Source: Rhodobacter sp.
Lineage (GTDB): Bacteria > Pseudomonadota > Alphaproteobacteria > Rhodobacterales > Rhodobacteraceae
NCBI GenBank assembly: GCA_027484145.1
Contig: JAIXUH010000002.1
Coordinates: 806,001 to 870,000, forward strand
Direction of reading: 5' to 3'
DNA length: 64,000 nt
Position numbers and translations under genes: made by a program. The notes under the pieces were generated by a model, which was not told the DNA's origin, did not search any database, and saw only the letters and a list, made by a program, of their open reading frames with translations. Positions 1 through 64,000 of the stretch are shown piece after piece; the stretch's first letter is position 1; the number at the start of each line of letters is the position of its first letter.

Positions 1-3000
1 TCTGACGCAGCACTTCCAACCCCCGCGTGGCGGCGGCATCGTTCACAGGGGCCACGTTGGGTTTGCCCTCGTCATCACCGCGACCAAGGTCGTCAAAGGA
101 TGCTCCGGTCGGCTTCACATGCGCCAGATCGGTGCGGTCCAGATAGGATACGGCCAGTTCGCGGAAGATGTAGTCAAGGATCGAGGTCGCATTCTTGATG
201 CTGTCGTTGCCCTGCACCATGCCTGCCGGTTCAAAGCGGGTGAAGGTGAAGGCTTCGACAAACTCTTCCAGCGGCACGCCGTATTGCAGGCCAACCGACA
301 CCGCGATGGCAAAGTTGTTCATCATGGCGCGGAAGCCCGCACCTTCCTTGTGCATGTCGATGAATATCTCGCCCAGAGAGCCGTCCTGATACTCGCCGGT
401 CCGCAGATACACTTTGTGACCGCCGACAATCGCCTTCTGGGTATAGCCCTTGCGCCGCTCGGGCAGCTTTTCGCGGTGGCTGCGGACGATTTCCTTGACG
501 ATGACCTTTTCCACGATCTTTTCGGCCAAGACAGCCGCCTTTTCGTGCAAGGAGCCGTTGAGCAGAACCTCTTCGGCCTCTTCGTCGTCTTCGATCAACG
601 CCGCTGCCAAGGGCTGGCTCAGCTTGGACCCGTCGCGATAGAGCGCGTTGGCCTTGATCCCCAGCGAATGCGACAGCTCATAGGCCGACAGCGTTTCCTC
701 GATCGTGGCCGAGTTTGGCATGTTGATCGTCTTGGAGATCGCGCCCGAGATGAAGGATTGCGCCGCCGCCATCATGTAGATGTGGCTGTCAACCGACAGA
801 TAACGCTTGCCTTTCTTCCCGCAAGGGTTGGCGCAGTCAAACACGCTCAGGTGCTTTTCCTTCAGGAACGGCGCGCCTTCCAGAGTCATCGTGCCGCAAA
901 CATGGTCATTGGCGGCATCGATCTGCGCCTTGGTAAAGCCAAGGTGACGCAGCAGGTCAAAGGTCGGGTCGTTCAGCTTGTCTGCCGGAATGCCCAGCGT
1001 GCCCTTGCAGAAGTCTTCGCCCAGCGTCCACTGGTTGAACACAAAGCGGATGTCAAAGGCCGAAGGCAGCGCGGCCTCGATCTTCTCAATCTCGCGCGGG
1101 CCAAAGCCGTGGCCGATCAGCGCGGTGTGGTTGATCGCCGGGGCTTGCGCGATGGAGCCGTGGCCGACAGCATAGGCCACAATCTCGGCCACCTGATGGC
1201 CGGGATAGCCCAAAGCCTCCAGCGCGCCGGGAACCGACTGGTTGATGATCTTGAAGTAACCGCCACCGGCCAGCTTCTTGAACTTCACCAGCGCGAAATC
1301 TGGCTCGATCCCCGTCGTGTCGCAATCCATCACCAGACCAATGGTGCCGGTCGGCGCAATAACGGTGGTCTGGGCGTTGCGGAAACCATGCGCCTCGCCC
1401 AAGGCAAGCGCCTCGTCCCATGCGCTGCGGGCCAAAGCCACCAGCGTCTTGTCGGGGCAGTTTGCATAGTCCAGCGGCACCGGGGCCACGTTGACGGCCT
1501 CATACCCCGCCCGTTCGCCAAAGGCGGCGCGGCGGTGGTTGCGGATCACGCGCAGCATATGCGCGGCGTTGCGGCCATAGCCCGGGAAAGCGCCCAATTC
1601 GCGCGCCATTTCGGCGCTGGTGGCATAGGCCACGCCGGTCATCACAGCAGACAATGCGCCACACAGGGCACGGCCTTCGGCCGAGTCATAGCCAAGGCCC
1701 ATGTTCATCAGCAGACCGCCGATGTTGGCATAGCCAAGGCCCAAGGTGCGGAAGTCATAGGACCGCTGCGCGATTTCCTTGGACGGGAACTGCGCCATCA
1801 TCACGCTGATTTCCAGCGTGACCGTCCACAGCCGGCTGGCGTGGATATAGCCATCGGCATCGAACTTGGCGTCCTTGAAGAAGGTCAGCAGGTTCATCGA
1901 CGCAAGGTTGCAGGCGGTATCATCCAGGAACATGTATTCCGAGCAAGGGTTCGATCCGCGGATCGCGCCATCTTCGGGGCAGGTGTGCCATGCGTTGACG
2001 GTGTCATGGAACTGGATGCCCGGGTCGGCGCAGGCCCATGCGGCATGACCCACCTGATCCCACAGATCGCGCGCCTTGATCACCTTGGCGTTCTTGCCAT
2101 CGGTGCGGCGGATCAGCGCCCAGTCGGCGTCATCCTTCACGGCCTTCAGGAAAGCATCCGTCACGCGGACCGAGTTGTTCGAGTTCTGGCCCGACACGGT
2201 GATATAGGCCTCGGAATCCCAGTCCACATCATAGGTCGGGAATTCGATCGCGGTGTAACCCTGCTTTGCGTACTGCAGGATGCGATTGGTATAGGTGTCG
2301 GGGATCATCGACTTCTTGGCCGATTTGATCGCCGCCTTCAGGGCCGGGTTCTTGGCCGGATCCACCGAATCCTCAGCCGACCCATCCCATGTACGGATTG
2401 CGGTGAAGATCTCGTTCAGGCGCACCTCGTGCAGCTTCGACCCTGCCACAAGGCTGGCCACCTTCTGCTCTTCGATAACCTTCCAGTTGATGAAGGCCTC
2501 GATATCGGGGTGATCCATGTCACAGATCACCATCTTGGCCGCGCGGCGCGTGGTGCCGCCCGACTTGATCGCGCCTGCGGCCCGGTCACCGATCTTCAGG
2601 AACCCCATCAGGCCGCTGGATTTGCCGCCGCCCGACAGCTTTTCGCCCTCGCCGCGCAAAGACGAAAAGTTGGTGCCGGTACCTGAGCCATATTTGAACA
2701 GACGTGCCTCGCGCACCCACAGGTCCATGATCCCGCCATCGCCCACAAGGTCATCCTTGACCGACTGGATAAAGCAGGCATGCGGCTGCGGGTGTTCATA
2801 GGCGCTGGAGGATTTCGTCAGCTTGCCCGTTTCGTGGTCCACATAGAAATGCCCCTGCGATGGGCCGTCGATGCCGTAAGCCCAATGCAGGCCGGTGTTG
2901 AACCACTGCGGACTGTTCGGTGCGGCCATCTGACGGGCCAGCATGAAGCGCATCTCGTCGTAATAGGCGCGGGCATCAGCCTCGGTGGTGAAATAGCCAC

Positions 3001-3370
3001 CCTTCCAGCCCCAATACGCCCATGCACCCGCCAGACGGTCAAACACCTGTTTAGCTGAGGTTTCGCCGACAATGCGTTGATCTTGCGGCATTTCTGCCAA
3101 AGCTGCTTCATCGGGAACAGACCGCCACAAGAATTCGGGCACGCCCTTTTCCTTGACCTTCTTCAGACGGGCCGGAACGCCAGCCTTGCGGAAATACTTT
3201 TGCGCCAGAACGTCCGACGCGACTTGGCTCCAGCCTTCCGGCACTTCGACCGCGTCGTTGCGAAACACGACCGTGCCATCGGGGTTGCGGATTTCCGAGA
3301 TGGTCTTGCTGAACCCCATCGCGCCATAGGCGCCGGTTGCTTCGGTCGTGAACTTACGCTCAATCTTCAT
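1..3370 (-). CDS. nrdJ: Vitamin B12-dependent (class II) ribonucleotide reductase, 3' end truncated by window edge
   Basis: Minus-strand translation from ATG at 3370: [66 protein letters not shown]...[16 protein letters not shown], typical of NrdJ; frame open to window edge. Confidence 0.95.
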
Positions 3371-3552
3371 CTGCCCCGTCCTTACTGATTTTGGCCCCCG
3401 GTTGTGCCGGGTTGGCTGCATGGTCTCTCTTGGCCCGCACGGCGAGAAGGGCACAAGAAAAGCGGGCCTTGCCTGTATCGACAGGCAAGACAGCAGCGCC
3501 GGGTGGCACCAACCTGAACTGGTTCAGCTTTTCTTTTGTCCCCTCCCGCCAG

Positions 3553-3568
3553 ACACAACATTTAGTGT
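3553..3568. promoter_or_regulatory. Candidate NrdR box upstream of nrdJ
   Basis: ACACAACATTTAGTGT; reverse complement ACACTAAATGTTGTGT is close to the published NrdR consensus aCacwAtATaTwGtgt. Confidence 0.6.
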
Positions 3569-3845
3569 CCGTCCGGGTTGTTTCGTCAAATTGTCGTAAT
3601 CCGCGGCCGGGGGCAATGGATTTTTTTGCCGCAGCGAAACGTTTTCAGGCTTGACGCGAACACGGCGTTTTCACGGCGGCGTTAACATACGATTCACCGC
3701 CCGCTGCGGCCTGTGGGCCGGTCTGGGGATAAGCCGGGGGATGACTGTGGGATGATTGGATGAACTTGCCCAGTTTCGCCAAGAACACGGCACACTTGCG
3801 CCAAGCCGTTCAGAACCTGCGTGAATCTGTGGATGAAATCAAAGC

Positions 3846-4724
3846 TCAGGCGCGGCGGTTGATCAGCACGATTCCCGCTGCCACCAGTGCCGCTGCAAGG
3901 GCAAGGCCAAGTGTGACTTCCTCGCCATAGAAAAGCACGCCGAAGGCCATCGCGAAAACAGGCGTCATGAACGAAAAAGAGGCAACGGTGGCGGATGGGT
4001 AGGTCGACAGCAGCCACAGCCACATCGCAAAGCCCCCTGCCACCACTATGGATGCCTGAAACAACAGCCCCCATATGTGGTAGATGTTCAGGTCACGGAT
4101 CAGCGGGCCAAAGAAGGGTGCGGCCAAAATCAGGATCGGCCCCGATACCAGCACCATCCAGAACAACTGCATTTCCGACCCCGCTTCGCGCAGCACCGTC
4201 CGCCGCGCCAGAAACGCCGTCAAGGCCCAGCCAAGCGCCGCCCCAAGGGCTGCCAGATCGCCGGGCAGACTGCCCCCGCTTGCCGATTGACGCGACAGAA
4301 TCGCCGTAGCGGTACCGGCAAAGGCCAGCAGCAGCCCGATGCCCTTTGTCGGCGTGATCCGTTCGTTCGGCAGGCCGAAATGTGCCAGCAGCGCAAACCA
4401 CAGCGGCATGGAATAGAAGATGACAGATGCCCGCCCCAGCGCGGTCAGGTCCAGCGCGACAAACAGGCACAGAAACTCGATCGCGAACATTGTGCCAATG
4501 GCCAGCCCTGCCAGCAGATGCGCACGCCGCAGAACCGGCGGCCGCCCGTTCCAGCGCAACCACGCCCAGACAAAGCCCACCGCCAGCACAGACCGCAGCC
4601 CGGCAAAGAACACGGGTTGAATGCCCTTGTTCACCTCGACGACCACGACCTGATTGATCGCCAGCAGCAGCGCCACCCCTGTCAACGCCGCAAACCCGGT
4701 TCCGTCCAGCCTGTCTTTGCGCAC
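3846..4724 (-). CDS. DMT superfamily transporter (EamA domain)
   Basis: 292 aa, about 10 TM segments, EamA-like repeats. Confidence 0.85.
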   Translation of the reverse strand: MRKDRLDGTGFAALTGVALLLAINQVVVVEVNKGIQPVFFAGLRSVLAVGFVWAWLRWNGRPPVLRRAHLLAGLAIGTMFAIEFLCLFVALDLTALGRASVIFYSMPLWFALLAHFGLPNERITPTKGIGLLLAFAGTATAILSRQSASGGSLPGDLAALGAALGWALTAFLARRTVLREAGSEMQLFWMVLVSGPILILAAPFFGPLIRDLNIYHIWGLLFQASIVVAGGFAMWLWLLSTYPSATVASFSFMTPVFAMAFGVLFYGEEVTLGLALAAALVAAGIVLINRRA

Positions 4725-4886
4725 GCTTTACCCCTGCCCTGATCCCCCGGTGTGGCGCTCGCGCCGCGCGGGGTCAAGGCCGCTTGTGCAGGGCGGCCCC
4801 CGCCTTGGCGGTTGACGGGGCGGCGAACAGCGGCAAGGTTGGTAATGCGTGCCGCGCCAGGCCGCGTGTGACAGGGAGCCATTTCC

Positions 4887-5675
4887 ATGAGTCTGATGAA
4901 AACGCTGACACGGGTTGCCATCGGCATCGTGATCGCCAAGGGCGTGCAGCATGTGACCAGCCGCTCACGCGGGGCTTCGACCCCCGCGCCGCGAACCAAT
5001 GCCGGAACAGGCCGCAGCTACGCGCCCGACACCAAGGGCATGGGCGGCATCATGGACGAAATCCTGAACGCGGGGAAAAGCCGCAAGAGCAGCACCCGGT
5101 CCTCTGGCGGGCTGGATGACCTTTTGGGCACCAGCCGCAACACCAGCCGGACCCGCAGCAGCACGCCAAAAGGCGGATTGGGCGATCTGCTGGGCAGCCG
5201 GTCCGGCGGTGGTGGTCTGGGCGATCTGTTGGGCGCGGTTCTGGGCGGGGCCGCAGGGGGCGCCGCAGGTGGCGCCGTCCTCGGGCAATCCACCCGCCGC
5301 ACCCCCGAACCGGAACAAGAGGATGAGGCCGAGGCCGCCGTCCTGCTGCGCGCCATGATCATGGCCGCGAAATCCGACGGCACGCTGGATGACGCCGAAA
5401 AGGCCAAGCTGATGGATCAGGTGGGCGATGCCACCCGCGCCGAGATCGACTTCATCAACGCCGAACTGTCCGCCCCCGTTGATATTGACGGGCTCTTGCG
5501 CGACGTGCCCCGCGGGATGGAGGAGAAGGTCTATATGGTGTCGCTGATGGCCATCGATCTTGATGAGCGCGCCGAGGCCGAGTATCTGCACCAGCTTGCC
5601 CAAGCGCTGGGTCTGAGCGAGGCCGAAGTGAACGCCCTGCACGATCACGCCCAAGCCCCCCGCATCTATAGCTGA
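4887..5675 (+). CDS. DUF533 / TerB-like inner-membrane-associated protein
   Basis: 262 aa; Gly-rich GGLGDLLG repeats and GAVLGGAAGGAAGGAVLG stretch, C-terminal TerB-like helical region (LLRAMIMAAKSDGTLDDAEKAKLMDQV). Confidence 0.8.
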   Translation: MSLMKTLTRVAIGIVIAKGVQHVTSRSRGASTPAPRTNAGTGRSYAPDTKGMGGIMDEILNAGKSRKSSTRSSGGLDDLLGTSRNTSRTRSSTPKGGLGDLLGSRSGGGGLGDLLGAVLGGAAGGAAGGAVLGQSTRRTPEPEQEDEAEAAVLLRAMIMAAKSDGTLDDAEKAKLMDQVGDATRAEIDFINAELSAPVDIDGLLRDVPRGMEEKVYMVSLMAIDLDERAEAEYLHQLAQALGLSEAEVNALHDHAQAPRIYS

Positions 5676-5744
5676 GCCATGCGGGGTGGCGCCCTGCGCG
5701 CCACTTCGCTAAAGCGTCCGCAAAAAGGACCGACGGACTTGACC

Positions 5745-6161
5745 ATGACCGATATCATCGCCCGCTGCGAGGCAAAGGGTCTGCGAATGACCGACCAGCG
5801 CCGCATTGTGGCGCGGGTCGTGGGCGATTCCGATGACCACCCCGATGTGGAAGAGCTTTACGCCCGCGCTGCCAAGATCGACCCGCGCATCTCACTCGCC
5901 ACGGTCTATCGCACGGTCAAGCTGTTCGAAGAGGCGGGCATTCTGGAAAAGCTGGAATTCGGCGATGGTCGCGCCCGCTATGAAGACGCCGAGCGTGATC
6001 ACCATGACCACCTGATCGACGTGAACTCGGGCGAGGTGATCGAATTTGTCGACCCCGAGATCGAGGCCCTTCAGGAACGCATCGCTGCGCGCCTTGGTTA
6101 TCGGCTGATCGGTCACCGGCTGGAACTATTGGGCGTACCCGTCAAGAAATCATCCAAGTGA
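5745..6161 (+). CDS. fur: Fur family transcriptional regulator (Fur/Mur type)
   Basis: MTDIIARCEAKGLRMTDQRRIVARVV...ATVYRTVKLFEEAGILEKLEFGDGRARYE...HHDHLID. Confidence 0.85.
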   Translation: MTDIIARCEAKGLRMTDQRRIVARVVGDSDDHPDVEELYARAAKIDPRISLATVYRTVKLFEEAGILEKLEFGDGRARYEDAERDHHDHLIDVNSGEVIEFVDPEIEALQERIAARLGYRLIGHRLELLGVPVKKSSK

Positions 6162-7031
6162 ACGCACAAGACAACCGGCGCGGCGCGCTTTTGATGGTCG
6201 CCAGCATGGCGGCCTTTGCGTTCGAGGATCTGTTCCTGAAGCGCGCGGCCATGGAACTGCCCCCCGGTCAGGTGATCGCGATGATTGGCGCCGTGGGGGC
6301 GCTTTGCTTTTGGGCCATCGCCGCCAGCCGGGGCGAGGCGATCCTGATCCGCGCCGCCCTGTCGCCACCCGCGCTGATCAGAAGCCTGTCCGAAGCTGGT
6401 GCGACCATGCTTTACATCACCGCCCTTGCCCTGATCCCGCTGTCGATGAACGCTGCACTTTTGCAGGCGTCTCCCTTGGTGGTCACCATGGCCGCCGCAC
6501 TTTTCCTGGGGGAAAAGGTCGGCTGGCGGCGCTGGACAGCCATTTGCGTGGGCTTTGTCGGCGTGCTGGTCATCCTGCGCCCCACCACCGAAGGCTGGCA
6601 ACCCGCTGGCCTGTTGACCGTGCTTTGCGTTGTCATCCTTGCGGCGCGCGACCTTGCCACCCGCGTCATGCCCGCCAGCATCGGCACGTTCCAGCTCACG
6701 ACATGGGCCTATATCGCGCTGGTTCCGGCGGGGCTTGCCCTCATGGTGTTGCATGACACGCCTGTTGCACCAATCAACCCCGCCGATTGGGTCAACCTGA
6801 CCGGCGCGCTGCTTACCGGGCTTGTGGGCTATTGGGCGATCACCGCCGCCATGCGGCAGGGTGACGTGTCCTATGTAGCCCCGTTCCGCTATACACGGCT
6901 GGTCTTTGCCCTGATCCTGTCGGCCATTTTCCTGAACGAACGCCCCGATGCATGGATGCTGACCGGGGCGGCGCTTGTCATCGGTTCGGGCCTTTACACC
7001 TTTGCCCGCGAGGCACAGCGCAACCGCCGGA

Positions 7032-7054
<23 letters not shown>
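6158..7054 (+). CDS. DMT superfamily transporter (EamA domain)
   Basis: 298 aa, multi-TM, EamA-like; GTG start overlaps the fur stop. Confidence 0.85.
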
Positions 7055-9294
<2,240 letters not shown>

Positions 9295-9301
9295 GTCATC
9301 T

Positions 9302-9328
9302 GCGGTCAGCCCCCATGTGGGCTGGCCG
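9302..9328. terminator. Hairpin between convergent eno and SDR genes (possible bidirectional terminator, no clear U tract)
   Basis: GCGGTCAGCCCccatgtGGGCTGGCCGC. Confidence 0.45.
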
Positions 9329-9333
9329 CACCC

Positions 9334-10107
9334 CTACCCCGGCAGCGCCACCTTGAATTCCTGCAAGGTGTTGCCGCCATCGACCACGATCAACTGCCCG
9401 GTGATATAGCTCGCCTCTTCCGCCGCCAGAAACAGCACCGCATGCGCCACTTCGGCCGGGGTTCCGGGGCGGCCAAGCGGTGTGAAGCGCCCGGCAACCA
9501 ACTCCCCTTCGGATGAGCTTTCGGTGGCAATCCACCCCGGCCCCACGGCGTTGACCGTGATGCCCTGCGCGCCGGTTTCAATCGCCATCACCCGCGTCAT
9601 GCCCATCAATCCGGCTTTTGCTGCGGCATAGGTCCCCGAACCGTCAATGCCCACCAGCGGCCCTGTCACCGATGACATCTGTACGATGCGCCCATACCCG
9701 CGTGCGCGCATCCCCGGCAGCACGGCGCGGCACATCCGGAACGTCGAGGTCAGCGAAATCGCAATGCCATGCTCCCATTGTGCATCCGGCAGATCGGCCA
9801 GTTGCGCGCGCGGAAAGTCCACACCCGTCTGCTGCATGCCCGCGTTGTTCACCAGAATGTCAATCGGGCCAAGGGCCGCTTCGACGCCAGACACCAACGC
9901 ATCGATTTCGGCCTGCCGCGTCAGATCGGCGGTCATGGCGAAAACTTCGGGCCCCAGTTCCGCCGCCCGCGCATGAATCCGCTCTGTGGTCGAGGTGATG
10001 GCCACCCTTGCCCCGGCATCGCGCAGCGCCCGCGCGCACCCCATGCCGATGCCGCCCGCGCTGCCCGCGCCTGTCACCAGCGCCACCTTGCCCTTGACCC
10101 CTGCCAT
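9334..10107 (-). CDS. SDR family oxidoreductase
   Basis: MAGVKGKVALVTGAGSAGGIGMGCARAL...NNAG...YAAAKAG...ITGQLIVVDGG. Confidence 0.9.
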   Translation of the reverse strand: MAGVKGKVALVTGAGSAGGIGMGCARALRDAGARVAITSTTERIHARAAELGPEVFAMTADLTRQAEIDALVSGVEAALGPIDILVNNAGMQQTGVDFPRAQLADLPDAQWEHGIAISLTSTFRMCRAVLPGMRARGYGRIVQMSSVTGPLVGIDGSGTYAAAKAGLMGMTRVMAIETGAQGITVNAVGPGWIATESSSEGELVAGRFTPLGRPGTPAEVAHAVLFLAAEEASYITGQLIVVDGGNTLQEFKVALPG

Positions 10108-10200
10108 TGCCGCCCCCTCAGATGTTCGGTCACGCTAGCGCGGTTGCGGGCGCATCGAAAGGGTGTTGCACGCCAAAGCGCCGCGTCGGATACTGCCGCC

Positions 10201-10620
10201 ATGCAGACCGCAGACCAGTTAATCACCCATCTGAACCTTGCCCCACATCCCGAAGGCGGCTGGTATCGGCAAACCTGGCAAGGGCCCGTCGTGCAAGGCC
10301 GCGCCACGGGCACGGCGATCCTGTTCCTGCTTCGGACGGGCGAGCGCAGCCATTGGCACCGGGTGGACGCGGACGAGATCTGGCTATGGCACGCGGGCGC
10401 GCCCCTGATCCTGTCGATGGGCGATACCCACGCCACCGATGTGGTGCTCGGCCCCGATGTTCTGGGCGGGCAGATGCCGCAAATCCTTGTTCCGACAGGG
10501 CATTGGCAGGCCGCACGGTCCACGGGAGACTATACGCTGGTGTCCTGCACCGTCAGTCCCGGCTTTCAGTTTGACGGGTTTGAGCTTGCCGCGCCCGAGT
10601 TTGATCTGCCGCGCGGCTGA
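10201..10620 (+). CDS. Cupin domain-containing protein (DUF985 family)
   Basis: MQTADQLITHLNLAPHPEGGWYRQTWQ...GTAILFLLRTGERSHWHRVDADEIWLWHAGAPL...VSCTVSPGFQFDGFEL. Confidence 0.85.
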   Translation: MQTADQLITHLNLAPHPEGGWYRQTWQGPVVQGRATGTAILFLLRTGERSHWHRVDADEIWLWHAGAPLILSMGDTHATDVVLGPDVLGGQMPQILVPTGHWQAARSTGDYTLVSCTVSPGFQFDGFELAAPEFDLPRG

Positions 10621-10626
10621 CCCCGC

Positions 10627-11655
10627 CTATGTGCCGGTCGCGGCCAGATCATCCGCAGCGGGATAGGCCGCGCCAAAGTCAAAGGCGGGCAACTCTTCCA
10701 CCAGCATGCCTGCCGCAGCAAGGGCTGTAGCCGCCTCATTCATGGTCGGATGTCTGGCATCAGCCTCGGACATCCGCACGGCGCGCATGCCTCGGTGCTG
10801 GCCCAAGGTGCCCTCGGCCACCCGGCGGCCATCGAGTCCTTCAAAACTGATCCGGTCCAGCGCCGCATCGCGCAGGGGCAGCACCATGCCTTCTTGCAGC
10901 GCCATGGTTTGCATCAGCGGCATCGACAGGCGGGACAGAACTGCCTGCAGCACGCATTCCGCCGCCTCGACCCGCGCGGCAAGAGCGGCGGTAAAGGCCG
11001 GTCGCGCAACCGAATCGTGCACGGCGTTGCGTCGCAGCTTTGGCTTGCGGCCACGCCCGTCTGCCGGAAGCACGAGAACCATATCACCAACACGCGCGCC
11101 CTGTTGCAGCGACAGCTTGGCGCTGAGCGCGCGGTACGGCACATCTTCCAGCAAAAGCCCCAGCGGGCGCGGTTCTTCGATGAAGGACGCATAGCGAAAG
11201 CCGCTGGTCCAGACCAGATCGCCTTCACAGTCCAGCGCCTCTTCCAGATTGGACAGGGCAAGATCGGCCAGCGGAGAGATCATGGCCGCATCGGTGCGGG
11301 TGGGCTTGCGCGATTCGGGGGGCTGCGCCCCGCAGCGGCCCATCGTCAACACCTCGACCATCCCGGTCAAAAGCTCGGGCGACATGACCAGAAGGCCCAA
11401 GCCATCTTCCGGCCCTTCCAGCATCAGGATCAGCGCGCGTTCAGGCGGCAGATCCAGCAGTTCGGCCAGCGACAGGCGCTGCACGGTCTGGCCCACGAAA
11501 TCCAGCGGCAGTTGCATCATGTCGCGCGCGGCGCGGGCAAAGGCCAGCCGCCATGCGCGGTCGGCCCCCGGCCCCCCTTCGGCTGCAGATTGTGTTGCGG
11601 CCAAAAGCTTCTTGCGTAGAACATCCCCTGCCAAAACAACGCCTCCGCCATGCAC
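10627..11655 (-). CDS. FliM/FliN (SpoA) domain-containing protein
   Basis: 342 aa; C-terminal EAAECVLQAVLSRLSMPLMQTMALQEGMVLPLRDAALDRISFEGLDGRRVAEGTLGQHRGMRAVRM resembles a SpoA domain. Confidence 0.65.
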   Translation of the reverse strand: MHGGGVVLAGDVLRKKLLAATQSAAEGGPGADRAWRLAFARAARDMMQLPLDFVGQTVQRLSLAELLDLPPERALILMLEGPEDGLGLLVMSPELLTGMVEVLTMGRCGAQPPESRKPTRTDAAMISPLADLALSNLEEALDCEGDLVWTSGFRYASFIEEPRPLGLLLEDVPYRALSAKLSLQQGARVGDMVLVLPADGRGRKPKLRRNAVHDSVARPAFTAALAARVEAAECVLQAVLSRLSMPLMQTMALQEGMVLPLRDAALDRISFEGLDGRRVAEGTLGQHRGMRAVRMSEADARHPTMNEAATALAAAGMLVEELPAFDFGAAYPAADDLAATGT

Positions 11656-11704
11656 CGCCCATGGCAGCAGACTGCCTCAGAAATCTTGCCAAATGGTTGA
11701 TGAA

Positions 11705-14392
11705 TTACGCGGCTTTTCGGTCAAGCCGCAGTGGCACCGTCACCCGAAACGCCCCGCCGCCCTGCCCCGGCAGATAGGTAATGGTGCCACCCAGATTGGC
11801 CATCACCTCGCGGCAGATGGCAAGGCCAAGACCCGCCCCGCCCGCGCGGGTCTGATCTGACAGCCGCGCGAACTTTTCGAACACAAGCGCTTGGCTGACC
11901 TTCGGAATCCCGCTGCCATTGTCGATAAAGTCGATGGTCACCCGCCCCAAGCGCTGCCGCACGGCAATCTTCAGTTCCGGCGCCGTTGCATCGCAGTATT
12001 TTCGCGCGTTCGAGATGAGGTTAATGAACACCTGCGACAGCCGGTCGGCATCGGTGCGGATGAACAGGTTCTCCATCGGCAGATCGCGGGTGATGACAAA
12101 GTCGCGCTCGGGCTTGGTGTGGCTGGCCGAAGCAAGCGCGCGGTCGATCATCTGGCTCAGGTTTGCCAGCCCAAGGTTCAGCTGCACCGTGCCGTTTTCA
12201 AGCACGCTCAGATCCAGAAGATCATCCAGCAGGCGCGTCAGCCGCTTGGCCTCATCATGGATGATGCGGCCATAATTCGCCACCATCATGGGCGGCAAAT
12301 CGCCTTCGGTCAGAATCTCGGAAAACGCCCGGATCGAGGTCATCGGCGTGCGCAATTCATGGCTGATCTGGCTTAGGAACGCATCCTTTTGCACCGAAAG
12401 CTGGGTCAGCTTTTCATTGGCCTCGCGCAGTTGGCGCGCGGTGCGGGTCAACTCGCCCTGCTGGCTTTCCAGACGGGCGGAATACTCCATGATCTGCGCA
12501 GCCTCACTGGCCACGGCCATCAATTCTTCCACCGTCACCGTGGCCCGCCCGGCAAGCTGGCTCATCATCGCATGGGCCGTGGCCGCGCCCACCGACCCGG
12601 CCAGACGGCGTTCCAGCCGGGCCATGAATTCGGGCGTGGGGTCGGGCAGATAGCCGGCCTTGCCCTGCCCTTTCGCCTCGGCCTCGAAAAACGCCAGCGC
12701 GTCATCATCGCCCAGAATTCGCTGCGCCATGACCAGCAACTGCTCAGGCTCGGCGCGCCCGCGCGTCCAGCCCCGCGCGCCAGTGCCGGTGGCATCAAAC
12801 ACCCGTACAAAGGCCGCGCCCTGCATCCGTTCCACCGGGCCAGGAAAGGTCAGGATCGACCCGATCAGAAAGGTGGCGGTGTTCAGCACCAAGGACCAGA
12901 ACAGCGCATGCAGCAGCGGATCCATGCCATCAACCCAGAACATCGCCCGTGGCCGCAGCCATGACAGGCCAAAGGGACCATTGGCCAGAACCTGCCCGGA
13001 CAAGACCGCATCCGCCCCGAAAGATGGCAGAAACAGCGTATAGGCCCAGACCGCAAAGCCGACGCATAGCCCCAGCACCGCCCCCGCCCGCGTGGCCCCG
13101 CGCCAGAAGATGCCAAACACCATTGCCGGCAGAAACTGCACCACCCCGACAAAGGCGATCAGCCCGATGGCCGCCAGCGCCGTTGAACCGCCCGACATGC
13201 GGTAATAGGCATAGCCAAGCGCCAGCACCGCAACGATCGACAGCCGCCGCGACAACAGAACCAGACGGCGCACATCGCCCGACACCGCCTTGGCCGGCCG
13301 CAGCCGCAGCCAGACCGGCATCACCACATGGTTTGAAAGCATCGTGGCCAGCGCGATGGATTCGACGATCACCATCGACGTGGCCGAAGAAAACCCGCCC
13401 AGAAACGCCAGCATGGCAAGACCGCCCTGCCCTTCGGCCAAGGGCAGCGTCAGCACGAACATATCGGGGTTCGACCCCGCCGGCAGCCGTTCCAGCCCCA
13501 TCACCGCGATCGGCACGATGAACAGGCTCATCGCGAACAGATAGAGGGGAAAGGCCCATGACGCCGTCGCCAGATGCCGCTCATCGGCGTTTTCCACCAC
13601 CAGCACCTGAAACATGCGCGGCAGGCAAATGACCGCCGCCGCCGACACGAATATCAGCCCGGCCCAACGCCCCGGCTCCAACTGCCAGTCGGCGATGGGC
13701 GAGGCATGGATGCGCGCCACGATATCGGCCGGGCCATCCGCCATGCCCCAGACGACAAAGCCGCCCACCGCCAAAAGGGCCACCAGCTTGACCACCGCTT
13801 CCACCGCGATGGCTGTCACGATGCCATGGTGCTGTTCCTTGGCATCCAGATTGCGCGTGCCGAACAGGATGGTGAACAGCGCCAGCCCCGCTGCCACCCA
13901 GATCGCCGTCGCCCCCGTGCCGGGCCGGGCAAAGCCGTCGTCCGAAGGGCTGGCAAAGACGTCAAACGACAGGACCACCGATTGCAGTTGCAGCGCGATA
14001 TAGGGGGTGGCCGCAATCACCGCGATCACCGTCACGATCACGCCCAACAGGTTGGACTTGCCATAGCGCGACGAGATCAGGTCGGCGATGGATGTCACGC
14101 GCTGCTGCCGCCCGATCCGCACCAGCTTGCGCAACACCCACCACCACCCGATGAACACCAGCGTCGGGCCCAGATAGATCGTCAGAAACTCCAGCCCCGA
14201 CCGCGCGGCATAGCCCACAGCGCCATAAAACGTCCACGCGGTGCAATAGATTGACAGCGAAAGCGTGTAGACAAGGGGCGACCGCAGAATGCCCAACAGC
14301 CCCCGGTCGGCCCGCCGTTCCGCCGCCCAAGCCACACCGAACAGACAAATGACATAGGCCAGACAGGACAGGACAAGCACATTGAACGGCAT
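11705..14392 (-). CDS. Sodium/solute symporter (SLC5)-type membrane domain fused to sensor histidine kinase (CbrA/CrbS-like architecture)
   Basis: 895 aa; multi-TM N-terminal region, then QISHELRTPMTSIRAFSEIL (H box) and FVNLISNARKYCD...GAGLGLAICREVM (N/G boxes). Confidence 0.88.
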   Translation of the reverse strand: MPFNVLVLSCLAYVICLFGVAWAAERRADRGLLGILRSPLVYTLSLSIYCTAWTFYGAVGYAARSGLEFLTIYLGPTLVFIGWWWVLRKLVRIGRQQRVTSIADLISSRYGKSNLLGVIVTVIAVIAATPYIALQLQSVVLSFDVFASPSDDGFARPGTGATAIWVAAGLALFTILFGTRNLDAKEQHHGIVTAIAVEAVVKLVALLAVGGFVVWGMADGPADIVARIHASPIADWQLEPGRWAGLIFVSAAAVICLPRMFQVLVVENADERHLATASWAFPLYLFAMSLFIVPIAVMGLERLPAGSNPDMFVLTLPLAEGQGGLAMLAFLGGFSSATSMVIVESIALATMLSNHVVMPVWLRLRPAKAVSGDVRRLVLLSRRLSIVAVLALGYAYYRMSGGSTALAAIGLIAFVGVVQFLPAMVFGIFWRGATRAGAVLGLCVGFAVWAYTLFLPSFGADAVLSGQVLANGPFGLSWLRPRAMFWVDGMDPLLHALFWSLVLNTATFLIGSILTFPGPVERMQGAAFVRVFDATGTGARGWTRGRAEPEQLLVMAQRILGDDDALAFFEAEAKGQGKAGYLPDPTPEFMARLERRLAGSVGAATAHAMMSQLAGRATVTVEELMAVASEAAQIMEYSARLESQQGELTRTARQLREANEKLTQLSVQKDAFLSQISHELRTPMTSIRAFSEILTEGDLPPMMVANYGRIIHDEAKRLTRLLDDLLDLSVLENGTVQLNLGLANLSQMIDRALASASHTKPERDFVITRDLPMENLFIRTDADRLSQVFINLISNARKYCDATAPELKIAVRQRLGRVTIDFIDNGSGIPKVSQALVFEKFARLSDQTRAGGAGLGLAICREVMANLGGTITYLPGQGGGAFRVTVPLRLDRKAA

Positions 14393-14401
14393 GCCGGCGC
14401 C

Positions 14402-14689
14402 CTACCTGCTGTCGTCGGGATCAAGGGCCGAGTCGGGGTCATCCTCATCCGACGGGGCCGAAAGCGTGCGCGAAATGACGGCGCACAGCACGATCAGCAC
14501 GGCCCAGCTTGCAAACAGGAAAATCCCGTCCGGCGCGGTATCGCGGGCCTCTGTTTCAGCCGGGGCCCACAGGATCGGCAGCAGGAACAGGAACGCGCCA
14601 AAGAACGGCAGCATCCGCGCGGCATCCCGCCGCCGCCGCAGCCGGTAACTGGCAGGCCGCAGGAACAGGGGCATGCGTGGCGCGGCCAT
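14402..14689 (-). CDS. Small two-TM hypothetical membrane protein
   Basis: 95 aa with two hydrophobic segments and acidic C terminus; sits tightly between the response regulator and kinase genes. Confidence 0.65.
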   Translation of the reverse strand: MAAPRMPLFLRPASYRLRRRRDAARMLPFFGAFLFLLPILWAPAETEARDTAPDGIFLFASWAVLIVLCAVISRTLSAPSDEDDPDSALDPDDSR

Positions 14690-14695
14690 CTTGGC

Positions 14696-15064
14696 CTATC
14701 GCGCGGTCAGGGCGCGCACGGCGGCGCGCATGTCATCATTGGAAAACGGTTTGGTCATGAACCGGCTGACGCCTGCGCGCTCCGCCGCCTCGCGGTCGCG
14801 GCCCTGCCCTTTGGCCGTCAGCATCAGAACCGGCAGGTTATGCGTTTCGGGGTCTGCGCGCAAAGCAACCAGAATATCAAGCCCGCTGATCCCCGGCAGC
14901 ATCAGGTCCAAGATCACCAGATCAGGCCGATGCGCGCGCACATGATCCATGGCCGCCGACCCGTCAGTCAGGGCCGTCACATCGCAGCCATCGCGCGACA
15001 GGATAAAGCGGATCGCTTCGCTGATGTTCGGCTCGTCCTCGATCAGCAGCACTTGGCTGGACAT
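14696..15064 (-). CDS. Single-domain (CheY-like) response regulator
   Basis: MSSQVLLIEDEPNISEAIRFILSRDG...PDLVILDLMLPGISGLDILVALR...VLMLTAKG...FMTKPFSNDDM. Confidence 0.92.
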   Translation of the reverse strand: MSSQVLLIEDEPNISEAIRFILSRDGCDVTALTDGSAAMDHVRAHRPDLVILDLMLPGISGLDILVALRADPETHNLPVLMLTAKGQGRDREAAERAGVSRFMTKPFSNDDMRAAVRALTAR

Positions 15065-15154
15065 CGGTTCTGGTTCCCCTCCCTCCGGTCTGTGCCGGGT
15101 TTGTCGCAACTATCCGGCCAATCGGGGCCGCTGTCAAAGGAACCGTGACAGGCA

Positions 15155-16447
15155 TCAGCCCACTTCCGGCAAAATCGATGGCTCGCGTCGCGCCGGACAT
15201 CCGCCGCGCGGGCAGATGCGGCAACTGGTGCCGACGCGATGCACCGGCGCCGCCACCACCGCGCCGGGGTCAAGGGGCAGCAGCAACATCCCCGCCTCGC
15301 GCAGGTCGGGGCCGGAAAAGCCGCGCGGCAGATGCACCTCGCAGATGGCAAGCGCCCGGAACCGCCGCGCGGCGCGGCCCGCCATTTCGACCACCGCTTC
15401 CATCGCGGCCATCGGGCGGCCAAGGGCTGCAAACAGCGGCCACAGCGGACAGGCCGTGCCAAAGCGCGGCAAGGCAAACCCCTCGACCGGCTTGCGAAAC
15501 AGCATGGTGCCCGAGGCATCGCACACCACCAGCCCCGCCCGCGACCCCGGCTGCAGGGCCATGCGCCGCATCACCGTCAGCACCGATACCCCTGCCGCCC
15601 GCGCAATCAGCGCAGGGTCCTGCGCCCAGTCCTGCGACAACTCTGCCAACCGCGCCTGTGGCAAGGCGGCCGCTTCGGCCTGCGCACGGGCCAGAAAGGC
15701 CCCGGCCATGGCGCGCGCATCGGCCGAGGCAAGCTGCGCCACTTCCTCTTGCAGCACCGTGGCACCATCGGGCGTCTCAACCTCGGCGACCTGCCAACCG
15801 CGCGCCGCCAGCCACGCCTCCATCTCTTCCTGCGGGGCGGCGACCGTTTGGTCGCGCAAGGCGTCAGAGCCATCCAGATAGGCCACCAGCGACTCGGCCC
15901 CGGCGGCAAGGCGTTCGCTGTCCTGATGCAGGTTGCGCAGGAACCGCGCCCGCCATTCCGGCGCGATCTCTTCGGTCTCGGCCAGAATCGCGGCGGTGGA
16001 CCGCACCGAGGACACCGACGACAACACCTCATGCAGCGAGGCCGACAAATGCGGGTCGTGGGTGATGCGGTCATTCAGGGCGGCAACGGCGTGCTCCAAC
16101 TGGCCCGACCGTCGGTGTTGCGCCACAACGACCGCCGCCCAACCGGGAAAGCGGCCAACGAAATCTTCGACCCGGTCAAGCTCGGGCGTGGCCTCGGCCA
16201 CAGCGGCGGCGGCGGCGCGTACCTCCTCGACCAAAGCCCCACCCGCGCCTTCGGCCAACGTTTCGGCGGCAACGCCCAGCACCATGGCCAGACGGTCCAG
16301 CGCCACCCCCCCAACCTTGCGGCGGTTATGTTCGATCAGGTTCAGATAGGGCGCCGAAAGACCCGCAGCCTGCGCCACATCAGACTGTTTCAACCCCAGC
16401 GCAAGCCGGCGTTCACGGATCAGCGTTCCGGTCAGGGCATTTGGCAT
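15155..16447 (-). CDS. XRE family regulator of short-chain fatty acyl-CoA regulator type (ScfR/PccR/RamB-like, DUF2083)
   Basis: MPNALTGTLIRERRLALGLKQSDVAQAAGLSAPYLNLIEHNRRKVGG..., Cys-containing C terminus HRVGTSCRICPRGGCPARREPSIL. Confidence 0.85.
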   Translation of the reverse strand: MPNALTGTLIRERRLALGLKQSDVAQAAGLSAPYLNLIEHNRRKVGGVALDRLAMVLGVAAETLAEGAGGALVEEVRAAAAAVAEATPELDRVEDFVGRFPGWAAVVVAQHRRSGQLEHAVAALNDRITHDPHLSASLHEVLSSVSSVRSTAAILAETEEIAPEWRARFLRNLHQDSERLAAGAESLVAYLDGSDALRDQTVAAPQEEMEAWLAARGWQVAEVETPDGATVLQEEVAQLASADARAMAGAFLARAQAEAAALPQARLAELSQDWAQDPALIARAAGVSVLTVMRRMALQPGSRAGLVVCDASGTMLFRKPVEGFALPRFGTACPLWPLFAALGRPMAAMEAVVEMAGRAARRFRALAICEVHLPRGFSGPDLREAGMLLLPLDPGAVVAAPVHRVGTSCRICPRGGCPARREPSILPEVG

Positions 16448-16511
16448 GGTCAGGCCTCCATGCGGATTTACACAAAGGTGTAAAGTTTCCCACGTCTGAA
16501 AACAAGCGCCC

Positions 16512-17117
16512 CTAAGGGGCCAGAAGCCGCCGATACAGCGTTTCCAGAAACACCCCGGCTTCGGCATAGGGGTCATGGCCTGCGCCCAGCACCGCCTGCA
16601 CCTGCACATCAAAGTCGGCATAGTGCTGGGTCAGCGCCCAGATCGAAAAGATCAGGTGCACCGGGTCCAGCCGCGCAATCCGCCCCTCATCCATCCACAG
16701 GCGCAGCACACCCGCCTTTTCATCAACCAACCGCTTCAGATCACCCTCGATCGCCTCGCGCATGCGCGGCGCGCCTTGCAGGATCTCGTTAGCAAACAGT
16801 CGGCTTTCGCGCGGGTAATCGCGGCTCAGTTCCAGCTTGCGGCGGACATAGGCCATGATCTCGACCACCGGGTCGCCCCCCGCATCCATGTCACGCAGCG
16901 GATCAAGCCATGTGTCCAGCAATTGCGTCAAAAGCGTCTGATGGATGGCTTCCTTTGAGGCGAAGTAATACAGCAGGTTCGGCTTGGACAGGCCGGCACC
17001 ATCGGCAATCTGGTCCAGTGTTGCCCCGCGAAAGCCGTGGGCGGAAAACACATCCAGCGCCGCCTCCAGAATGGTTTCCGAGTTCTTTTGCTGGATGCGG
17101 GTCTTGGGTCTGGGCAT
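16512..17117 (-). CDS. TetR family transcriptional regulator (RutR-like C-terminal domain)
   Basis: MPRPKTRIQQKNSETILEAALDVFSAHGFRGATLDQIADGAGLSKPNLLYYFASKEAIHQ. Confidence 0.85.
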   Translation of the reverse strand: MPRPKTRIQQKNSETILEAALDVFSAHGFRGATLDQIADGAGLSKPNLLYYFASKEAIHQTLLTQLLDTWLDPLRDMDAGGDPVVEIMAYVRRKLELSRDYPRESRLFANEILQGAPRMREAIEGDLKRLVDEKAGVLRLWMDEGRIARLDPVHLIFSIWALTQHYADFDVQVQAVLGAGHDPYAEAGVFLETLYRRLLAP

Positions 17118-17342
17118 CTTCGGCTTCCGGCATCCTGTCGTCTGGCACGCGGCCCAAGGTGGCGCAGAATTGGGCGCATTGCAAACGGTTGCCACGGTCC
17201 AGCGCCACGACGACCAACGCAGAGGCATAGCCACGGTGCTTGGCCTTGACTGGCCTTGCCGTGGTGATAGCAACTGTGGATCACCCGGTCAAAACCCATT
17301 CGCAGGTGCCCGCCGCCCTGCCCCAGCAAGGAACCCCCGGCC

Positions 17343-18668
17343 ATGCCGCTGGACCGCAAAGCCCCGAACGACCTGAACGCCTTCTGGATGCCGTTTACCG
17401 CGAACCGGCAGTTCAAGAAGAACCCGCGCATGTTCGTGGGGGCCAAGGACATGCACTATACCACGTCCGATGGCCGTCAGGTGCTGGACGGCACAGCGGG
17501 CCTGTGGTGCTGCAACGCGGGCCATTGCCGCCCCAAGATCACCGAAGCCATCCAGAAACAGGCTGCTGAACTCGACTATGCGCCCGCCTTCCAGATGGGC
17601 CATCCGGTTGCCTTTGAACTGGCCAACCGCATCATCGAAATCGCGCCCAAGGGTATCGAGCATGTGTTTTACACCAACTCCGGCTCGGAAAGCGTTGAAA
17701 CGGCGCTGAAACTCGCCATCGCCTATCACCGCGCAAAGGGTCAGGCCAGCCGCACCCGCCTGATCGGGCGCGAACGTGGCTATCACGGCGTGAACTTCGG
17801 CGGCATTTCCGTGGGCGGCATCGTCAACAACCGCCGCCACTTTGGCACGCTTTTGAACGGCGTGGATCACCTGCCCCACACCCACCTGCCCGAGCAGAAC
17901 CGCTGGTCCAAGGGCCAGCCGGAACATGGCGCCTACCTTGCCGACGATCTGGAAAAGCTAGTGGCATTGCACGGCGCGGAAACCATCGCCGCCGTGATCG
18001 TGGAACCTGTTGCAGGCTCCACCGGTGTGATCCTGCCGCCGAAGGGCTATCTGGAAAAGCTGCGTGCGATCACCAAAAAGCACGGCATCCTGTTGATCTT
18101 TGATGAGGTCATCACCGGCTTTGGCCGCCTTGGCGCACCCTTTGCCGCGCAATACTTCGATGTGCTGCCCGACATGATGACCACCGCCAAGGGCCTGACC
18201 AATGGCGTCATCCCGATGGGCGCGGTGCTGACCACGGCAGATATCCACGATGCCTTCATGCAGGGCCCGGAAAACCTGATCGAGCTTTTCCACGGCTATA
18301 CCTATTCCGGCAACCCCATCGCATCCGCCGCCGGGATCGCCACCTTGGAAACCTACAAGGAAGAGGGCCTCTTCGAACGCGCCGCCGCCATTGCGCCCTA
18401 TTGGGAAGAGGCGCTGCATTCTCTGCGCTCCTCACGCCACGTGATTGATGTGCGCAACATGGGCCTGATCGGTGCGGTGGAGCTTGACCCGATTGCGGGC
18501 GAACCGACCAAGCGCGCCTTCAGTGCCTTCCTTGCGGCCTATGACCGGAACATCCTGATCCGCACCACGGGCGACATCATCGCCATGTCGCCGCCCCTGA
18601 TGATCGAAAAGCATCATATCGACACGCTGATCGGCACGCTGGCCGACGTGCTGGCGAAACTCGACTGA
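17343..18668 (+). CDS. Class III omega-aminotransferase (beta-alanine/omega-amino acid:pyruvate type)
   Basis: 441 aa; GTAGLWCCNAGHCRPKI, YTNSGSESVETALKLAIAYHRA, FDEVITGFGRLGAPFAAQ, YTYSGNPIASAAGIATLE. Confidence 0.9.
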   Translation: MPLDRKAPNDLNAFWMPFTANRQFKKNPRMFVGAKDMHYTTSDGRQVLDGTAGLWCCNAGHCRPKITEAIQKQAAELDYAPAFQMGHPVAFELANRIIEIAPKGIEHVFYTNSGSESVETALKLAIAYHRAKGQASRTRLIGRERGYHGVNFGGISVGGIVNNRRHFGTLLNGVDHLPHTHLPEQNRWSKGQPEHGAYLADDLEKLVALHGAETIAAVIVEPVAGSTGVILPPKGYLEKLRAITKKHGILLIFDEVITGFGRLGAPFAAQYFDVLPDMMTTAKGLTNGVIPMGAVLTTADIHDAFMQGPENLIELFHGYTYSGNPIASAAGIATLETYKEEGLFERAAAIAPYWEEALHSLRSSRHVIDVRNMGLIGAVELDPIAGEPTKRAFSAFLAAYDRNILIRTTGDIIAMSPPLMIEKHHIDTLIGTLADVLAKLD

Positions 18669-18678
18669 CGGCCGTTTT

Positions 18679-18710
18679 GCCCCCCGCCCTGTTCCGGGGC
18701 CGGGGGCTTT
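18679..18710 (+). terminator. Rho-independent-like terminator after aminotransferase
   Basis: GCCCCCCGCCCtgttccGGGGCCGGGGGCTTT. Confidence 0.6.
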
Positions 18711-18809
18711 CGGCTTGCGAAATCGCGGGGCCAGATTCGCCAAACGGCTAGTCTGGCACCTGCTTTCCAGTTGTACTGGGCGCAGTGATTCCCGAAGCAG
18801 GAGATTGCC

Positions 18810-19865
18810 ATGCGCCGCCTGACCCTGACGATCATGCTTGCCGTTTCAGCCTTGATGCTGGCCCATCCCATGGTGCAAGCGCAGGATATCCGCACCGAAG
18901 CTGTCCGTTTCCCGGCCGGGTCCAGCGGCGCGCTGCTGTCGGGCCGCATCACGGGGCGCGATTCGGTGTCCTATACCCTTGCCGCCGAGGCGGGTCAGGT
19001 CATGAATGTGGCGCTGACCTCGGCCAATACCTCGCTTTACTTCAACGTCTACGAACCCGGCCGTGGCCCGGGTGACGAGGCGCTGGCCGTCAGCGAAATT
19101 GTCGGCCCTATGGTGCCAGACATGAACAAGTTTTCGGCGACGCTGCCCACTTCGGGCACCTACACCGTGTCCGTCTACCTTTACCGCAATGCCGCGCGTG
19201 ATGGGCAAACCGCCGACTACAGCCTTGATCTGTCGATCACAGGGGCGACCGGCGCCGTGGTCAAGGGCGACTTTGCCGATGGCATGGCGGGCGGGCCGGA
19301 TTTCTGGCAGGTGGCCACCGAAGGCGGGCAACTGATCATTCATGACGCACCGTCAACCGGCGCACCAAAGTTGGGCGCAGTCTGGAACGGCGATCCCCTG
19401 CGCAATCTTGGCTGTCGCGCCAGTGAAGGGCGCACGTGGTGCAACGTCGCAACCCTTGCCGATCCCGGCATCGAAGGCTGGGCCGCAGCCGAGTTTCTGG
19501 TCGAAGGCAATGGCATGGTCAGCGATGCGCCCGCCAATGCCGGCACCAGCGGCACGACGGATGCTTTGGTGCCGGGGACCGCGTTCAATGCCACCGGGCA
19601 AATCCCCTGCAGCATGGATGCCTTTAGCGGCAACTGCGATTTCGGCGTGGTGCGGGCAGGCAATGGCAATGGCTATGTCAGCATCACCCTGCCCGATGGT
19701 TCGGGTGCCACCATCTATTTCGAAGGCGGCAATGCGGCGTCCTATGACCTGTCAACTGGCGCATCAGATGCGGCGATGGGCGTCACCCGCGATGGCGACA
19801 CCAGTTTTGTCAGCATCGGCACCATGCAGTTCACCTTGCCCGATGCGGTCATCAACGGCGGCTGA
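18810..19865 (+). CDS. Secreted protein of unknown function (SH3-like region; paralog of the CDS at 48251)
   Basis: Signal peptide MRRLTLTIMLAVSALMLAHPMVQAQ; TLPTSGTYTVSVYLYRNAARDG, GDFADGMAGGPDFWQV, LGCRASEGRTWCNVATLADPGIEGWAAAEFL. Confidence 0.75.
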   Translation: MRRLTLTIMLAVSALMLAHPMVQAQDIRTEAVRFPAGSSGALLSGRITGRDSVSYTLAAEAGQVMNVALTSANTSLYFNVYEPGRGPGDEALAVSEIVGPMVPDMNKFSATLPTSGTYTVSVYLYRNAARDGQTADYSLDLSITGATGAVVKGDFADGMAGGPDFWQVATEGGQLIIHDAPSTGAPKLGAVWNGDPLRNLGCRASEGRTWCNVATLADPGIEGWAAAEFLVEGNGMVSDAPANAGTSGTTDALVPGTAFNATGQIPCSMDAFSGNCDFGVVRAGNGNGYVSITLPDGSGATIYFEGGNAASYDLSTGASDAAMGVTRDGDTSFVSIGTMQFTLPDAVINGG

Positions 19866-19891
19866 GGCGGCGCATGTGCCGCGTCGGGAAA

Positions 19892-19938
19892 TGACGAATT
19901 TTCGTCAGGAACATCTGTCATTTTTCGTCAGGAATGAC
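19892..19938. promoter_or_regulatory. Composite repeat operator candidate upstream of the iol operon
   Basis: TGACGAATTTTCGTCAGGAACATCTGTCATTTTTCGTCAGGAATGAC; direct repeat TTTTCGTCAGGAA x2 (23-bp offset), inverted TGACGAA/TTCGTCA and GTCATT/AATGAC. Confidence 0.5.
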
Positions 19939-20018
19939 GGATAGTGCGACGCGCCCCGTTGACCCGCGCCACGCTCTGACGCAGGGTCCGCGCAACCCGC
20001 AGCAGGGAGGCCGCGTCG

Positions 20019-20789
20019 TTGCAGACCCCTCATACCCACACCACAGCCTTGATCTTTGGCGGCTCGCAAGGGCTGGGTCTGGCGATAGCCGAACAAATGC
20101 GCGACGAAGGCTGCACCCGCATGGTGATCGTCGGGCGCGATCAGGCCAAGGGCGAGGCGGCGGCCACACGCCTTGGCGCGCACTTCCTTGCTTGCGATCT
20201 GGCCGATGTGGCGCAGGTCACCGCCTGCGTTGACCGCGCGGCCGAACGGATGGGCAGCATCACCGCCCTGTGCCTGTCGGCAGCAAGTACCGAACGCGGC
20301 TCGATCCTTGATACCACGCCTGCAGATTTTGACCGCATGTTTGCGATCAACACCAAGGGTCCGTTCTTTGCCATTCAGCGCGTGGCACAACTGGCCCGCG
20401 CCGCTGGCCATCCGGCCAGCATTGTCACCATCCTGTCGATGTCGGCCCATGTCGGCCAATCCTTTCTGGCGCCCTATGCCGCGTCAAAGGCGGCGCTGTC
20501 GAACATCACCAAGAACACCGCCAACGCGCTGCGGCATGACCGTATCCGCGCCAATGGCATCAACTGCGGCTGGATGGATACCCCCGGCGAAGATGCCATC
20601 CAGCGCGGCTTTCACAACGCACCCGCCGATTGGCTAGCGCAGGCCGAGGCTGCGCAACCCTTTGGCATGCTTGTCAAACCGCTGCATGTGGCGGGGCTTG
20701 CCAGTTTCATGCTTGGCCCCCAGTCCGGTGTGATGACCGGGGCCATCGTCGATTTCGATCAAAACGTCTCGGGCGCTTCACCCGAGTAA
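20019..20789 (+). CDS. SDR family oxidoreductase, first gene of inositol operon
   Basis: TALIFGGSQGLGLAIAEQM...YAASKAALSNITKNTANALRHDRIRANGINCGWMDTPGE. Confidence 0.88.
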   Translation: MQTPHTHTTALIFGGSQGLGLAIAEQMRDEGCTRMVIVGRDQAKGEAAATRLGAHFLACDLADVAQVTACVDRAAERMGSITALCLSAASTERGSILDTTPADFDRMFAINTKGPFFAIQRVAQLARAAGHPASIVTILSMSAHVGQSFLAPYAASKAALSNITKNTANALRHDRIRANGINCGWMDTPGEDAIQRGFHNAPADWLAQAEAAQPFGMLVKPLHVAGLASFMLGPQSGVMTGAIVDFDQNVSGASPE

Positions 20790-20801
20790 GAAAGGACTAT
20801 C

Positions 20802-21803
20802 ATGACCGTCAAATTCGCAATCCTTGGCGCGGGCCGCATCGGCAAGGTTCACGCGGCCGCCGTGGCATCGGTGCCCGGTGCCACCCTCGTCGCCATTGCA
20901 GACCCGATGCCAGCCGCAGCCGAAGCGATCAAGGCCGCCTATGGCTGCGATATCCGGACGATTGATGCGATTGCCGCCAGTGCCGATGTCGATGCCGTGG
21001 TGATCTGCACCCCCACCGACACCCACGCCGACCTGATCGAGCAGTTCACCAAACTGGGCAAGGCCGTGTTCTGCGAAAAGCCGGTCGATCTGTCCTTGTC
21101 GCGCGTCAAGGACTGCATCGCCACCGTTGCGGCCAACAAGGGCACGCTGATGGTCGGCTTCAACCGCCGCTTTGACCCCGACTTCATGGCCGTCAAGGCC
21201 GCCATTGACGCAGGGCGCATCGGCGCGGTGGAAATGGTCACCATCACCAGCCGCGACCCCGGCGCCCCGCCGCCGGAATACATCACCCGGTCGGGTGGCA
21301 TGTTCCGTGACATGACGATCCATGATTTTGACATGGCCCGCTGGCTGTTGGGCGAGGAAGTGGAGTCGGTCTTCGCCTCGGCCTCGGTGCTGGTGGACCC
21401 GCGCATTGGCGAATTGGGCGATTTCGACAGCGCCAACGTCATCCTGCGCACCGCCAGCGGCAAGCAGGCCATCATCACCAACACCCGCCGCGCCAGCTAT
21501 GGTTATGACCAGCGGATCGAGGTTCTGGGCTCGCTTGGCATGGTCAGCGCCGAAAACCACGGCGAAAACCGCATCACGCTGGCCGACAAGGATGGCTTCC
21601 ACGCCGCCCCCCTTCTGAACTTCTTCATGTCGCGCTACACTGCCGCCTATGCCAACGAGATCGCGGCCTTTGTCGCCTCGGTGGCCGAAGGCGCCACAAC
21701 CCCCACCACGGGCCATGACGGGATGATGGCCCTTGCCTTGGCCGAGGCTGCTTTGGCATCCGTCGCATCGGGCCGCGCCGTCAAGGTGTCTGAGGTTCTG
21801 TGA
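20802..21803 (+). CDS. iolG: Inositol 2-dehydrogenase (Gfo/Idh/MocA)
   Basis: MTVKFAILGAGRIGKVHAAAVAS...KAVFCEKPVDLSL...MVGFNRRFDPDFMAVK; iol operon context. Confidence 0.9.
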   Translation: MTVKFAILGAGRIGKVHAAAVASVPGATLVAIADPMPAAAEAIKAAYGCDIRTIDAIAASADVDAVVICTPTDTHADLIEQFTKLGKAVFCEKPVDLSLSRVKDCIATVAANKGTLMVGFNRRFDPDFMAVKAAIDAGRIGAVEMVTITSRDPGAPPPEYITRSGGMFRDMTIHDFDMARWLLGEEVESVFASASVLVDPRIGELGDFDSANVILRTASGKQAIITNTRRASYGYDQRIEVLGSLGMVSAENHGENRITLADKDGFHAAPLLNFFMSRYTAAYANEIAAFVASVAEGATTPTTGHDGMMALALAEAALASVASGRAVKVSEVL

Positions 21804-23707
21804 TGACAAAGGATCTGGATCTCATCACCATCGGCCGCGCGTCGGTTGACCTTTATGGCGCGCAGGTCGGCGGGCGGCTGGAGGATATGGCGAGCTTCCA
21901 GAAGTACGTCGGCGGCTCGCCCACCAACATGGCGGTGGGCACCGCGCGGCTGGGGCTGAAATCGGCGCTCATCACCCGTGTGGGGGATGAGCATATGGGC
22001 CGCTTCATCCGCGAGGAACTGGCCCGCGAAGGCGTGGCGGTCGATGGCATCACGACCGACCCCACACGGCTGACCGCGCTGGTGTTGCTGGGTATCCGCG
22101 ACGAACATCGCTTTCCGCTGATCTTCTACCGCGAAAACTGCGCCGACATGGCGCTGTGCGAAGATGACATCGACCCCGCCCTGATTGCACGCAGCCGCGC
22201 CGTGGTGGCCACGGGTACCCACCTTTCGCATCCGCGCACCGAGGCTGCCGTTCTCAAGGCCCTGACCCTGGCGCGGGCCAATGGCGCGCAAACCGCCCTT
22301 GATATCGACTATCGCCCCAACCTCTGGGGTCTGGCCGGGCATGGCGATGGCGAAAGCCGTTTCATCGAAAGCGCGCAGGTCACGGCAAAGCTGCAATCGA
22401 CGCTGCACCTGTTCGACCTGATCGTCGGCACCGAGGAAGAGTTCCACATCGCCGGCGGCACCACCGACACCATCGCCGCCCTGCGCGCGGTGCGGGCGGT
22501 CAGCGCGGCCACGCTGGTGTGCAAGCGCGGGCCGATGGGGGCCGTGGCCTTTACCGGCGACGTGCCCGATACGCTGGACGAAGGGCAATCCGGCCCCGGC
22601 TTTCCGATCGAGGTGTTCAACGTGCTGGGCGCGGGCGACGGCTTCATGTCGGGCCTGCTCAAGGGCTGGCTCGATGGCGAGGAATGGCCGCGCGCGTTGA
22701 CCTATGCCAATGCCTGCGGGGCCTTTGCCGTCAGCCGCCATGGTTGCGCGCCCGCTTATCCGTCGTGGGAAGAGTTGCAGTTCTTCCTGCGGCGCGGCGT
22801 GGTGACCAAAGCCTTGCGGAAAGACCAACCACTGGAGCAAATCCACTGGTCGACAAACCGCAAAGATGACTGGTCCACGATGCGCGTCTTTGCCTTTGAC
22901 CACCGCATGCAACTGGAATCCCTGCCCGGCGCAAATGCTGAAAAGATATCTGATTTCAAGCTGCTGTGCCTGAAAGCTGCGACGCAGGTTCAACAGGGCC
23001 GCGCAGGGTATGGCATCCTGTGCGACAGTCGTCTGGGGCGTGATGCGCTGTATGCGGCGGCGGAAACCGGGCTCTGGATTGGCCGACCCGTCGAATGGCC
23101 CGGCTCTCGCCCCTTGGTGCTGGAGCCGGAGATCGGCCCCGATTTCGGCGGGCTGTCGGAATGGCCTTTGGCGCATGTGGTCAAGGTCTTGTGCTTTTAC
23201 CACCCCGACGACAGCGCCGAGATGAAGGCCGAGCAAGAGGCCACCGTTACGCGCCTTTACCACGCCGCGCGGCGCAACCGATTGGAATTCCTGCTGGAGG
23301 TGATCCCGTCCAAGGTGGGGCAAGTCGATGACACGACCACGGCAGCGGTGATCCAGCGGTTCTATGACATTGGCATCTACCCCGACTGGTGGAAGTTGGA
23401 ACCCCTGCAGACCCAAGCCGCATGGGCCGCCGCCTGCGACGCCATCACACGCAACGATGCCCATACCCGTGGCATCGTGGTGTTGGGTCTGGGCGAAAGC
23501 GAAGACCTTTTGGCCGCATCCTTTGCCACGGCGGCGGCCTTCGATCTGGTCAAGGGCTTTGCCGTTGGCCGCACCATCTTTGCCGATGCCGCAGCGGGTT
23601 ACATGGCGGGCAGCATAACGCCAGAGGCGGCGGTGACGCTGATGGCACAGAATTACGCACGGCTTTGCACCCTGTGGGATGCGGCGCGCGAACAGGCGAA
23701 AGGATAA
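21803..23707 (+). CDS. iolC: 5-dehydro-2-deoxygluconokinase fused to DUF2090 domain
   Basis: MTKDLDLITIGRASVDLYGAQVGGRLEDM...FNVLGAGDGFMSGLLKGWL then DUF2090-like region from about KDDWSTMRVFAFDHRMQLE. Confidence 0.93.
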   Translation: MTKDLDLITIGRASVDLYGAQVGGRLEDMASFQKYVGGSPTNMAVGTARLGLKSALITRVGDEHMGRFIREELAREGVAVDGITTDPTRLTALVLLGIRDEHRFPLIFYRENCADMALCEDDIDPALIARSRAVVATGTHLSHPRTEAAVLKALTLARANGAQTALDIDYRPNLWGLAGHGDGESRFIESAQVTAKLQSTLHLFDLIVGTEEEFHIAGGTTDTIAALRAVRAVSAATLVCKRGPMGAVAFTGDVPDTLDEGQSGPGFPIEVFNVLGAGDGFMSGLLKGWLDGEEWPRALTYANACGAFAVSRHGCAPAYPSWEELQFFLRRGVVTKALRKDQPLEQIHWSTNRKDDWSTMRVFAFDHRMQLESLPGANAEKISDFKLLCLKAATQVQQGRAGYGILCDSRLGRDALYAAAETGLWIGRPVEWPGSRPLVLEPEIGPDFGGLSEWPLAHVVKVLCFYHPDDSAEMKAEQEATVTRLYHAARRNRLEFLLEVIPSKVGQVDDTTTAAVIQRFYDIGIYPDWWKLEPLQTQAAWAAACDAITRNDAHTRGIVVLGLGESEDLLAASFATAAAFDLVKGFAVGRTIFADAAAGYMAGSITPEAAVTLMAQNYARLCTLWDAAREQAKG

Positions 23708-23711
23708 GTCC

Positions 23712-25541
23712 ATGGCCACGATCAGACTGACCGCCGCACAGGCGATGGTACGTTATCTGTCGGTGCAGATGACCGAAAACAACGAACCCTACATGGCCGG
23801 GTGCTGGGCCATCTTTGGCCATGGCAACGTCGCCGGTCTGGGCGAGGCGTTGCAGGACGCGGGCGACAGCCTGCCCACCTATCGCGGGCAGAACGAGCAA
23901 TCGATGGCCCATACCGCGATCGCCTATGCCAAGCAGTTGCGCCGCACGCGGGCGATGATGGTCACCTCCTCCATCGGGCCGGGGGCGCTGAACATGGTCA
24001 CCGCCGCTGCCCTTGCGCATGTGAACCGTCTGCCGGTGCTGTTCGTGCCGGGCGATGTCTTTGCCAGCCGTGGCCCCGACCCGGTGCTGCAGCAGATCGA
24101 GGATTTCGGCGATGGCTCAGTCACCGCCAATGATTGCTTCAAGCCGGTCAGCCGCTACTTCGACCGCATTACCCGCCCCGAACACTTGCTGACCGCCCTG
24201 CCGCGCGCCATGCGCACGATGACCGACCCCGCCGATTGCGGGCCGGTGACGCTGTCCTTCTGTCAGGACGTGCAGGCCGAGGCATATGACTGGCCCGAGG
24301 CGTTCTTTGCGCCACGCGTCTGGCGCATCCGCCGCCCCTATCCCGACATGGTCGAAGTGCAGCGCGTGGCCGAGATGATCCGCGCCGCCAAACATCCGGT
24401 GATCGTGGCCGGTGGCGGCGTGCACTTCTCGGATGCCGCCGACAACCTGCAATACTTTGCCCAGACCTTCCGCATTCCGGTCGTGGAAACGCAGGCGGGC
24501 AAATCGGCACTTCCATGGGACAACGACTGGAACTTTGGCCCCGTCGGCGTGACCGGGGCCAGCAGCGCCAATGCGGTCTGTGAGGCTGCCGATCTGGTGA
24601 TTGGCGTCGGCACGCGCTTTCAGGATTTCACCACCGGGTCATGGTCGCTGTTTAAGAACAAGGCGCGCAAACTGGTGTCGATCAACGTGGCGGCCTATGA
24701 CGCCATGAAGCATGGCGCTGAACCGCTATGCGGCGATGCGGGCATTTCGCTGGCCCTCTTGCACGAACAATTGGCCGGCTTCCGGGCCAAGCCGCCAAAG
24801 GCCGGGCTGAAGGCGGCGTGGTTTGCTGCCGTCGACCCGCTGACCGACGCGCCCACCGACAGCAACGCCCTGCCGACCGACCAGCAGGTGATCGGCGCGG
24901 TGCAGCGCGCCAGCCACGATGACACCGTGGTGATGTGCGCCGCTGGCACCATGCCGGGCGAGTTGCACAAGTTGTGGAAGGCCCCCAAGGCGGGCGCTTA
25001 TCACATGGAATACGGTTTCTCCTGCATGGGATACGAAATCGCCGGGGCCATCGGCATCAAGATGGCGCAGCCCGAACGTGACGTGATCTGCATGGTCGGC
25101 GACGGCAGCTATATGATGATGAACAGCGAAATGGCGACGGCGGCCATGCAGGGCATCACCTTTACCACCGTCATCACCGACAACCGGGGTTTTGGCTGCA
25201 TCAACCGCCTGCAGATGGGCACCGGCGGGGCCGAGTTCAACAATCTTTACGCCCATGCAAGGATCGAGAACGCGCCGCAGATCAACTTTGCTGCCCATGC
25301 CGCCGCCATGGGGGCGACGGCTGTCAAGGTGGCATCCGTGGCCGAGTTAGAAGCCGCCCTTGCCAAACGCAGCACAATCAAGGGGCCTTACGTCATCGTC
25401 ATTGACACCGACCCTTATCCCAGCACGCCCCACGGCGGCACATGGTGGGAAGTGGCCGTGCCCGAAGTCTCTGCGCGCGATCAGGTGAAGGTCGCCCGCA
25501 AACGCTATGAAACGAAACGGAAAGAACGGACAAACGCATGA
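23712..25541 (+). CDS. iolD: 3D-(3,5/4)-trihydroxycyclohexane-1,2-dione acylhydrolase (ThDP-dependent)
   Basis: MATIRLTAAQAMVRYLSVQMTENNEPYMAGCWAIFGHGNVAGLGEAL...VGDGSYMMMNSEMATAAMQGITFTTVITDNRGFGCINRLQ. Confidence 0.95.
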   Translation: MATIRLTAAQAMVRYLSVQMTENNEPYMAGCWAIFGHGNVAGLGEALQDAGDSLPTYRGQNEQSMAHTAIAYAKQLRRTRAMMVTSSIGPGALNMVTAAALAHVNRLPVLFVPGDVFASRGPDPVLQQIEDFGDGSVTANDCFKPVSRYFDRITRPEHLLTALPRAMRTMTDPADCGPVTLSFCQDVQAEAYDWPEAFFAPRVWRIRRPYPDMVEVQRVAEMIRAAKHPVIVAGGGVHFSDAADNLQYFAQTFRIPVVETQAGKSALPWDNDWNFGPVGVTGASSANAVCEAADLVIGVGTRFQDFTTGSWSLFKNKARKLVSINVAAYDAMKHGAEPLCGDAGISLALLHEQLAGFRAKPPKAGLKAAWFAAVDPLTDAPTDSNALPTDQQVIGAVQRASHDDTVVMCAAGTMPGELHKLWKAPKAGAYHMEYGFSCMGYEIAGAIGIKMAQPERDVICMVGDGSYMMMNSEMATAAMQGITFTTVITDNRGFGCINRLQMGTGGAEFNNLYAHARIENAPQINFAAHAAAMGATAVKVASVAELEAALAKRSTIKGPYVIVIDTDPYPSTPHGGTWWEVAVPEVSARDQVKVARKRYETKRKERTNA

Positions 25542-26434
25542 TCCGCTTTGGAACCAACCCCATCGCATGGGCCAATGACGACGACCGCAGCATCGGCGCC
25601 GACATCCCCACCACCCGCATTCTGGATGAGGCCGGCCGTCAGATCGGCTTTGACGGCATCGAGAACGGCCACCGCTGGCCCGATGAGCCAGAGGCCCTGC
25701 GCGCCCTGCTGGCCGAATACGGTCTGGCCTTTATCTCGGGCTGGTATTCGACTGAACTCCTCGTCCGCTCGGTCGCAGCAGAGATTGCCGCATGCCAGCA
25801 CCACCTTGCCAAGCTCAAGCACAATGGCTGCGCGGTGATGATCGTCTGCGAAACCTCGAACGCCATTCATGGCGACGCGGGCCGCGCCGTGAACGACCGC
25901 CCGCGCCTGACGGCTTCCGAAATGGTGGCCTTTGGCGCAAAACTGGAGGAATTCGCCGCCTATCTGGCAGGTCAGGGTGTGACGCTGGTCTATCACCACC
26001 ACATGGGCACCATCGTGGAAAGCCCCGATGAGATTGACGCCCTGATGGCCGCCACCGGCCCGCACACCCACCTGTTGTTCGACGCGGGCCATTGCGCCTT
26101 TGGCGGCGGCGATCCGGTGGCCGTGCTGACCCGGCACGCCGCCCGCGTGCGCCATTTCCACGCCAAGAACATCCGCCCCGCTGTGACCGCACAGGTGCGC
26201 GCGCAGGGCTGGTCGTTCCTGAGGGGCGTGGTTGCGGGGGCCTTTACCGTGCCGGGCGATCAGGATGGCGGCGTCGATTTCGCGCCCTTGCTGCAGATTC
26301 TGGCAGACCACCACTATGACGGCTGGATCGTGATCGAGGCCGAGCAAGACCCCACGGTCCGCAACCCGCTGCTGTATCAGACCCTTGGTCTGGCCACCTT
26401 GAAGCGTCTGTCCCGTCAGGCCGGTCTGATCTGA
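25538..26434 (+). CDS. iolE: Myo-inosose-2 dehydratase
   Basis: MIRFGTNPIAWANDDDRSIGADIPTTRILDEAGRQIGFDGIENGHRWP; overlaps iolD stop. Confidence 0.93.
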   Translation: MIRFGTNPIAWANDDDRSIGADIPTTRILDEAGRQIGFDGIENGHRWPDEPEALRALLAEYGLAFISGWYSTELLVRSVAAEIAACQHHLAKLKHNGCAVMIVCETSNAIHGDAGRAVNDRPRLTASEMVAFGAKLEEFAAYLAGQGVTLVYHHHMGTIVESPDEIDALMAATGPHTHLLFDAGHCAFGGGDPVAVLTRHAARVRHFHAKNIRPAVTAQVRAQGWSFLRGVVAGAFTVPGDQDGGVDFAPLLQILADHHYDGWIVIEAEQDPTVRNPLLYQTLGLATLKRLSRQAGLI

Positions 26435-26444
26435 AAGGAAAAGC

Positions 26445-26750
26445 ATGAAGGGTCACGCGCGCAAGATGTCGGGTCTGAATCAAACCTCTGGTCCCCCGCA
26501 CTGGGGCTATGTCTCGGCCAAGGTGATTGGGCTTGACGCAGGCCAGACCATGATCCTGCCGTCGGATGGCGCGCGCCTAGTGCTGATCTCGGGCATCGTG
26601 CGGATGGCGGCAGCCGGTCTGGCCCCGCTTGAACTGATGGCGCAGCCTGATGGCAGTGACTCTGCAAGCCTTGACATCCCGGCCGGTGGCGGGTCGCTGA
26701 CCGCGCAGACCGCCGCCCGCGTGGTCCTTTATTCCCAAGCCCGGCCCTGA
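26445..26750 (+). CDS. Small protein resembling the N-terminal cupin half of IolB
   Basis: 101 aa MKGHARKMSGLNQTSGPPHWGYVSAKVIGLDAGQTMILPSDGARLVLISGIVRMAAAG...; by-eye alignment to residues 19-115 of the adjacent IolB. Confidence 0.7.
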   Translation: MKGHARKMSGLNQTSGPPHWGYVSAKVIGLDAGQTMILPSDGARLVLISGIVRMAAAGLAPLELMAQPDGSDSASLDIPAGGGSLTAQTAARVVLYSQARP

Positions 26751-26761
26751 AAGGCACTCCC

Positions 26762-27565
26762 ATGACCCTGCTGCGCCATCCCACTGCCACCCATGGCAAA
26801 GTTCATCACATCACGCCGGAAAGCGCGGGCTGGGGCTATGTCGGCTTTGGGCTTTATCGCCTTGCGGCAGGCGAGTCCGTGGCGGAACAGACCGGCAGCA
26901 CCGAGGTGATCCTTGTGCTGGTCGAAGGCAAGGCCCGGATCACCGCCTCGGGGCAGGACTGGGGCGAGATGGGCGAACGCCTGAGCGTGTTCGAAAAGAC
27001 CCCGCCACATTGCCTCTATGTGCCCAATGATGATGGCTGGACCGCCACCGCCACCACAGCCTGCACGCTGGCGGTCTGCGCCGCCCCCGGCAAGGGCGGG
27101 CACAAGGCGCAACGGTTGGGGCCGGATGGCATCACCCTCACTCCGCGCGGCAAGGGCACCAACACGCGCCACATCAACAACATCGCCATGGAAGGCCGCG
27201 ATGTGGCTGACAGCCTGCTGGTGACCGAGGTGTTTACCCCGGCGGGCCATTGGTCCAGCTATCCACCGCATCGGCATGATGAGGATGATTATCCCAACAT
27301 GACCTATCTGGAGGAAACCTATTACCACCGCCTGAATCCGTCCCAAGGCTTTGGCATCCAGCGGGTCTGGACCGAAGACGGGAGTCTGGACGAGACGATG
27401 GCCGTGTCAGACCATGATGTCGTGCTGGTGCCCAAGGGTCATCATCCCTGCGGCGCGCCCTATGGCTATGAGATGTATTATCTGAATGTCATGGCGGGGC
27501 CGATCCGCAAATGGCGGTTCAAGAACCACCCCGATCATGACTGGATCGCGCAGCGCGATGCCTGA
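26762..27565 (+). CDS. iolB: 5-deoxy-glucuronate isomerase
   Basis: PHRHDEDDYPNMTYLEETYYHRLNPSQGFGIQRVWTEDGSLDETMAVSDHDVVLVPKGHHPCGAPYGYEMYYLNVMAG. Confidence 0.96.
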   Translation: MTLLRHPTATHGKVHHITPESAGWGYVGFGLYRLAAGESVAEQTGSTEVILVLVEGKARITASGQDWGEMGERLSVFEKTPPHCLYVPNDDGWTATATTACTLAVCAAPGKGGHKAQRLGPDGITLTPRGKGTNTRHINNIAMEGRDVADSLLVTEVFTPAGHWSSYPPHRHDEDDYPNMTYLEETYYHRLNPSQGFGIQRVWTEDGSLDETMAVSDHDVVLVPKGHHPCGAPYGYEMYYLNVMAGPIRKWRFKNHPDHDWIAQRDA

Positions 27566-27584
27566 CCGACAACAGCCAATGACA

Positions 27585-27611
27585 ACGGCCCCGGATCACC
27601 TCCGGGGCCGT
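27585..27611. terminator. Strong bidirectional hairpin terminator between iolB and the aldehyde dehydrogenase gene
   Basis: ACGGCCCCGGatcacctCCGGGGCCGT, 10-bp perfect stem, between convergent genes. Confidence 0.75.
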
Positions 27612-27628
27612 TTGCCTTTGTCGGTGCC

Positions 27629-29134
27629 TTACGCCCAATCGGCGGGCAACAAGGCGGCGGGCATGTTCTGATAGCACACCGGGCGCAGCCAGCGCCGGAT
27701 CGACAACGTGCCAACCGATGTCGCGCCAAAGTTGGTGCTGGCGGGGTATGGCCCGCCATGCACCATGGCATCGGCCACCTCGACCCCCGTCGGAAAGCCA
27801 TTGGCCAGAACGCGGCCGGCCTTGCGCTCCAAAAGCGGCATCAGGTTGCGGGCAAGGTCGGTGTCACCGTCATCCAGATGCAGGGTGCAGGTCAGTTGCC
27901 CCTGCAGGCTGGCGGCGATCTCCTGCATCTCGGCAGCATGGCGCACCCGCACGATCAGGCCGAGGGGGCCAAAGACCTCTTCTGCCAAGGCGTGGTTGGC
28001 CAGCCAGTCGGCGCCCGACACTTCGAAAAGATAGGGCGTCGCTTGCCGCTGGTCGCACATCGTGGCCAGCACGGCACGCACACCCTGCCCTGCGGCCACG
28101 CGGTCGCGGCCCGCGCGATAGGCGGCGGCGATGCCATCGGTCAGCATCGTTTGCGGGCCGACCTGCGCCACGGCCTCATGCGCGGCGGCAACAAAGGCAT
28201 CCGCCTCGGGCCCGTCGATCACCACGGCGATGCCCGGATTGGTGCAGAACTGGCCCGCCCCCATGGTCAATGACCCGGCCCAGCCCTTGCCGATGGCCGC
28301 CCCGCGCGCGGCAACGGCCGCGGGCAACAGGAACATCGGGTTGACAGAGCCCAATTCGCCAAAGAACGGGATCGGGTCAGGGCGCGCGGCGCAAAGGTCA
28401 TAAAGCGCGCGGCCCCCGGCGAGCGAGCCGGTAAAGCCCACGGCGCGGATGAAGTGGTTCTGCACCAGCGCCTCGCCCACGGCGCGGTTGCCGCCCTGAA
28501 TCAGCGAGAACACGCCTTTGGGCATGTTGCAGGCATCGATTGCCGCCGCGATGGCCTGGGCCACGATTTCGCCCGTGCCGGGGTGGGCCGAGTGGCCCTT
28601 GACCACCACGGGGCAACCGGCCGCAAGGGCCGAGGCGGTGTCGCCCCCCGCCACCGAAAAGGCCAAGGGGAAGTTGGAGGCCCCAAACACCGCCACGGGG
28701 CCAATCGGGCGCTGGATCATCTTGAGGTCGGGGCGCGGCAAGGGCTGACGCTCGGGCAAGGCCGCGTCATGGCGCAGGTCCAGCCAACCGTCCTTGAGGA
28801 TATGGGCCGCGAACAGGCGCAACTGCCCCGTCGTGCGCCCGCGCTCGCCTTCAAGCCGGGCGGCTGGCAGGCCGGTTTCCTGTGTGCCAATCTCGGTGAT
28901 GCCGGCACCCCGGGCCTCGATCTCATCAGCGATGCGGTTCAGGAACGCGGCGCGGTCCGCCCGCGAGGTGGCGGCAAAGGCGGGGAATGCCGCTTCGGCG
29001 GCGGCACACGCGGCTGCGACATGGGCCGGGGTGCCGATGGCAAAGGCGTGCGCGGGGCCATGGGCAGGGCTGGAGGCAAAGGTGGCGTCCCCCGCAACCC
29101 ATGTGCCTGCGATAAGGTGATGTCCGGTCAGCAT
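27629..29134 (-). CDS. 2,5-dioxovalerate (alpha-ketoglutarate semialdehyde) dehydrogenase
   Basis: MLTGHHLIAGTWVAGDATFASSPAHG...VFGASNFPLAFSVAGGDTASALAAGCPVVVKGHSAHPGT; adjacent oxidative pentose genes. Confidence 0.88.
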   Translation of the reverse strand: MLTGHHLIAGTWVAGDATFASSPAHGPAHAFAIGTPAHVAAACAAAEAAFPAFAATSRADRAAFLNRIADEIEARGAGITEIGTQETGLPAARLEGERGRTTGQLRLFAAHILKDGWLDLRHDAALPERQPLPRPDLKMIQRPIGPVAVFGASNFPLAFSVAGGDTASALAAGCPVVVKGHSAHPGTGEIVAQAIAAAIDACNMPKGVFSLIQGGNRAVGEALVQNHFIRAVGFTGSLAGGRALYDLCAARPDPIPFFGELGSVNPMFLLPAAVAARGAAIGKGWAGSLTMGAGQFCTNPGIAVVIDGPEADAFVAAAHEAVAQVGPQTMLTDGIAAAYRAGRDRVAAGQGVRAVLATMCDQRQATPYLFEVSGADWLANHALAEEVFGPLGLIVRVRHAAEMQEIAASLQGQLTCTLHLDDGDTDLARNLMPLLERKAGRVLANGFPTGVEVADAMVHGGPYPASTNFGATSVGTLSIRRWLRPVCYQNMPAALLPADWA

Positions 29135-29157
29135 GTTAGTCTCCGGTGGCTGGCAGG

Positions 29158-29202
29158 GCACCGGGGGTTTCACACCCCCGGACCCCCGTGGGATATTTCA
29201 GG
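29158..29202. repeat. Intergenic GC-rich hairpin repeat, copy A (minus orientation)
   Basis: Reverse complement AATATCCCACGGGGGTCCGGGGGTGTGAAACCCCCGGTGCCC matches copy B at 50956-50991. Confidence 0.55.
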
Positions 29203-29211
29203 ACAGAAAAT

Positions 29212-30129
29212 TCAGAAGAAGAACGGGTCGGTTTCGATGCGGCGCCCAAGGGTGAGCGCGTCGGCCACATGGACCATGGGGGCAAGATCCACCTCGGACT
29301 CGCCGGTGGCGACGAGTTCGGCCATCCGGGCATAAAGGGCTGGATATTCGCCCATGATCGAGTTTTCACCCGCCATGGTCTTGCCGTTGATCTCCAGCAC
29401 ATTGCCGCCCATGCGCAGGGCCATCATCCCGGCTGTGGTGTCAACCTCGATATCCCAGGTCTGCGGCCCGGTCTGGCGCCAGTCGAAATCGGCGGTGACC
29501 GTGCCGCTGAAGGCAAGGCGGGCAGCGATCGGGGTCTGGCGGTTGGCGGGAAATTCGAGGCTGGCGGCGGTCAAATGCACCGGGGCGGGCAGGATATGGG
29601 TCAGGATCGACAGCGCGTTGATGCCGGGATCGAAGACGCCCATGCCGCCGGGTTCGAACACCCAGTCCTGACCGGGATGCCATTTGCGGACATCCTCGCG
29701 CCAGGTGATATGGGCGCGGGTGATGGTTTTGTCGGCAAGCCATACCTTGGCCGGGGCCACCGCATGGGCCATCCGGCTGTGCCATGTGGTGTAGAGCGTC
29801 AGGCCCCGCGCGGCCGCCATAGCCTGCAGGGCATGCACCTCGGCCAATGTGGCGCCGGGGGGTTTTTCCAGCATCACGTGCCGCCCGGCCTGAAGGGCGG
29901 CTTCGGCATAGGCATAGCGCGGCACCGGGGGCACGCAGAGCGACACGACCCCAATGTCAGGCCGTTCGGCCAGCATGGTGGCGAAATCGGTATAGGCGTC
30001 GATCCCCTCCACCGATCCCTTGCGGCTGACCGTGGCCGCGAGTTCCCAATCCGGCGAGGCGGCAATCGCGGGGACGTGCTGGTCCACCGCGATCTTGCCG
30101 ATGCCGACGAGCGCAACCTTGCGGGACAT
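29212..30129 (-). CDS. Gfo/Idh/MocA sugar 1-dehydrogenase (galactose/arabinose type)
   Basis: MSRKVALVGIGKIAVDQHVPAIAASPDWELAATVSRKG...VMLEKPPGATLAEV...FEPGGMGVFDPGINALSILTHIL. Confidence 0.82.
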   Translation of the reverse strand: MSRKVALVGIGKIAVDQHVPAIAASPDWELAATVSRKGSVEGIDAYTDFATMLAERPDIGVVSLCVPPVPRYAYAEAALQAGRHVMLEKPPGATLAEVHALQAMAAARGLTLYTTWHSRMAHAVAPAKVWLADKTITRAHITWREDVRKWHPGQDWVFEPGGMGVFDPGINALSILTHILPAPVHLTAASLEFPANRQTPIAARLAFSGTVTADFDWRQTGPQTWDIEVDTTAGMMALRMGGNVLEINGKTMAGENSIMGEYPALYARMAELVATGESEVDLAPMVHVADALTLGRRIETDPFFF

Positions 30130-31871
30130 CAGTGCGAATCCTTGCCCACCGGGTTGCCGCGGCAACCTTTCAGGAAATCGAGATCGGCCCCGGTATCAGC
30201 CCCTTCGACATGCTGCTGGTGAAGCCAGGCATAGCCTGAATCCGGCCGCTCATGGTGCGGCTGCCATTTGGCAAGGCGCGCGGCCAGTTCGGCATCGGAC
30301 ACTTCCAGATGCAGACGGCGGTTGGGCACGTCCAACTCGATCATGTCGCCGTTCTGCACCACGGCGAGCGGGCCACCGGCCGCAGCCTCGGGCGAGGTGT
30401 GCAGGCACACCGTGCCATAAGCTGTGCCCGACATCCGCGCATCGGAAATCCGCACCATATCGGTGATGCCTTTGCGCAGCACCTTCGGCGGCAGCCCCAT
30501 GTTGCCGACCTCGGCCATGCCGGGATAGCCCTTAGGCCCGCAGTTCTTCAGCACCATCACGCAGGTCTCATCGATATCCAGCGCCTCGTCGTTGATCTTG
30601 GCCTTGTAGTCGTCGATATCCTCGAACACGACCGCGCGGCCACGATGCACCATCAGGTGCGGAGACGCGGCGGAGGGTTTGAGGACCGCCCCTTTCGGCG
30701 CAAGGTTGCCTTTCAGCACGACCACGCCGCCCGATTGCGTCAGCGCCTTGTCGGCCGGAAGGATCACGTCGTCGTTGTGGTTCACCACATCCTTGACCTG
30801 ATCCCACATGGTTTCGCCCGAAACGGTCAGCGCGTCCTTGTGCAGCACGCCCATCTCGCCCAGTCGCTTGATGACGACGGGCAGGCCACCGGCATAGAAG
30901 AACTCTTCCATCAGGTACTTGCCCGACGGCATCAGGTTCACGATCGTCGGCACATCGCGCCCGCAGCGATCCCAGTCGTCCAGCGTCAGGTCGATGCCGA
31001 CACGGCCTGCGATGGCCAAAAGGTGGATCACCGCGTTGGTGGAGCCGCCAATGGCCGCGTTGGTGCGGATGGCGTTCTCGAACGCTTCTTTCGTCATCAC
31101 GTCGGATGGCTTCAGATCATCCTTGACCATTTGCACGATGCGCCGCCCCGTCAGGTGCGCCATCACGCGGCGACGGCTGTCCACCGCCGGAATCGCGGCA
31201 TTGCCCGACAGCGCCATCCCCAAAGACTCGGCCATGGAGGCCATGGTGCTGGCGGTGCCCATGGTGTTGCACGACCCCGGAGAGCGCGACATCGACGCCT
31301 CGGCCTCGACGAATTCTTCCTTGGACATCTCGCCCGCCTTCACAGCTTCGGAGAATTTCCACAGATGGGTGCCCGACCCCACGCGTTCATTCTTGTAATA
31401 GCCGTTCAGCATCGGCCCGCCAGTCACGATGATGGACGGAATGTCGGTGCTGGCCGCCCCCATCAAAAGGCTGGGCGTGGTCTTGTCGCAGCCCACCAGC
31501 AGCACGGCGCCATCCATCGGCTGGCCGCGCATCGCCTCTTCGACCTGCATGGCCGCAAGGTTGCGGAACATCATTGCCGTCGGGCGGAAGGCGGATTCGC
31601 TGACGCTGAACACCGGAACCTCGACCGGAAAGCCACCCGCCTCATAGATCCCGTACTTCACCTTTTCCGCCAGATCACGCAGGTGGGCGTTGCAGGGCGT
31701 TAGTTCCGACCACGTGTTCAGAATGCCGATCACCGGACGGCCATCGAACAGGTCCGGCGGCAGGCCCTGATTCTTCATCCAGCCCCGGTGATAGATCGCG
31801 TCCTTGTGCGTTCCGGCGAACCACTTGCGCGACCGCAGATCACGGGGCCATTTGGCGGGCTTGAAGGTCAT
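30129..31871 (-). CDS. IlvD/Edd family sugar-acid dehydratase (L-arabinonate/pentonate dehydratase type)
   Basis: MTFKPAKWPRDLRSRKWFAGTHKDAIYHRGWMKNQGLPPDLFDGRPVIGILNTWSELTPCN...GCDKTTPSLLMGAAS...RSPGSCNTMGTASTM. Confidence 0.9.
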   Translation of the reverse strand: MTFKPAKWPRDLRSRKWFAGTHKDAIYHRGWMKNQGLPPDLFDGRPVIGILNTWSELTPCNAHLRDLAEKVKYGIYEAGGFPVEVPVFSVSESAFRPTAMMFRNLAAMQVEEAMRGQPMDGAVLLVGCDKTTPSLLMGAASTDIPSIIVTGGPMLNGYYKNERVGSGTHLWKFSEAVKAGEMSKEEFVEAEASMSRSPGSCNTMGTASTMASMAESLGMALSGNAAIPAVDSRRRVMAHLTGRRIVQMVKDDLKPSDVMTKEAFENAIRTNAAIGGSTNAVIHLLAIAGRVGIDLTLDDWDRCGRDVPTIVNLMPSGKYLMEEFFYAGGLPVVIKRLGEMGVLHKDALTVSGETMWDQVKDVVNHNDDVILPADKALTQSGGVVVLKGNLAPKGAVLKPSAASPHLMVHRGRAVVFEDIDDYKAKINDEALDIDETCVMVLKNCGPKGYPGMAEVGNMGLPPKVLRKGITDMVRISDARMSGTAYGTVCLHTSPEAAAGGPLAVVQNGDMIELDVPNRRLHLEVSDAELAARLAKWQPHHERPDSGYAWLHQQHVEGADTGADLDFLKGCRGNPVGKDSH

Positions 31872-31878
31872 GTCATCC

Positions 31879-32868
31879 TCACAATGCGTAAACGGCCACG
31901 GCGCCGGTATCGGGCGCAAAGGCAAGCGGGTTGATCAGCGGCAGGCCAAAATCGGGGGCCTCGATTTCGAACACATCGCCACTTTGCGTCTTGATGCCAT
32001 CGGCAAAGGACAGCGTGGCTGTGCCGAACATGTGCACATGCACATCGCCGGGTTGGCAGAACAGCGCGTATTTGAAGTGGTGATGTTCCAGATTGGCCAA
32101 GGTGTGGGACATGTTGGCCTCGCCGCTCAGGAACGGCTTTTCCCAGATCACCGCGCCATTGCGGCGGATGCGGCTCGTGCCGCGCACATCCTGCGGGGCC
32201 GCGCCAAGCCGGATTTCGGGGCCGTATGAGGCGACGCGAAGCTTGGAATGCGCCAGCCACAGGTAATTCACCCGCTCGGTTACATGGTCGGAAAACTCAT
32301 TGCCAAGCGCAAAGCCAAGGCGGCAAGGCGTGCCATCCGGCGCAATCACATAAATGCCCGCCAGTTCCGGCTCCTCGCCGCCATCCTCGGCAAAGCCGGG
32401 GGCGGTCAGTGGAGCGCCGGGGGCCACGGCAGCATGGCCGTTGCCCTTGTAGAACCATTCGGGCTGCGCGCCGATCTGGCCTGCGGCGGGCCGCCCGCCT
32501 TCCAGCCCCATGCGGAACATGCGCATCGAGTCAGTCAGGGTTTCTGCCCCTTCCAGCTTGGCATGCATCGCGTCACGCGCGGCGGCAGAACCAAGGTGCG
32601 TCAGCCCCGTGCCGGTCACATGCAGGTGCGCGGGGTCGGCATGGGTGATCGGCAGCACAAGGCGGCCCGCGGCGGCAAGGGCGGGCAGATCGACGCCTTC
32701 CCCCTGCCCGCGCGCCGCGATCACATCGGCCAAGGGGCGGCGGTGGCTTGCCGCCTCCATCGCCAGATCATGCACCGTCGCACCGGGAATTGTGTAGGCG
32801 ACGTCGCCCTTGCGGAAGATGGCCTGAACGCCGCCATCAGGGCGCTTTGCTTGGGAAAGGAACATCAT
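31879..32868 (-). CDS. AraD1 family protein (GguC-like; probable 2-keto-3-deoxy-L-arabonate dehydratase)
   Basis: 329 aa MMFLSQAKRPDGGVQAIFRKGDVAYTIPGATVHDLAMEAA...CRLGFALGNEFSDHVTERVNYLWLAHSKLR; gguABC-like context. Confidence 0.8.
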   Translation of the reverse strand: MMFLSQAKRPDGGVQAIFRKGDVAYTIPGATVHDLAMEAASHRRPLADVIAARGQGEGVDLPALAAAGRLVLPITHADPAHLHVTGTGLTHLGSAAARDAMHAKLEGAETLTDSMRMFRMGLEGGRPAAGQIGAQPEWFYKGNGHAAVAPGAPLTAPGFAEDGGEEPELAGIYVIAPDGTPCRLGFALGNEFSDHVTERVNYLWLAHSKLRVASYGPEIRLGAAPQDVRGTSRIRRNGAVIWEKPFLSGEANMSHTLANLEHHHFKYALFCQPGDVHVHMFGTATLSFADGIKTQSGDVFEIEAPDFGLPLINPLAFAPDTGAVAVYAL

Positions 32869-34064
32869 TTGCTCTTGTTGTAGACGTCAAAAATGACGGC
32901 GGCCAAAAGCACAAGGCCCTTGATCACCTGCTGATAGTCGATGCCGATGCCAAGGATCGACATGCCGTTGTTCATCACACCCATGATCAGGGCGCCCACG
33001 ACAACGCCCACGATCTTGCCCGAACCGCCCGTCATCGACGCGCCACCGATGAACACGGCCGCAATCACATCCAGCTCGAACCCGACCCCAGCCTTGGGGG
33101 TAGAAGAGTTCAGGCGCGCCGCCACGATCATGCCCGCCAGCGCCGCCAGCACGCCCATGTTCACAAAGCAGAAGAACACCAGCCGTTCGGTCTTGATCCC
33201 CGACAGCTTGGCCGCCTTTTCGTTGCCACCAAGCGCATAGATGCGGCGGCCAGACGTGGTTTGCTCGGTGAAGAAGGCATAGATTACCGTCAGCACCGCC
33301 AGCACCATCAGCACGTTGGGCAGGCCGCGGAAGATCGCCAGCTTATAGCCCACAAAGATCAGCGCGCCCGCCACGATGGCGTTTCGGATCCAGAACACGG
33401 TGGTGGGTTCCGGCGTAATGCCGAACGAGGCATCGCGCTGCCGTTTCTGCCAGCCGGTCCAGATCACCACCACAGCGGCAATCAGCACGATCAACAGGCC
33501 CGTGCCGTTCAACCGCTCCATCCCCAGTGCCACCTGATCGGCGTCACCAAACAAATCCGGCAGGAACCCCGTCGACAGCGCCTGAAACGACTTGGGAAAT
33601 GGCCCGATGTTCTGGCCGTTCAGCAACCATAGCGTCAGGCCGCGAAACACCAGCATCCCGGCCAAGGTCACGATGAACGACGGAATCCGCCAGAAGGCCA
33701 CCCAATAGCCCTGGGCCGCACCAATCAGGCCACCCACGATCAGACAGGTCGGGATCACGGCAATCACCGGCCAGCCCAGATTCACCGTCAGCACCGCCGC
33801 CACGGCCCCGGTAAAGCCCACGACCGAGCCCACCGACAGGTCGATATGCCCCGCCACGATCACCAGCAGCATCCCCAACGCCATGATGATGACGTAAGAG
33901 TTCTGCAAGAACAGGTTGGTGATGTTCTGCGCGGACAGGAAATCCACGTCGATGGTGGCGCGCACAATCACGGTAAAGAAGAACACGATGGCGACCAGCG
34001 CCATGATCATTCCGTATTCGCGCAGGTGGCTGCCCATATAGCCTTTGTTGTTTGCCTCAGACAT
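32865..34064 (-). CDS. gguB: Sugar ABC transporter permease (GguB-like)
   Basis: Multi-TM; GMLLVIVAGHIDLSVGSVVGFTGAVAAVL; downstream of the ATPase gene. Confidence 0.88.
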   Translation of the reverse strand: MSEANNKGYMGSHLREYGMIMALVAIVFFFTVIVRATIDVDFLSAQNITNLFLQNSYVIIMALGMLLVIVAGHIDLSVGSVVGFTGAVAAVLTVNLGWPVIAVIPTCLIVGGLIGAAQGYWVAFWRIPSFIVTLAGMLVFRGLTLWLLNGQNIGPFPKSFQALSTGFLPDLFGDADQVALGMERLNGTGLLIVLIAAVVVIWTGWQKRQRDASFGITPEPTTVFWIRNAIVAGALIFVGYKLAIFRGLPNVLMVLAVLTVIYAFFTEQTTSGRRIYALGGNEKAAKLSGIKTERLVFFCFVNMGVLAALAGMIVAARLNSSTPKAGVGFELDVIAAVFIGGASMTGGSGKIVGVVVGALIMGVMNNGMSILGIGIDYQQVIKGLVLLAAVIFDVYNKSK

Positions 34065-35593
34065 TACGCTGCTTTCCCCGTGCTGTTCAGGATCATGGCC
34101 ATGATGCGCTCTTGCGTCGCCTCTGCGCGGGACAACTCGCCCACGATCCGGCCTTCGTTCATCACATAGATGCGGTCACACATGCCCAGAAGTTCGGGCA
34201 TCTCGCTGCTGATCATCACGATGCTCCGGCCATCAGCGGCCAGTTGGTTCATGATGTTATAGATTTCGAACTTGGCACCCACGTCGATGCCACGCGTCGG
34301 CTCATCCAAAATCAGAACCTGAGGATCGGTGAACAACCACTTGGACAAGACCACTTTTTGCTGGTTGCCGCCCGACAGGTTCATCACCTTTTGGTGCACC
34401 CCCGGCGTGCGGATCGCCATGGCCTTGCGGTAACCTTCGGCCACCTGCGCCTCGCGCCCGTGGCTGATGATGCCGCGCGCCGCGATCCCGGCAAGGTTGG
34501 CAAGGCTGATGTTGCGTAGGATCGGCTCCTCAAGGATCAGGCCAAGCGCCTTGCGGTCCTCGGTCACATAGGCCAGCCCCGCATCCACCGCCTTTGCCAC
34601 GGTCGAGGTATCAACGACCTTGCCGCCCATCGACACGGTGCCCGTGATATTGCGGCCATAGCTGCGGCCAAACAGGCTCATGGCCAGTTCGGTGCGCCCG
34701 GCACCCATCAGGCCCGCGATCCCCACGATCTCGCCCTTGCGCACACTCAGCGCGGCATCGCGGATCATCTGGCGGCCCTTTTGCTCCGGGTGCCAGACGT
34801 TCCAGCCCTGCACCTGCAACAGAACTTCGCCGATCTTCGGCGTGCGCTCAGGGTAACGGTGCGCCATATCGCGGCCCACCATATCGCGGATGATGCGGTC
34901 TTCGGAAATCTCGTCGCGGTTCAGCGTCGACACCGTGGTGCCATCGCGGATAATCGTGATGCGGTCGGCCACGCGGCCGATTTCGTTCAGCTTGTGGCTG
35001 ATGATGATGCTGGTCACGCCCTGCGCTTTCAATTCCAGCAGCAGGTCCAAAAGCTTTTGGCTGTCGTTTTCCTGCAAGGCGGCGGTGGGTTCGTCCAAAA
35101 TCAGCAGGCGCACATCCTTGGCCAGCGCCTTGGCAATCTCGATCAGTTGCTGCTTGCCCACGCCCAGCTTGCCGACCTGCGTGCCCGGCGGTTCATCAAG
35201 CCCCACCTTGCCCAGCAAATCGCGTGTTTTGGCAAAGGCTTGCGGCCAGTTGATCACACCGTTCTTCGCCACTTCGTTGCCCAGAAACAGGTTCTCGGCA
35301 ATCGAAAGCAGCGGCACCAGCGCAAGTTCCTGATGGATGATAATGATGCCCTCACGCTCAGAGTCCGAGATGGACCTCATCTGCAGTGTGCGGCCTTCGT
35401 AAATGATGTCGCCTTCATAGCTGCCATGCGGGTAAACCCCCGACAGCACCTTCATCAGCGTTGATTTTCCGGCCCCGTTCTCGCCGCAGATCGCATGAAT
35501 CTCGCCGGCTTCCACGTTCAGGTTCACCTGATCCAAGGCGCGTACGCCCGGAAACAGTTTGCAGATGCCACGCATCTCAAGAAGGGTCGCCAT
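34064..35593 (-). CDS. gguA: Sugar ABC transporter ATP-binding protein, double ATPase (GguA-like)
   Basis: [57 protein letters not shown]...[36 protein letters not shown]. Confidence 0.93.
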
Positions 35594-35627
35594 TGCCGCC
35601 CTACTCCCCCTTCAGGAAATACCCATC

Positions 35628-35657
35628 CCGCCGCCACCGGATCACCGGGGCGGCGGG
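35628..35657 (-). other. Intra-operon hairpin between chvE and gguA
   Basis: CCCGCCGCCaCCGG atca CCGGgGCGGCGGG. Confidence 0.55.
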
Positions 35658-35674
35658 CGGGCCTTGATGTCAGC

Positions 35675-36748
35675 TTATTTCAGCTGGTCAGCGGTGTAAT
35701 AGCCCGAACCGACGAGAAGCTCTTCGTAGTTCGACACATCCACCGGCAGCGGCTCCAGCAGATAGGACGGAACCACTTTCACGCCGTTGTCATAGGTCGA
35801 GGTATCGTTGATCTCCGGCTCGGACCCGGTCAGCAGGGCATCAACCATTTTCACGGTGACGCCAGCCAAGGCACGGGTATCCTTGAAGATCGTCGAATAC
35901 TGCTCGCCCGCGATCATCGACTTGACCGATGGGATTTCGGCGTCTTGGCCGGTCACGATCGGCATCTTCAGATCGCCCGAGCCATAGCCCACGCCCTTGA
36001 CCGACGACAGGATGCCGATCGACAGCCCGTCATAGGGCGACAGCGCGCCGTGCAGCGTCTTGTCACCATAGTTGGCGGACAGCAGGTTATCCATGCGGGC
36101 CTGTGCCACAGCACCATCCCAACGCAGCGTGCCGACCACGTCCATGCCCATCTGGCCCGACGGAATGGCAATCTCGCCCGAGTCGATCATCGGCTGCAGA
36201 ACCGACATCGCCCCGTTGTAGAAGAAGAAGGCGTTGTTGTCGTCGGGCGAGCCGCCGAACAGTTCCACGTTCCACGGCTTCGCATCCGGGAAGCGCTCTT
36301 TCAGGCCTTTCACAAGCGATTCAGCCTGTTGCACGCCAACCTTGAAGTTGTCGAAGGTGGCATAATAGTCGACGTTACCGCTGTCGCGGATCAGGCGGTC
36401 ATAGGCGATGACCTTGATCCCCGAGGCTGCAGCGTTGTCCAGCGCGTTCGACAGCGTGGTGCCGTCAATGGCGGCAATGACCAGAACCTTCACACCCTTG
36501 GTGATCATGTTCTCGATCTGGGCCAACTGGTTCGGGATATCATCTTCTGCATACTGCAGGTCGGTGCCATAGCCCGCTTCGGTGAACTGCTTCACCATCG
36601 AATCGCCGTCCGAAATCCAGCGGGCCGACGATTTGGTGGGCATCGAAATGCCGATCGTGCCCTTGTCCTGTGCCATGACAGGGCTGAAGGCCAGCGTTGT
36701 GGCAAGACCAGTGGCCAGCGCCAGCATGGTGCGTCTTGAGAAATTCAT
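35675..36748 (-). CDS. chvE: Periplasmic multiple-sugar-binding protein (ChvE-like)
   Basis: [82 protein letters not shown]. Confidence 0.92.
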
Positions 36749-36855
36749 TCCGTTTCCTCCCGAAGTGAAAAGCATTCGCTTTTGGTCCAAGGCATTTGGG
36801 CCGGACGCGCCACTCTTGACGCGCGCTTGCATGGCTGTCAAATGATGAAAATGCG

Positions 36856-36875
36856 ACGAAACATAAGGTTTTCGT
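36856..36875. promoter_or_regulatory. Candidate LysR operator between chvE and lysR
   Basis: ACGAAA-N8-TTTCGT, 1 bp before the LysR ATG. Confidence 0.45.
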
Positions 36876-36876
36876 T

Positions 36877-37833
36877 ATGATTCAACCCCGAAGTGCCGCG
36901 TCCCCCTCCCTGCGCGGGCTGAAACTGACCCATCTGCGCCTGATGGCCGAATTGCACGGCACCGGCCAGCTTGGCTTTGCCGCCGAAAAGCTGGGGCTGG
37001 CGCAACCGGCCGCCTCGCGCCTGCTGGCCGAGGTCGAGCGCATCGTCGGCCACCCGCTGCACGAACGCGATGGCCGGGGCCTGCGGCTGACACAGGCCGG
37101 GGTAGCCCTTGCCCGGCGCGCGGCACGTATCGATCTGGAACTGCATGATGCCGCCCGCGAAATTGCCGAAGCCGTTTCAGGCGAAGAGGGGCATGTGCGC
37201 ATCGGGTCGGTCACCGGGCCTGCACTGAACCACGTGCTGCCCGCCCTGAACGACACACGCCTCGCCTCGCCCAATGTGTCGGTCGAGGTGACGGTGGGCA
37301 CGTCTGATCTGTTGTGCGACCAGATGTTGTCGGGCCGCATCGACTTTGCCCTTGGCCGCCTGAATGACCCGTCGCTGGCGCAAAGCCTGAGCATTCAGAT
37401 GATCGGCGACGAACCTCTTGCGCTGATCGTGCGGCGCGGCCACCCGCTGCTGATGCGCCCCACTCTGACCCCGGCCGATACATTGGCGCATGACTGGGTG
37501 CTGCCCGAGGATGAAACCCTGCTGACCAAGACCGTGTTTCAGCGCCTTGGCGCACTTGGCCTGCCCTTGCCACGGCGGCAGGTCTCTACCTCATCCTTCC
37601 TTTTCACGCTGGCGCTTTTGCAAGACAGCAATGCCATCGCCCCCTTGGCCGAGCCTGTGGCGGAAAGCTTTGCCAAGGGCCCGTCGATGCCCTTTGTGCA
37701 ATTGCCGGTCGACATGGGGCTGCGGGTGGGCGCCTTTGGCCTGATCCGGCGGCGCAATGCCGACCTGCCCCCGGCAGCGGCACGGCTGGCCGCGCGCATT
37801 CTGGCGGCATCCTTGGCGGGAACGTACGCCTAG
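36877..37833 (+). CDS. LysR family regulator (GbpR-like by divergent chvE context)
   Basis: LRLMAELHGTGQLGFAAEKLGLAQPAASRLLAEVERIVGHPLHERDGRGLRLTQAG. Confidence 0.88.
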   Translation: MIQPRSAASPSLRGLKLTHLRLMAELHGTGQLGFAAEKLGLAQPAASRLLAEVERIVGHPLHERDGRGLRLTQAGVALARRAARIDLELHDAAREIAEAVSGEEGHVRIGSVTGPALNHVLPALNDTRLASPNVSVEVTVGTSDLLCDQMLSGRIDFALGRLNDPSLAQSLSIQMIGDEPLALIVRRGHPLLMRPTLTPADTLAHDWVLPEDETLLTKTVFQRLGALGLPLPRRQVSTSSFLFTLALLQDSNAIAPLAEPVAESFAKGPSMPFVQLPVDMGLRVGAFGLIRRRNADLPPAAARLAARILAASLAGTYA

Positions 37834-38732
37834 CCCGGCGTCCGCGCCGCGCCCGTGCGTTCGATGATGTCCACGTGGTGCGACCCGGATTGCCCGCCAT
37901 CCACCCGCATGATGCCGGTCACCGGGGCCACATCGGAATAATCGCGCCCATACCCCACAATCAGATGGTCGCCCCCCACAAAGCAGCGGTTGGTCGGGTC
38001 ATATTCAACCCAGCCCATCCGCGTGCCGGTCCAGGCCCGCACCCAGGCGTGCATGGCATCTGCCCCCTCCAGTCGCTTCATGCCGGGGGGTGGTTCAGTG
38101 CGCAAATAACCGGCGGCATAGGCCGCAGGCACGCCCAAGGCGCGCAAGCCCCCGATCATGATCTGCGCGAAATCCTGACAGACCCCGCGCCGTGCGGCAA
38201 AGGCCTCGGCAGGCGGGGTGTCGACCTCGGTCGCCTCGGCATCAAAGGTCATAGCGGCATGGATCGCCTCACCCAACTGCGCCACGGTTTCCTGCACCGT
38301 CACCGCCCCCGCGCAGGCAGCACGGGAAAATTCCGAAATCGCAGCATCCCCCGGAATGCGGGGCGAGGCCAGCACGAAATGGTGCGGGGCATCGGCCCCG
38401 ATCCCTTCATAAGCGTCGATCTCATCGGCCAGGGCCGCGCGGGCGGGCGTGAAATCAAGGCCATCCTCGCTGGCCTTGCGTTCCACGACCGCCGTCAGCG
38501 TCAGCTTCAACTCGGTCAGCCCCGGCGGCATGGCGGCTTCAATCACTTGGGTGCCGAAGAAATCGGCAAAGGACAGTTGCTCGACCGGTTCGGGATGGAT
38601 CGCCACCTCGAACTGCGTCACCCGCTGCACCCCCGCCACATCGGCGGGCATCACGCGGAACAATTGCCGCCCGCTGCCGGTGGGGCGGTCAAAGTCGTAA
38701 TGCACCGTCATGCGCAGGTCATAGACTGTCAC
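37830..38732 (-). CDS. Transglutaminase family protein
   Basis: MTVYDLRMTVHYDFDRPTGSGRQLFRVMPADVAGVQRVTQFEVAIHP...ARRGVCQDFAQIMIGGLRALGVPAAYAAGYLRT...AMHAWVRAWTGTRMGWVEYDPTN. Confidence 0.92.
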   Translation of the reverse strand: MTVYDLRMTVHYDFDRPTGSGRQLFRVMPADVAGVQRVTQFEVAIHPEPVEQLSFADFFGTQVIEAAMPPGLTELKLTLTAVVERKASEDGLDFTPARAALADEIDAYEGIGADAPHHFVLASPRIPGDAAISEFSRAACAGAVTVQETVAQLGEAIHAAMTFDAEATEVDTPPAEAFAARRGVCQDFAQIMIGGLRALGVPAAYAAGYLRTEPPPGMKRLEGADAMHAWVRAWTGTRMGWVEYDPTNRCFVGGDHLIVGYGRDYSDVAPVTGIMRVDGGQSGSHHVDIIERTGAARTPG

Positions 38733-41146
38733 CGCAAGTACGCCTCGGTCAAAAGATCAGACAGGCCGGCGATGCGCAGACGCATGGCCTCCAGCACCTC
38801 GGTCGACAGCGACTCAGGCGTTTGCGTTGCCATCTCGGCCTGACAGCGCAGCATCGCCCGGCCCAATTCCGACAACTCGCCATAGGTCGACACGCCGGGC
38901 AGCGCGAGAATCTGCTCCAGCATGCCATCGACCTGATGGCGCAGCGAGCGCGGGTTCATCGGGTCCAGCGCCAGCAGATCCACCACCGTCTCGCGCGAGG
39001 CGGCGACGGTAAAGCGGCGACGGTGGGTCAGGATGCTGTCGCCCACCTCGATCGCCAGATCAAGGGCACCGGGGGGCGCTTCGGGGTCGGCCAGCACGCA
39101 AAGCATTTCGGCCATCCCCATCGCGCGTTCATGCAGACGGCCAATCGACAGGAACCGCCAGCCGAAAAAGCGATACATGTTCTCGTGCACCAGCCCCGAA
39201 AACCCTGCGAGTTTTCGCAAGAGGGCGGACAGCGCACGCGCCGCATCATCGCCCGGCGTCACCCGCTGCGCCATGCGCCGCGCCGATTTTTCCAAATCGG
39301 CCAGCGCCGACCACGCATCGGGCGAAAAGCGGTCACGCACCTGCCCTGCACTGCCCACGGCGGCGCTGAGCGTGGCGATCAGGCCCTGCGGAATCCCCTC
39401 CTCGGGGTCGATGCCATAGCCGAGCAGAATGGGATCAACCGTTTCCAGCAGGGGCGTGGCTGGCCCGGTTTCGGCCACGCGGATGTTACGCGCCCGCAAA
39501 AGCCGCACCATGCCTTCGGTGCGCTCCACATAGCGGCCAAGCCAGAACAGGTTGTCCGCCGCGCGCGAGGGCAGCGCACCGGGGGCCGACCGCCGATAGG
39601 GGCCGGTGGTTTTCGGCAGGATCGACACGGCCGGCACTTCGTCGCGGCTCATGATCCAGACATCCGCTGCATTGCCGCCGCGCTGCATGGCCAGTGCCGT
39701 CGGGTCGGGCGAGGCCCCGATGCGGGCAAAGCCCCCCGGCATCACCTGCCAGCCATCGCCCGTGCGCGCCAGAAACACCCGCAGGCTCATCGGGCGCGGC
39801 TCCAGCTTACCCTTCACCAGCATCGGCGTGGTGGACAAGGTCACGGCCTCTTGCGCCACAAGGTTCGGCCCGTCAGCGGCCAGCCGCGCCGCCAGTTCCG
39901 CCGCCGTCAAGCCTGCGGCGGCTGTCGTCTCGCCCGCCTTGTCAAACGGCAGGCCGGTGCCCAGCGCGGGCGACAGCACCATGCGCTTGGGCGCGGCCAG
40001 CACCGCCGCGCGTTCCGCAGCCCCACCACACCACCATGTGGCTATGTTGGGCAGCGCCAACGTCTGGCCAATCAGGTGCGGCGCAAGCTTTGGTAAGAAC
40101 GCCATCAGCGCCCTTGTCTCCAGCACGCCAGAGCCCAGCGCATTGACCATGGTCAGGCCCTGCCGCCGCAGCGCAGACAGCATCCCCGGCGTGCCGATGC
40201 GCGATTGCGGGTTCAACTCCAAGGGATCGGCGTAGCTGCCATCCAGCCGCCGCCACAGCACATCCAACGGGCGCAGGCCCGACACGGTGCGCACCATCAG
40301 GCGGCCACGGTCCACCGCCAGATCTTCGCCCTGCACCAGCGTAAAGCCAAGGTAGCGCGCGATATAGGCGTGTTCGTAGTAGGTTTCGTTCAGGGGCCCG
40401 GGCGTCAGGATCGCAACCCGCCCGTCACGATCACGGCGCAAGGCCAGAAGTGCATCACGAAACTCGCGGAAGAACCCGGCAAGGCGATGCACATTCTGTT
40501 CGGCAAACACGGTGGAAAAGGCGCGCGACGTGGCCACCCGGTTTTCCAGCGCGAACCCTGCGCCCGATGGGGCCTGCGTGCGGTCGGCCAGCACCCACCA
40601 TTTGCCATCCGGCCCGCGCCCGATTTCAAAGGCCACGAAATGCAGATGGTGCCCGCTGGCCGGTTCGATCCCCACCATGGGGCGCAGCCATTCGGGGTTG
40701 CCTGCAACCAGCGACGGCGGCAGATGTCCTTCGGTCACCATTCGGTTGGGGCCATAAAGATCGGCCATCAGCGCTTCCAGCAGATGCGCACGCTGGACCA
40801 GCGCGGCAGACAGCCGATCCCATTCCTCTTGGTCAATCAGCACCGGCACATGGCTCAATGGCCATGGGCGCTCGGTCGACTGGCCCAAGCCGTATTGCCG
40901 ATAAAACACCCCGGAATCCAGAAGGTACTGATCCGCCCGCCCCGTGGCGCGAACCAGTTCCTCGGCGGTCAGGTCATGCAGATGGTCGATAAAGGGCTGC
41001 CAGTGCGGGCGCACCTTGCCATCGGCATCCACCAATTCATCGGGCACCGATTCGGGCGGGTGATAGCCGCTCAGCCCGGCAAAGCGCGCACCCTTGCCCG
41101 CGTCCGCCGCGCCCTGCCCTGTCTTGACCGCCTCTGTGCTGTCCAT
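38729..41146 (-). CDS. Circularly permuted type 2 ATP-grasp protein fused to alpha-E domain
   Basis: 806 aa; RPWPLSHVPVLIDQEEWDRLSAALVQRAHLLEALMADLYGPNRMV...SRAADNLFWLGRYVERTEGMVRLLRARNIR (alpha-E). Confidence 0.92.
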   Translation of the reverse strand: MDSTEAVKTGQGAADAGKGARFAGLSGYHPPESVPDELVDADGKVRPHWQPFIDHLHDLTAEELVRATGRADQYLLDSGVFYRQYGLGQSTERPWPLSHVPVLIDQEEWDRLSAALVQRAHLLEALMADLYGPNRMVTEGHLPPSLVAGNPEWLRPMVGIEPASGHHLHFVAFEIGRGPDGKWWVLADRTQAPSGAGFALENRVATSRAFSTVFAEQNVHRLAGFFREFRDALLALRRDRDGRVAILTPGPLNETYYEHAYIARYLGFTLVQGEDLAVDRGRLMVRTVSGLRPLDVLWRRLDGSYADPLELNPQSRIGTPGMLSALRRQGLTMVNALGSGVLETRALMAFLPKLAPHLIGQTLALPNIATWWCGGAAERAAVLAAPKRMVLSPALGTGLPFDKAGETTAAAGLTAAELAARLAADGPNLVAQEAVTLSTTPMLVKGKLEPRPMSLRVFLARTGDGWQVMPGGFARIGASPDPTALAMQRGGNAADVWIMSRDEVPAVSILPKTTGPYRRSAPGALPSRAADNLFWLGRYVERTEGMVRLLRARNIRVAETGPATPLLETVDPILLGYGIDPEEGIPQGLIATLSAAVGSAGQVRDRFSPDAWSALADLEKSARRMAQRVTPGDDAARALSALLRKLAGFSGLVHENMYRFFGWRFLSIGRLHERAMGMAEMLCVLADPEAPPGALDLAIEVGDSILTHRRRFTVAASRETVVDLLALDPMNPRSLRHQVDGMLEQILALPGVSTYGELSELGRAMLRCQAEMATQTPESLSTEVLEAMRLRIAGLSDLLTEAYLR

Positions 41147-41153
41147 ACCAAGG

Positions 41154-44100
41154 TTAGACCCCGACCTTGCGACGCAGGTCAAGCGTCAGCGGAAACTCGC
41201 GGTGCACCCGTTCGGTCGGGATGATCTGGCCATGTCCGGGGCGGTGGCCATAGGGGGCGAACCGCGCAAGGCGGCGCGCTTCGGCCTCATTCCCGTTCAC
41301 CGGGAAGGTATCATAGTTGCGCCCCCCCGGATGGGCGACGTGATAGACGCAGCCCCCCAAGGGCCGCCCCGACCACAGATCAAACAGGTCAAAGGTCAGC
41401 GGCGCATCCACCGGCAGAACCGGGTGAATGGCGGATGCGGGCTGCCACGCCTTGTATCGCACACCTGCCACGGCCGCGCCGCCGCCCACATCGGTCAACG
41501 GTACACGGCGGCCATTGCACAGCACGGCATAACGCGACGGATCGGCCCCGCTCAGCTTCACCTGCAACCGTTCGGTGGAACTGTCGGTATAGCGCACCGT
41601 GCCACCAATGGCCCCGGTTTCGCCCAGCACATGCCACGGCTCCAACGCTTGGCGGATTTCCAGATGCGCGCCCTCATACTCCACCTCGCCACAGAACGGA
41701 AAGCGGAACTCGCCCTGCGCCGTGAACCATTCCTCGCGCAGCATAAAGCCATGCTGCGCGAGGTCCGCAAGCACATCACGGAAATCCTGCCAGACGAAAT
41801 GCGGCAGCATGAAGCGGTCATGCAGCGCCGTGCCCCAGCGCGTCATCTCACCCTGCGCCGGATTGGCCCAGAACCGCGCGATCAGCGCCCGGATCAAGAG
41901 TTGTTGCGCCAGACTCATCCGCGCATCCGGTGGCATCTCAAAGCCGCGGAATTCCACCAGCCCAAGGCGCCCTGTCGGCCCATCGGGGGAATAGAGCTTG
42001 TCGATGCAGATCTCGGCCCGGTGAGTGTTGCCGGTGACATCGGTCAGCATGTTGCGCAGCAGGCGGTCAACCAGCCAAGGCATCGGCGGCACGCCCTGCC
42101 CCGGTGCGGGAATCTGCGCCAGCGCAATCTCCATCTCATAGAGCGCATCATGCCGCGCCTCGTCCATGCGCGGGGCCTGCGAGGTTGGCCCAATGAACAG
42201 GCCCGAGAAGAGGTAAGACAGGCTCGGGTGCCGGTTCCAGTGCAGGATCAGGCTGGCCAGCAGGTCCGGGCGGCGCAGGAACGGGCTGTCATTGGGCGTG
42301 CTGCCCCCCACAACCACATGGTTGCCGCCCCCGGTGCCGCAATGCTTGCCGTCGATCATGAACTTGTCGGCCCCCAGACGGGTCTGGCGCGCCTCCTCAT
42401 AAACCGCCGTCGTGATATCCACGCAATCCTGCCAATTGTGCGCGGGGTGAATGTTCACTTCGATCACACCCGGATCGGGGGCCACGCGGATCACGTTCAG
42501 GCGTGGGTCATGCGGGGGGGCATAGCCTTCGATATGCACTTTCAGGCCCAGCCGCGCTGCCGCCGCTTCGGCCGCGCGCAACAGGTCAAGGTAATCCTCC
42601 ACCGACACCACCGGCGGCATGAACACACACAACCGCCCGTCTCGCGGTTCCACCGACAGCGCGGTGCGGATATGGCCATCCACCTCGGCCAAGGGCGAGC
42701 CTTGGGCCACCTGCGCGCCTTGCGGCGATGACGCGGTAAAGCTGGCCGAAGATTGCGGCCGCGCCTCGGTCACGGCAGGGCTGTCGGCCTTGATCGGCGG
42801 CGGCACCGGCAGGGGCGCGCGCTCGACCGTCGGGTCCACGGGGTTGATAAAGGGGTATTGCGACGGCGGCAGCCACGGCAGGCTTGCCAGCGGCAGGCGA
42901 TAGCCCACGGGGCTGTCCCCCGGTACAAGGAACATATGCCCGCGCCGCAACCGCCACTTTTCAGTGCGCCACTTGGTGCCGAACGCCCGCGACTGCCAGC
43001 TTTGCACCGGCAGCACAAAGCCCGAAGGCTTGGTCAGACCCCGGTTGAACACCGTGGCAAGGCGGTGGCGTTCCTCGGCATCTTCCAGCTTGGAATTGGC
43101 GGGCGTCACGTTTTCAGGCAGGTTCGCTTCTTTGACCAGCCACTGTGCCGGGTCTTCAAAGGCGGGCAGGATACACTCCGCATCCAACTCCAACTCTGCC
43201 GCCATACCCGCCAGCAGGCGCTGCGCATCATCGGTGCCCACGCCCGTCTGTGCGCCCTCTTCGGCAATCAGCGCGGCGTTTGACCAGATCGGTTGCCCGT
43301 CGTTGCGCCAATAGAGCGAAAAGGTCCAGCGCGGCAGGGTTTCGCCCGGATACCACTTGCCCTGCCCGTAATGCAGGAACCCCCCCGGCGCAAAGCGGTC
43401 ACGCAAGCGGCGGATCAACTGATCGGCCAGCCTGCGCTTGGTCGGGCCCACGGCCCCGGTGTTCCACTCCGCACTTTCGAAATCGTCGATCGAAACGAAT
43501 GTCGGCTCGCCCCCCATGGTCAGCCGCACATCGCCGGCGGCCAGGGCGGCATCCACCTTGTGGCCCAGCGCATTCAACTCATCCCACGCAGCATCGCTGA
43601 ACGGCTTGGTGATGCGCGGATGTTCCGCCACCCGCCGCACCTTCATGTCAAAGGCGAAATCCACCTCGGCAAAGCTGGCAAGCCCGGAAATCGGCGCGGC
43701 ATTGCGGTAGTGCGGGGTCGCGGCCAGCGGGATGTGGCTTTCGCCCGTCAGCAACCCCGATGTCGGGTCCAGCCCCACCCATCCCGCGCCGGGCAGATAG
43801 ACCTCGCACCATGCGTGCAGGTCGGTGAAATCCACCTCGGTGCCCGAGGGGCCGTCCAGCGCCTTCAGGTCCGGCTTCAACTGGATCAGATAGCCCGAGA
43901 CAAAGCGCGCCGCAAAACCAAGGTGGCGCAGCGCATTGACCAATAGCCAGCTTGAATCGCGGCACGAACCACTCAGCAACCCCAGCGTTTCTTCGGGCGT
44001 ATACACCCCCGGCTCCATCCGGATCGTGTAGTTGACGGTGCGCGCCACTTGGGCATTCAGCGCCACAATGAAATCCACCGTCCGCAGCGGGGTTTTCGGC

Positions 44101-44501
44101 ACGCTATCCAGAAACGCCTGCAACAAGGGCCCGGCAGGGGCGCAGGCGCGATAAATCGCCAGATCCTCGGTCAGATCGGCGGGGTATTCAAAGGGCCATT
44201 CCTCGGCACTCGCCTCGACGAAGAAATCGAACGGGTTATAGACGGTCATATCCGCCACCAGATCGACCTCGATCTTGAACTCGCGCACCGGTTCGGGAAA
44301 CACGAACCGCGCCAGCCAGTTACCGAACGGGTCTTGCTGATGGTTCACGAAATGCCCGCCGGGGCTGACCTTCAGCGCATGCGAGATCACCCGCGTCCGG
44401 CTGTGCGGCGCGGGGCGCAGACGAATGACCTGCGGGCCCAAAGTGACCGGGCGGTCATAGCGATAATGGGTCAGATGATAGATGCTGGCTTTGATCGACA
44501 T
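41154..44501 (-). CDS. Transglutaminase family protein with DUF2126 C-terminal region
   Basis: 1115 aa [47 protein letters not shown]...[34 protein letters not shown]...[37 protein letters not shown]. Confidence 0.93.
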
Positions 44502-44580
44502 ATGCTCTTCCGCGATGCTTCATCTTCGTTAGCAGCCAGATCGGCCGGGGCGGAAGGTCCACCCGCCCTGACCACCCGAT

Positions 44581-44654
44581 CCACTGGTTTTCGCCCAAAC
44601 TTTAGGCAGTAATGCCACCGCTTCCCATCTTTCAGGCGAAAGCACAACCAGTGG
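44581..44654. other. Unexplained long imperfect inverted repeat / structured element
   Basis: CCACTGGTT-TTCGCC ... GGCagtaatGCC ... GGCGAA-agcac-AACCAGTGG. Confidence 0.45.
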
Positions 44655-44841
44655 GGCGCAACCTGCGGGCCATGCGGGCGATCACCCTTCCGCACCAGAC
44701 AGGGCATCGCCGACAGATGCAAGCCATCTTGCCGCCACCCGTTCCGATGGGGCGGCAACAGCACGGGTTGACGCCGGGGGGCATTCCCCCTTACGCGCCA
44801 CTCACGCATCCGCACGAAAGACCCCAGCTTCGAGGCACGCC

Positions 44842-45540
44842 ATGACCCCTGCCACCACCTTTGACCGCTCCATCAAGATTGCCCCGTCGATTCTGTCTGC
44901 CGATTTCGCCGATTTCGGGCGCGAAATTCAGGCGATCGAGGCGCAGGGCTGCGACTGGGTGCATGTCGATGTGATGGACGGGCATTTCGTGCCCAACCTG
45001 ACCTTCGGCCCGCCGCTGGTAAAGGCCATCCGCCGCCACATCACCACGGTGATGGATGTGCACCTGATGATCGCGCCCGTCGACCCCTATATCGATGCCT
45101 ATGCCGCAGCGGGTGCCGATTACATCACCGCGCATCTAGAGGCCGGGCCGCATATCCACCGCACCTTGCAGGCCATCCGTGGCGCGGGCTGCAAGGCTGG
45201 TCTTGCGCTGAACCCCGGAACCCCGGTCGAAGCGGCCACCGCCGTGCTCGATCTGTGTGACATGGTCTGCGTGATGACGGTGAACCCCGGCTTTGGCGGG
45301 CAGAAGTTCATCCACAGCCAGTTGGATCAGGTGCGCCGCCTGCGAACCATGATCGGCGACCGCCCGATCCATATTCAGGTCGATGGCGGTGTTGACACCA
45401 CCACTGCACCACTGGTCGCGGCGGCCGGGGCCGATGTGCTGGTGGCAGGTTCTGCCGTGTTCCGGGGCGGATCGGTCGCGGACCCTGCCCCTTATGGCGC
45501 CAATATCCGCGCCATCCGTACCGCCGCACAGGGGCTCTGA
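44842..45540 (+). CDS. rpe: Ribulose-phosphate 3-epimerase
   Basis: [54 protein letters not shown]...[13 protein letters not shown]...QVDGGVD. Confidence 0.97.
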
Positions 45541-45541
45541 C

Positions 45542-46195
45542 ATGGCCCGCATCGCCTTTGACCTTGACGGCACGCTGATCGACAGCGCCCCCGACATTCA
45601 GGCCAATGCCAATGCGGTGCTGGCCCAGATGGGTGCGGCCCCCATCACATTGGCGCAAACGCGCGACTTCATCGGCAACGGGGCGGCTGTGTTCGTGGCA
45701 CGGATGCGGGCGGCGGCGGGCATTCCCGACAGCGAACAGGCGCAGATGTATGCCGCCTTCATCCGCCATTACGATGAGGCCGTCACGCTGACCAAGCCCT
45801 ATCCGGGCGTGGACGAGGCCTTGGCCAGCTTGCGCCGCGATGGCCATGTGCTGGGCCTGTGCACCAACAAGCCCCTTGGCGCCGCGCGCGCCGTTCTACG
45901 CTATCTGGGCCTTGACCAGCATTTTGCCGTGGCCATCGGTGGCGACAGCTTGCCCGTGCACAAGCCCGATCCCGCCCCCCTCCACGCCACGCTTGCCAGC
46001 ATGGGCGATGGCCCCTGCCTCTATGTCGGCGACAGCGAGGTGGATGCAGAAACCGCCCTCCGCGCCGGGGTGCCGTTCCTCTTGTTCACCGAAGGCTACC
46101 GCAAAACCCCCGTGGCCGCCCTGCCCCATGCCGCCACCTTTGACAGCTTTGCCGCCCTGCCCGGCCTGATCCGCGCTCACCTGCCGCAGGCCTGA
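45542..46195 (+). CDS. gph: Phosphoglycolate phosphatase (HAD family)
   Basis: MARIAFDLDGTLIDSAPDIQANANAVLAQMG...LYVGDSEVDAETALRAGVPFLLFTEGYR. Confidence 0.9.
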   Translation: MARIAFDLDGTLIDSAPDIQANANAVLAQMGAAPITLAQTRDFIGNGAAVFVARMRAAAGIPDSEQAQMYAAFIRHYDEAVTLTKPYPGVDEALASLRRDGHVLGLCTNKPLGAARAVLRYLGLDQHFAVAIGGDSLPVHKPDPAPLHATLASMGDGPCLYVGDSEVDAETALRAGVPFLLFTEGYRKTPVAALPHAATFDSFAALPGLIRAHLPQA

Positions 46196-46203
46196 GGCGC
46201 AGG

Positions 46204-47193
46204 TCAGCCTTCGAACCCGGTGCCACGCAGCGTTTCACTGGGCGATTCGCCAAAAGCACGCCGATAGGCCTGTGAAAACCGTCCCAAATGCGAAAACCCG
46301 CAATCCAGCGCGATGCTGGTCACGGTGTCGCCCTCTTTCGGCTTGGTCAGCAGCAGGCGCGCGCGCTGCAGACGGATGTCGTTCAGCACATCGCGCGGCC
46401 CCATGCCGCGCAACTTCTGAAACGCCAGTTGCAGGCTGCGCAGGCCCACGCCGACATCGCGCGCAATATCCACCACCGACAGCGCCTCATCGCTGCGCGC
46501 CCGCATGATGTCTTCGGCCGCGCGCACCTTCTGAAACGGAATGTCGTGCGAAAAATTGCCCTCGGCATCCCCCGGCAACCCCTGCAGTAGGGGCGTCACC
46601 AGTTCCTCCAGCATGATCCCCATGGTGTCCCCCGCCCGCTTGCTCAGCGGTGGCCCCTGCTCCAGCGCAAATTCATCCACCATCAGCCGCAAAAAGGCAT
46701 TCAACCGCCGGCGGGCTAGGTTGCGTTCGGCCAGAATCTTGCCGCTTGGCGCCATCCACAGGCTGCCCTTGGTGGCAAGCGGCGCCTCCTCTGTCAGCGT
46801 CACGGCCTGCATTTCGGGCAACAAGACCACAAAGGCTTCGAACATCCCGTGTTCGCGGCACATTACCCGCGTGCGCCGCATGTTCGGCCGAAAGAACAGG
46901 CCCTCACCGGGCCGCGCCGAAAAGATCGCGCCGTTGGACTGCACCTCGATCCGGCCCGCCTGCGGAAACAGCATCGAGACATTGTCCAACTCGGCCAAAG
47001 CCACCTCGTGCCCGGTCGACACCACCTTGCCAAACCGCAAGCCCGCCCGACCAAGGGATGCCATCGAAATCTCAAGCGCACCCTTGCCGCCGGTGAACTG
47101 AAACGCGCGCGTGTCGCGAAACATGCCTGGAACAAAGCTTTCGCCAGCGTTGTCGGTCGAATGCGTCATGACGTCGAACCGAAAACTCTGCAT
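46204..47193 (-). CDS. AraC family transcriptional regulator
   Basis: C-terminal ALSVVDIARDVGVGLRSLQLAFQKLRGMGPRDVLNDIRLQRARLLLTKP...TVTSIALDCGFSHLGRFSQAYRRAFGESPSETLRG. Confidence 0.92.
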   Translation of the reverse strand: MQSFRFDVMTHSTDNAGESFVPGMFRDTRAFQFTGGKGALEISMASLGRAGLRFGKVVSTGHEVALAELDNVSMLFPQAGRIEVQSNGAIFSARPGEGLFFRPNMRRTRVMCREHGMFEAFVVLLPEMQAVTLTEEAPLATKGSLWMAPSGKILAERNLARRRLNAFLRLMVDEFALEQGPPLSKRAGDTMGIMLEELVTPLLQGLPGDAEGNFSHDIPFQKVRAAEDIMRARSDEALSVVDIARDVGVGLRSLQLAFQKLRGMGPRDVLNDIRLQRARLLLTKPKEGDTVTSIALDCGFSHLGRFSQAYRRAFGESPSETLRGTGFEG

Positions 47194-47417
47194 CGCAACC
47201 ACCTGCGGTCAACGTGGCAAAAAACGAAGGAAAATCAAAAACACCAGCTACCAACACCCAAAACCTAACCTTGGGTATAGGTCCATGTCACCATGTTTCC
47301 ATACCCTAATCGCGTTAAGCGCGAGTGACGCCGTTTTTTCGCGTTCCGGATAGCCGGGTGCCGCAAAACTTTGCAGGCTTCGGGCGCAAGGTCCCACCCC
47401 TCCAGAAAGGAGACGAC

Positions 47418-47726
47418 ATGCGCCTGTCCCGTCTTTCAACCTTGACCGCCACCGCCGTGGTCACCCTGTCTTTGATGGCCGCCGCACCGCAGCCCGCCGT
47501 TGCCATGAACAAAAAAGAAGAGCAGGCCGTGGGCACCATCTTGGGTGTTCTGGCCGCCGCCGCCCTCGCCGGCAAAATCAAAAAAGAACGCGAAAAGCAC
47601 TACCTCAACCGGGGCGACGGCTATGTCGAACCCGCACCGGGCGTCATTTGCTATGACGAGGATCGTGCCTGCTATCGCGGCGGGAACTACTCGCCCCGCT
47701 GGTCGCATTCCGTCTACGGCTACTAA
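47418..47726 (+). CDS. Small secreted protein of unknown function
   Basis: MRLSRLSTLTATAVVTLSLMAAAPQPAVAMNKKEEQAVGTILGVLAAAALAGKIKKEREKHYLNRGDGYVEPAPGVICYDEDRACYRGGNY; RBS aaggag upstream. Confidence 0.75.
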   Translation: MRLSRLSTLTATAVVTLSLMAAAPQPAVAMNKKEEQAVGTILGVLAAAALAGKIKKEREKHYLNRGDGYVEPAPGVICYDEDRACYRGGNYSPRWSHSVYGY

Positions 47727-47738
47727 GGGAGAACCGCC

Positions 47739-48191
47739 ATGATCCGCACCACAACGCTTTGCCTTGCGCTTTTCTCTGCAACCTCAGCCCTTGCCCAAGA
47801 CGCCGCCACCCCGGGCCACGGCCAACTGGTCGATTCGGCTGTTTCGACCATGGTCGAGGAAACCACCGGCAAGATGCTGTCGCCCGAGCAGCTCACGATT
47901 CTGAAATCCATCGCCCACCAGCTTGCCGTCACCACGGTCTGCCCCGGCTTTGCCGTGGATGAGGCGCGCCGCAGCGAAGAGCTGATGCGCCTTGCCCCCA
48001 CCGGCGAAGGCAAGCCAGAACGAACCCCCGAAGAAAGCGCGGCCCTGCAAGCCGTGGCCGTTTTCGCCATCGGTGCCCATATGGGGGCCACCATGGCCGT
48101 CGCGATCAATGACGAAGCCGCCTTCTGCGCCCATGCCGAAGAAGAGCGGGCCGAACCCGGCGCCCACCTGATCTACGCACCCAAGTCGTAA
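47739..48191 (+). CDS. Hypothetical secreted protein
   Basis: MIRTTTLCLALFSATSALAQ signal peptide; 150 aa. Confidence 0.7.
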   Translation: MIRTTTLCLALFSATSALAQDAATPGHGQLVDSAVSTMVEETTGKMLSPEQLTILKSIAHQLAVTTVCPGFAVDEARRSEELMRLAPTGEGKPERTPEESAALQAVAVFAIGAHMGATMAVAINDEAAFCAHAEEERAEPGAHLIYAPKS

Positions 48192-48250
48192 ATCTTCCGC
48201 GCGCCGGGCGCATCCCGTCCCGGCGCGCGCTTTGCTGAAAGGAACAGCAC

Positions 48251-48925
48251 ATGTCCCTTCGCCGCCTTCTGACCGGCCTCGGCCTTGTCACCCTCATGCT
48301 GCTGGGACAGCCCGCGCCCACGATGGCGCAAGAGGTCGAGCGTGTGCGCTTCGCCCCCGGCCGCGACGGTGCCGTGCTTCAGGGCGGTGTCACCGGTTAT
48401 GACGACATCACCTATCTTGTCGGCGCGAATGCGGGTCAGCACATGGTGATCGATTTCGGCAGCTCGAATGCCAGCGCCGCGTTCAACGTCTTTGCCCCAG
48501 GCAGCAGCGACGAGGCCATTTTCATCGGCTCGGTCTCTGGCAGCCGCTTTGACATGATCCTGCCCGAAAGCGGCACTTACCGGGTGCAGGTCTATCTGAT
48601 GCGCAACGCCGCCCGCCGCAATGAATCAACGAATTACGTGCTGGACCTGCGCATCCGCGCCGCCAGACCCGACTTTGCCGATGGCCTGTCCGGCGGGCCG
48701 GACTGGTGGGTCGTCACCGGCGTGGCCGCAGGGGACCTGTTGAACCTCCGCGAAGGGCCGGGCACCCGCTTTGCCCGCGTGGCCAGCCTTGCCAACGGGC
48801 AGGTGATGCAGAACCGGGGCTGCAGGCAGGTGGGCAGCACCCGCTGGTGCCGCATCTCCACCCCCGATGGCGTGGTGTCGGGCTGGGCCGCAGGCCGCTT
48901 CCTGCGCGAAAGTGCTGGCCCCTGA
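48251..48925 (+). CDS. Secreted SH3-domain protein, paralog of the CDS at 18810
   Basis: MSLRRLLTGLGLVTLMLLGQPAPTMAQEVERVRFAPGRDGAVLQGGVTGYDDITY...DFADGLSGGPDWWVV...LLNLREGPGTRFARVASLANGQVMQNRGCRQVGSTRWCRI. Confidence 0.82.
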   Translation: MSLRRLLTGLGLVTLMLLGQPAPTMAQEVERVRFAPGRDGAVLQGGVTGYDDITYLVGANAGQHMVIDFGSSNASAAFNVFAPGSSDEAIFIGSVSGSRFDMILPESGTYRVQVYLMRNAARRNESTNYVLDLRIRAARPDFADGLSGGPDWWVVTGVAAGDLLNLREGPGTRFARVASLANGQVMQNRGCRQVGSTRWCRISTPDGVVSGWAAGRFLRESAGP

Positions 48926-49001
48926 CCCAGCCACGCCTGACCCTTTCGGCCACCCCACAACGCCTGCCGTTACAAAACATTCATTGGCCCCGTCCTGATA
49001 T

Positions 49002-49025
49002 TTCCAATATTCCGGAAATATGGAA
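49002..49025. promoter_or_regulatory. Candidate ArsR operator overlapping the start codon
   Basis: TTCCAatatTCCGGAaataTGGAA near-palindrome centred on CC|GG, 9 of 12 positions paired; ATG at 49020. Confidence 0.6.
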
Positions 49026-49883
49026 TCGTTCAACCCTCCCTCCCCTGCGCCCGCCGCAGACACCGCCATCGCCGCCTTCGCCGCGCTGGCCCATCCGGAC
49101 CGTCTGGCCGTCTTTCGGCTCCTGATGCGCTTTGCCCCGCAAGGCGCCCGCCCCACCGAAATCGCCCTTGCCCTGAATCTGCGGCCAAACACGCTGTCGC
49201 ATCACCTCTCCGACCTTTCCGCGGCTGGCCTGGTGCAGGCCGAACGGCAGGGCCGCTCGCTCTACTACAGCGTCAATCTTGACCGGACCGAGGGGCTGAT
49301 CGGCTACCTCGCCCTTGATGTCGGCCGTGCCCGGCCCGACCTTCTTTCCCCCCTGCGCCTTACGCAAAAGGACTCCGCCATGCGCGATACTGATTTCGAC
49401 GTGCTCTTCATCTGCACCGGAAACTCCGCCCGCTCCATCTTTGCCGAAGCTCTGCTGCGCGACCTTGGCCGTGGCAAGTTTCAGGCCTTCTCCGCCGGCA
49501 CCCGCGCGGGCACCAGCCTGCACCCCTTCGCGCTCGACGTGCTGCAGCGCAACGGGCACGCCATCACCGGCCTGCGCGCCAAACATATGTCCGAGTTTCA
49601 GCAGCCCGGTTCCATCGTGATGGACTTCGTCTTTACCGTCTGCGACACGGCGGCGTCCGAGGAATGCCCGCCATGGCCCGGCCAGCCCATCACCGGCCAT
49701 TGGGGCCTGCCCGACCCGGTCAAGGCCACCGGCACCGATGCGGAAAAGGCCCTCGTCTTCGCCCAGACCTATGCCGCCCTGCGCCGCCGCATCTCGGCCT
49801 TCGTCGCCCTGCCCTTCGAAAGCCTCAGCCGCCTGTCGCTGCAATCGCACATCGACGACATCAGCCGGGGGGCCCACCCATGA
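49020..49883 (+). CDS. ArsR-type HTH regulator fused to low-MW phosphatase-type arsenate reductase
   Basis: [67 protein letters not shown] (HTH), then [24 protein letters not shown]...[36 protein letters not shown]. Confidence 0.93.
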
Positions 49884-50890
49884 CCCGCATCGCCCTCAAC
49901 GGTCTTGGCCGCATCGGCAAACTGGCGCTGCGAAACCTTGTCGATGCCGGCGCGGGCGGCCAGATCGTCCTTATCAACGATCCCGCAGGCACCGCCGAAC
50001 AACATGCGCTCCTGATGGAGTTCGACTCGGTGCACGGCCGCTGGCCGGCCCGCATCAGCCATGACGACGGCAGCCTCACCCTCAATGACAGCCACATGGC
50101 GCTGACCCAGACCCGCCGGATCGAGGATCTGCCGCTGGCCGCCATGGGCATCGATCTGGTGATCGACTGCACCGGCGTGTTCAAGACCGCAGAAAAGGTG
50201 AAACCTTACTTCGACGCCGGCGTGAAAAAGGTGGTCGTCTCCGCCCCGGTCAAGGACGACAGCGCCCTCAACCTCGTCTATGGCATCAACCACCATCTCT
50301 ATGACGCGGCCCGGCACCATCTGATCACTGCCGCCAGCTGCACCACCAATTGCCTCGCCCCCGTGGTCAAGGTCATCCACGAAAGCCTTGGCATCCGGCA
50401 TGGCTCCATCACCACGATCCATGACGTGACCAATACCCAGACCATCGTCGACCGCCCTGCCAAGGACATGCGCCGCGCCCGTTCGGCCCTGACCAACCTC
50501 ATCCCCACCTCGACCGGCAGCGCCACCGCCATCACGCTGATCTACCCCGAACTCAAGGGCCGCCTGAACGGCCACGCCGTCCGAGTGCCCCTCCTGAACG
50601 CCTCGCTCACCGATTGCGTGTTCGAGGTCGAGCGCCCGACCACCGTCGAAGAGGTCAATGCCCTGTTCAAGGCCGCCGCCGAAGGCCCGCTTCTGGGCAT
50701 CCTCGGCTATGAAACCCGCGCCCTCGTCTCCTCCGATTACACCAATGATCCGCGCTCAAGCATCATCGATGCGCAAAGCACCATGGTCATCAACGGCACG
50801 CAGGTGAAGATCTACGCCTGGTATGACAATGAATGGGGCTATGCCTGCCGTCTGGCCGATATCGCCCGCATGGTCGCGGCCAAGCTTTAA
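49880..50890 (+). CDS. ArsJ-associated glyceraldehyde-3-phosphate dehydrogenase
   Basis: [21 protein letters not shown]...[43 protein letters not shown]...[18 protein letters not shown]; between arsR-arsC and arsJ. Confidence 0.93.
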
Positions 50891-50952
50891 CCCCCAAACC
50901 CACCACTCCCACAAAACACCACCACAAGACCCCTTCCCGCTTCCCCTTCTCC

Positions 50953-50995
50953 AAATATCCTCGGGGGTCCGGGGGCAGACAGCCCCCGGCCCGCC
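50953..50995. repeat. Intergenic GC-rich hairpin repeat, copy B
   Basis: AAATATCCTCGGGGGTCCGGGGGCAGACAGCCCCCGGCCCG; same consensus as copy A. Confidence 0.55.
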
Positions 50996-51021
50996 CCCGC
51001 CGCCTTTCCGGAGTCTCCGCC

Positions 51022-52269
51022 ATGCCTTCGCAGCCCCTTCGCGCCTATGCTGCCGTCACGGCAGCCTACTGGGCCTTCATGCTGTCGGATGGCGCGCTCC
51101 GGATGCTGGTCCTGTTGCACTTCAACGCGCTTGGCTTCACGCCGCTGCAACTGGCTTGGCTGTTCCTGCTCTATGAGGTGGCGGGCATCGTCACCAACCT
51201 TGCCGCAGGCTGGATCGCACAGCGCTTCGGGCTGGCAGCCACGCTTTATGCCGGGCTTGTCCTGCAGATTGCGGCCCTTCTGGCCCTGACGCAGCTTGAT
51301 CCGGGCTGGGGCATCGCGGCCTCGGTCGGCTTTGTCATGGCCGTGCAGGGTGTGTCGGGGGTGGCCAAGGATCTGGCCAAGATGGCCTCGAAATCCGCCG
51401 TCAAGCGTCTGGCCCCGCAGGGCGATGGCACCCTGTTCCGCTGGGTGGCGCTGCTGACCGGGTCCAAGAATGCGGTCAAGGGTCTGGGTTTCTTTCTGGG
51501 CGCGGTCTTTTTGGCTCTGGCCGGGTTCACCGCCGCCATCTGGGGCATGGCGCTGGTGCTGGCGGTGATCCTGATTGCCACCCTTTTGTTCCTGCCCAAG
51601 GGCCTGCCCACCGGCGAAAAGGGCGCAAAGTTCGCGGGCTGGCGCTCGCCCGATGCGCGCGTGAACCAGTTGTCGCTGGCGCGGCTGTTCCTGTTCGGTG
51701 CGCGCGACGTCTGGTTCGTGGTGGGCGTGCCGATCTATTTCCAGATGGTGCTGTCCGATGGCACGCCCGAAGGGCGGCGCTGGGCCTTCTTCCTGATCGG
51801 CGGGTTTCTGGCGGTCTGGATCATCGCTTATGGCGCGGTGCAAGCCGCCGCGCCCCGCCTGTTGCGCGCCAAGGGCGAAGATCTGCGCGCCACCATCGCG
51901 CAGGCCATCCGCTGGGCGGGCTATCTGGTGCCGCTGCCCTTTGCCTTGGCCGCCGCCGCATGGGCCTCGGGTGAACCCTCGGTCTGGCTGACGGGCGCGC
52001 TGGTCGCGGGCCTGATGGCCTTCGGCTTTGTCTTTGCCATCAATTCTTCGGTCCACTCCTATCTGATCCTCGCCTTTTCGGCGGCCGACCGTGTCACGCG
52101 GGATGTCGGGTTCTATTACATGTCCAATGCGGCGGGGCGGCTTCTGGGCACGCTTCTGTCGGGCCTCAGCTATCAGGTGGGCGGGCTGCCCCTCTGCCTT
52201 GCCACGGCCGGAACCCTTGCCGCCCTCAGCTTCTGGGCCGTGGCACGGCTCAGACCGCCGTCCCTCTGA
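51022..52269 (+). CDS. arsJ: Organoarsenical (1-arseno-3-phosphoglycerate) effux MFS transporter
   Basis: MPSQPLRAYAAVTAAYWAFMLSDGALRMLVLLHFNALGFTPLQLAWLFLLYEVAGIVTNLAAGWIAQRFGL; ars context. Confidence 0.93.
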   Translation: MPSQPLRAYAAVTAAYWAFMLSDGALRMLVLLHFNALGFTPLQLAWLFLLYEVAGIVTNLAAGWIAQRFGLAATLYAGLVLQIAALLALTQLDPGWGIAASVGFVMAVQGVSGVAKDLAKMASKSAVKRLAPQGDGTLFRWVALLTGSKNAVKGLGFFLGAVFLALAGFTAAIWGMALVLAVILIATLLFLPKGLPTGEKGAKFAGWRSPDARVNQLSLARLFLFGARDVWFVVGVPIYFQMVLSDGTPEGRRWAFFLIGGFLAVWIIAYGAVQAAAPRLLRAKGEDLRATIAQAIRWAGYLVPLPFALAAAAWASGEPSVWLTGALVAGLMAFGFVFAINSSVHSYLILAFSAADRVTRDVGFYYMSNAAGRLLGTLLSGLSYQVGGLPLCLATAGTLAALSFWAVARLRPPSL

Positions 52270-52346
52270 TCTTCCCCCCCAACAGGCTGCGGTTGCGCCG
52301 CCACCTTGCGCCAGATTTTGAGGCCTGCCCCGAAATCTTCGCCGCT

Positions 52347-52368
52347 TTGCAGCAAATCTGTCATCAAA
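52347..52368 (+). promoter_or_regulatory. Weak candidate Pho box upstream of the PlcP-like gene
   Basis: TTGCAGCAAATCTGTCATCAAA; one strong CTGTCAT half-site. Confidence 0.35.
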
Positions 52369-52424
52369 CCGAATCCGTCGCAGACCTAAGAACGCGCAAC
52401 CGCAATCCATGACGGAGACGGGCT

Positions 52425-53246
52425 GTGCCGCATACCACCGCCACCCGCACGGCGCTGCATCACCACCGCAGCCTGTTCATGTCAGACCTGCATCTGGGCT
52501 CGCTGGGCTGCCGCGCCGATCTGATCCTCGGCTTTCTGCGCGAACATCAGGCGGACACCTACTTTCTGGTCGGCGACATCCTTGATCTGTGGCACCCGCT
52601 TGTGCCGCACTGGACCGCCGATCATCAGGCCATCGTCGATCATTTCGCCGCGCGTCAGGCCGCAGGCGCCCGCGTCGTCTATCTGACTGGCAATCACGAC
52701 CCCGAACCGCAATCCGCCCCCGCCCCGGTGCAGATCGCGGCCAGCCCTGTGCGCGACGTGCTGCACACAACCGCGGCTGGCCGCACCCTTTTGGTCATGC
52801 ATGGCGATCAGTGCGACAACCGCGTGCTGCGCGGCCATACCCTGACCCGCATCGGCAGCCGCATCGACTTTGTCCTGCGCTGGATGGACCGGCGGCTGAC
52901 CAGCCTGCGCCGCCGCGCGCGGGGTGAACAGCGCACCCTGATCGAATGGTCGCTGTCGCGCATCAACATCCTGATGTATCTGGGCCGCGCCCATGAACGC
53001 CGCCTGATCGCCGTGGCCAAGGGCCGGGGCGTCGATGGCGTGGTCTGCGGCCATTTCCACATGGCCGAATTGCACAATGACCATGGCTTGACCTATGCCA
53101 ATTGCGGCGACTGGGTCGACAGCTTTACCGCCCTGGCCGAAGACCCCGACGGCGCCCTGCGCCTTGTCGGCGGGCGCAAGGCCCTTGGCGCCCCCTCACT
53201 TCCCGCCCCCGCCACGGGTCTGGGCGGCACCTTGGTGGGCACATGA
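52425..53246 (+). CDS. Calcineurin-like metallophosphoesterase (UDP-2,3-diacylglucosamine diphosphatase-like / PlcP-like)
   Basis: LFMSDLHLGSLGCRADLILGFLREHQADTYFLVGDILDLWHPLVPHW...LTGNHDPE...LVMHGDQCDN...GVVCGHFHMAELHNDHGLTYANCGDWVDSFTALAE. Confidence 0.88.
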   Translation: MPHTTATRTALHHHRSLFMSDLHLGSLGCRADLILGFLREHQADTYFLVGDILDLWHPLVPHWTADHQAIVDHFAARQAAGARVVYLTGNHDPEPQSAPAPVQIAASPVRDVLHTTAAGRTLLVMHGDQCDNRVLRGHTLTRIGSRIDFVLRWMDRRLTSLRRRARGEQRTLIEWSLSRINILMYLGRAHERRLIAVAKGRGVDGVVCGHFHMAELHNDHGLTYANCGDWVDSFTALAEDPDGALRLVGGRKALGAPSLPAPATGLGGTLVGT

Positions 53247-54373
53247 CAGGGACGGCCCTTGCCATCCTTGCGGCCCTGCTGCTGGCGATTCACCTCGCCA
53301 GCATTGGTCTTTATCTGTATCGCCTGCGCCGCCCGACGCGCCCCGCAGGGCTGATCGGCCAACCCTTTGTCACCCTGCTGCGCCCAGTCTGCGGCCTTGA
53401 CCCGTTTGACGCGGAAACGCTGCGCAGCAGCTTTCACCTCGATTATCCGGGGTATGAGGTCATCTTCTGCGTCGACAGCGCCGATGACCCGGTGGTCCGC
53501 CTTGTGAACCGGCTGATCGCCGAATACCCGCGGGTGCCGGCACGCCTCCTGATCGGTCGCGACACGGTTTCGGGCAACCCCAAGCTGAACAATCTGGTCA
53601 AGGGCTGGCACGCCGCGCGGGCCGACTGGGTCTGCATGGCCGACAGCAACCTGCTGTTGCCCCGCGATTATCTGACCCGCATCGTCGCCGCTTGGGGCCC
53701 AAAGACCGGGCTGGTGTCCTCGCCCCCCATCGGCATCCGCCCCCAAGGCTTTGGCGGCCATCTGGAATGCGCGATCCTGAACAGCAATCAGGCGCGCCTG
53801 CAGGCCGCAGTCGATACGCTTGGCTTTGGCTTTGCCCAAGGCAAGACCCTGTTCTGGAACAAGGCGCTTTTGAACCGTGCCGGGGGCATCGCCGCCCTTG
53901 GCCGCCATCTGGCCGAAGATGTGACCGCCACCCGCATCATCCGCCGCTTCGGCCTGCAGATCACCCTGATCGTGCCGCCCTTTGCCCAACCCATCGGGCA
54001 CCGCACCCCCCGTCAGGTCTGGGATCGCCACCTGCGGTGGAGCCGGGTGCGCCGCGACGGCTTTTCCCTGCTGTTTCTGGCCGAAGTGTTCAACGGCGCC
54101 GTCGTGCCCGCCCTTGCCTGCGCCGGGGCGGTGGCCATGTCCGGTGCCCCGCCGCTGTGGCTGCCCGCCTATCTGGCGCTGTGGTATGTGGCCGAGGCCG
54201 CGCTGATGCGCTTTGCCAAATGGCCCTCTGGCCTTGCCGACATCGCGCTGTTGCCTCTGCGCGACCTGATGCTGGTGGCCATTTGGATCACCACCTTTGC
54301 CGGGCGCGGGTTTGAATGGCGGGGCACCGCCATGGCCCCTGACAAACCACCCGTCATAGAACCCGCCGAATAG
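53243..54373 (+). CDS. Ceramide glucosyltransferase-like glycosyltransferase (GT21-like)
   Basis: VTLLRPVCGLDPFDAETLRSSFHLDYPGYEVIFCVDSADDPVVRLVNRLIAEYPRVPARLLIGRDTVSGNPKLNNLVKGWHAARADWVCMADSNLLLPRDYL. Confidence 0.87.
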   Translation: MTGTALAILAALLLAIHLASIGLYLYRLRRPTRPAGLIGQPFVTLLRPVCGLDPFDAETLRSSFHLDYPGYEVIFCVDSADDPVVRLVNRLIAEYPRVPARLLIGRDTVSGNPKLNNLVKGWHAARADWVCMADSNLLLPRDYLTRIVAAWGPKTGLVSSPPIGIRPQGFGGHLECAILNSNQARLQAAVDTLGFGFAQGKTLFWNKALLNRAGGIAALGRHLAEDVTATRIIRRFGLQITLIVPPFAQPIGHRTPRQVWDRHLRWSRVRRDGFSLLFLAEVFNGAVVPALACAGAVAMSGAPPLWLPAYLALWYVAEAALMRFAKWPSGLADIALLPLRDLMLVAIWITTFAGRGFEWRGTAMAPDKPPVIEPAE

Positions 54374-54384
54374 CCCGCAGCCCC

Positions 54385-54960
54385 ATGATCGAAACGCCTG
54401 AACTGATTTCACTGATCCGGACATGGGGCCTTGGCATGCTGGCACCGCTTGCGCTGCTGGAAGGCCCCATGGTCAGCGTTGTGGCGGGCTATGCGGTCAG
54501 TCTGGGCGCACTGCCCCTGCGCGGGGTGCTGATTACGCTGGTGCTGGCCGATCTGGCGGGCGACGCCATCCTTTACGCCATCGGGCGCTTTGGCGCGGGC
54601 CGCATCCCGCCGCATTGGCTGCGCCGGGCCGGGGTCACCCGGCGGCACTTGGCGCGTCTGACCCTTGGCTTTCGCAGCCATGACCTGCGGCTTTTGATGC
54701 TGGGCAAACTGACCCATGCCGCAGGCTTTGCCGTCCTCTTGGCAGCGGGGGCCGCGCGCATGCCATTTGCGCGCTTCCTCTTGGCCAACCTTGTGCTGAC
54801 CATCCCCAAATCGGCGGCCTTTGTCATGATCGGCTGGGTCTTCGGCCTTGCCCTGCCCTTGGGCGACGGCTGGCTTTGGCCTGCTCTGACCCTTGCCGCT
54901 ATCGCCTTGTTCCTGCTGTCAATCCTGCCTTTGTTCCGGCCAAGGAGGGCCACCCCATGA
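54385..54960 (+). CDS. DedA family / SNARE-associated membrane protein
   Basis: 191 aa multi-TM; ALLEGPMVSVVAGYAVSLGALPLRGVLITLVLADLAGDAILYAIGRFGAGRI. Confidence 0.75.
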   Translation: MIETPELISLIRTWGLGMLAPLALLEGPMVSVVAGYAVSLGALPLRGVLITLVLADLAGDAILYAIGRFGAGRIPPHWLRRAGVTRRHLARLTLGFRSHDLRLLMLGKLTHAAGFAVLLAAGAARMPFARFLLANLVLTIPKSAAFVMIGWVFGLALPLGDGWLWPALTLAAIALFLLSILPLFRPRRATP

Positions 54961-55709
54961 CCCACCGGCGTTTCGCCTGCCTGATCCCCGCCCATAATGA
55001 GGTGTCGCGCTTGCCGGGCGTGCTGCGCGCCGTGCTGCGCCACCCGATGCTGGACGAGGTGATCGTGATTGATGACGGATCAACCGACGGCACCGGGGAT
55101 CTGGCCCGCACCATGGGCGCGCGGGTCATCCGGTCCGAGGTGAACCGGGGCAAGACCCATGCCCTGACCTTGGGGATCGAGGCGACAACCGCCAGCCACC
55201 TTGTGCTGATCGACGCCGATCTGCAGGGCTTGACCCCGCGCGACATCACCCGCCTGATCCTGCCCGTCGCCGGGTCCGAGGCGATGGCCTCGCTGTCGCT
55301 GCGCGGCAATGCTCCGGCGCTGTGGCGGCTGATCGGGGTTGATTACATCACGGGCGAGCGGGTGATTCCCCGCGCCCTTGTCGCCGACCAGACCCACCGC
55401 CTGCGTGCACTTGCCCGCTTCGGGTTCGAGGTGTTCCTGAACCGTCACCTGATCGCCGCCGACCAGCCCATTGCCGTGGTGCACTGGCCCGGCGTGACCA
55501 GCCCCGCCAAGGTAGCAAAACGCGGTCTGTGGCATGGCTTGCGCGCCGATCTGGCCATGCTGGGCGATATCTTCGCCACCATCACACCATGGATGGCCCT
55601 GCAACAGGTCACGCGTCTGCGCCGTCACGCCTATCGCCCCGGCGGGCGCCACGCGGCCCGCGCCACCGAAGACCCGATCCTTCACGCCCGCCGTGGTCCC
55701 TGGCCATAG
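54957..55709 (+). CDS. Glycosyltransferase family 2
   Basis: RRFACLIPAHNEVSRLPGVLRAVLRHPMLDEVIVIDDGSTDGTGDLARTMGARVIRSEVNRGKTHALTLGIEATTASHLVLIDADLQGL. Confidence 0.9.
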   Translation: MTHRRFACLIPAHNEVSRLPGVLRAVLRHPMLDEVIVIDDGSTDGTGDLARTMGARVIRSEVNRGKTHALTLGIEATTASHLVLIDADLQGLTPRDITRLILPVAGSEAMASLSLRGNAPALWRLIGVDYITGERVIPRALVADQTHRLRALARFGFEVFLNRHLIAADQPIAVVHWPGVTSPAKVAKRGLWHGLRADLAMLGDIFATITPWMALQQVTRLRRHAYRPGGRHAARATEDPILHARRGPWP

Positions 55710-55752
55710 GTCTGGGTCCATAAGTCTGGGGCGAGCGTTCCGAAAGCCGGGG

Positions 55753-55794
55753 CGTCACGCAAATTTCACATGATTGCGACGTGTCTGTCATGCA
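55753..55794 (+). promoter_or_regulatory. Candidate tandem Pho boxes upstream of phnC
   Basis: CGTCACGCAAATTTCACATGATTGCGACGTGTCTGTCATGCAG; TCAC/TCAC/CGAC/TCAT cores at 55755, 55766, 55777, 55788 (exact 11-bp spacing). Confidence 0.65.
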
Positions 55795-55833
55795 GGACCA
55801 CTACGCAGCGTTCAACCAAACGGAGGCTGCTGC

Positions 55834-56655
55834 GTGCTGGAAGTTAAGAATGTGACCCGCATGTTCGGGCAAAAGGCAGCTGTTGACCGGATTTCCTTCT
55901 CGGTGGATCGCCCGGCCTTTGTCGGCATCATCGGGCGTTCGGGCGCGGGCAAATCCACCTTTCTGCGGATGATGAACCGTCTGACCGATGCGTCATCGGG
56001 CGAAATCCTCGTTGATGGCCGCAATATTCTGGCACTGCAAGGAGCGCAAAAGCGGGCATGGCAAAGCCAGTGCGCCATGATTTTCCAGCAGTTCAACCTT
56101 GTGCCGCGCATGGATGTCGCCTCGAACGTGCTGCACGGCATCCTGAACCGCCGCTCTACCCTGCAGACCATGTTCAACCTGTGGTCGCGCGACGATATCC
56201 TGAAAGCCATTGATATCCTTGATCGTCTGGGCATCGCCGAACAGGCCCCCAAACGGGCCGAGGCGCTGTCAGGCGGCCAGCAGCAGCGCGTCGCCATTGC
56301 CCGCGCGCTGATGCAGGACCCCAAGATCATTCTGGCCGACGAACCCATCGCCAGCCTTGACCCGATGAACGCGCAGATCGTCATGGATGCCCTGCGCCGC
56401 ATCAACGTCGAAGACGGCCGCATGGTCGTGGCCAACCTGCACACGCTGGATACCGCGCGCCGCTACTGCGACCGCGTCATTGGCATGCGCGACGGCCGCA
56501 TCGTGTTCGACGGCAGCCCGGACCAGCTGTCAACCGGCGTTGCGCGCGACATCTACGGCGCCGACGCTTCGTTCAACGAAGCCGCCACCTCAACCTCGAT
56601 CGATGCCGCAGGCTCGCAGGCGGACAAGGTCTACGCCAGCACCATGCTGGCCTGA
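55834..56655 (+). CDS. phnC: Phosphonate ABC transporter ATP-binding protein
   Basis: [55 protein letters not shown]...[33 protein letters not shown]. Confidence 0.95.
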
Positions 56656-56708
56656 GTTTACCCCGAAGCCCCGGAAAAAACCGGGCGAAACCCCACATGG
56701 AGACGACC

Positions 56709-57608
56709 ATGAAAACGCTGCTCATCGCTGCACTTGCCGCCAGCACCGCCCTTGTTGGCGCTGCTCAGGCTCAGGACATCACGGAATTCAACATCGGCAT
56801 CCTCGGCGGCGAAAACGCCCAGGACCGTCTGACCTCGACCGAATGCTTCCGCGCAAAGACGGAAGAGCTTTTGGGCGTTCCGGTTAAGCTGTTCACCCCC
56901 GCCGACTATGACGGCGTGATCCAGGGCCTGCTCGGCGGCACGCTGGACTATGCATGGCTGGGTGCCTCGGCCTATGCCAAGACCTATCTGACCAACCCGG
57001 ACGCAGTTGACGTCGTGCTGACCAAGCAGAACGTCGATGGTTCGACCGGCTACTACTCGATCGGTTTCGCCCGCAAGGACTCTGGGATCACCAACATGGA
57101 CGAAGCCAAGGGCAAGACCTTTGCTTTCGCCGACCCGAACTCCACCTCGGGCTATCTGGTCCCCGGCGCAGAACTGACCGCCAAGTATGGCAAGCTGGAA
57201 GACTACTTCTCTGAAGTCAAAATGTCGGGCGGTCATGAGCAGACCATCGTCGGCGTGGCAAACGGCGATTTCGCTGCTGGCGTGTCGTGGGCTGACGGTC
57301 TGGGTGCTTGGGAAGATGGCTTCACCTCGGGCGCTTTCCGCAAGGCTGCTGATGCTGGTCTCGTCGACATGAACAACATCGTCGAAATCTGGCGCTCCAA
57401 ACTGATCCCCGAAGGCCCGATGGTTCTGCGCCGCACCCTGCCGCAGGACGTCAAGGACAAGATGACCGCGATGCTCGACACGATGTGGGCAGACGACAAG
57501 GAATGCGCCTACAACGTGGCCGCCGGTGATGCACAGGATTTCGTTCCCGTGAAGCATGAAGATTATCTGGGCATCATCGACGCCCGTAAATTGCAAGAAG
57601 GCATGTAA
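56709..57608 (+). CDS. phnD: Phosphonate ABC transporter substrate-binding protein
   Basis: MKTLLIAALAASTALVGAAQAQDITEFNIGILGGENAQDRLTSTECFRAKTEELLGVPVKLFTPADYDGVIQGLLGGTLDYAWLGASAYAK. Confidence 0.95.
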   Translation: MKTLLIAALAASTALVGAAQAQDITEFNIGILGGENAQDRLTSTECFRAKTEELLGVPVKLFTPADYDGVIQGLLGGTLDYAWLGASAYAKTYLTNPDAVDVVLTKQNVDGSTGYYSIGFARKDSGITNMDEAKGKTFAFADPNSTSGYLVPGAELTAKYGKLEDYFSEVKMSGGHEQTIVGVANGDFAAGVSWADGLGAWEDGFTSGAFRKAADAGLVDMNNIVEIWRSKLIPEGPMVLRRTLPQDVKDKMTAMLDTMWADDKECAYNVAAGDAQDFVPVKHEDYLGIIDARKLQEGM

Positions 57609-57623
57609 TTTTCAAATCTGATG

Positions 57624-57658
57624 CCGGGTCGCCCGTTCGCGGGCGGCCCGGTTTTTCT
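57624..57658 (+). terminator. Intra-operon rho-independent terminator between phnD and phnE
   Basis: CCGGGTCGCCCGttcgCGGGCGGCCCGG followed by TTTTTCTTT. Confidence 0.75.
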
Positions 57659-57678
57659 TTGCAGGACCGGGGATTACA

Positions 57679-58557
57679 ATGGTCGACATCGCCTACGGGC
57701 CACAGGGCGGACAGCGCCCCGACATGACCAGCACCAGCGCCTCCTATATGGAAATGGTGCGCCGCAAGCGCATGTATGGCGGCATCCTGATGGTGCTGTT
57801 CATCGCCGTCTTCGCCTCGGGCTGGGTCTTGGCCGACCATCGCAATGCAGGCGGCTTTTGGAATGGCTTGCCGCAGATTGATGATTTCGCAGGCGAAGTG
57901 ATCTCCGAGGCCTGGACGAACCGCGCCAATCTGCCCGAACTCTTCCTCGAATTCCTGCCGTCGCTGATCGAAACCATCAACATCGCCGCCGTGGCCACCC
58001 TGCTGGGCGCGCTTGCTGCCGTAATCCTGTCGCTCCTCTCTACCCGCGGCCTTGCCCGCTGGCCCGCGCTGATCCCGGTGTTTCGCCGGTCGATGGATGC
58101 ATTGCGGGCCATCCCCGAAATCGTCATCGCTTTGATGCTGATCTATATCCTTGGCGGCGGCCCGGTGCCTGCGGTCATCGCCATTGCGCTGCACACTGCC
58201 GGCGCGCTTGGCAAGTTGTTCTCGGAAGTGGCTGAAAACGCTGATCTTAAGCCGGTTGAAGGGCTTTCATCCGTGGGCGCCACATGGGGGCAGCGCATGT
58301 GGCTGGGGGTTATCCCGCAGGTGGCCCCGAACTGGCTGTCCTATACATTGCTGCGCTTTGAAATCAACGTCCGCGCCAGTGCCATCCTTGGCTTTGTCGG
58401 CGAAGGCGGCATCGGCCATGATCTGAAACTGGCCATGCAATGGGGTCAGGGCCGCTATGATCAGGTTGTCGCCATCTTCATTCTGCTGTTCCTGACCATC
58501 GTCGCCATTGATCGTTTGTCCGACCACTATCGCAGCCGCATGGTAAAGGGGCACTGA
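57679..58557 (+). CDS. phnE: Phosphonate ABC transporter permease 1
   Basis: DALRAIPEIVIALMLIYILGGGPVPAVIAIALHTAGALGKLFSEVAENADLKPVEGLSSVGATWGQRMWLGVIPQVAPNWLSY. Confidence 0.95.
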   Translation: MVDIAYGPQGGQRPDMTSTSASYMEMVRRKRMYGGILMVLFIAVFASGWVLADHRNAGGFWNGLPQIDDFAGEVISEAWTNRANLPELFLEFLPSLIETINIAAVATLLGALAAVILSLLSTRGLARWPALIPVFRRSMDALRAIPEIVIALMLIYILGGGPVPAVIAIALHTAGALGKLFSEVAENADLKPVEGLSSVGATWGQRMWLGVIPQVAPNWLSYTLLRFEINVRASAILGFVGEGGIGHDLKLAMQWGQGRYDQVVAIFILLFLTIVAIDRLSDHYRSRMVKGH

Positions 58558-58558
58558 C

Positions 58559-59884
58559 ATGACCACCGCCACCCTGTCATCCTCGGATGTTGCCCGCGAT
58601 ATCACCGCCACCTTCGCCCGCCGCCGCATGTTTGCCTTCGGCATCCCCGCCGTCATCCTGCTGTATCTGACCTATACCTTCTTTGCCTTTGACCTGCCGG
58701 GCCTTGCCGCCCGCGCGCGCCTTGATAACGCCGCCATCCTGCTGTCCGACTTCTGGTCGCACAAAACCCACGTCACCCGCGACAACCGCTCGGGCGAACT
58801 GGTCGTGGCGATCGAGGGCGAAAACAAGGGCACCTATCCCGAGGGTATGCTGCCCGAATGGGTCACCCGCGAAGGCGACGTAACGCGCATCGACCTTGGC
58901 ACTGGCCATATGGTCACCTACGATGATGCGGGCGCGCGCTTTGTCGTGCCGGGTTATGGCACCATCGACGTCCGCCCCGTGGATGGCAAACTTGCCCTGA
59001 CCGCGCCGGAACCCCTGCCCGCATGGATCAACGCCGCCGACAACAAGGTGACCGTCACCACCGATGCCGGGCGCTTCAACTATACCCGTTCAAAGGTTGA
59101 GACATTCCGCTATCAGGCCGGGTGGGAATTGTTCTTTTTCACGCTCGACAGCCCGTTCTTTGGCAAAGGGCCGCTGGAACTCGCCTCCCTTGCCATGACG
59201 GGCGACCGTGTGGACCCCGCCCGCAGCAACATCGGCTATATGCTGTCCGAATTCTGGACCAACAAGATGTGGCGGCATGGCGATGTGGCTTGGGCCATCT
59301 TTGAGACCATCCTGATGGCTTTCCTTGGCACCTTTGGCGCGGCGATCATCGCCCTGCCGCTGGGGTTCATGGCGGCCTCCAACATGATGCCCTTTGCCGC
59401 CCTGCGCTTTGCGATCCGCCGCGTGTTCGACTTCATCCGTGGCGTCGATGGCCTGATCTGGACAATCATCCTCAGCCGCGCCTTTGGCCCGGGGCCAATG
59501 ACCGGGGCCTTGGCGCTGGTCATCACCGACACCGGTTCCTTTGGCAAGTTGTTCTCTGAGGCGCTTGAGAATATTGATGAAAAACAGGTCGAAGGCGTGC
59601 GCTCCACCGGGGCGGGCACCCTGCAACGCGCCCGCTTTGGCGTGATCCCGCAGATCACACCGGTCCTGCTCAGCCAAGTGCTCTATTATCTCGAATCCAA
59701 CACCCGCAGCGCCACCGTGATCGGTGCCATTGTCGGTGGCGGCATCGGGTTGTTGCTGACACAGGCCATCATCACCCAGAAAGACTGGGAAGAGGTGGCC
59801 TATTACATGACGCTGATCGTGCTGATGGTCATGCTGATGGATTCACTTTCGGGCTGGCTGCGCCGCCACCTGATCAAGGGGTAA
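58559..59884 (+). CDS. phnE: Phosphonate ABC transporter permase 2 with long N-terminal extracytoplasmic region
   Basis: RGVDGLIWTIILSRAFGPGPMTGALALVITDTGSFGKLFSEALENIDEKQVEGVRSTGAGTLQRARFGVIPQITPVLLSQ; 441 aa. Confidence 0.95.
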   Translation: MTTATLSSSDVARDITATFARRRMFAFGIPAVILLYLTYTFFAFDLPGLAARARLDNAAILLSDFWSHKTHVTRDNRSGELVVAIEGENKGTYPEGMLPEWVTREGDVTRIDLGTGHMVTYDDAGARFVVPGYGTIDVRPVDGKLALTAPEPLPAWINAADNKVTVTTDAGRFNYTRSKVETFRYQAGWELFFFTLDSPFFGKGPLELASLAMTGDRVDPARSNIGYMLSEFWTNKMWRHGDVAWAIFETILMAFLGTFGAAIIALPLGFMAASNMMPFAALRFAIRRVFDFIRGVDGLIWTIILSRAFGPGPMTGALALVITDTGSFGKLFSEALENIDEKQVEGVRSTGAGTLQRARFGVIPQITPVLLSQVLYYLESNTRSATVIGAIVGGGIGLLLTQAIITQKDWEEVAYYMTLIVLMVMLMDSLSGWLRRHLIKG

Positions 59885-59971
59885 AGGTTAATGCGGGGTA
59901 AACGTCGCCCCGCAAGCCATTGATCTGATTGCCGTGATACTCTGTCCCAGCATGGGACACCCTAGGATGCC

Positions 59972-60589
59972 ATGCCCAAACTCTCTGCCACCACGCCCTT
60001 CATCCACCCCGATTGCCAGATCACCCACAGCACCTTCGGGGCCTTTGTCGAGGTGGGTCAGGGCAGCCGCGTCTCCCATTCCACGTTTGAGGACTACGCC
60101 TACTGCGACCGCCTGTCCGACATCGCCAACACGACCGTGGGCAAGTTCGCCAACATCGCAGCCCTCACCCGCATCGGCCCGACCGACCACCCGATGGATC
60201 ACGCCTCGCTGCATCATTTTCTCTACCGATCCAGCTATTACTGGGAAGACGCCGCCGACGACCCCGCCTTCTTCGCCGCTCGCGAAGCACGCCGCACGGT
60301 CATCGGACCAGACACATGGATCGGTCACGGCGCGATCATCAAGCCCGAGGTGACCATCGGCGCAGGCGCCGTCATCGCTTCGGGCGCGGTGGTGACCAAG
60401 GATGTGCCGCCCTACATGATCGTGGCCGGCCTGCCCGCTACACCCCTGCGCCCCCGGTTTGCCAAGGGCATCGCCGACCGGATGATGGCGCTTGCATGGT
60501 GGGACTGGGACCACAGCCGCCTGCGCAAGGCATTGACGGATTTCCGCAGCCTGAAGGCCGAAGCGTTTCTTGAGAAATACAACGGCTAA
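59972..60589 (+). CDS. Phosphonate metabolism hexapeptide-repeat acetyltransferase (DapH/DapD/GlmU-related)
   Basis: 205 aa with hexapeptide repeats; NTTVGKFANIAALTRIGPTDHPMDHASLHHFLYRSSYYWEDAADD; phn context. Confidence 0.88.
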   Translation: MPKLSATTPFIHPDCQITHSTFGAFVEVGQGSRVSHSTFEDYAYCDRLSDIANTTVGKFANIAALTRIGPTDHPMDHASLHHFLYRSSYYWEDAADDPAFFAAREARRTVIGPDTWIGHGAIIKPEVTIGAGAVIASGAVVTKDVPPYMIVAGLPATPLRPRFAKGIADRMMALAWWDWDHSRLRKALTDFRSLKAEAFLEKYNG

Positions 60590-60610
60590 CAGTCGGCTTT
60601 ACCCAGAAGG

Positions 60611-61792
60611 TTATTCCGCCGCCAACCGCAGCATCGGCTGCTGCGGCACGAACCGCCGCGCCGCCTCGCCCGCCAGATAGGTCAGCCGCCCGCCCGCGAT
60701 GGTCATCTCAACCGCGCGCGTTTCGGCATTGACGGCCACCAGATCGGCCCGCAGGCCGGGGTCAAGGCGCCCACGGTCGGCCAGACGCAGAACCTCGGCC
60801 GCCTTGGACGAAATCATGGCCCATGCCTTGGGCAAGGTTGCCAGCCGCATGTCAACCAAGGTCCATGCCGCCATGGCAAGCGCGGGCAGGTGATAGTCCG
60901 ACACCAGCACATCGCACAGACCTTCGGCAATCAACTCGGCGGCGGCAATGTTGCCGGACTGGCTTTTGCCGCGCACCACATTGGGCGCCCCCATCACCAC
61001 GGGGTTCATCATCGCATGGGCCGCCGCTGCTGCCTTGCGGGTCAGCGGAAACTCGGCGATCCGTGCGCCGATCATCGAATAGAACTCGCGCGTTTCACCA
61101 TCGGGGTCATCATGGCTGCCGTAGGACACGCCCATGGTATCAAACGCCTCGGCCAGCGTGCACAGATGGCGCGGCACGGCGCGGCGGCTGTCCTGCGCAA
61201 TCCGCAGCCGCCCCACCAGCGCCTCGGGGGTCAGGCCAACCTTGCGGGCCCACAGGGCAAAGTCCGGCGGGTTCAGCCGGCTCATCCGCAGACCTTCTTC
61301 CAGATGGTCGTTGAAGACCACATAGCCGATGCGGTGCCGCCGCACGGCCGCCAGAAGGCGCGCACCCTGATCGACCAGATGGGTTTCGGCCCGGATCTGC
61401 AGGCGCAGGTCGGTCATCGCGCGGGGGCGATAATCATCGAGCGCCAGCATCAGCGCCTCGGCCTGGTCGGGGCCGCGCGGGCCACCTTCCCAGCTCCACC
61501 CCTGCGCCAGATAGGCAGTTGTGATACCATGCGCGGCGGCTTCACGGTCCACCGATGCCAGACCGGCAGCAATCGGAAATGGGGCCGACGGTCGCGGCGC
61601 GATATGGCGTTCAAAGCTGTCGCCGTGCAGGTCGATGATGCCCGGAAGAATCAGGTAGCCCGACATGTCCACCTCGGGCAGCGGGCCACGGGTGATGCGA
61701 CCATCCGCGATGGCGATGGAACGGCGCTGCATTTCGCCGTCGCGCAGGATTTCGGCGCCTGTCAGGCGCAGCGGGGGCAACATGGGGGACAT
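60611..61792 (-). CDS. phnM: Alpha-D-ribose 1-methylphosphonate 5-triphosphate diphosphatase
   Basis: MSPMLPPLRLTGAEILRDGEMQRRSIAIADGRIT...LILPGIIDLHGDSFERHIAPRPSAPFP...VSYGSHDDPDGETREFYSMIGARIAEFPLTRKAA. Confidence 0.95.
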   Translation of the reverse strand: MSPMLPPLRLTGAEILRDGEMQRRSIAIADGRITRGPLPEVDMSGYLILPGIIDLHGDSFERHIAPRPSAPFPIAAGLASVDREAAAHGITTAYLAQGWSWEGGPRGPDQAEALMLALDDYRPRAMTDLRLQIRAETHLVDQGARLLAAVRRHRIGYVVFNDHLEEGLRMSRLNPPDFALWARKVGLTPEALVGRLRIAQDSRRAVPRHLCTLAEAFDTMGVSYGSHDDPDGETREFYSMIGARIAEFPLTRKAAAAAHAMMNPVVMGAPNVVRGKSQSGNIAAAELIAEGLCDVLVSDYHLPALAMAAWTLVDMRLATLPKAWAMISSKAAEVLRLADRGRLDPGLRADLVAVNAETRAVEMTIAGGRLTYLAGEAARRFVPQQPMLRLAAE

Positions 61793-61863
61793 GACCTGAC
61801 TCGGGCTGCTCGGGTTTGATTGGGCATGTGGATAACCGATAAAAGCAACGGGGACGTGACGAC

Positions 61864-62580
61864 TTAGCCTTCGGAAGCGGAAACTGTGAGGGTGACGCGA
61901 TCCCCCGCAAACCATGTTTTGCCGAATTCCAGCGGGCGGCCCGACAGGTCGGCGTTGACGGATTCGGCCCGCAGGATTGGCGCGCCGTCGGACAACCGCA
62001 GCGCAAGTGCCAGCGTGCCGTGCGCAATCTTTGCGGTCAGGCGGGTCGAGACGCGGGTGTAATCGGCCACCCCGCTTTCGGCCAAAGCCGCCGTGATGGA
62101 GCCCAGCCTGCGCACCGCTTCGGGCAGATCCGGCAATCCGGCGGCGGGAAAGACCGACCGAAAGGCCGCCAGGGGAGTGCCGTCGGCCAGCGACACGCCT
62201 TCGATGACATGGACCGCCGCGCCGGGGGAAAGCTGTAGGGCGCTCGCCTCGACCCCGTCGCAGGGCCGGGTTTCGACGCGGTTGATCTGGCGCGAGGCGA
62301 TGCGGCCCGATGCCGCGATGTTCTGGTGAAAGCGGACCCGGCGCCCAAGCGGATAGTCGGTGGGCCGCCCGGCCACGAACACCCCCGCCCCGCGCCGCGT
62401 GTGCACCACCCCTTCGGCCGCAAGGTCCGCCAAGGCATGACGCACGGTATGACGGTTCACGCCAAAGCGCGCCGAAAGCTGTGCCTCGGTCGGCAGTTTG
62501 CTGCCCGCGGGATAATGCCCTTCGGCAATGTCCCCGCGCAGGGTATCGGCGATGGATTTCCAGATCGGGCTGCGCGCCAC
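61864..62580 (-). CDS. phnF: GntR (HutC) family regulator of phosphonate metabolism
   Basis: MARSPIWKSIADTLRGDIAEGHYPAGSKLPTEAQLSARFGVNRHTVRHALADLAAEGVVHTRRGAGVFV. Confidence 0.93.
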   Translation of the reverse strand: MARSPIWKSIADTLRGDIAEGHYPAGSKLPTEAQLSARFGVNRHTVRHALADLAAEGVVHTRRGAGVFVAGRPTDYPLGRRVRFHQNIAASGRIASRQINRVETRPCDGVEASALQLSPGAAVHVIEGVSLADGTPLAAFRSVFPAAGLPDLPEAVRRLGSITAALAESGVADYTRVSTRLTAKIAHGTLALALRLSDGAPILRAESVNADLSGRPLEFGKTWFAGDRVTLTVSASEG

Positions 62581-62587
62581 GGGGCAC

Positions 62588-62605
62588 CTGTCATCAAAGT
62601 TTCAC
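62588..62605 (+). promoter_or_regulatory. Candidate Pho box in phnF-phnG intergenic region
   Basis: CTGTCATCAAAGTTTCAC, two 7-mers with 4-bp spacer. Confidence 0.6.
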
Positions 62606-62642
62606 AACTCACACCTTGCCGCGACTCGCCGGGAGGGGTAAG

Positions 62643-62676
62643 GATTTGTCTAGTTGTATAGTATACTAGACAAATC
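62643..62676. promoter_or_regulatory. 34-bp palindromic operator candidate for PhnF
   Basis: GATTTGTCTAGT-TGTATAGTAT-ACTAGACAAATC: perfect 12-bp arms, 10-bp spacer. Confidence 0.7.
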
Positions 62677-62714
62677 TGCAAGCTGTCGAGATGCCGATGA
62701 AAAGGAACGAAACC

Positions 62715-63152
62715 ATGTCCGAACCGGCGGCCCGCAAGGGCTGGATGGGCCTTCTGGCCCGCGCTGAGGCTGGTCGTCTGGCCAGCCTTGTGCCCGACCT
62801 GCCCGCGCATCAGGTGCTGCGCGCGCCCGAAGTGGGTGCCGTGATGGTGCAGGGCCGCGTCGGCGGCACTGGTGGGCCGTTCAACCTTGGTGAAATGACG
62901 GTCACGCGCTGTTCAGTGCGACTGGATGGCGGGGTTGTGGGCCATGCGTATGTGCAGGGGCGCGACCGTGACCATGCGACCCGAGCGGCGGTCGTGGATG
63001 CGCTGATGCAGACCGACGATGCGCCAAGGGTGCAGGCCGATGTTCTGGCCCCCTTGCGCGCCGAGGAAGACGCCCGTCGCCAGACCCGTGCGGCCAAGGC
63101 TGCCGCCACGCGGGTCGAGTTTTTCACGATGGTGCGGGGAGAGGATAAATGA
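62715..63152 (+). CDS. phnG: Phosphonate C-P lyase system protein PhnG
   Basis: MSEPAARKGWMGLLARAEAGRLASLVPDLPAHQVLRAPEVGAVMVQGRVGGTGGPFNLGEMTVTRCSVRLDGGVVGHAYVQGRDRDHATRAAVVDAL. Confidence 0.95.
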   Translation: MSEPAARKGWMGLLARAEAGRLASLVPDLPAHQVLRAPEVGAVMVQGRVGGTGGPFNLGEMTVTRCSVRLDGGVVGHAYVQGRDRDHATRAAVVDALMQTDDAPRVQADVLAPLRAEEDARRQTRAAKAAATRVEFFTMVRGEDK

Positions 63153-63727
63153 GCGGCTTTGCCCCGGATGCACTTTTGGGCGGCTTTGCCGATGCGCCCC
63201 TGCAATCGTCACATGCGTTTCGCGCCATTCTGACTGCCCTGTCGCGCCCCGGCACGTTGGCCGAGGTATCGGGTGCCACGCCGCCCGCGCCGTTGTCGCC
63301 CGCCGCCGGTGCGGTGCTGCTGACGCTGGTCGATGGCACCACGCCCTTGCACCTTGCCGGCGATGCCGATTGCGCGGCGGTGCGCGCTTGGGTGACCTTT
63401 CACTGTGGCGCCCCACTGGTGGCTGCGGGTGATGCGGCCTTTGCCATCGGGACATGGGCCGCGCTGTGCCCGGTGGACCGATTTGCCATTGGCACCGGGG
63501 CTTACCCGGACCGTGCGGCCACGCTGATCGTCGAGATGCCCACGCTTTCGGCCACCGGCCCGCGCCTGACCGGCCCCGGCATTGAAAGCGCGGCACATCT
63601 TTCGCTGCCCGAGGTTGCGGCCTTTCGCGAGAACCGCGCGCTGTTCCCGCTGGGGTTTGACACCATCCTGACCTGTGGCACGCGCATCGCCGCCCTGCCC
63701 CGGTCCACCGTTGTGGAGGCTGTCTGA
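63149..63727 (+). CDS. phnH: Phosphonate C-P lyase system protein PhnH
   Basis: FADAPLQSSHAFRAILTALSRPGTLAEVSGATPPAPLSPAAGAVLLTLVDGTTPLHLA...FRENRALFPLGFDTILTCGTRIAALPRSTVVEAV. Confidence 0.95.
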   Translation: MSGFAPDALLGGFADAPLQSSHAFRAILTALSRPGTLAEVSGATPPAPLSPAAGAVLLTLVDGTTPLHLAGDADCAAVRAWVTFHCGAPLVAAGDAAFAIGTWAALCPVDRFAIGTGAYPDRAATLIVEMPTLSATGPRLTGPGIESAAHLSLPEVAAFRENRALFPLGFDTILTCGTRIAALPRSTVVEAV

Positions 63728-64000
63728 TGTATGTTGCCGTCAAGGGTGGCGAACGCGCCATCGACAATGCCCATGCCTTTCTGGCCGAAGAGCGCCGGGG
63801 CGACCCGTTGGTGCCGGAACTGTCGGTTGCGCAGATCCGCGAGCAGATGGCGCTGGCGGTGAACCGGGTAATGGCCGAAGGTTCGTTGTATGACCCCGAT
63901 CTGGCTGCACTGGCGATCAAACAATCGCGCGGCGACCTGATCGAGGCGGTATTCCTGATCCGCGCCTATCGTACCACCTTGCCGCGCATCGGGGCTTCGC
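63727..64000 (+). CDS. phnI: C-P lyase complex subunit PhnI, truncated by window edge
   Basis: MYVAVKGGERAIDNAHAFLAEERRGDPLVPELSVAQIREQMALAVNRVMAEGSLYDPDLAALAIKQSRGDLIEAVFLIRAYRTTLPRIG. Confidence 0.95.
   Translation, partial: MYVAVKGGERAIDNAHAFLAEERRGDPLVPELSVAQIREQMALAVNRVMAEGSLYDPDLAALAIKQSRGDLIEAVFLIRAYRTTLPRIGAS

Follow-up and report, generated by a model that had tools for sequence, protein, structure and literature searches.

What is a compact run of four predicted lipid genes doing directly ahead of a phosphonate transporter in a Rhodobacter genome? The run lies in the window, the whole stretch of 64,000 nucleotides of contig JAIXUH010000002.1 that was analysed, where four open reading frames are packed on the + strand at 52425-55709 with gaps of -4, +11 and -4 bp and are followed, 124 bp after the end of gt2, by the start of phnC at 55834. 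The sequence-only reading had placed four tight genes here with phnC about 125 bp further on, and both observations were recovered when the reading frames were found anew. The answer favoured below, with a probability of about 0.8, is that these genes form a PhoB-controlled operon that would swap phospholipids for phosphorus-free glycolipids.

52425-53246, + strand: plcP, putative PlcP-type phospholipase C (metallophosphoesterase), 273 aa, GTG start with GGAG ahead
53243-54373, + strand: gt21, putative GT21 lipid glycosyltransferase, Pgt-like (Glyco_transf_21)
54385-54960, + strand: dedA, VTT-domain (DedA) membrane protein
54957-55709, + strand: gt2, GT-A glycosyltransferase without predicted transmembrane segments, lineage-specific
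55834-56655, + strand: phnC, phosphonate transporter neighbour, outside the cassette (TIGR02315, 315 bits against a cut-off of 266)

The four products match Pfam models for Metallophos (38 bits, plcP), Glyco_transf_21 (171), VTT/DedA (46) and Glycos_transf_2 (72); phnD and two phnE genes beyond phnC were assigned by gene order and similarity. On the other side of plcP, 49020-52269 holds an ArsR-ArsC fusion, an ArsJ-associated GAPDH and ArsJ, ending 155 bp before it, an arrangement present only in this genome among the loci compared. Arsenate uses phosphate transporters for entry, so an arsenic-phosphate stress island is plausible.

The phosphoesterase and the first glycosyltransferase

By its sequence the first gene product is PlcP and not LpxH, because its scores of 31 and 25 bits against the LpxH equivalog models (NCBIfam) fall far under their cut-offs of 134 and 190, because of its position in the tree, and because LpxI is found in the same genome. 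In that tree, of 93 rows, the window protein lies inside a clade of gt21-linked PlcPs, beside the btaA-btaB-linked and agt-linked clades, and the branch leading to E. coli LpxH is very long, at 4.6 changes per site; the tree was made by a quick method and has a long root branch, and the separation of PlcP from LpxH is independent of its fine branching. The sequence-only reading had called for this phylogeny and named clustering with true LpxH as the outcome that would speak against it; the protein lies far from LpxH, and its identification as PlcP stands. The metal motifs SDxHLG, GDxxD, GNHD, HGD and GHxH are present in it, their key residues being invariant in 16 rows, and it is predicted to act as a phospholipase C on PE and PC. 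Across the compared loci, PlcP is linked to genes for phosphorus-free lipids that use diacylglycerol (DAG).

The second product carries both the GT21 domain and the D,D,D,(Q/R)xxRW motif, keeps the motifs FCVDSADD, DSN, AED and RxxRW, and has three hydrophobic segments. Stand-alone rhizobial GT21 proteins share 42-49% identity with it and HpnI, which stands on its own branch, 28%; by way of these rhizobial relatives we infer that it belongs to the alphaproteobacterial Pgt-like clade and not with HpnI. A hopanoid role of the HpnI kind was considered and rejected, the HpnI model scoring under its cut-off and the genome holding no second strong GT21. Pgt of A. tumefaciens and M. loti is classed in GT21 (PMC8231724), and in phosphate-starved Agrobacterium and Mesorhizobium these enzymes produce di- and triglycosyl-DAG; the A. 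tumefaciens enzyme favours DAG as acceptor over ceramide, and a Pho box is predicted in the promoter of its gene (PMC3972451). Membership of GT21, a predicted phosphate-starvation role and a predicted preference for DAG are the points of likeness, with the shared clade drawn from the rhizobial relatives. For about 6 kb around the rhizobial-type GT21 genes inspected (two S. fredii, Shinella, Methylobacterium) there is no plcP, dedA or gt2, which sets them apart from the window's.

How much of this is new? The sequence-only reading had looked to the GT21 as the source of a new product, and this part falls, because both Pgt glycolipids (PMC3972451) and the placing of plcP just ahead of glycosyltransferase genes, the characterised Pgt among them (described in 2016; PMC4796936), were already published. 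In types 3 and 5 of Sebastian et al. (PMC4796936), plcP is followed at once by genes for putative glycosyltransferases, including one known to produce di- and triglycosyl-DAG; unlike the cassette described here, no DedA protein or fixed gt2 is named in the main text of that study. The basic recipe of plcP with a glycosyltransferase is known, and what is new is the fixed DedA and GT2 module and its distribution in Rhodobacterales. No report of a DedA protein and a second glycosyltransferase alongside the plcP-gt21 recipe was found in the literature, and no paper with both plcP and DedA was found by a search that covers subscription literature poorly and so counts as weak evidence.

Spread of the cassette and exchange of its parts

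The genes plcP, gt21, dedA and gt2 form a conserved cassette. Among 121 near genomes that were screened, 37 had a PlcP relative, and in all 16 same-family loci with this PlcP type (the window genome counted) plcP, gt21 and gt2 follow one another in order, with dedA between them in 15. Over 298 genomes of the family, the PlcP type occurs in 28, the GT2 in 28 and the DedA in 27, and PlcP type and GT2 occur together in 27 (p ~5e-36); by the listed coordinates, the two genes lie no more than about 2 kb apart on one contig and strand in 26 of these 27 genomes, and the 27th pair is split over contigs. Family PlcPs were divided by score into 28 of this type (>280 bits) and 21 others (<250 bits), and the GT2 was never found with the other 21 in those 298 genomes. 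Nor was a strong GT2 match seen outside the family among 385 genomes across the class. The DedA and second glycosyltransferase, which the sequence-only reading had singled out as the distinctive parts, are therefore real, conserved in the cassette loci and the new element.

In a collection of named genomes this PlcP type was found at 33 loci (L116-L148), almost all of them from Rhodobacterales; gt21 comes next in 32, dedA is undetected in four loci that keep gt2, and L146 has gt21 alone. Since dedA is absent from several cassettes (L051, L117, L118, L124, L135 and that of a Pannonibacter plasmid), it is not strictly required. Copies on plasmids of Fuscovulum, Gemmobacter and Pannonibacter (the last being the one without dedA), together with a host in Hyphomicrobiales, Pleomorphomonas oryzae, indicate that the module probably moves. 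Two further loci deserve a remark. On a conjugative plasmid of Thioclava nitratireducens (NZ_CP019439.1, L239), the cassette is apparently decayed, with plcP and dedA split over frames and transposase genes nearby, and a metagenome-assembled record titled Exiguobacterium profundum (L129), probably mislabelled, bears this Rhodobacterales cassette.

Natural exchanges within the module bear on its chemistry. In genome G232 (L209), gt21, dedA and gt2 are intact, no plcP was found, and a gene for a VTT-PAP2-LssY fusion (L209:5638-7725) takes its place, ending 6 bp before gt21; dedA, lost in a few lineages, is thus paired in this genome with an upstream fusion of DedA and PAP2. PAP2 phosphatases can yield DAG from phosphatidic acid, and some act on other lipid phosphates. 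A Loktanella metagenome-assembled genome (L125) has a cassette-type PlcP followed by btaA-btaB, whose products make betaine lipid from DAG, and Cereibacter changlensis (L132) carries plcP-gt21-dedA-gt2-btaA-btaB in one run. With the source of DAG exchanged between PlcP and the PAP2 fusion, and its user between the gt21 module and btaA-btaB, the swaps in these three loci point to DAG as the common intermediate. Other PlcP types adjoin Agt (motifs GRVAxEKN and FPSxTDTFG in 23 of 47) or btaA-btaB, all of them DAG users. In plcP-agt of SAR11 and Methylosinus and plcP-btaA-btaB of Phaeobacter MED193, PlcP likewise feeds DAG to the next enzyme; unlike in the cassette, the user is the GT4 enzyme Agt or betaine-lipid synthesis, and the PlcPs fall in other clades. 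No BtaA and no close Agt were found in the Rhodobacter genome, so the cassette is the only recognised DAG-using route to phosphorus-free lipids found in it. The lipid-remodelling role proposed from sequence is in this way sustained by the identity of PlcP, the conservation of the cassette and the swaps of DAG source and user.

The promoter and the phosphonate neighbour

Four features bear on phosphate control.

52338-52374, + strand: conserved 37-bp promoter element upstream of plcP, 30.2 bits with the relatives' matrix
52358-52368, + strand: CTGTCATCAAA, a Pho-box half-site plus spacer; the second half-site, CCGAATC, is degenerate
55752-55791, + strand: four degenerate Pho half-sites before phnC, in 11-bp steps
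62588-62605, + strand: Pho box upstream of a phn operon, CTGTCATCAAAGTTTCAC, from Pho-box searches

The matrix for the 37-bp element was built from seven relatives with the window left out, and across the 64 kb its top site is the one upstream of plcP, the next best reaching 9.9 bits. The exact 11-mer CTGTCATCAAA occurs in the window only in this element and at 62588 (0.02 occurrences expected), and the genome-wide Pho-box search also recovers, as a positive control, the apparent pstS promoter. Generic Pho-box scans were not above chance in the window, where the specific element alone stood out, and were near background upstream of plcP in most relatives; the 37-bp element itself fades in more distant named loci. 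Pho boxes have also been predicted in plcP clusters (PMC4796936). The phosphate-starvation link is thus upheld at the level of a putative Pho-type promoter, by the element and the core that it shares with the phn Pho box, and PhoB control of the plcP operon is likely. Nothing matching the left half of the element was found at pstS or phnG, and a different regulator could bind there. A PhaR-like reading of the GCAGCAAA half was considered and not adopted; of the other one-mismatch sites in the genome, going by the reading frames, one falls between two genes that resemble purF and cvpA, and a second is close to an apparent respiratory-chain gene.

Does the phosphonate transporter belong to the same machine? 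The adjacency noted by the sequence-only reading is real in this genome and is no general rule across the cassette loci. Besides this genome, it was seen in a single congener and in a few loci of Gemmobacter or Cereibacter: phnCDEE is adjacent in the window and in L050, convergent in L120 and L121, and nearby in L132. In L120 and L121 (Gemmobacter lutimaris and G. caeni), phnCDEE and a phn hexapeptide gene run convergent to gt2, an independent arrangement. A Pfam tally of the genes flanking the named cassettes gave no recurrent phosphate gene. Because the adjacency is confined to few loci, phnCDEE is to be seen as part of a common phosphate-stress neighbourhood outside the lipid machinery, and its membership of the cassette was rejected. 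The degenerate half-sites before phnC comprise two 3-mismatch Pho-box matches 22 bp apart, a quality near chance level over the window; as a run of its own, they suggest that plcP and phnC probably share their regulation without being joined in a single transcript.

Competing readings and the roles of DedA and GT2

Several other functions for the cassette have to be weighed against remodelling. Were the first gene LpxH, the cluster would serve lipid A or envelope synthesis, and database pipelines do label such proteins UDP-2,3-diacylglucosamine diphosphatase; the PDB relatives of PlcP are LpxH proteins too, though weak ones at about 50 bits. Model scores, LpxI and the tree contradict that identity, and an essential lipid A step would forbid the presence of this type in just 28 of 298 family genomes, so this reading is scarcely credible. 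Nearly as improbable is an operon that partners the adjacent phosphonate transporter, for instance by cleaving phosphonolipids as a source of phosphonate: the proximity of phnCDEE in the loci named above would suit it, but most cassette loci have no adjoining phnCDE, and phnC has separate half-sites upstream. A true ceramide or hopanoid glycosyltransferase, with a glycosphingolipid or modified hopanoid as its product, seems improbable to a lesser degree. Ceramide glucosyltransferase is the best solved relative of the GT21 (186 bits), and phosphate-starved Caulobacter produces a glycosphingolipid, yet by enzymes treated there as GT4 (PMC6445935); the distance to HpnI, the preference of Pgt for DAG (PMC3972451) and the exchange of DAG sources and users around the module speak against this reading.

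The last two genes leave more room. The DedA product passes the VTT gathering score (46.4 against 33.9 bits) and has five hydrophobic segments; no solved relative of it was found. The structure model of GT2 (mean confidence 88) resembles glucosyl-3-phosphoglycerate synthases, at a TM of about 0.65. Could these two proteins work apart from the lipid enzymes? PlcP and GT21 would then make the glycolipid, and GT2, as a polyprenyl-phosphate sugar enzyme, and DedA, through undecaprenyl phosphate recycling, would serve an envelope glycan under phosphate stress. Known DedA proteins flip undecaprenyl phosphate (PMC12893004), and there are weak matches of the DedA to the NCBIfam UptA model (39 bits against a cut-off of 250) and of GT2 to models of polyprenyl-phosphate sugar synthases. 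But no membrane segments are predicted in GT2, whose model comes nearest to glucosyl-3-phosphoglycerate synthase, the cassette has no GT-C partner, and gt2 is retained where dedA is lost, which together make this division of labour unlikely, if less so than the readings above.

The preferred reading, a switch from phospholipids to glycolipids, would proceed as follows. At the inner membrane, PlcP would strip phospholipids of their phosphate head group, leaving DAG, on which GT21 would place one or more hexoses from a UDP-sugar, as the Agrobacterium and Mesorhizobium Pgt enzymes do. For GT2 the likeliest role is to attach a further sugar or a different one, and for DedA, a possible lipid-moving protein, it is to help DAG or the glycolipid to cross or equilibrate between leaflets. 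PetA, the B. subtilis PE transporter of the DedA family, is a parallel in that a DedA protein handles a membrane lipid; as described through PMC12893004, on which the likeness is drawn, it belongs to another organism, acts on another lipid and carries no link to phosphate or PlcP. The enzyme activities, sugars, lipid products and PhoB binding proposed here, like the roles of DedA and GT2, are predictions from sequence. The fuller version, with DedA as a dedicated carrier or scramblase for DAG or glycolipid in phosphate starvation and GT2 building a head group beyond that of GT21, is put forward tentatively, at somewhat less than even odds.

These assignments correct database names, under which the PlcP type passes for a lipid A enzyme and the GT21 for a ceramide glucosyltransferase. 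For the spread of surrogate glycolipids across the leaflets in phosphate-starved bacteria, a dedA gene that stands between two glycosyltransferase genes offers a concrete candidate. The cassette is found in cultured genera, among them Gemmobacter, Thioclava, Pararhodobacter and Cereibacter. If the proposed roles of DedA and GT2 are true, Rhodobacterales would have a phosphorus-free glycolipid module of their own with lipid transport built in.
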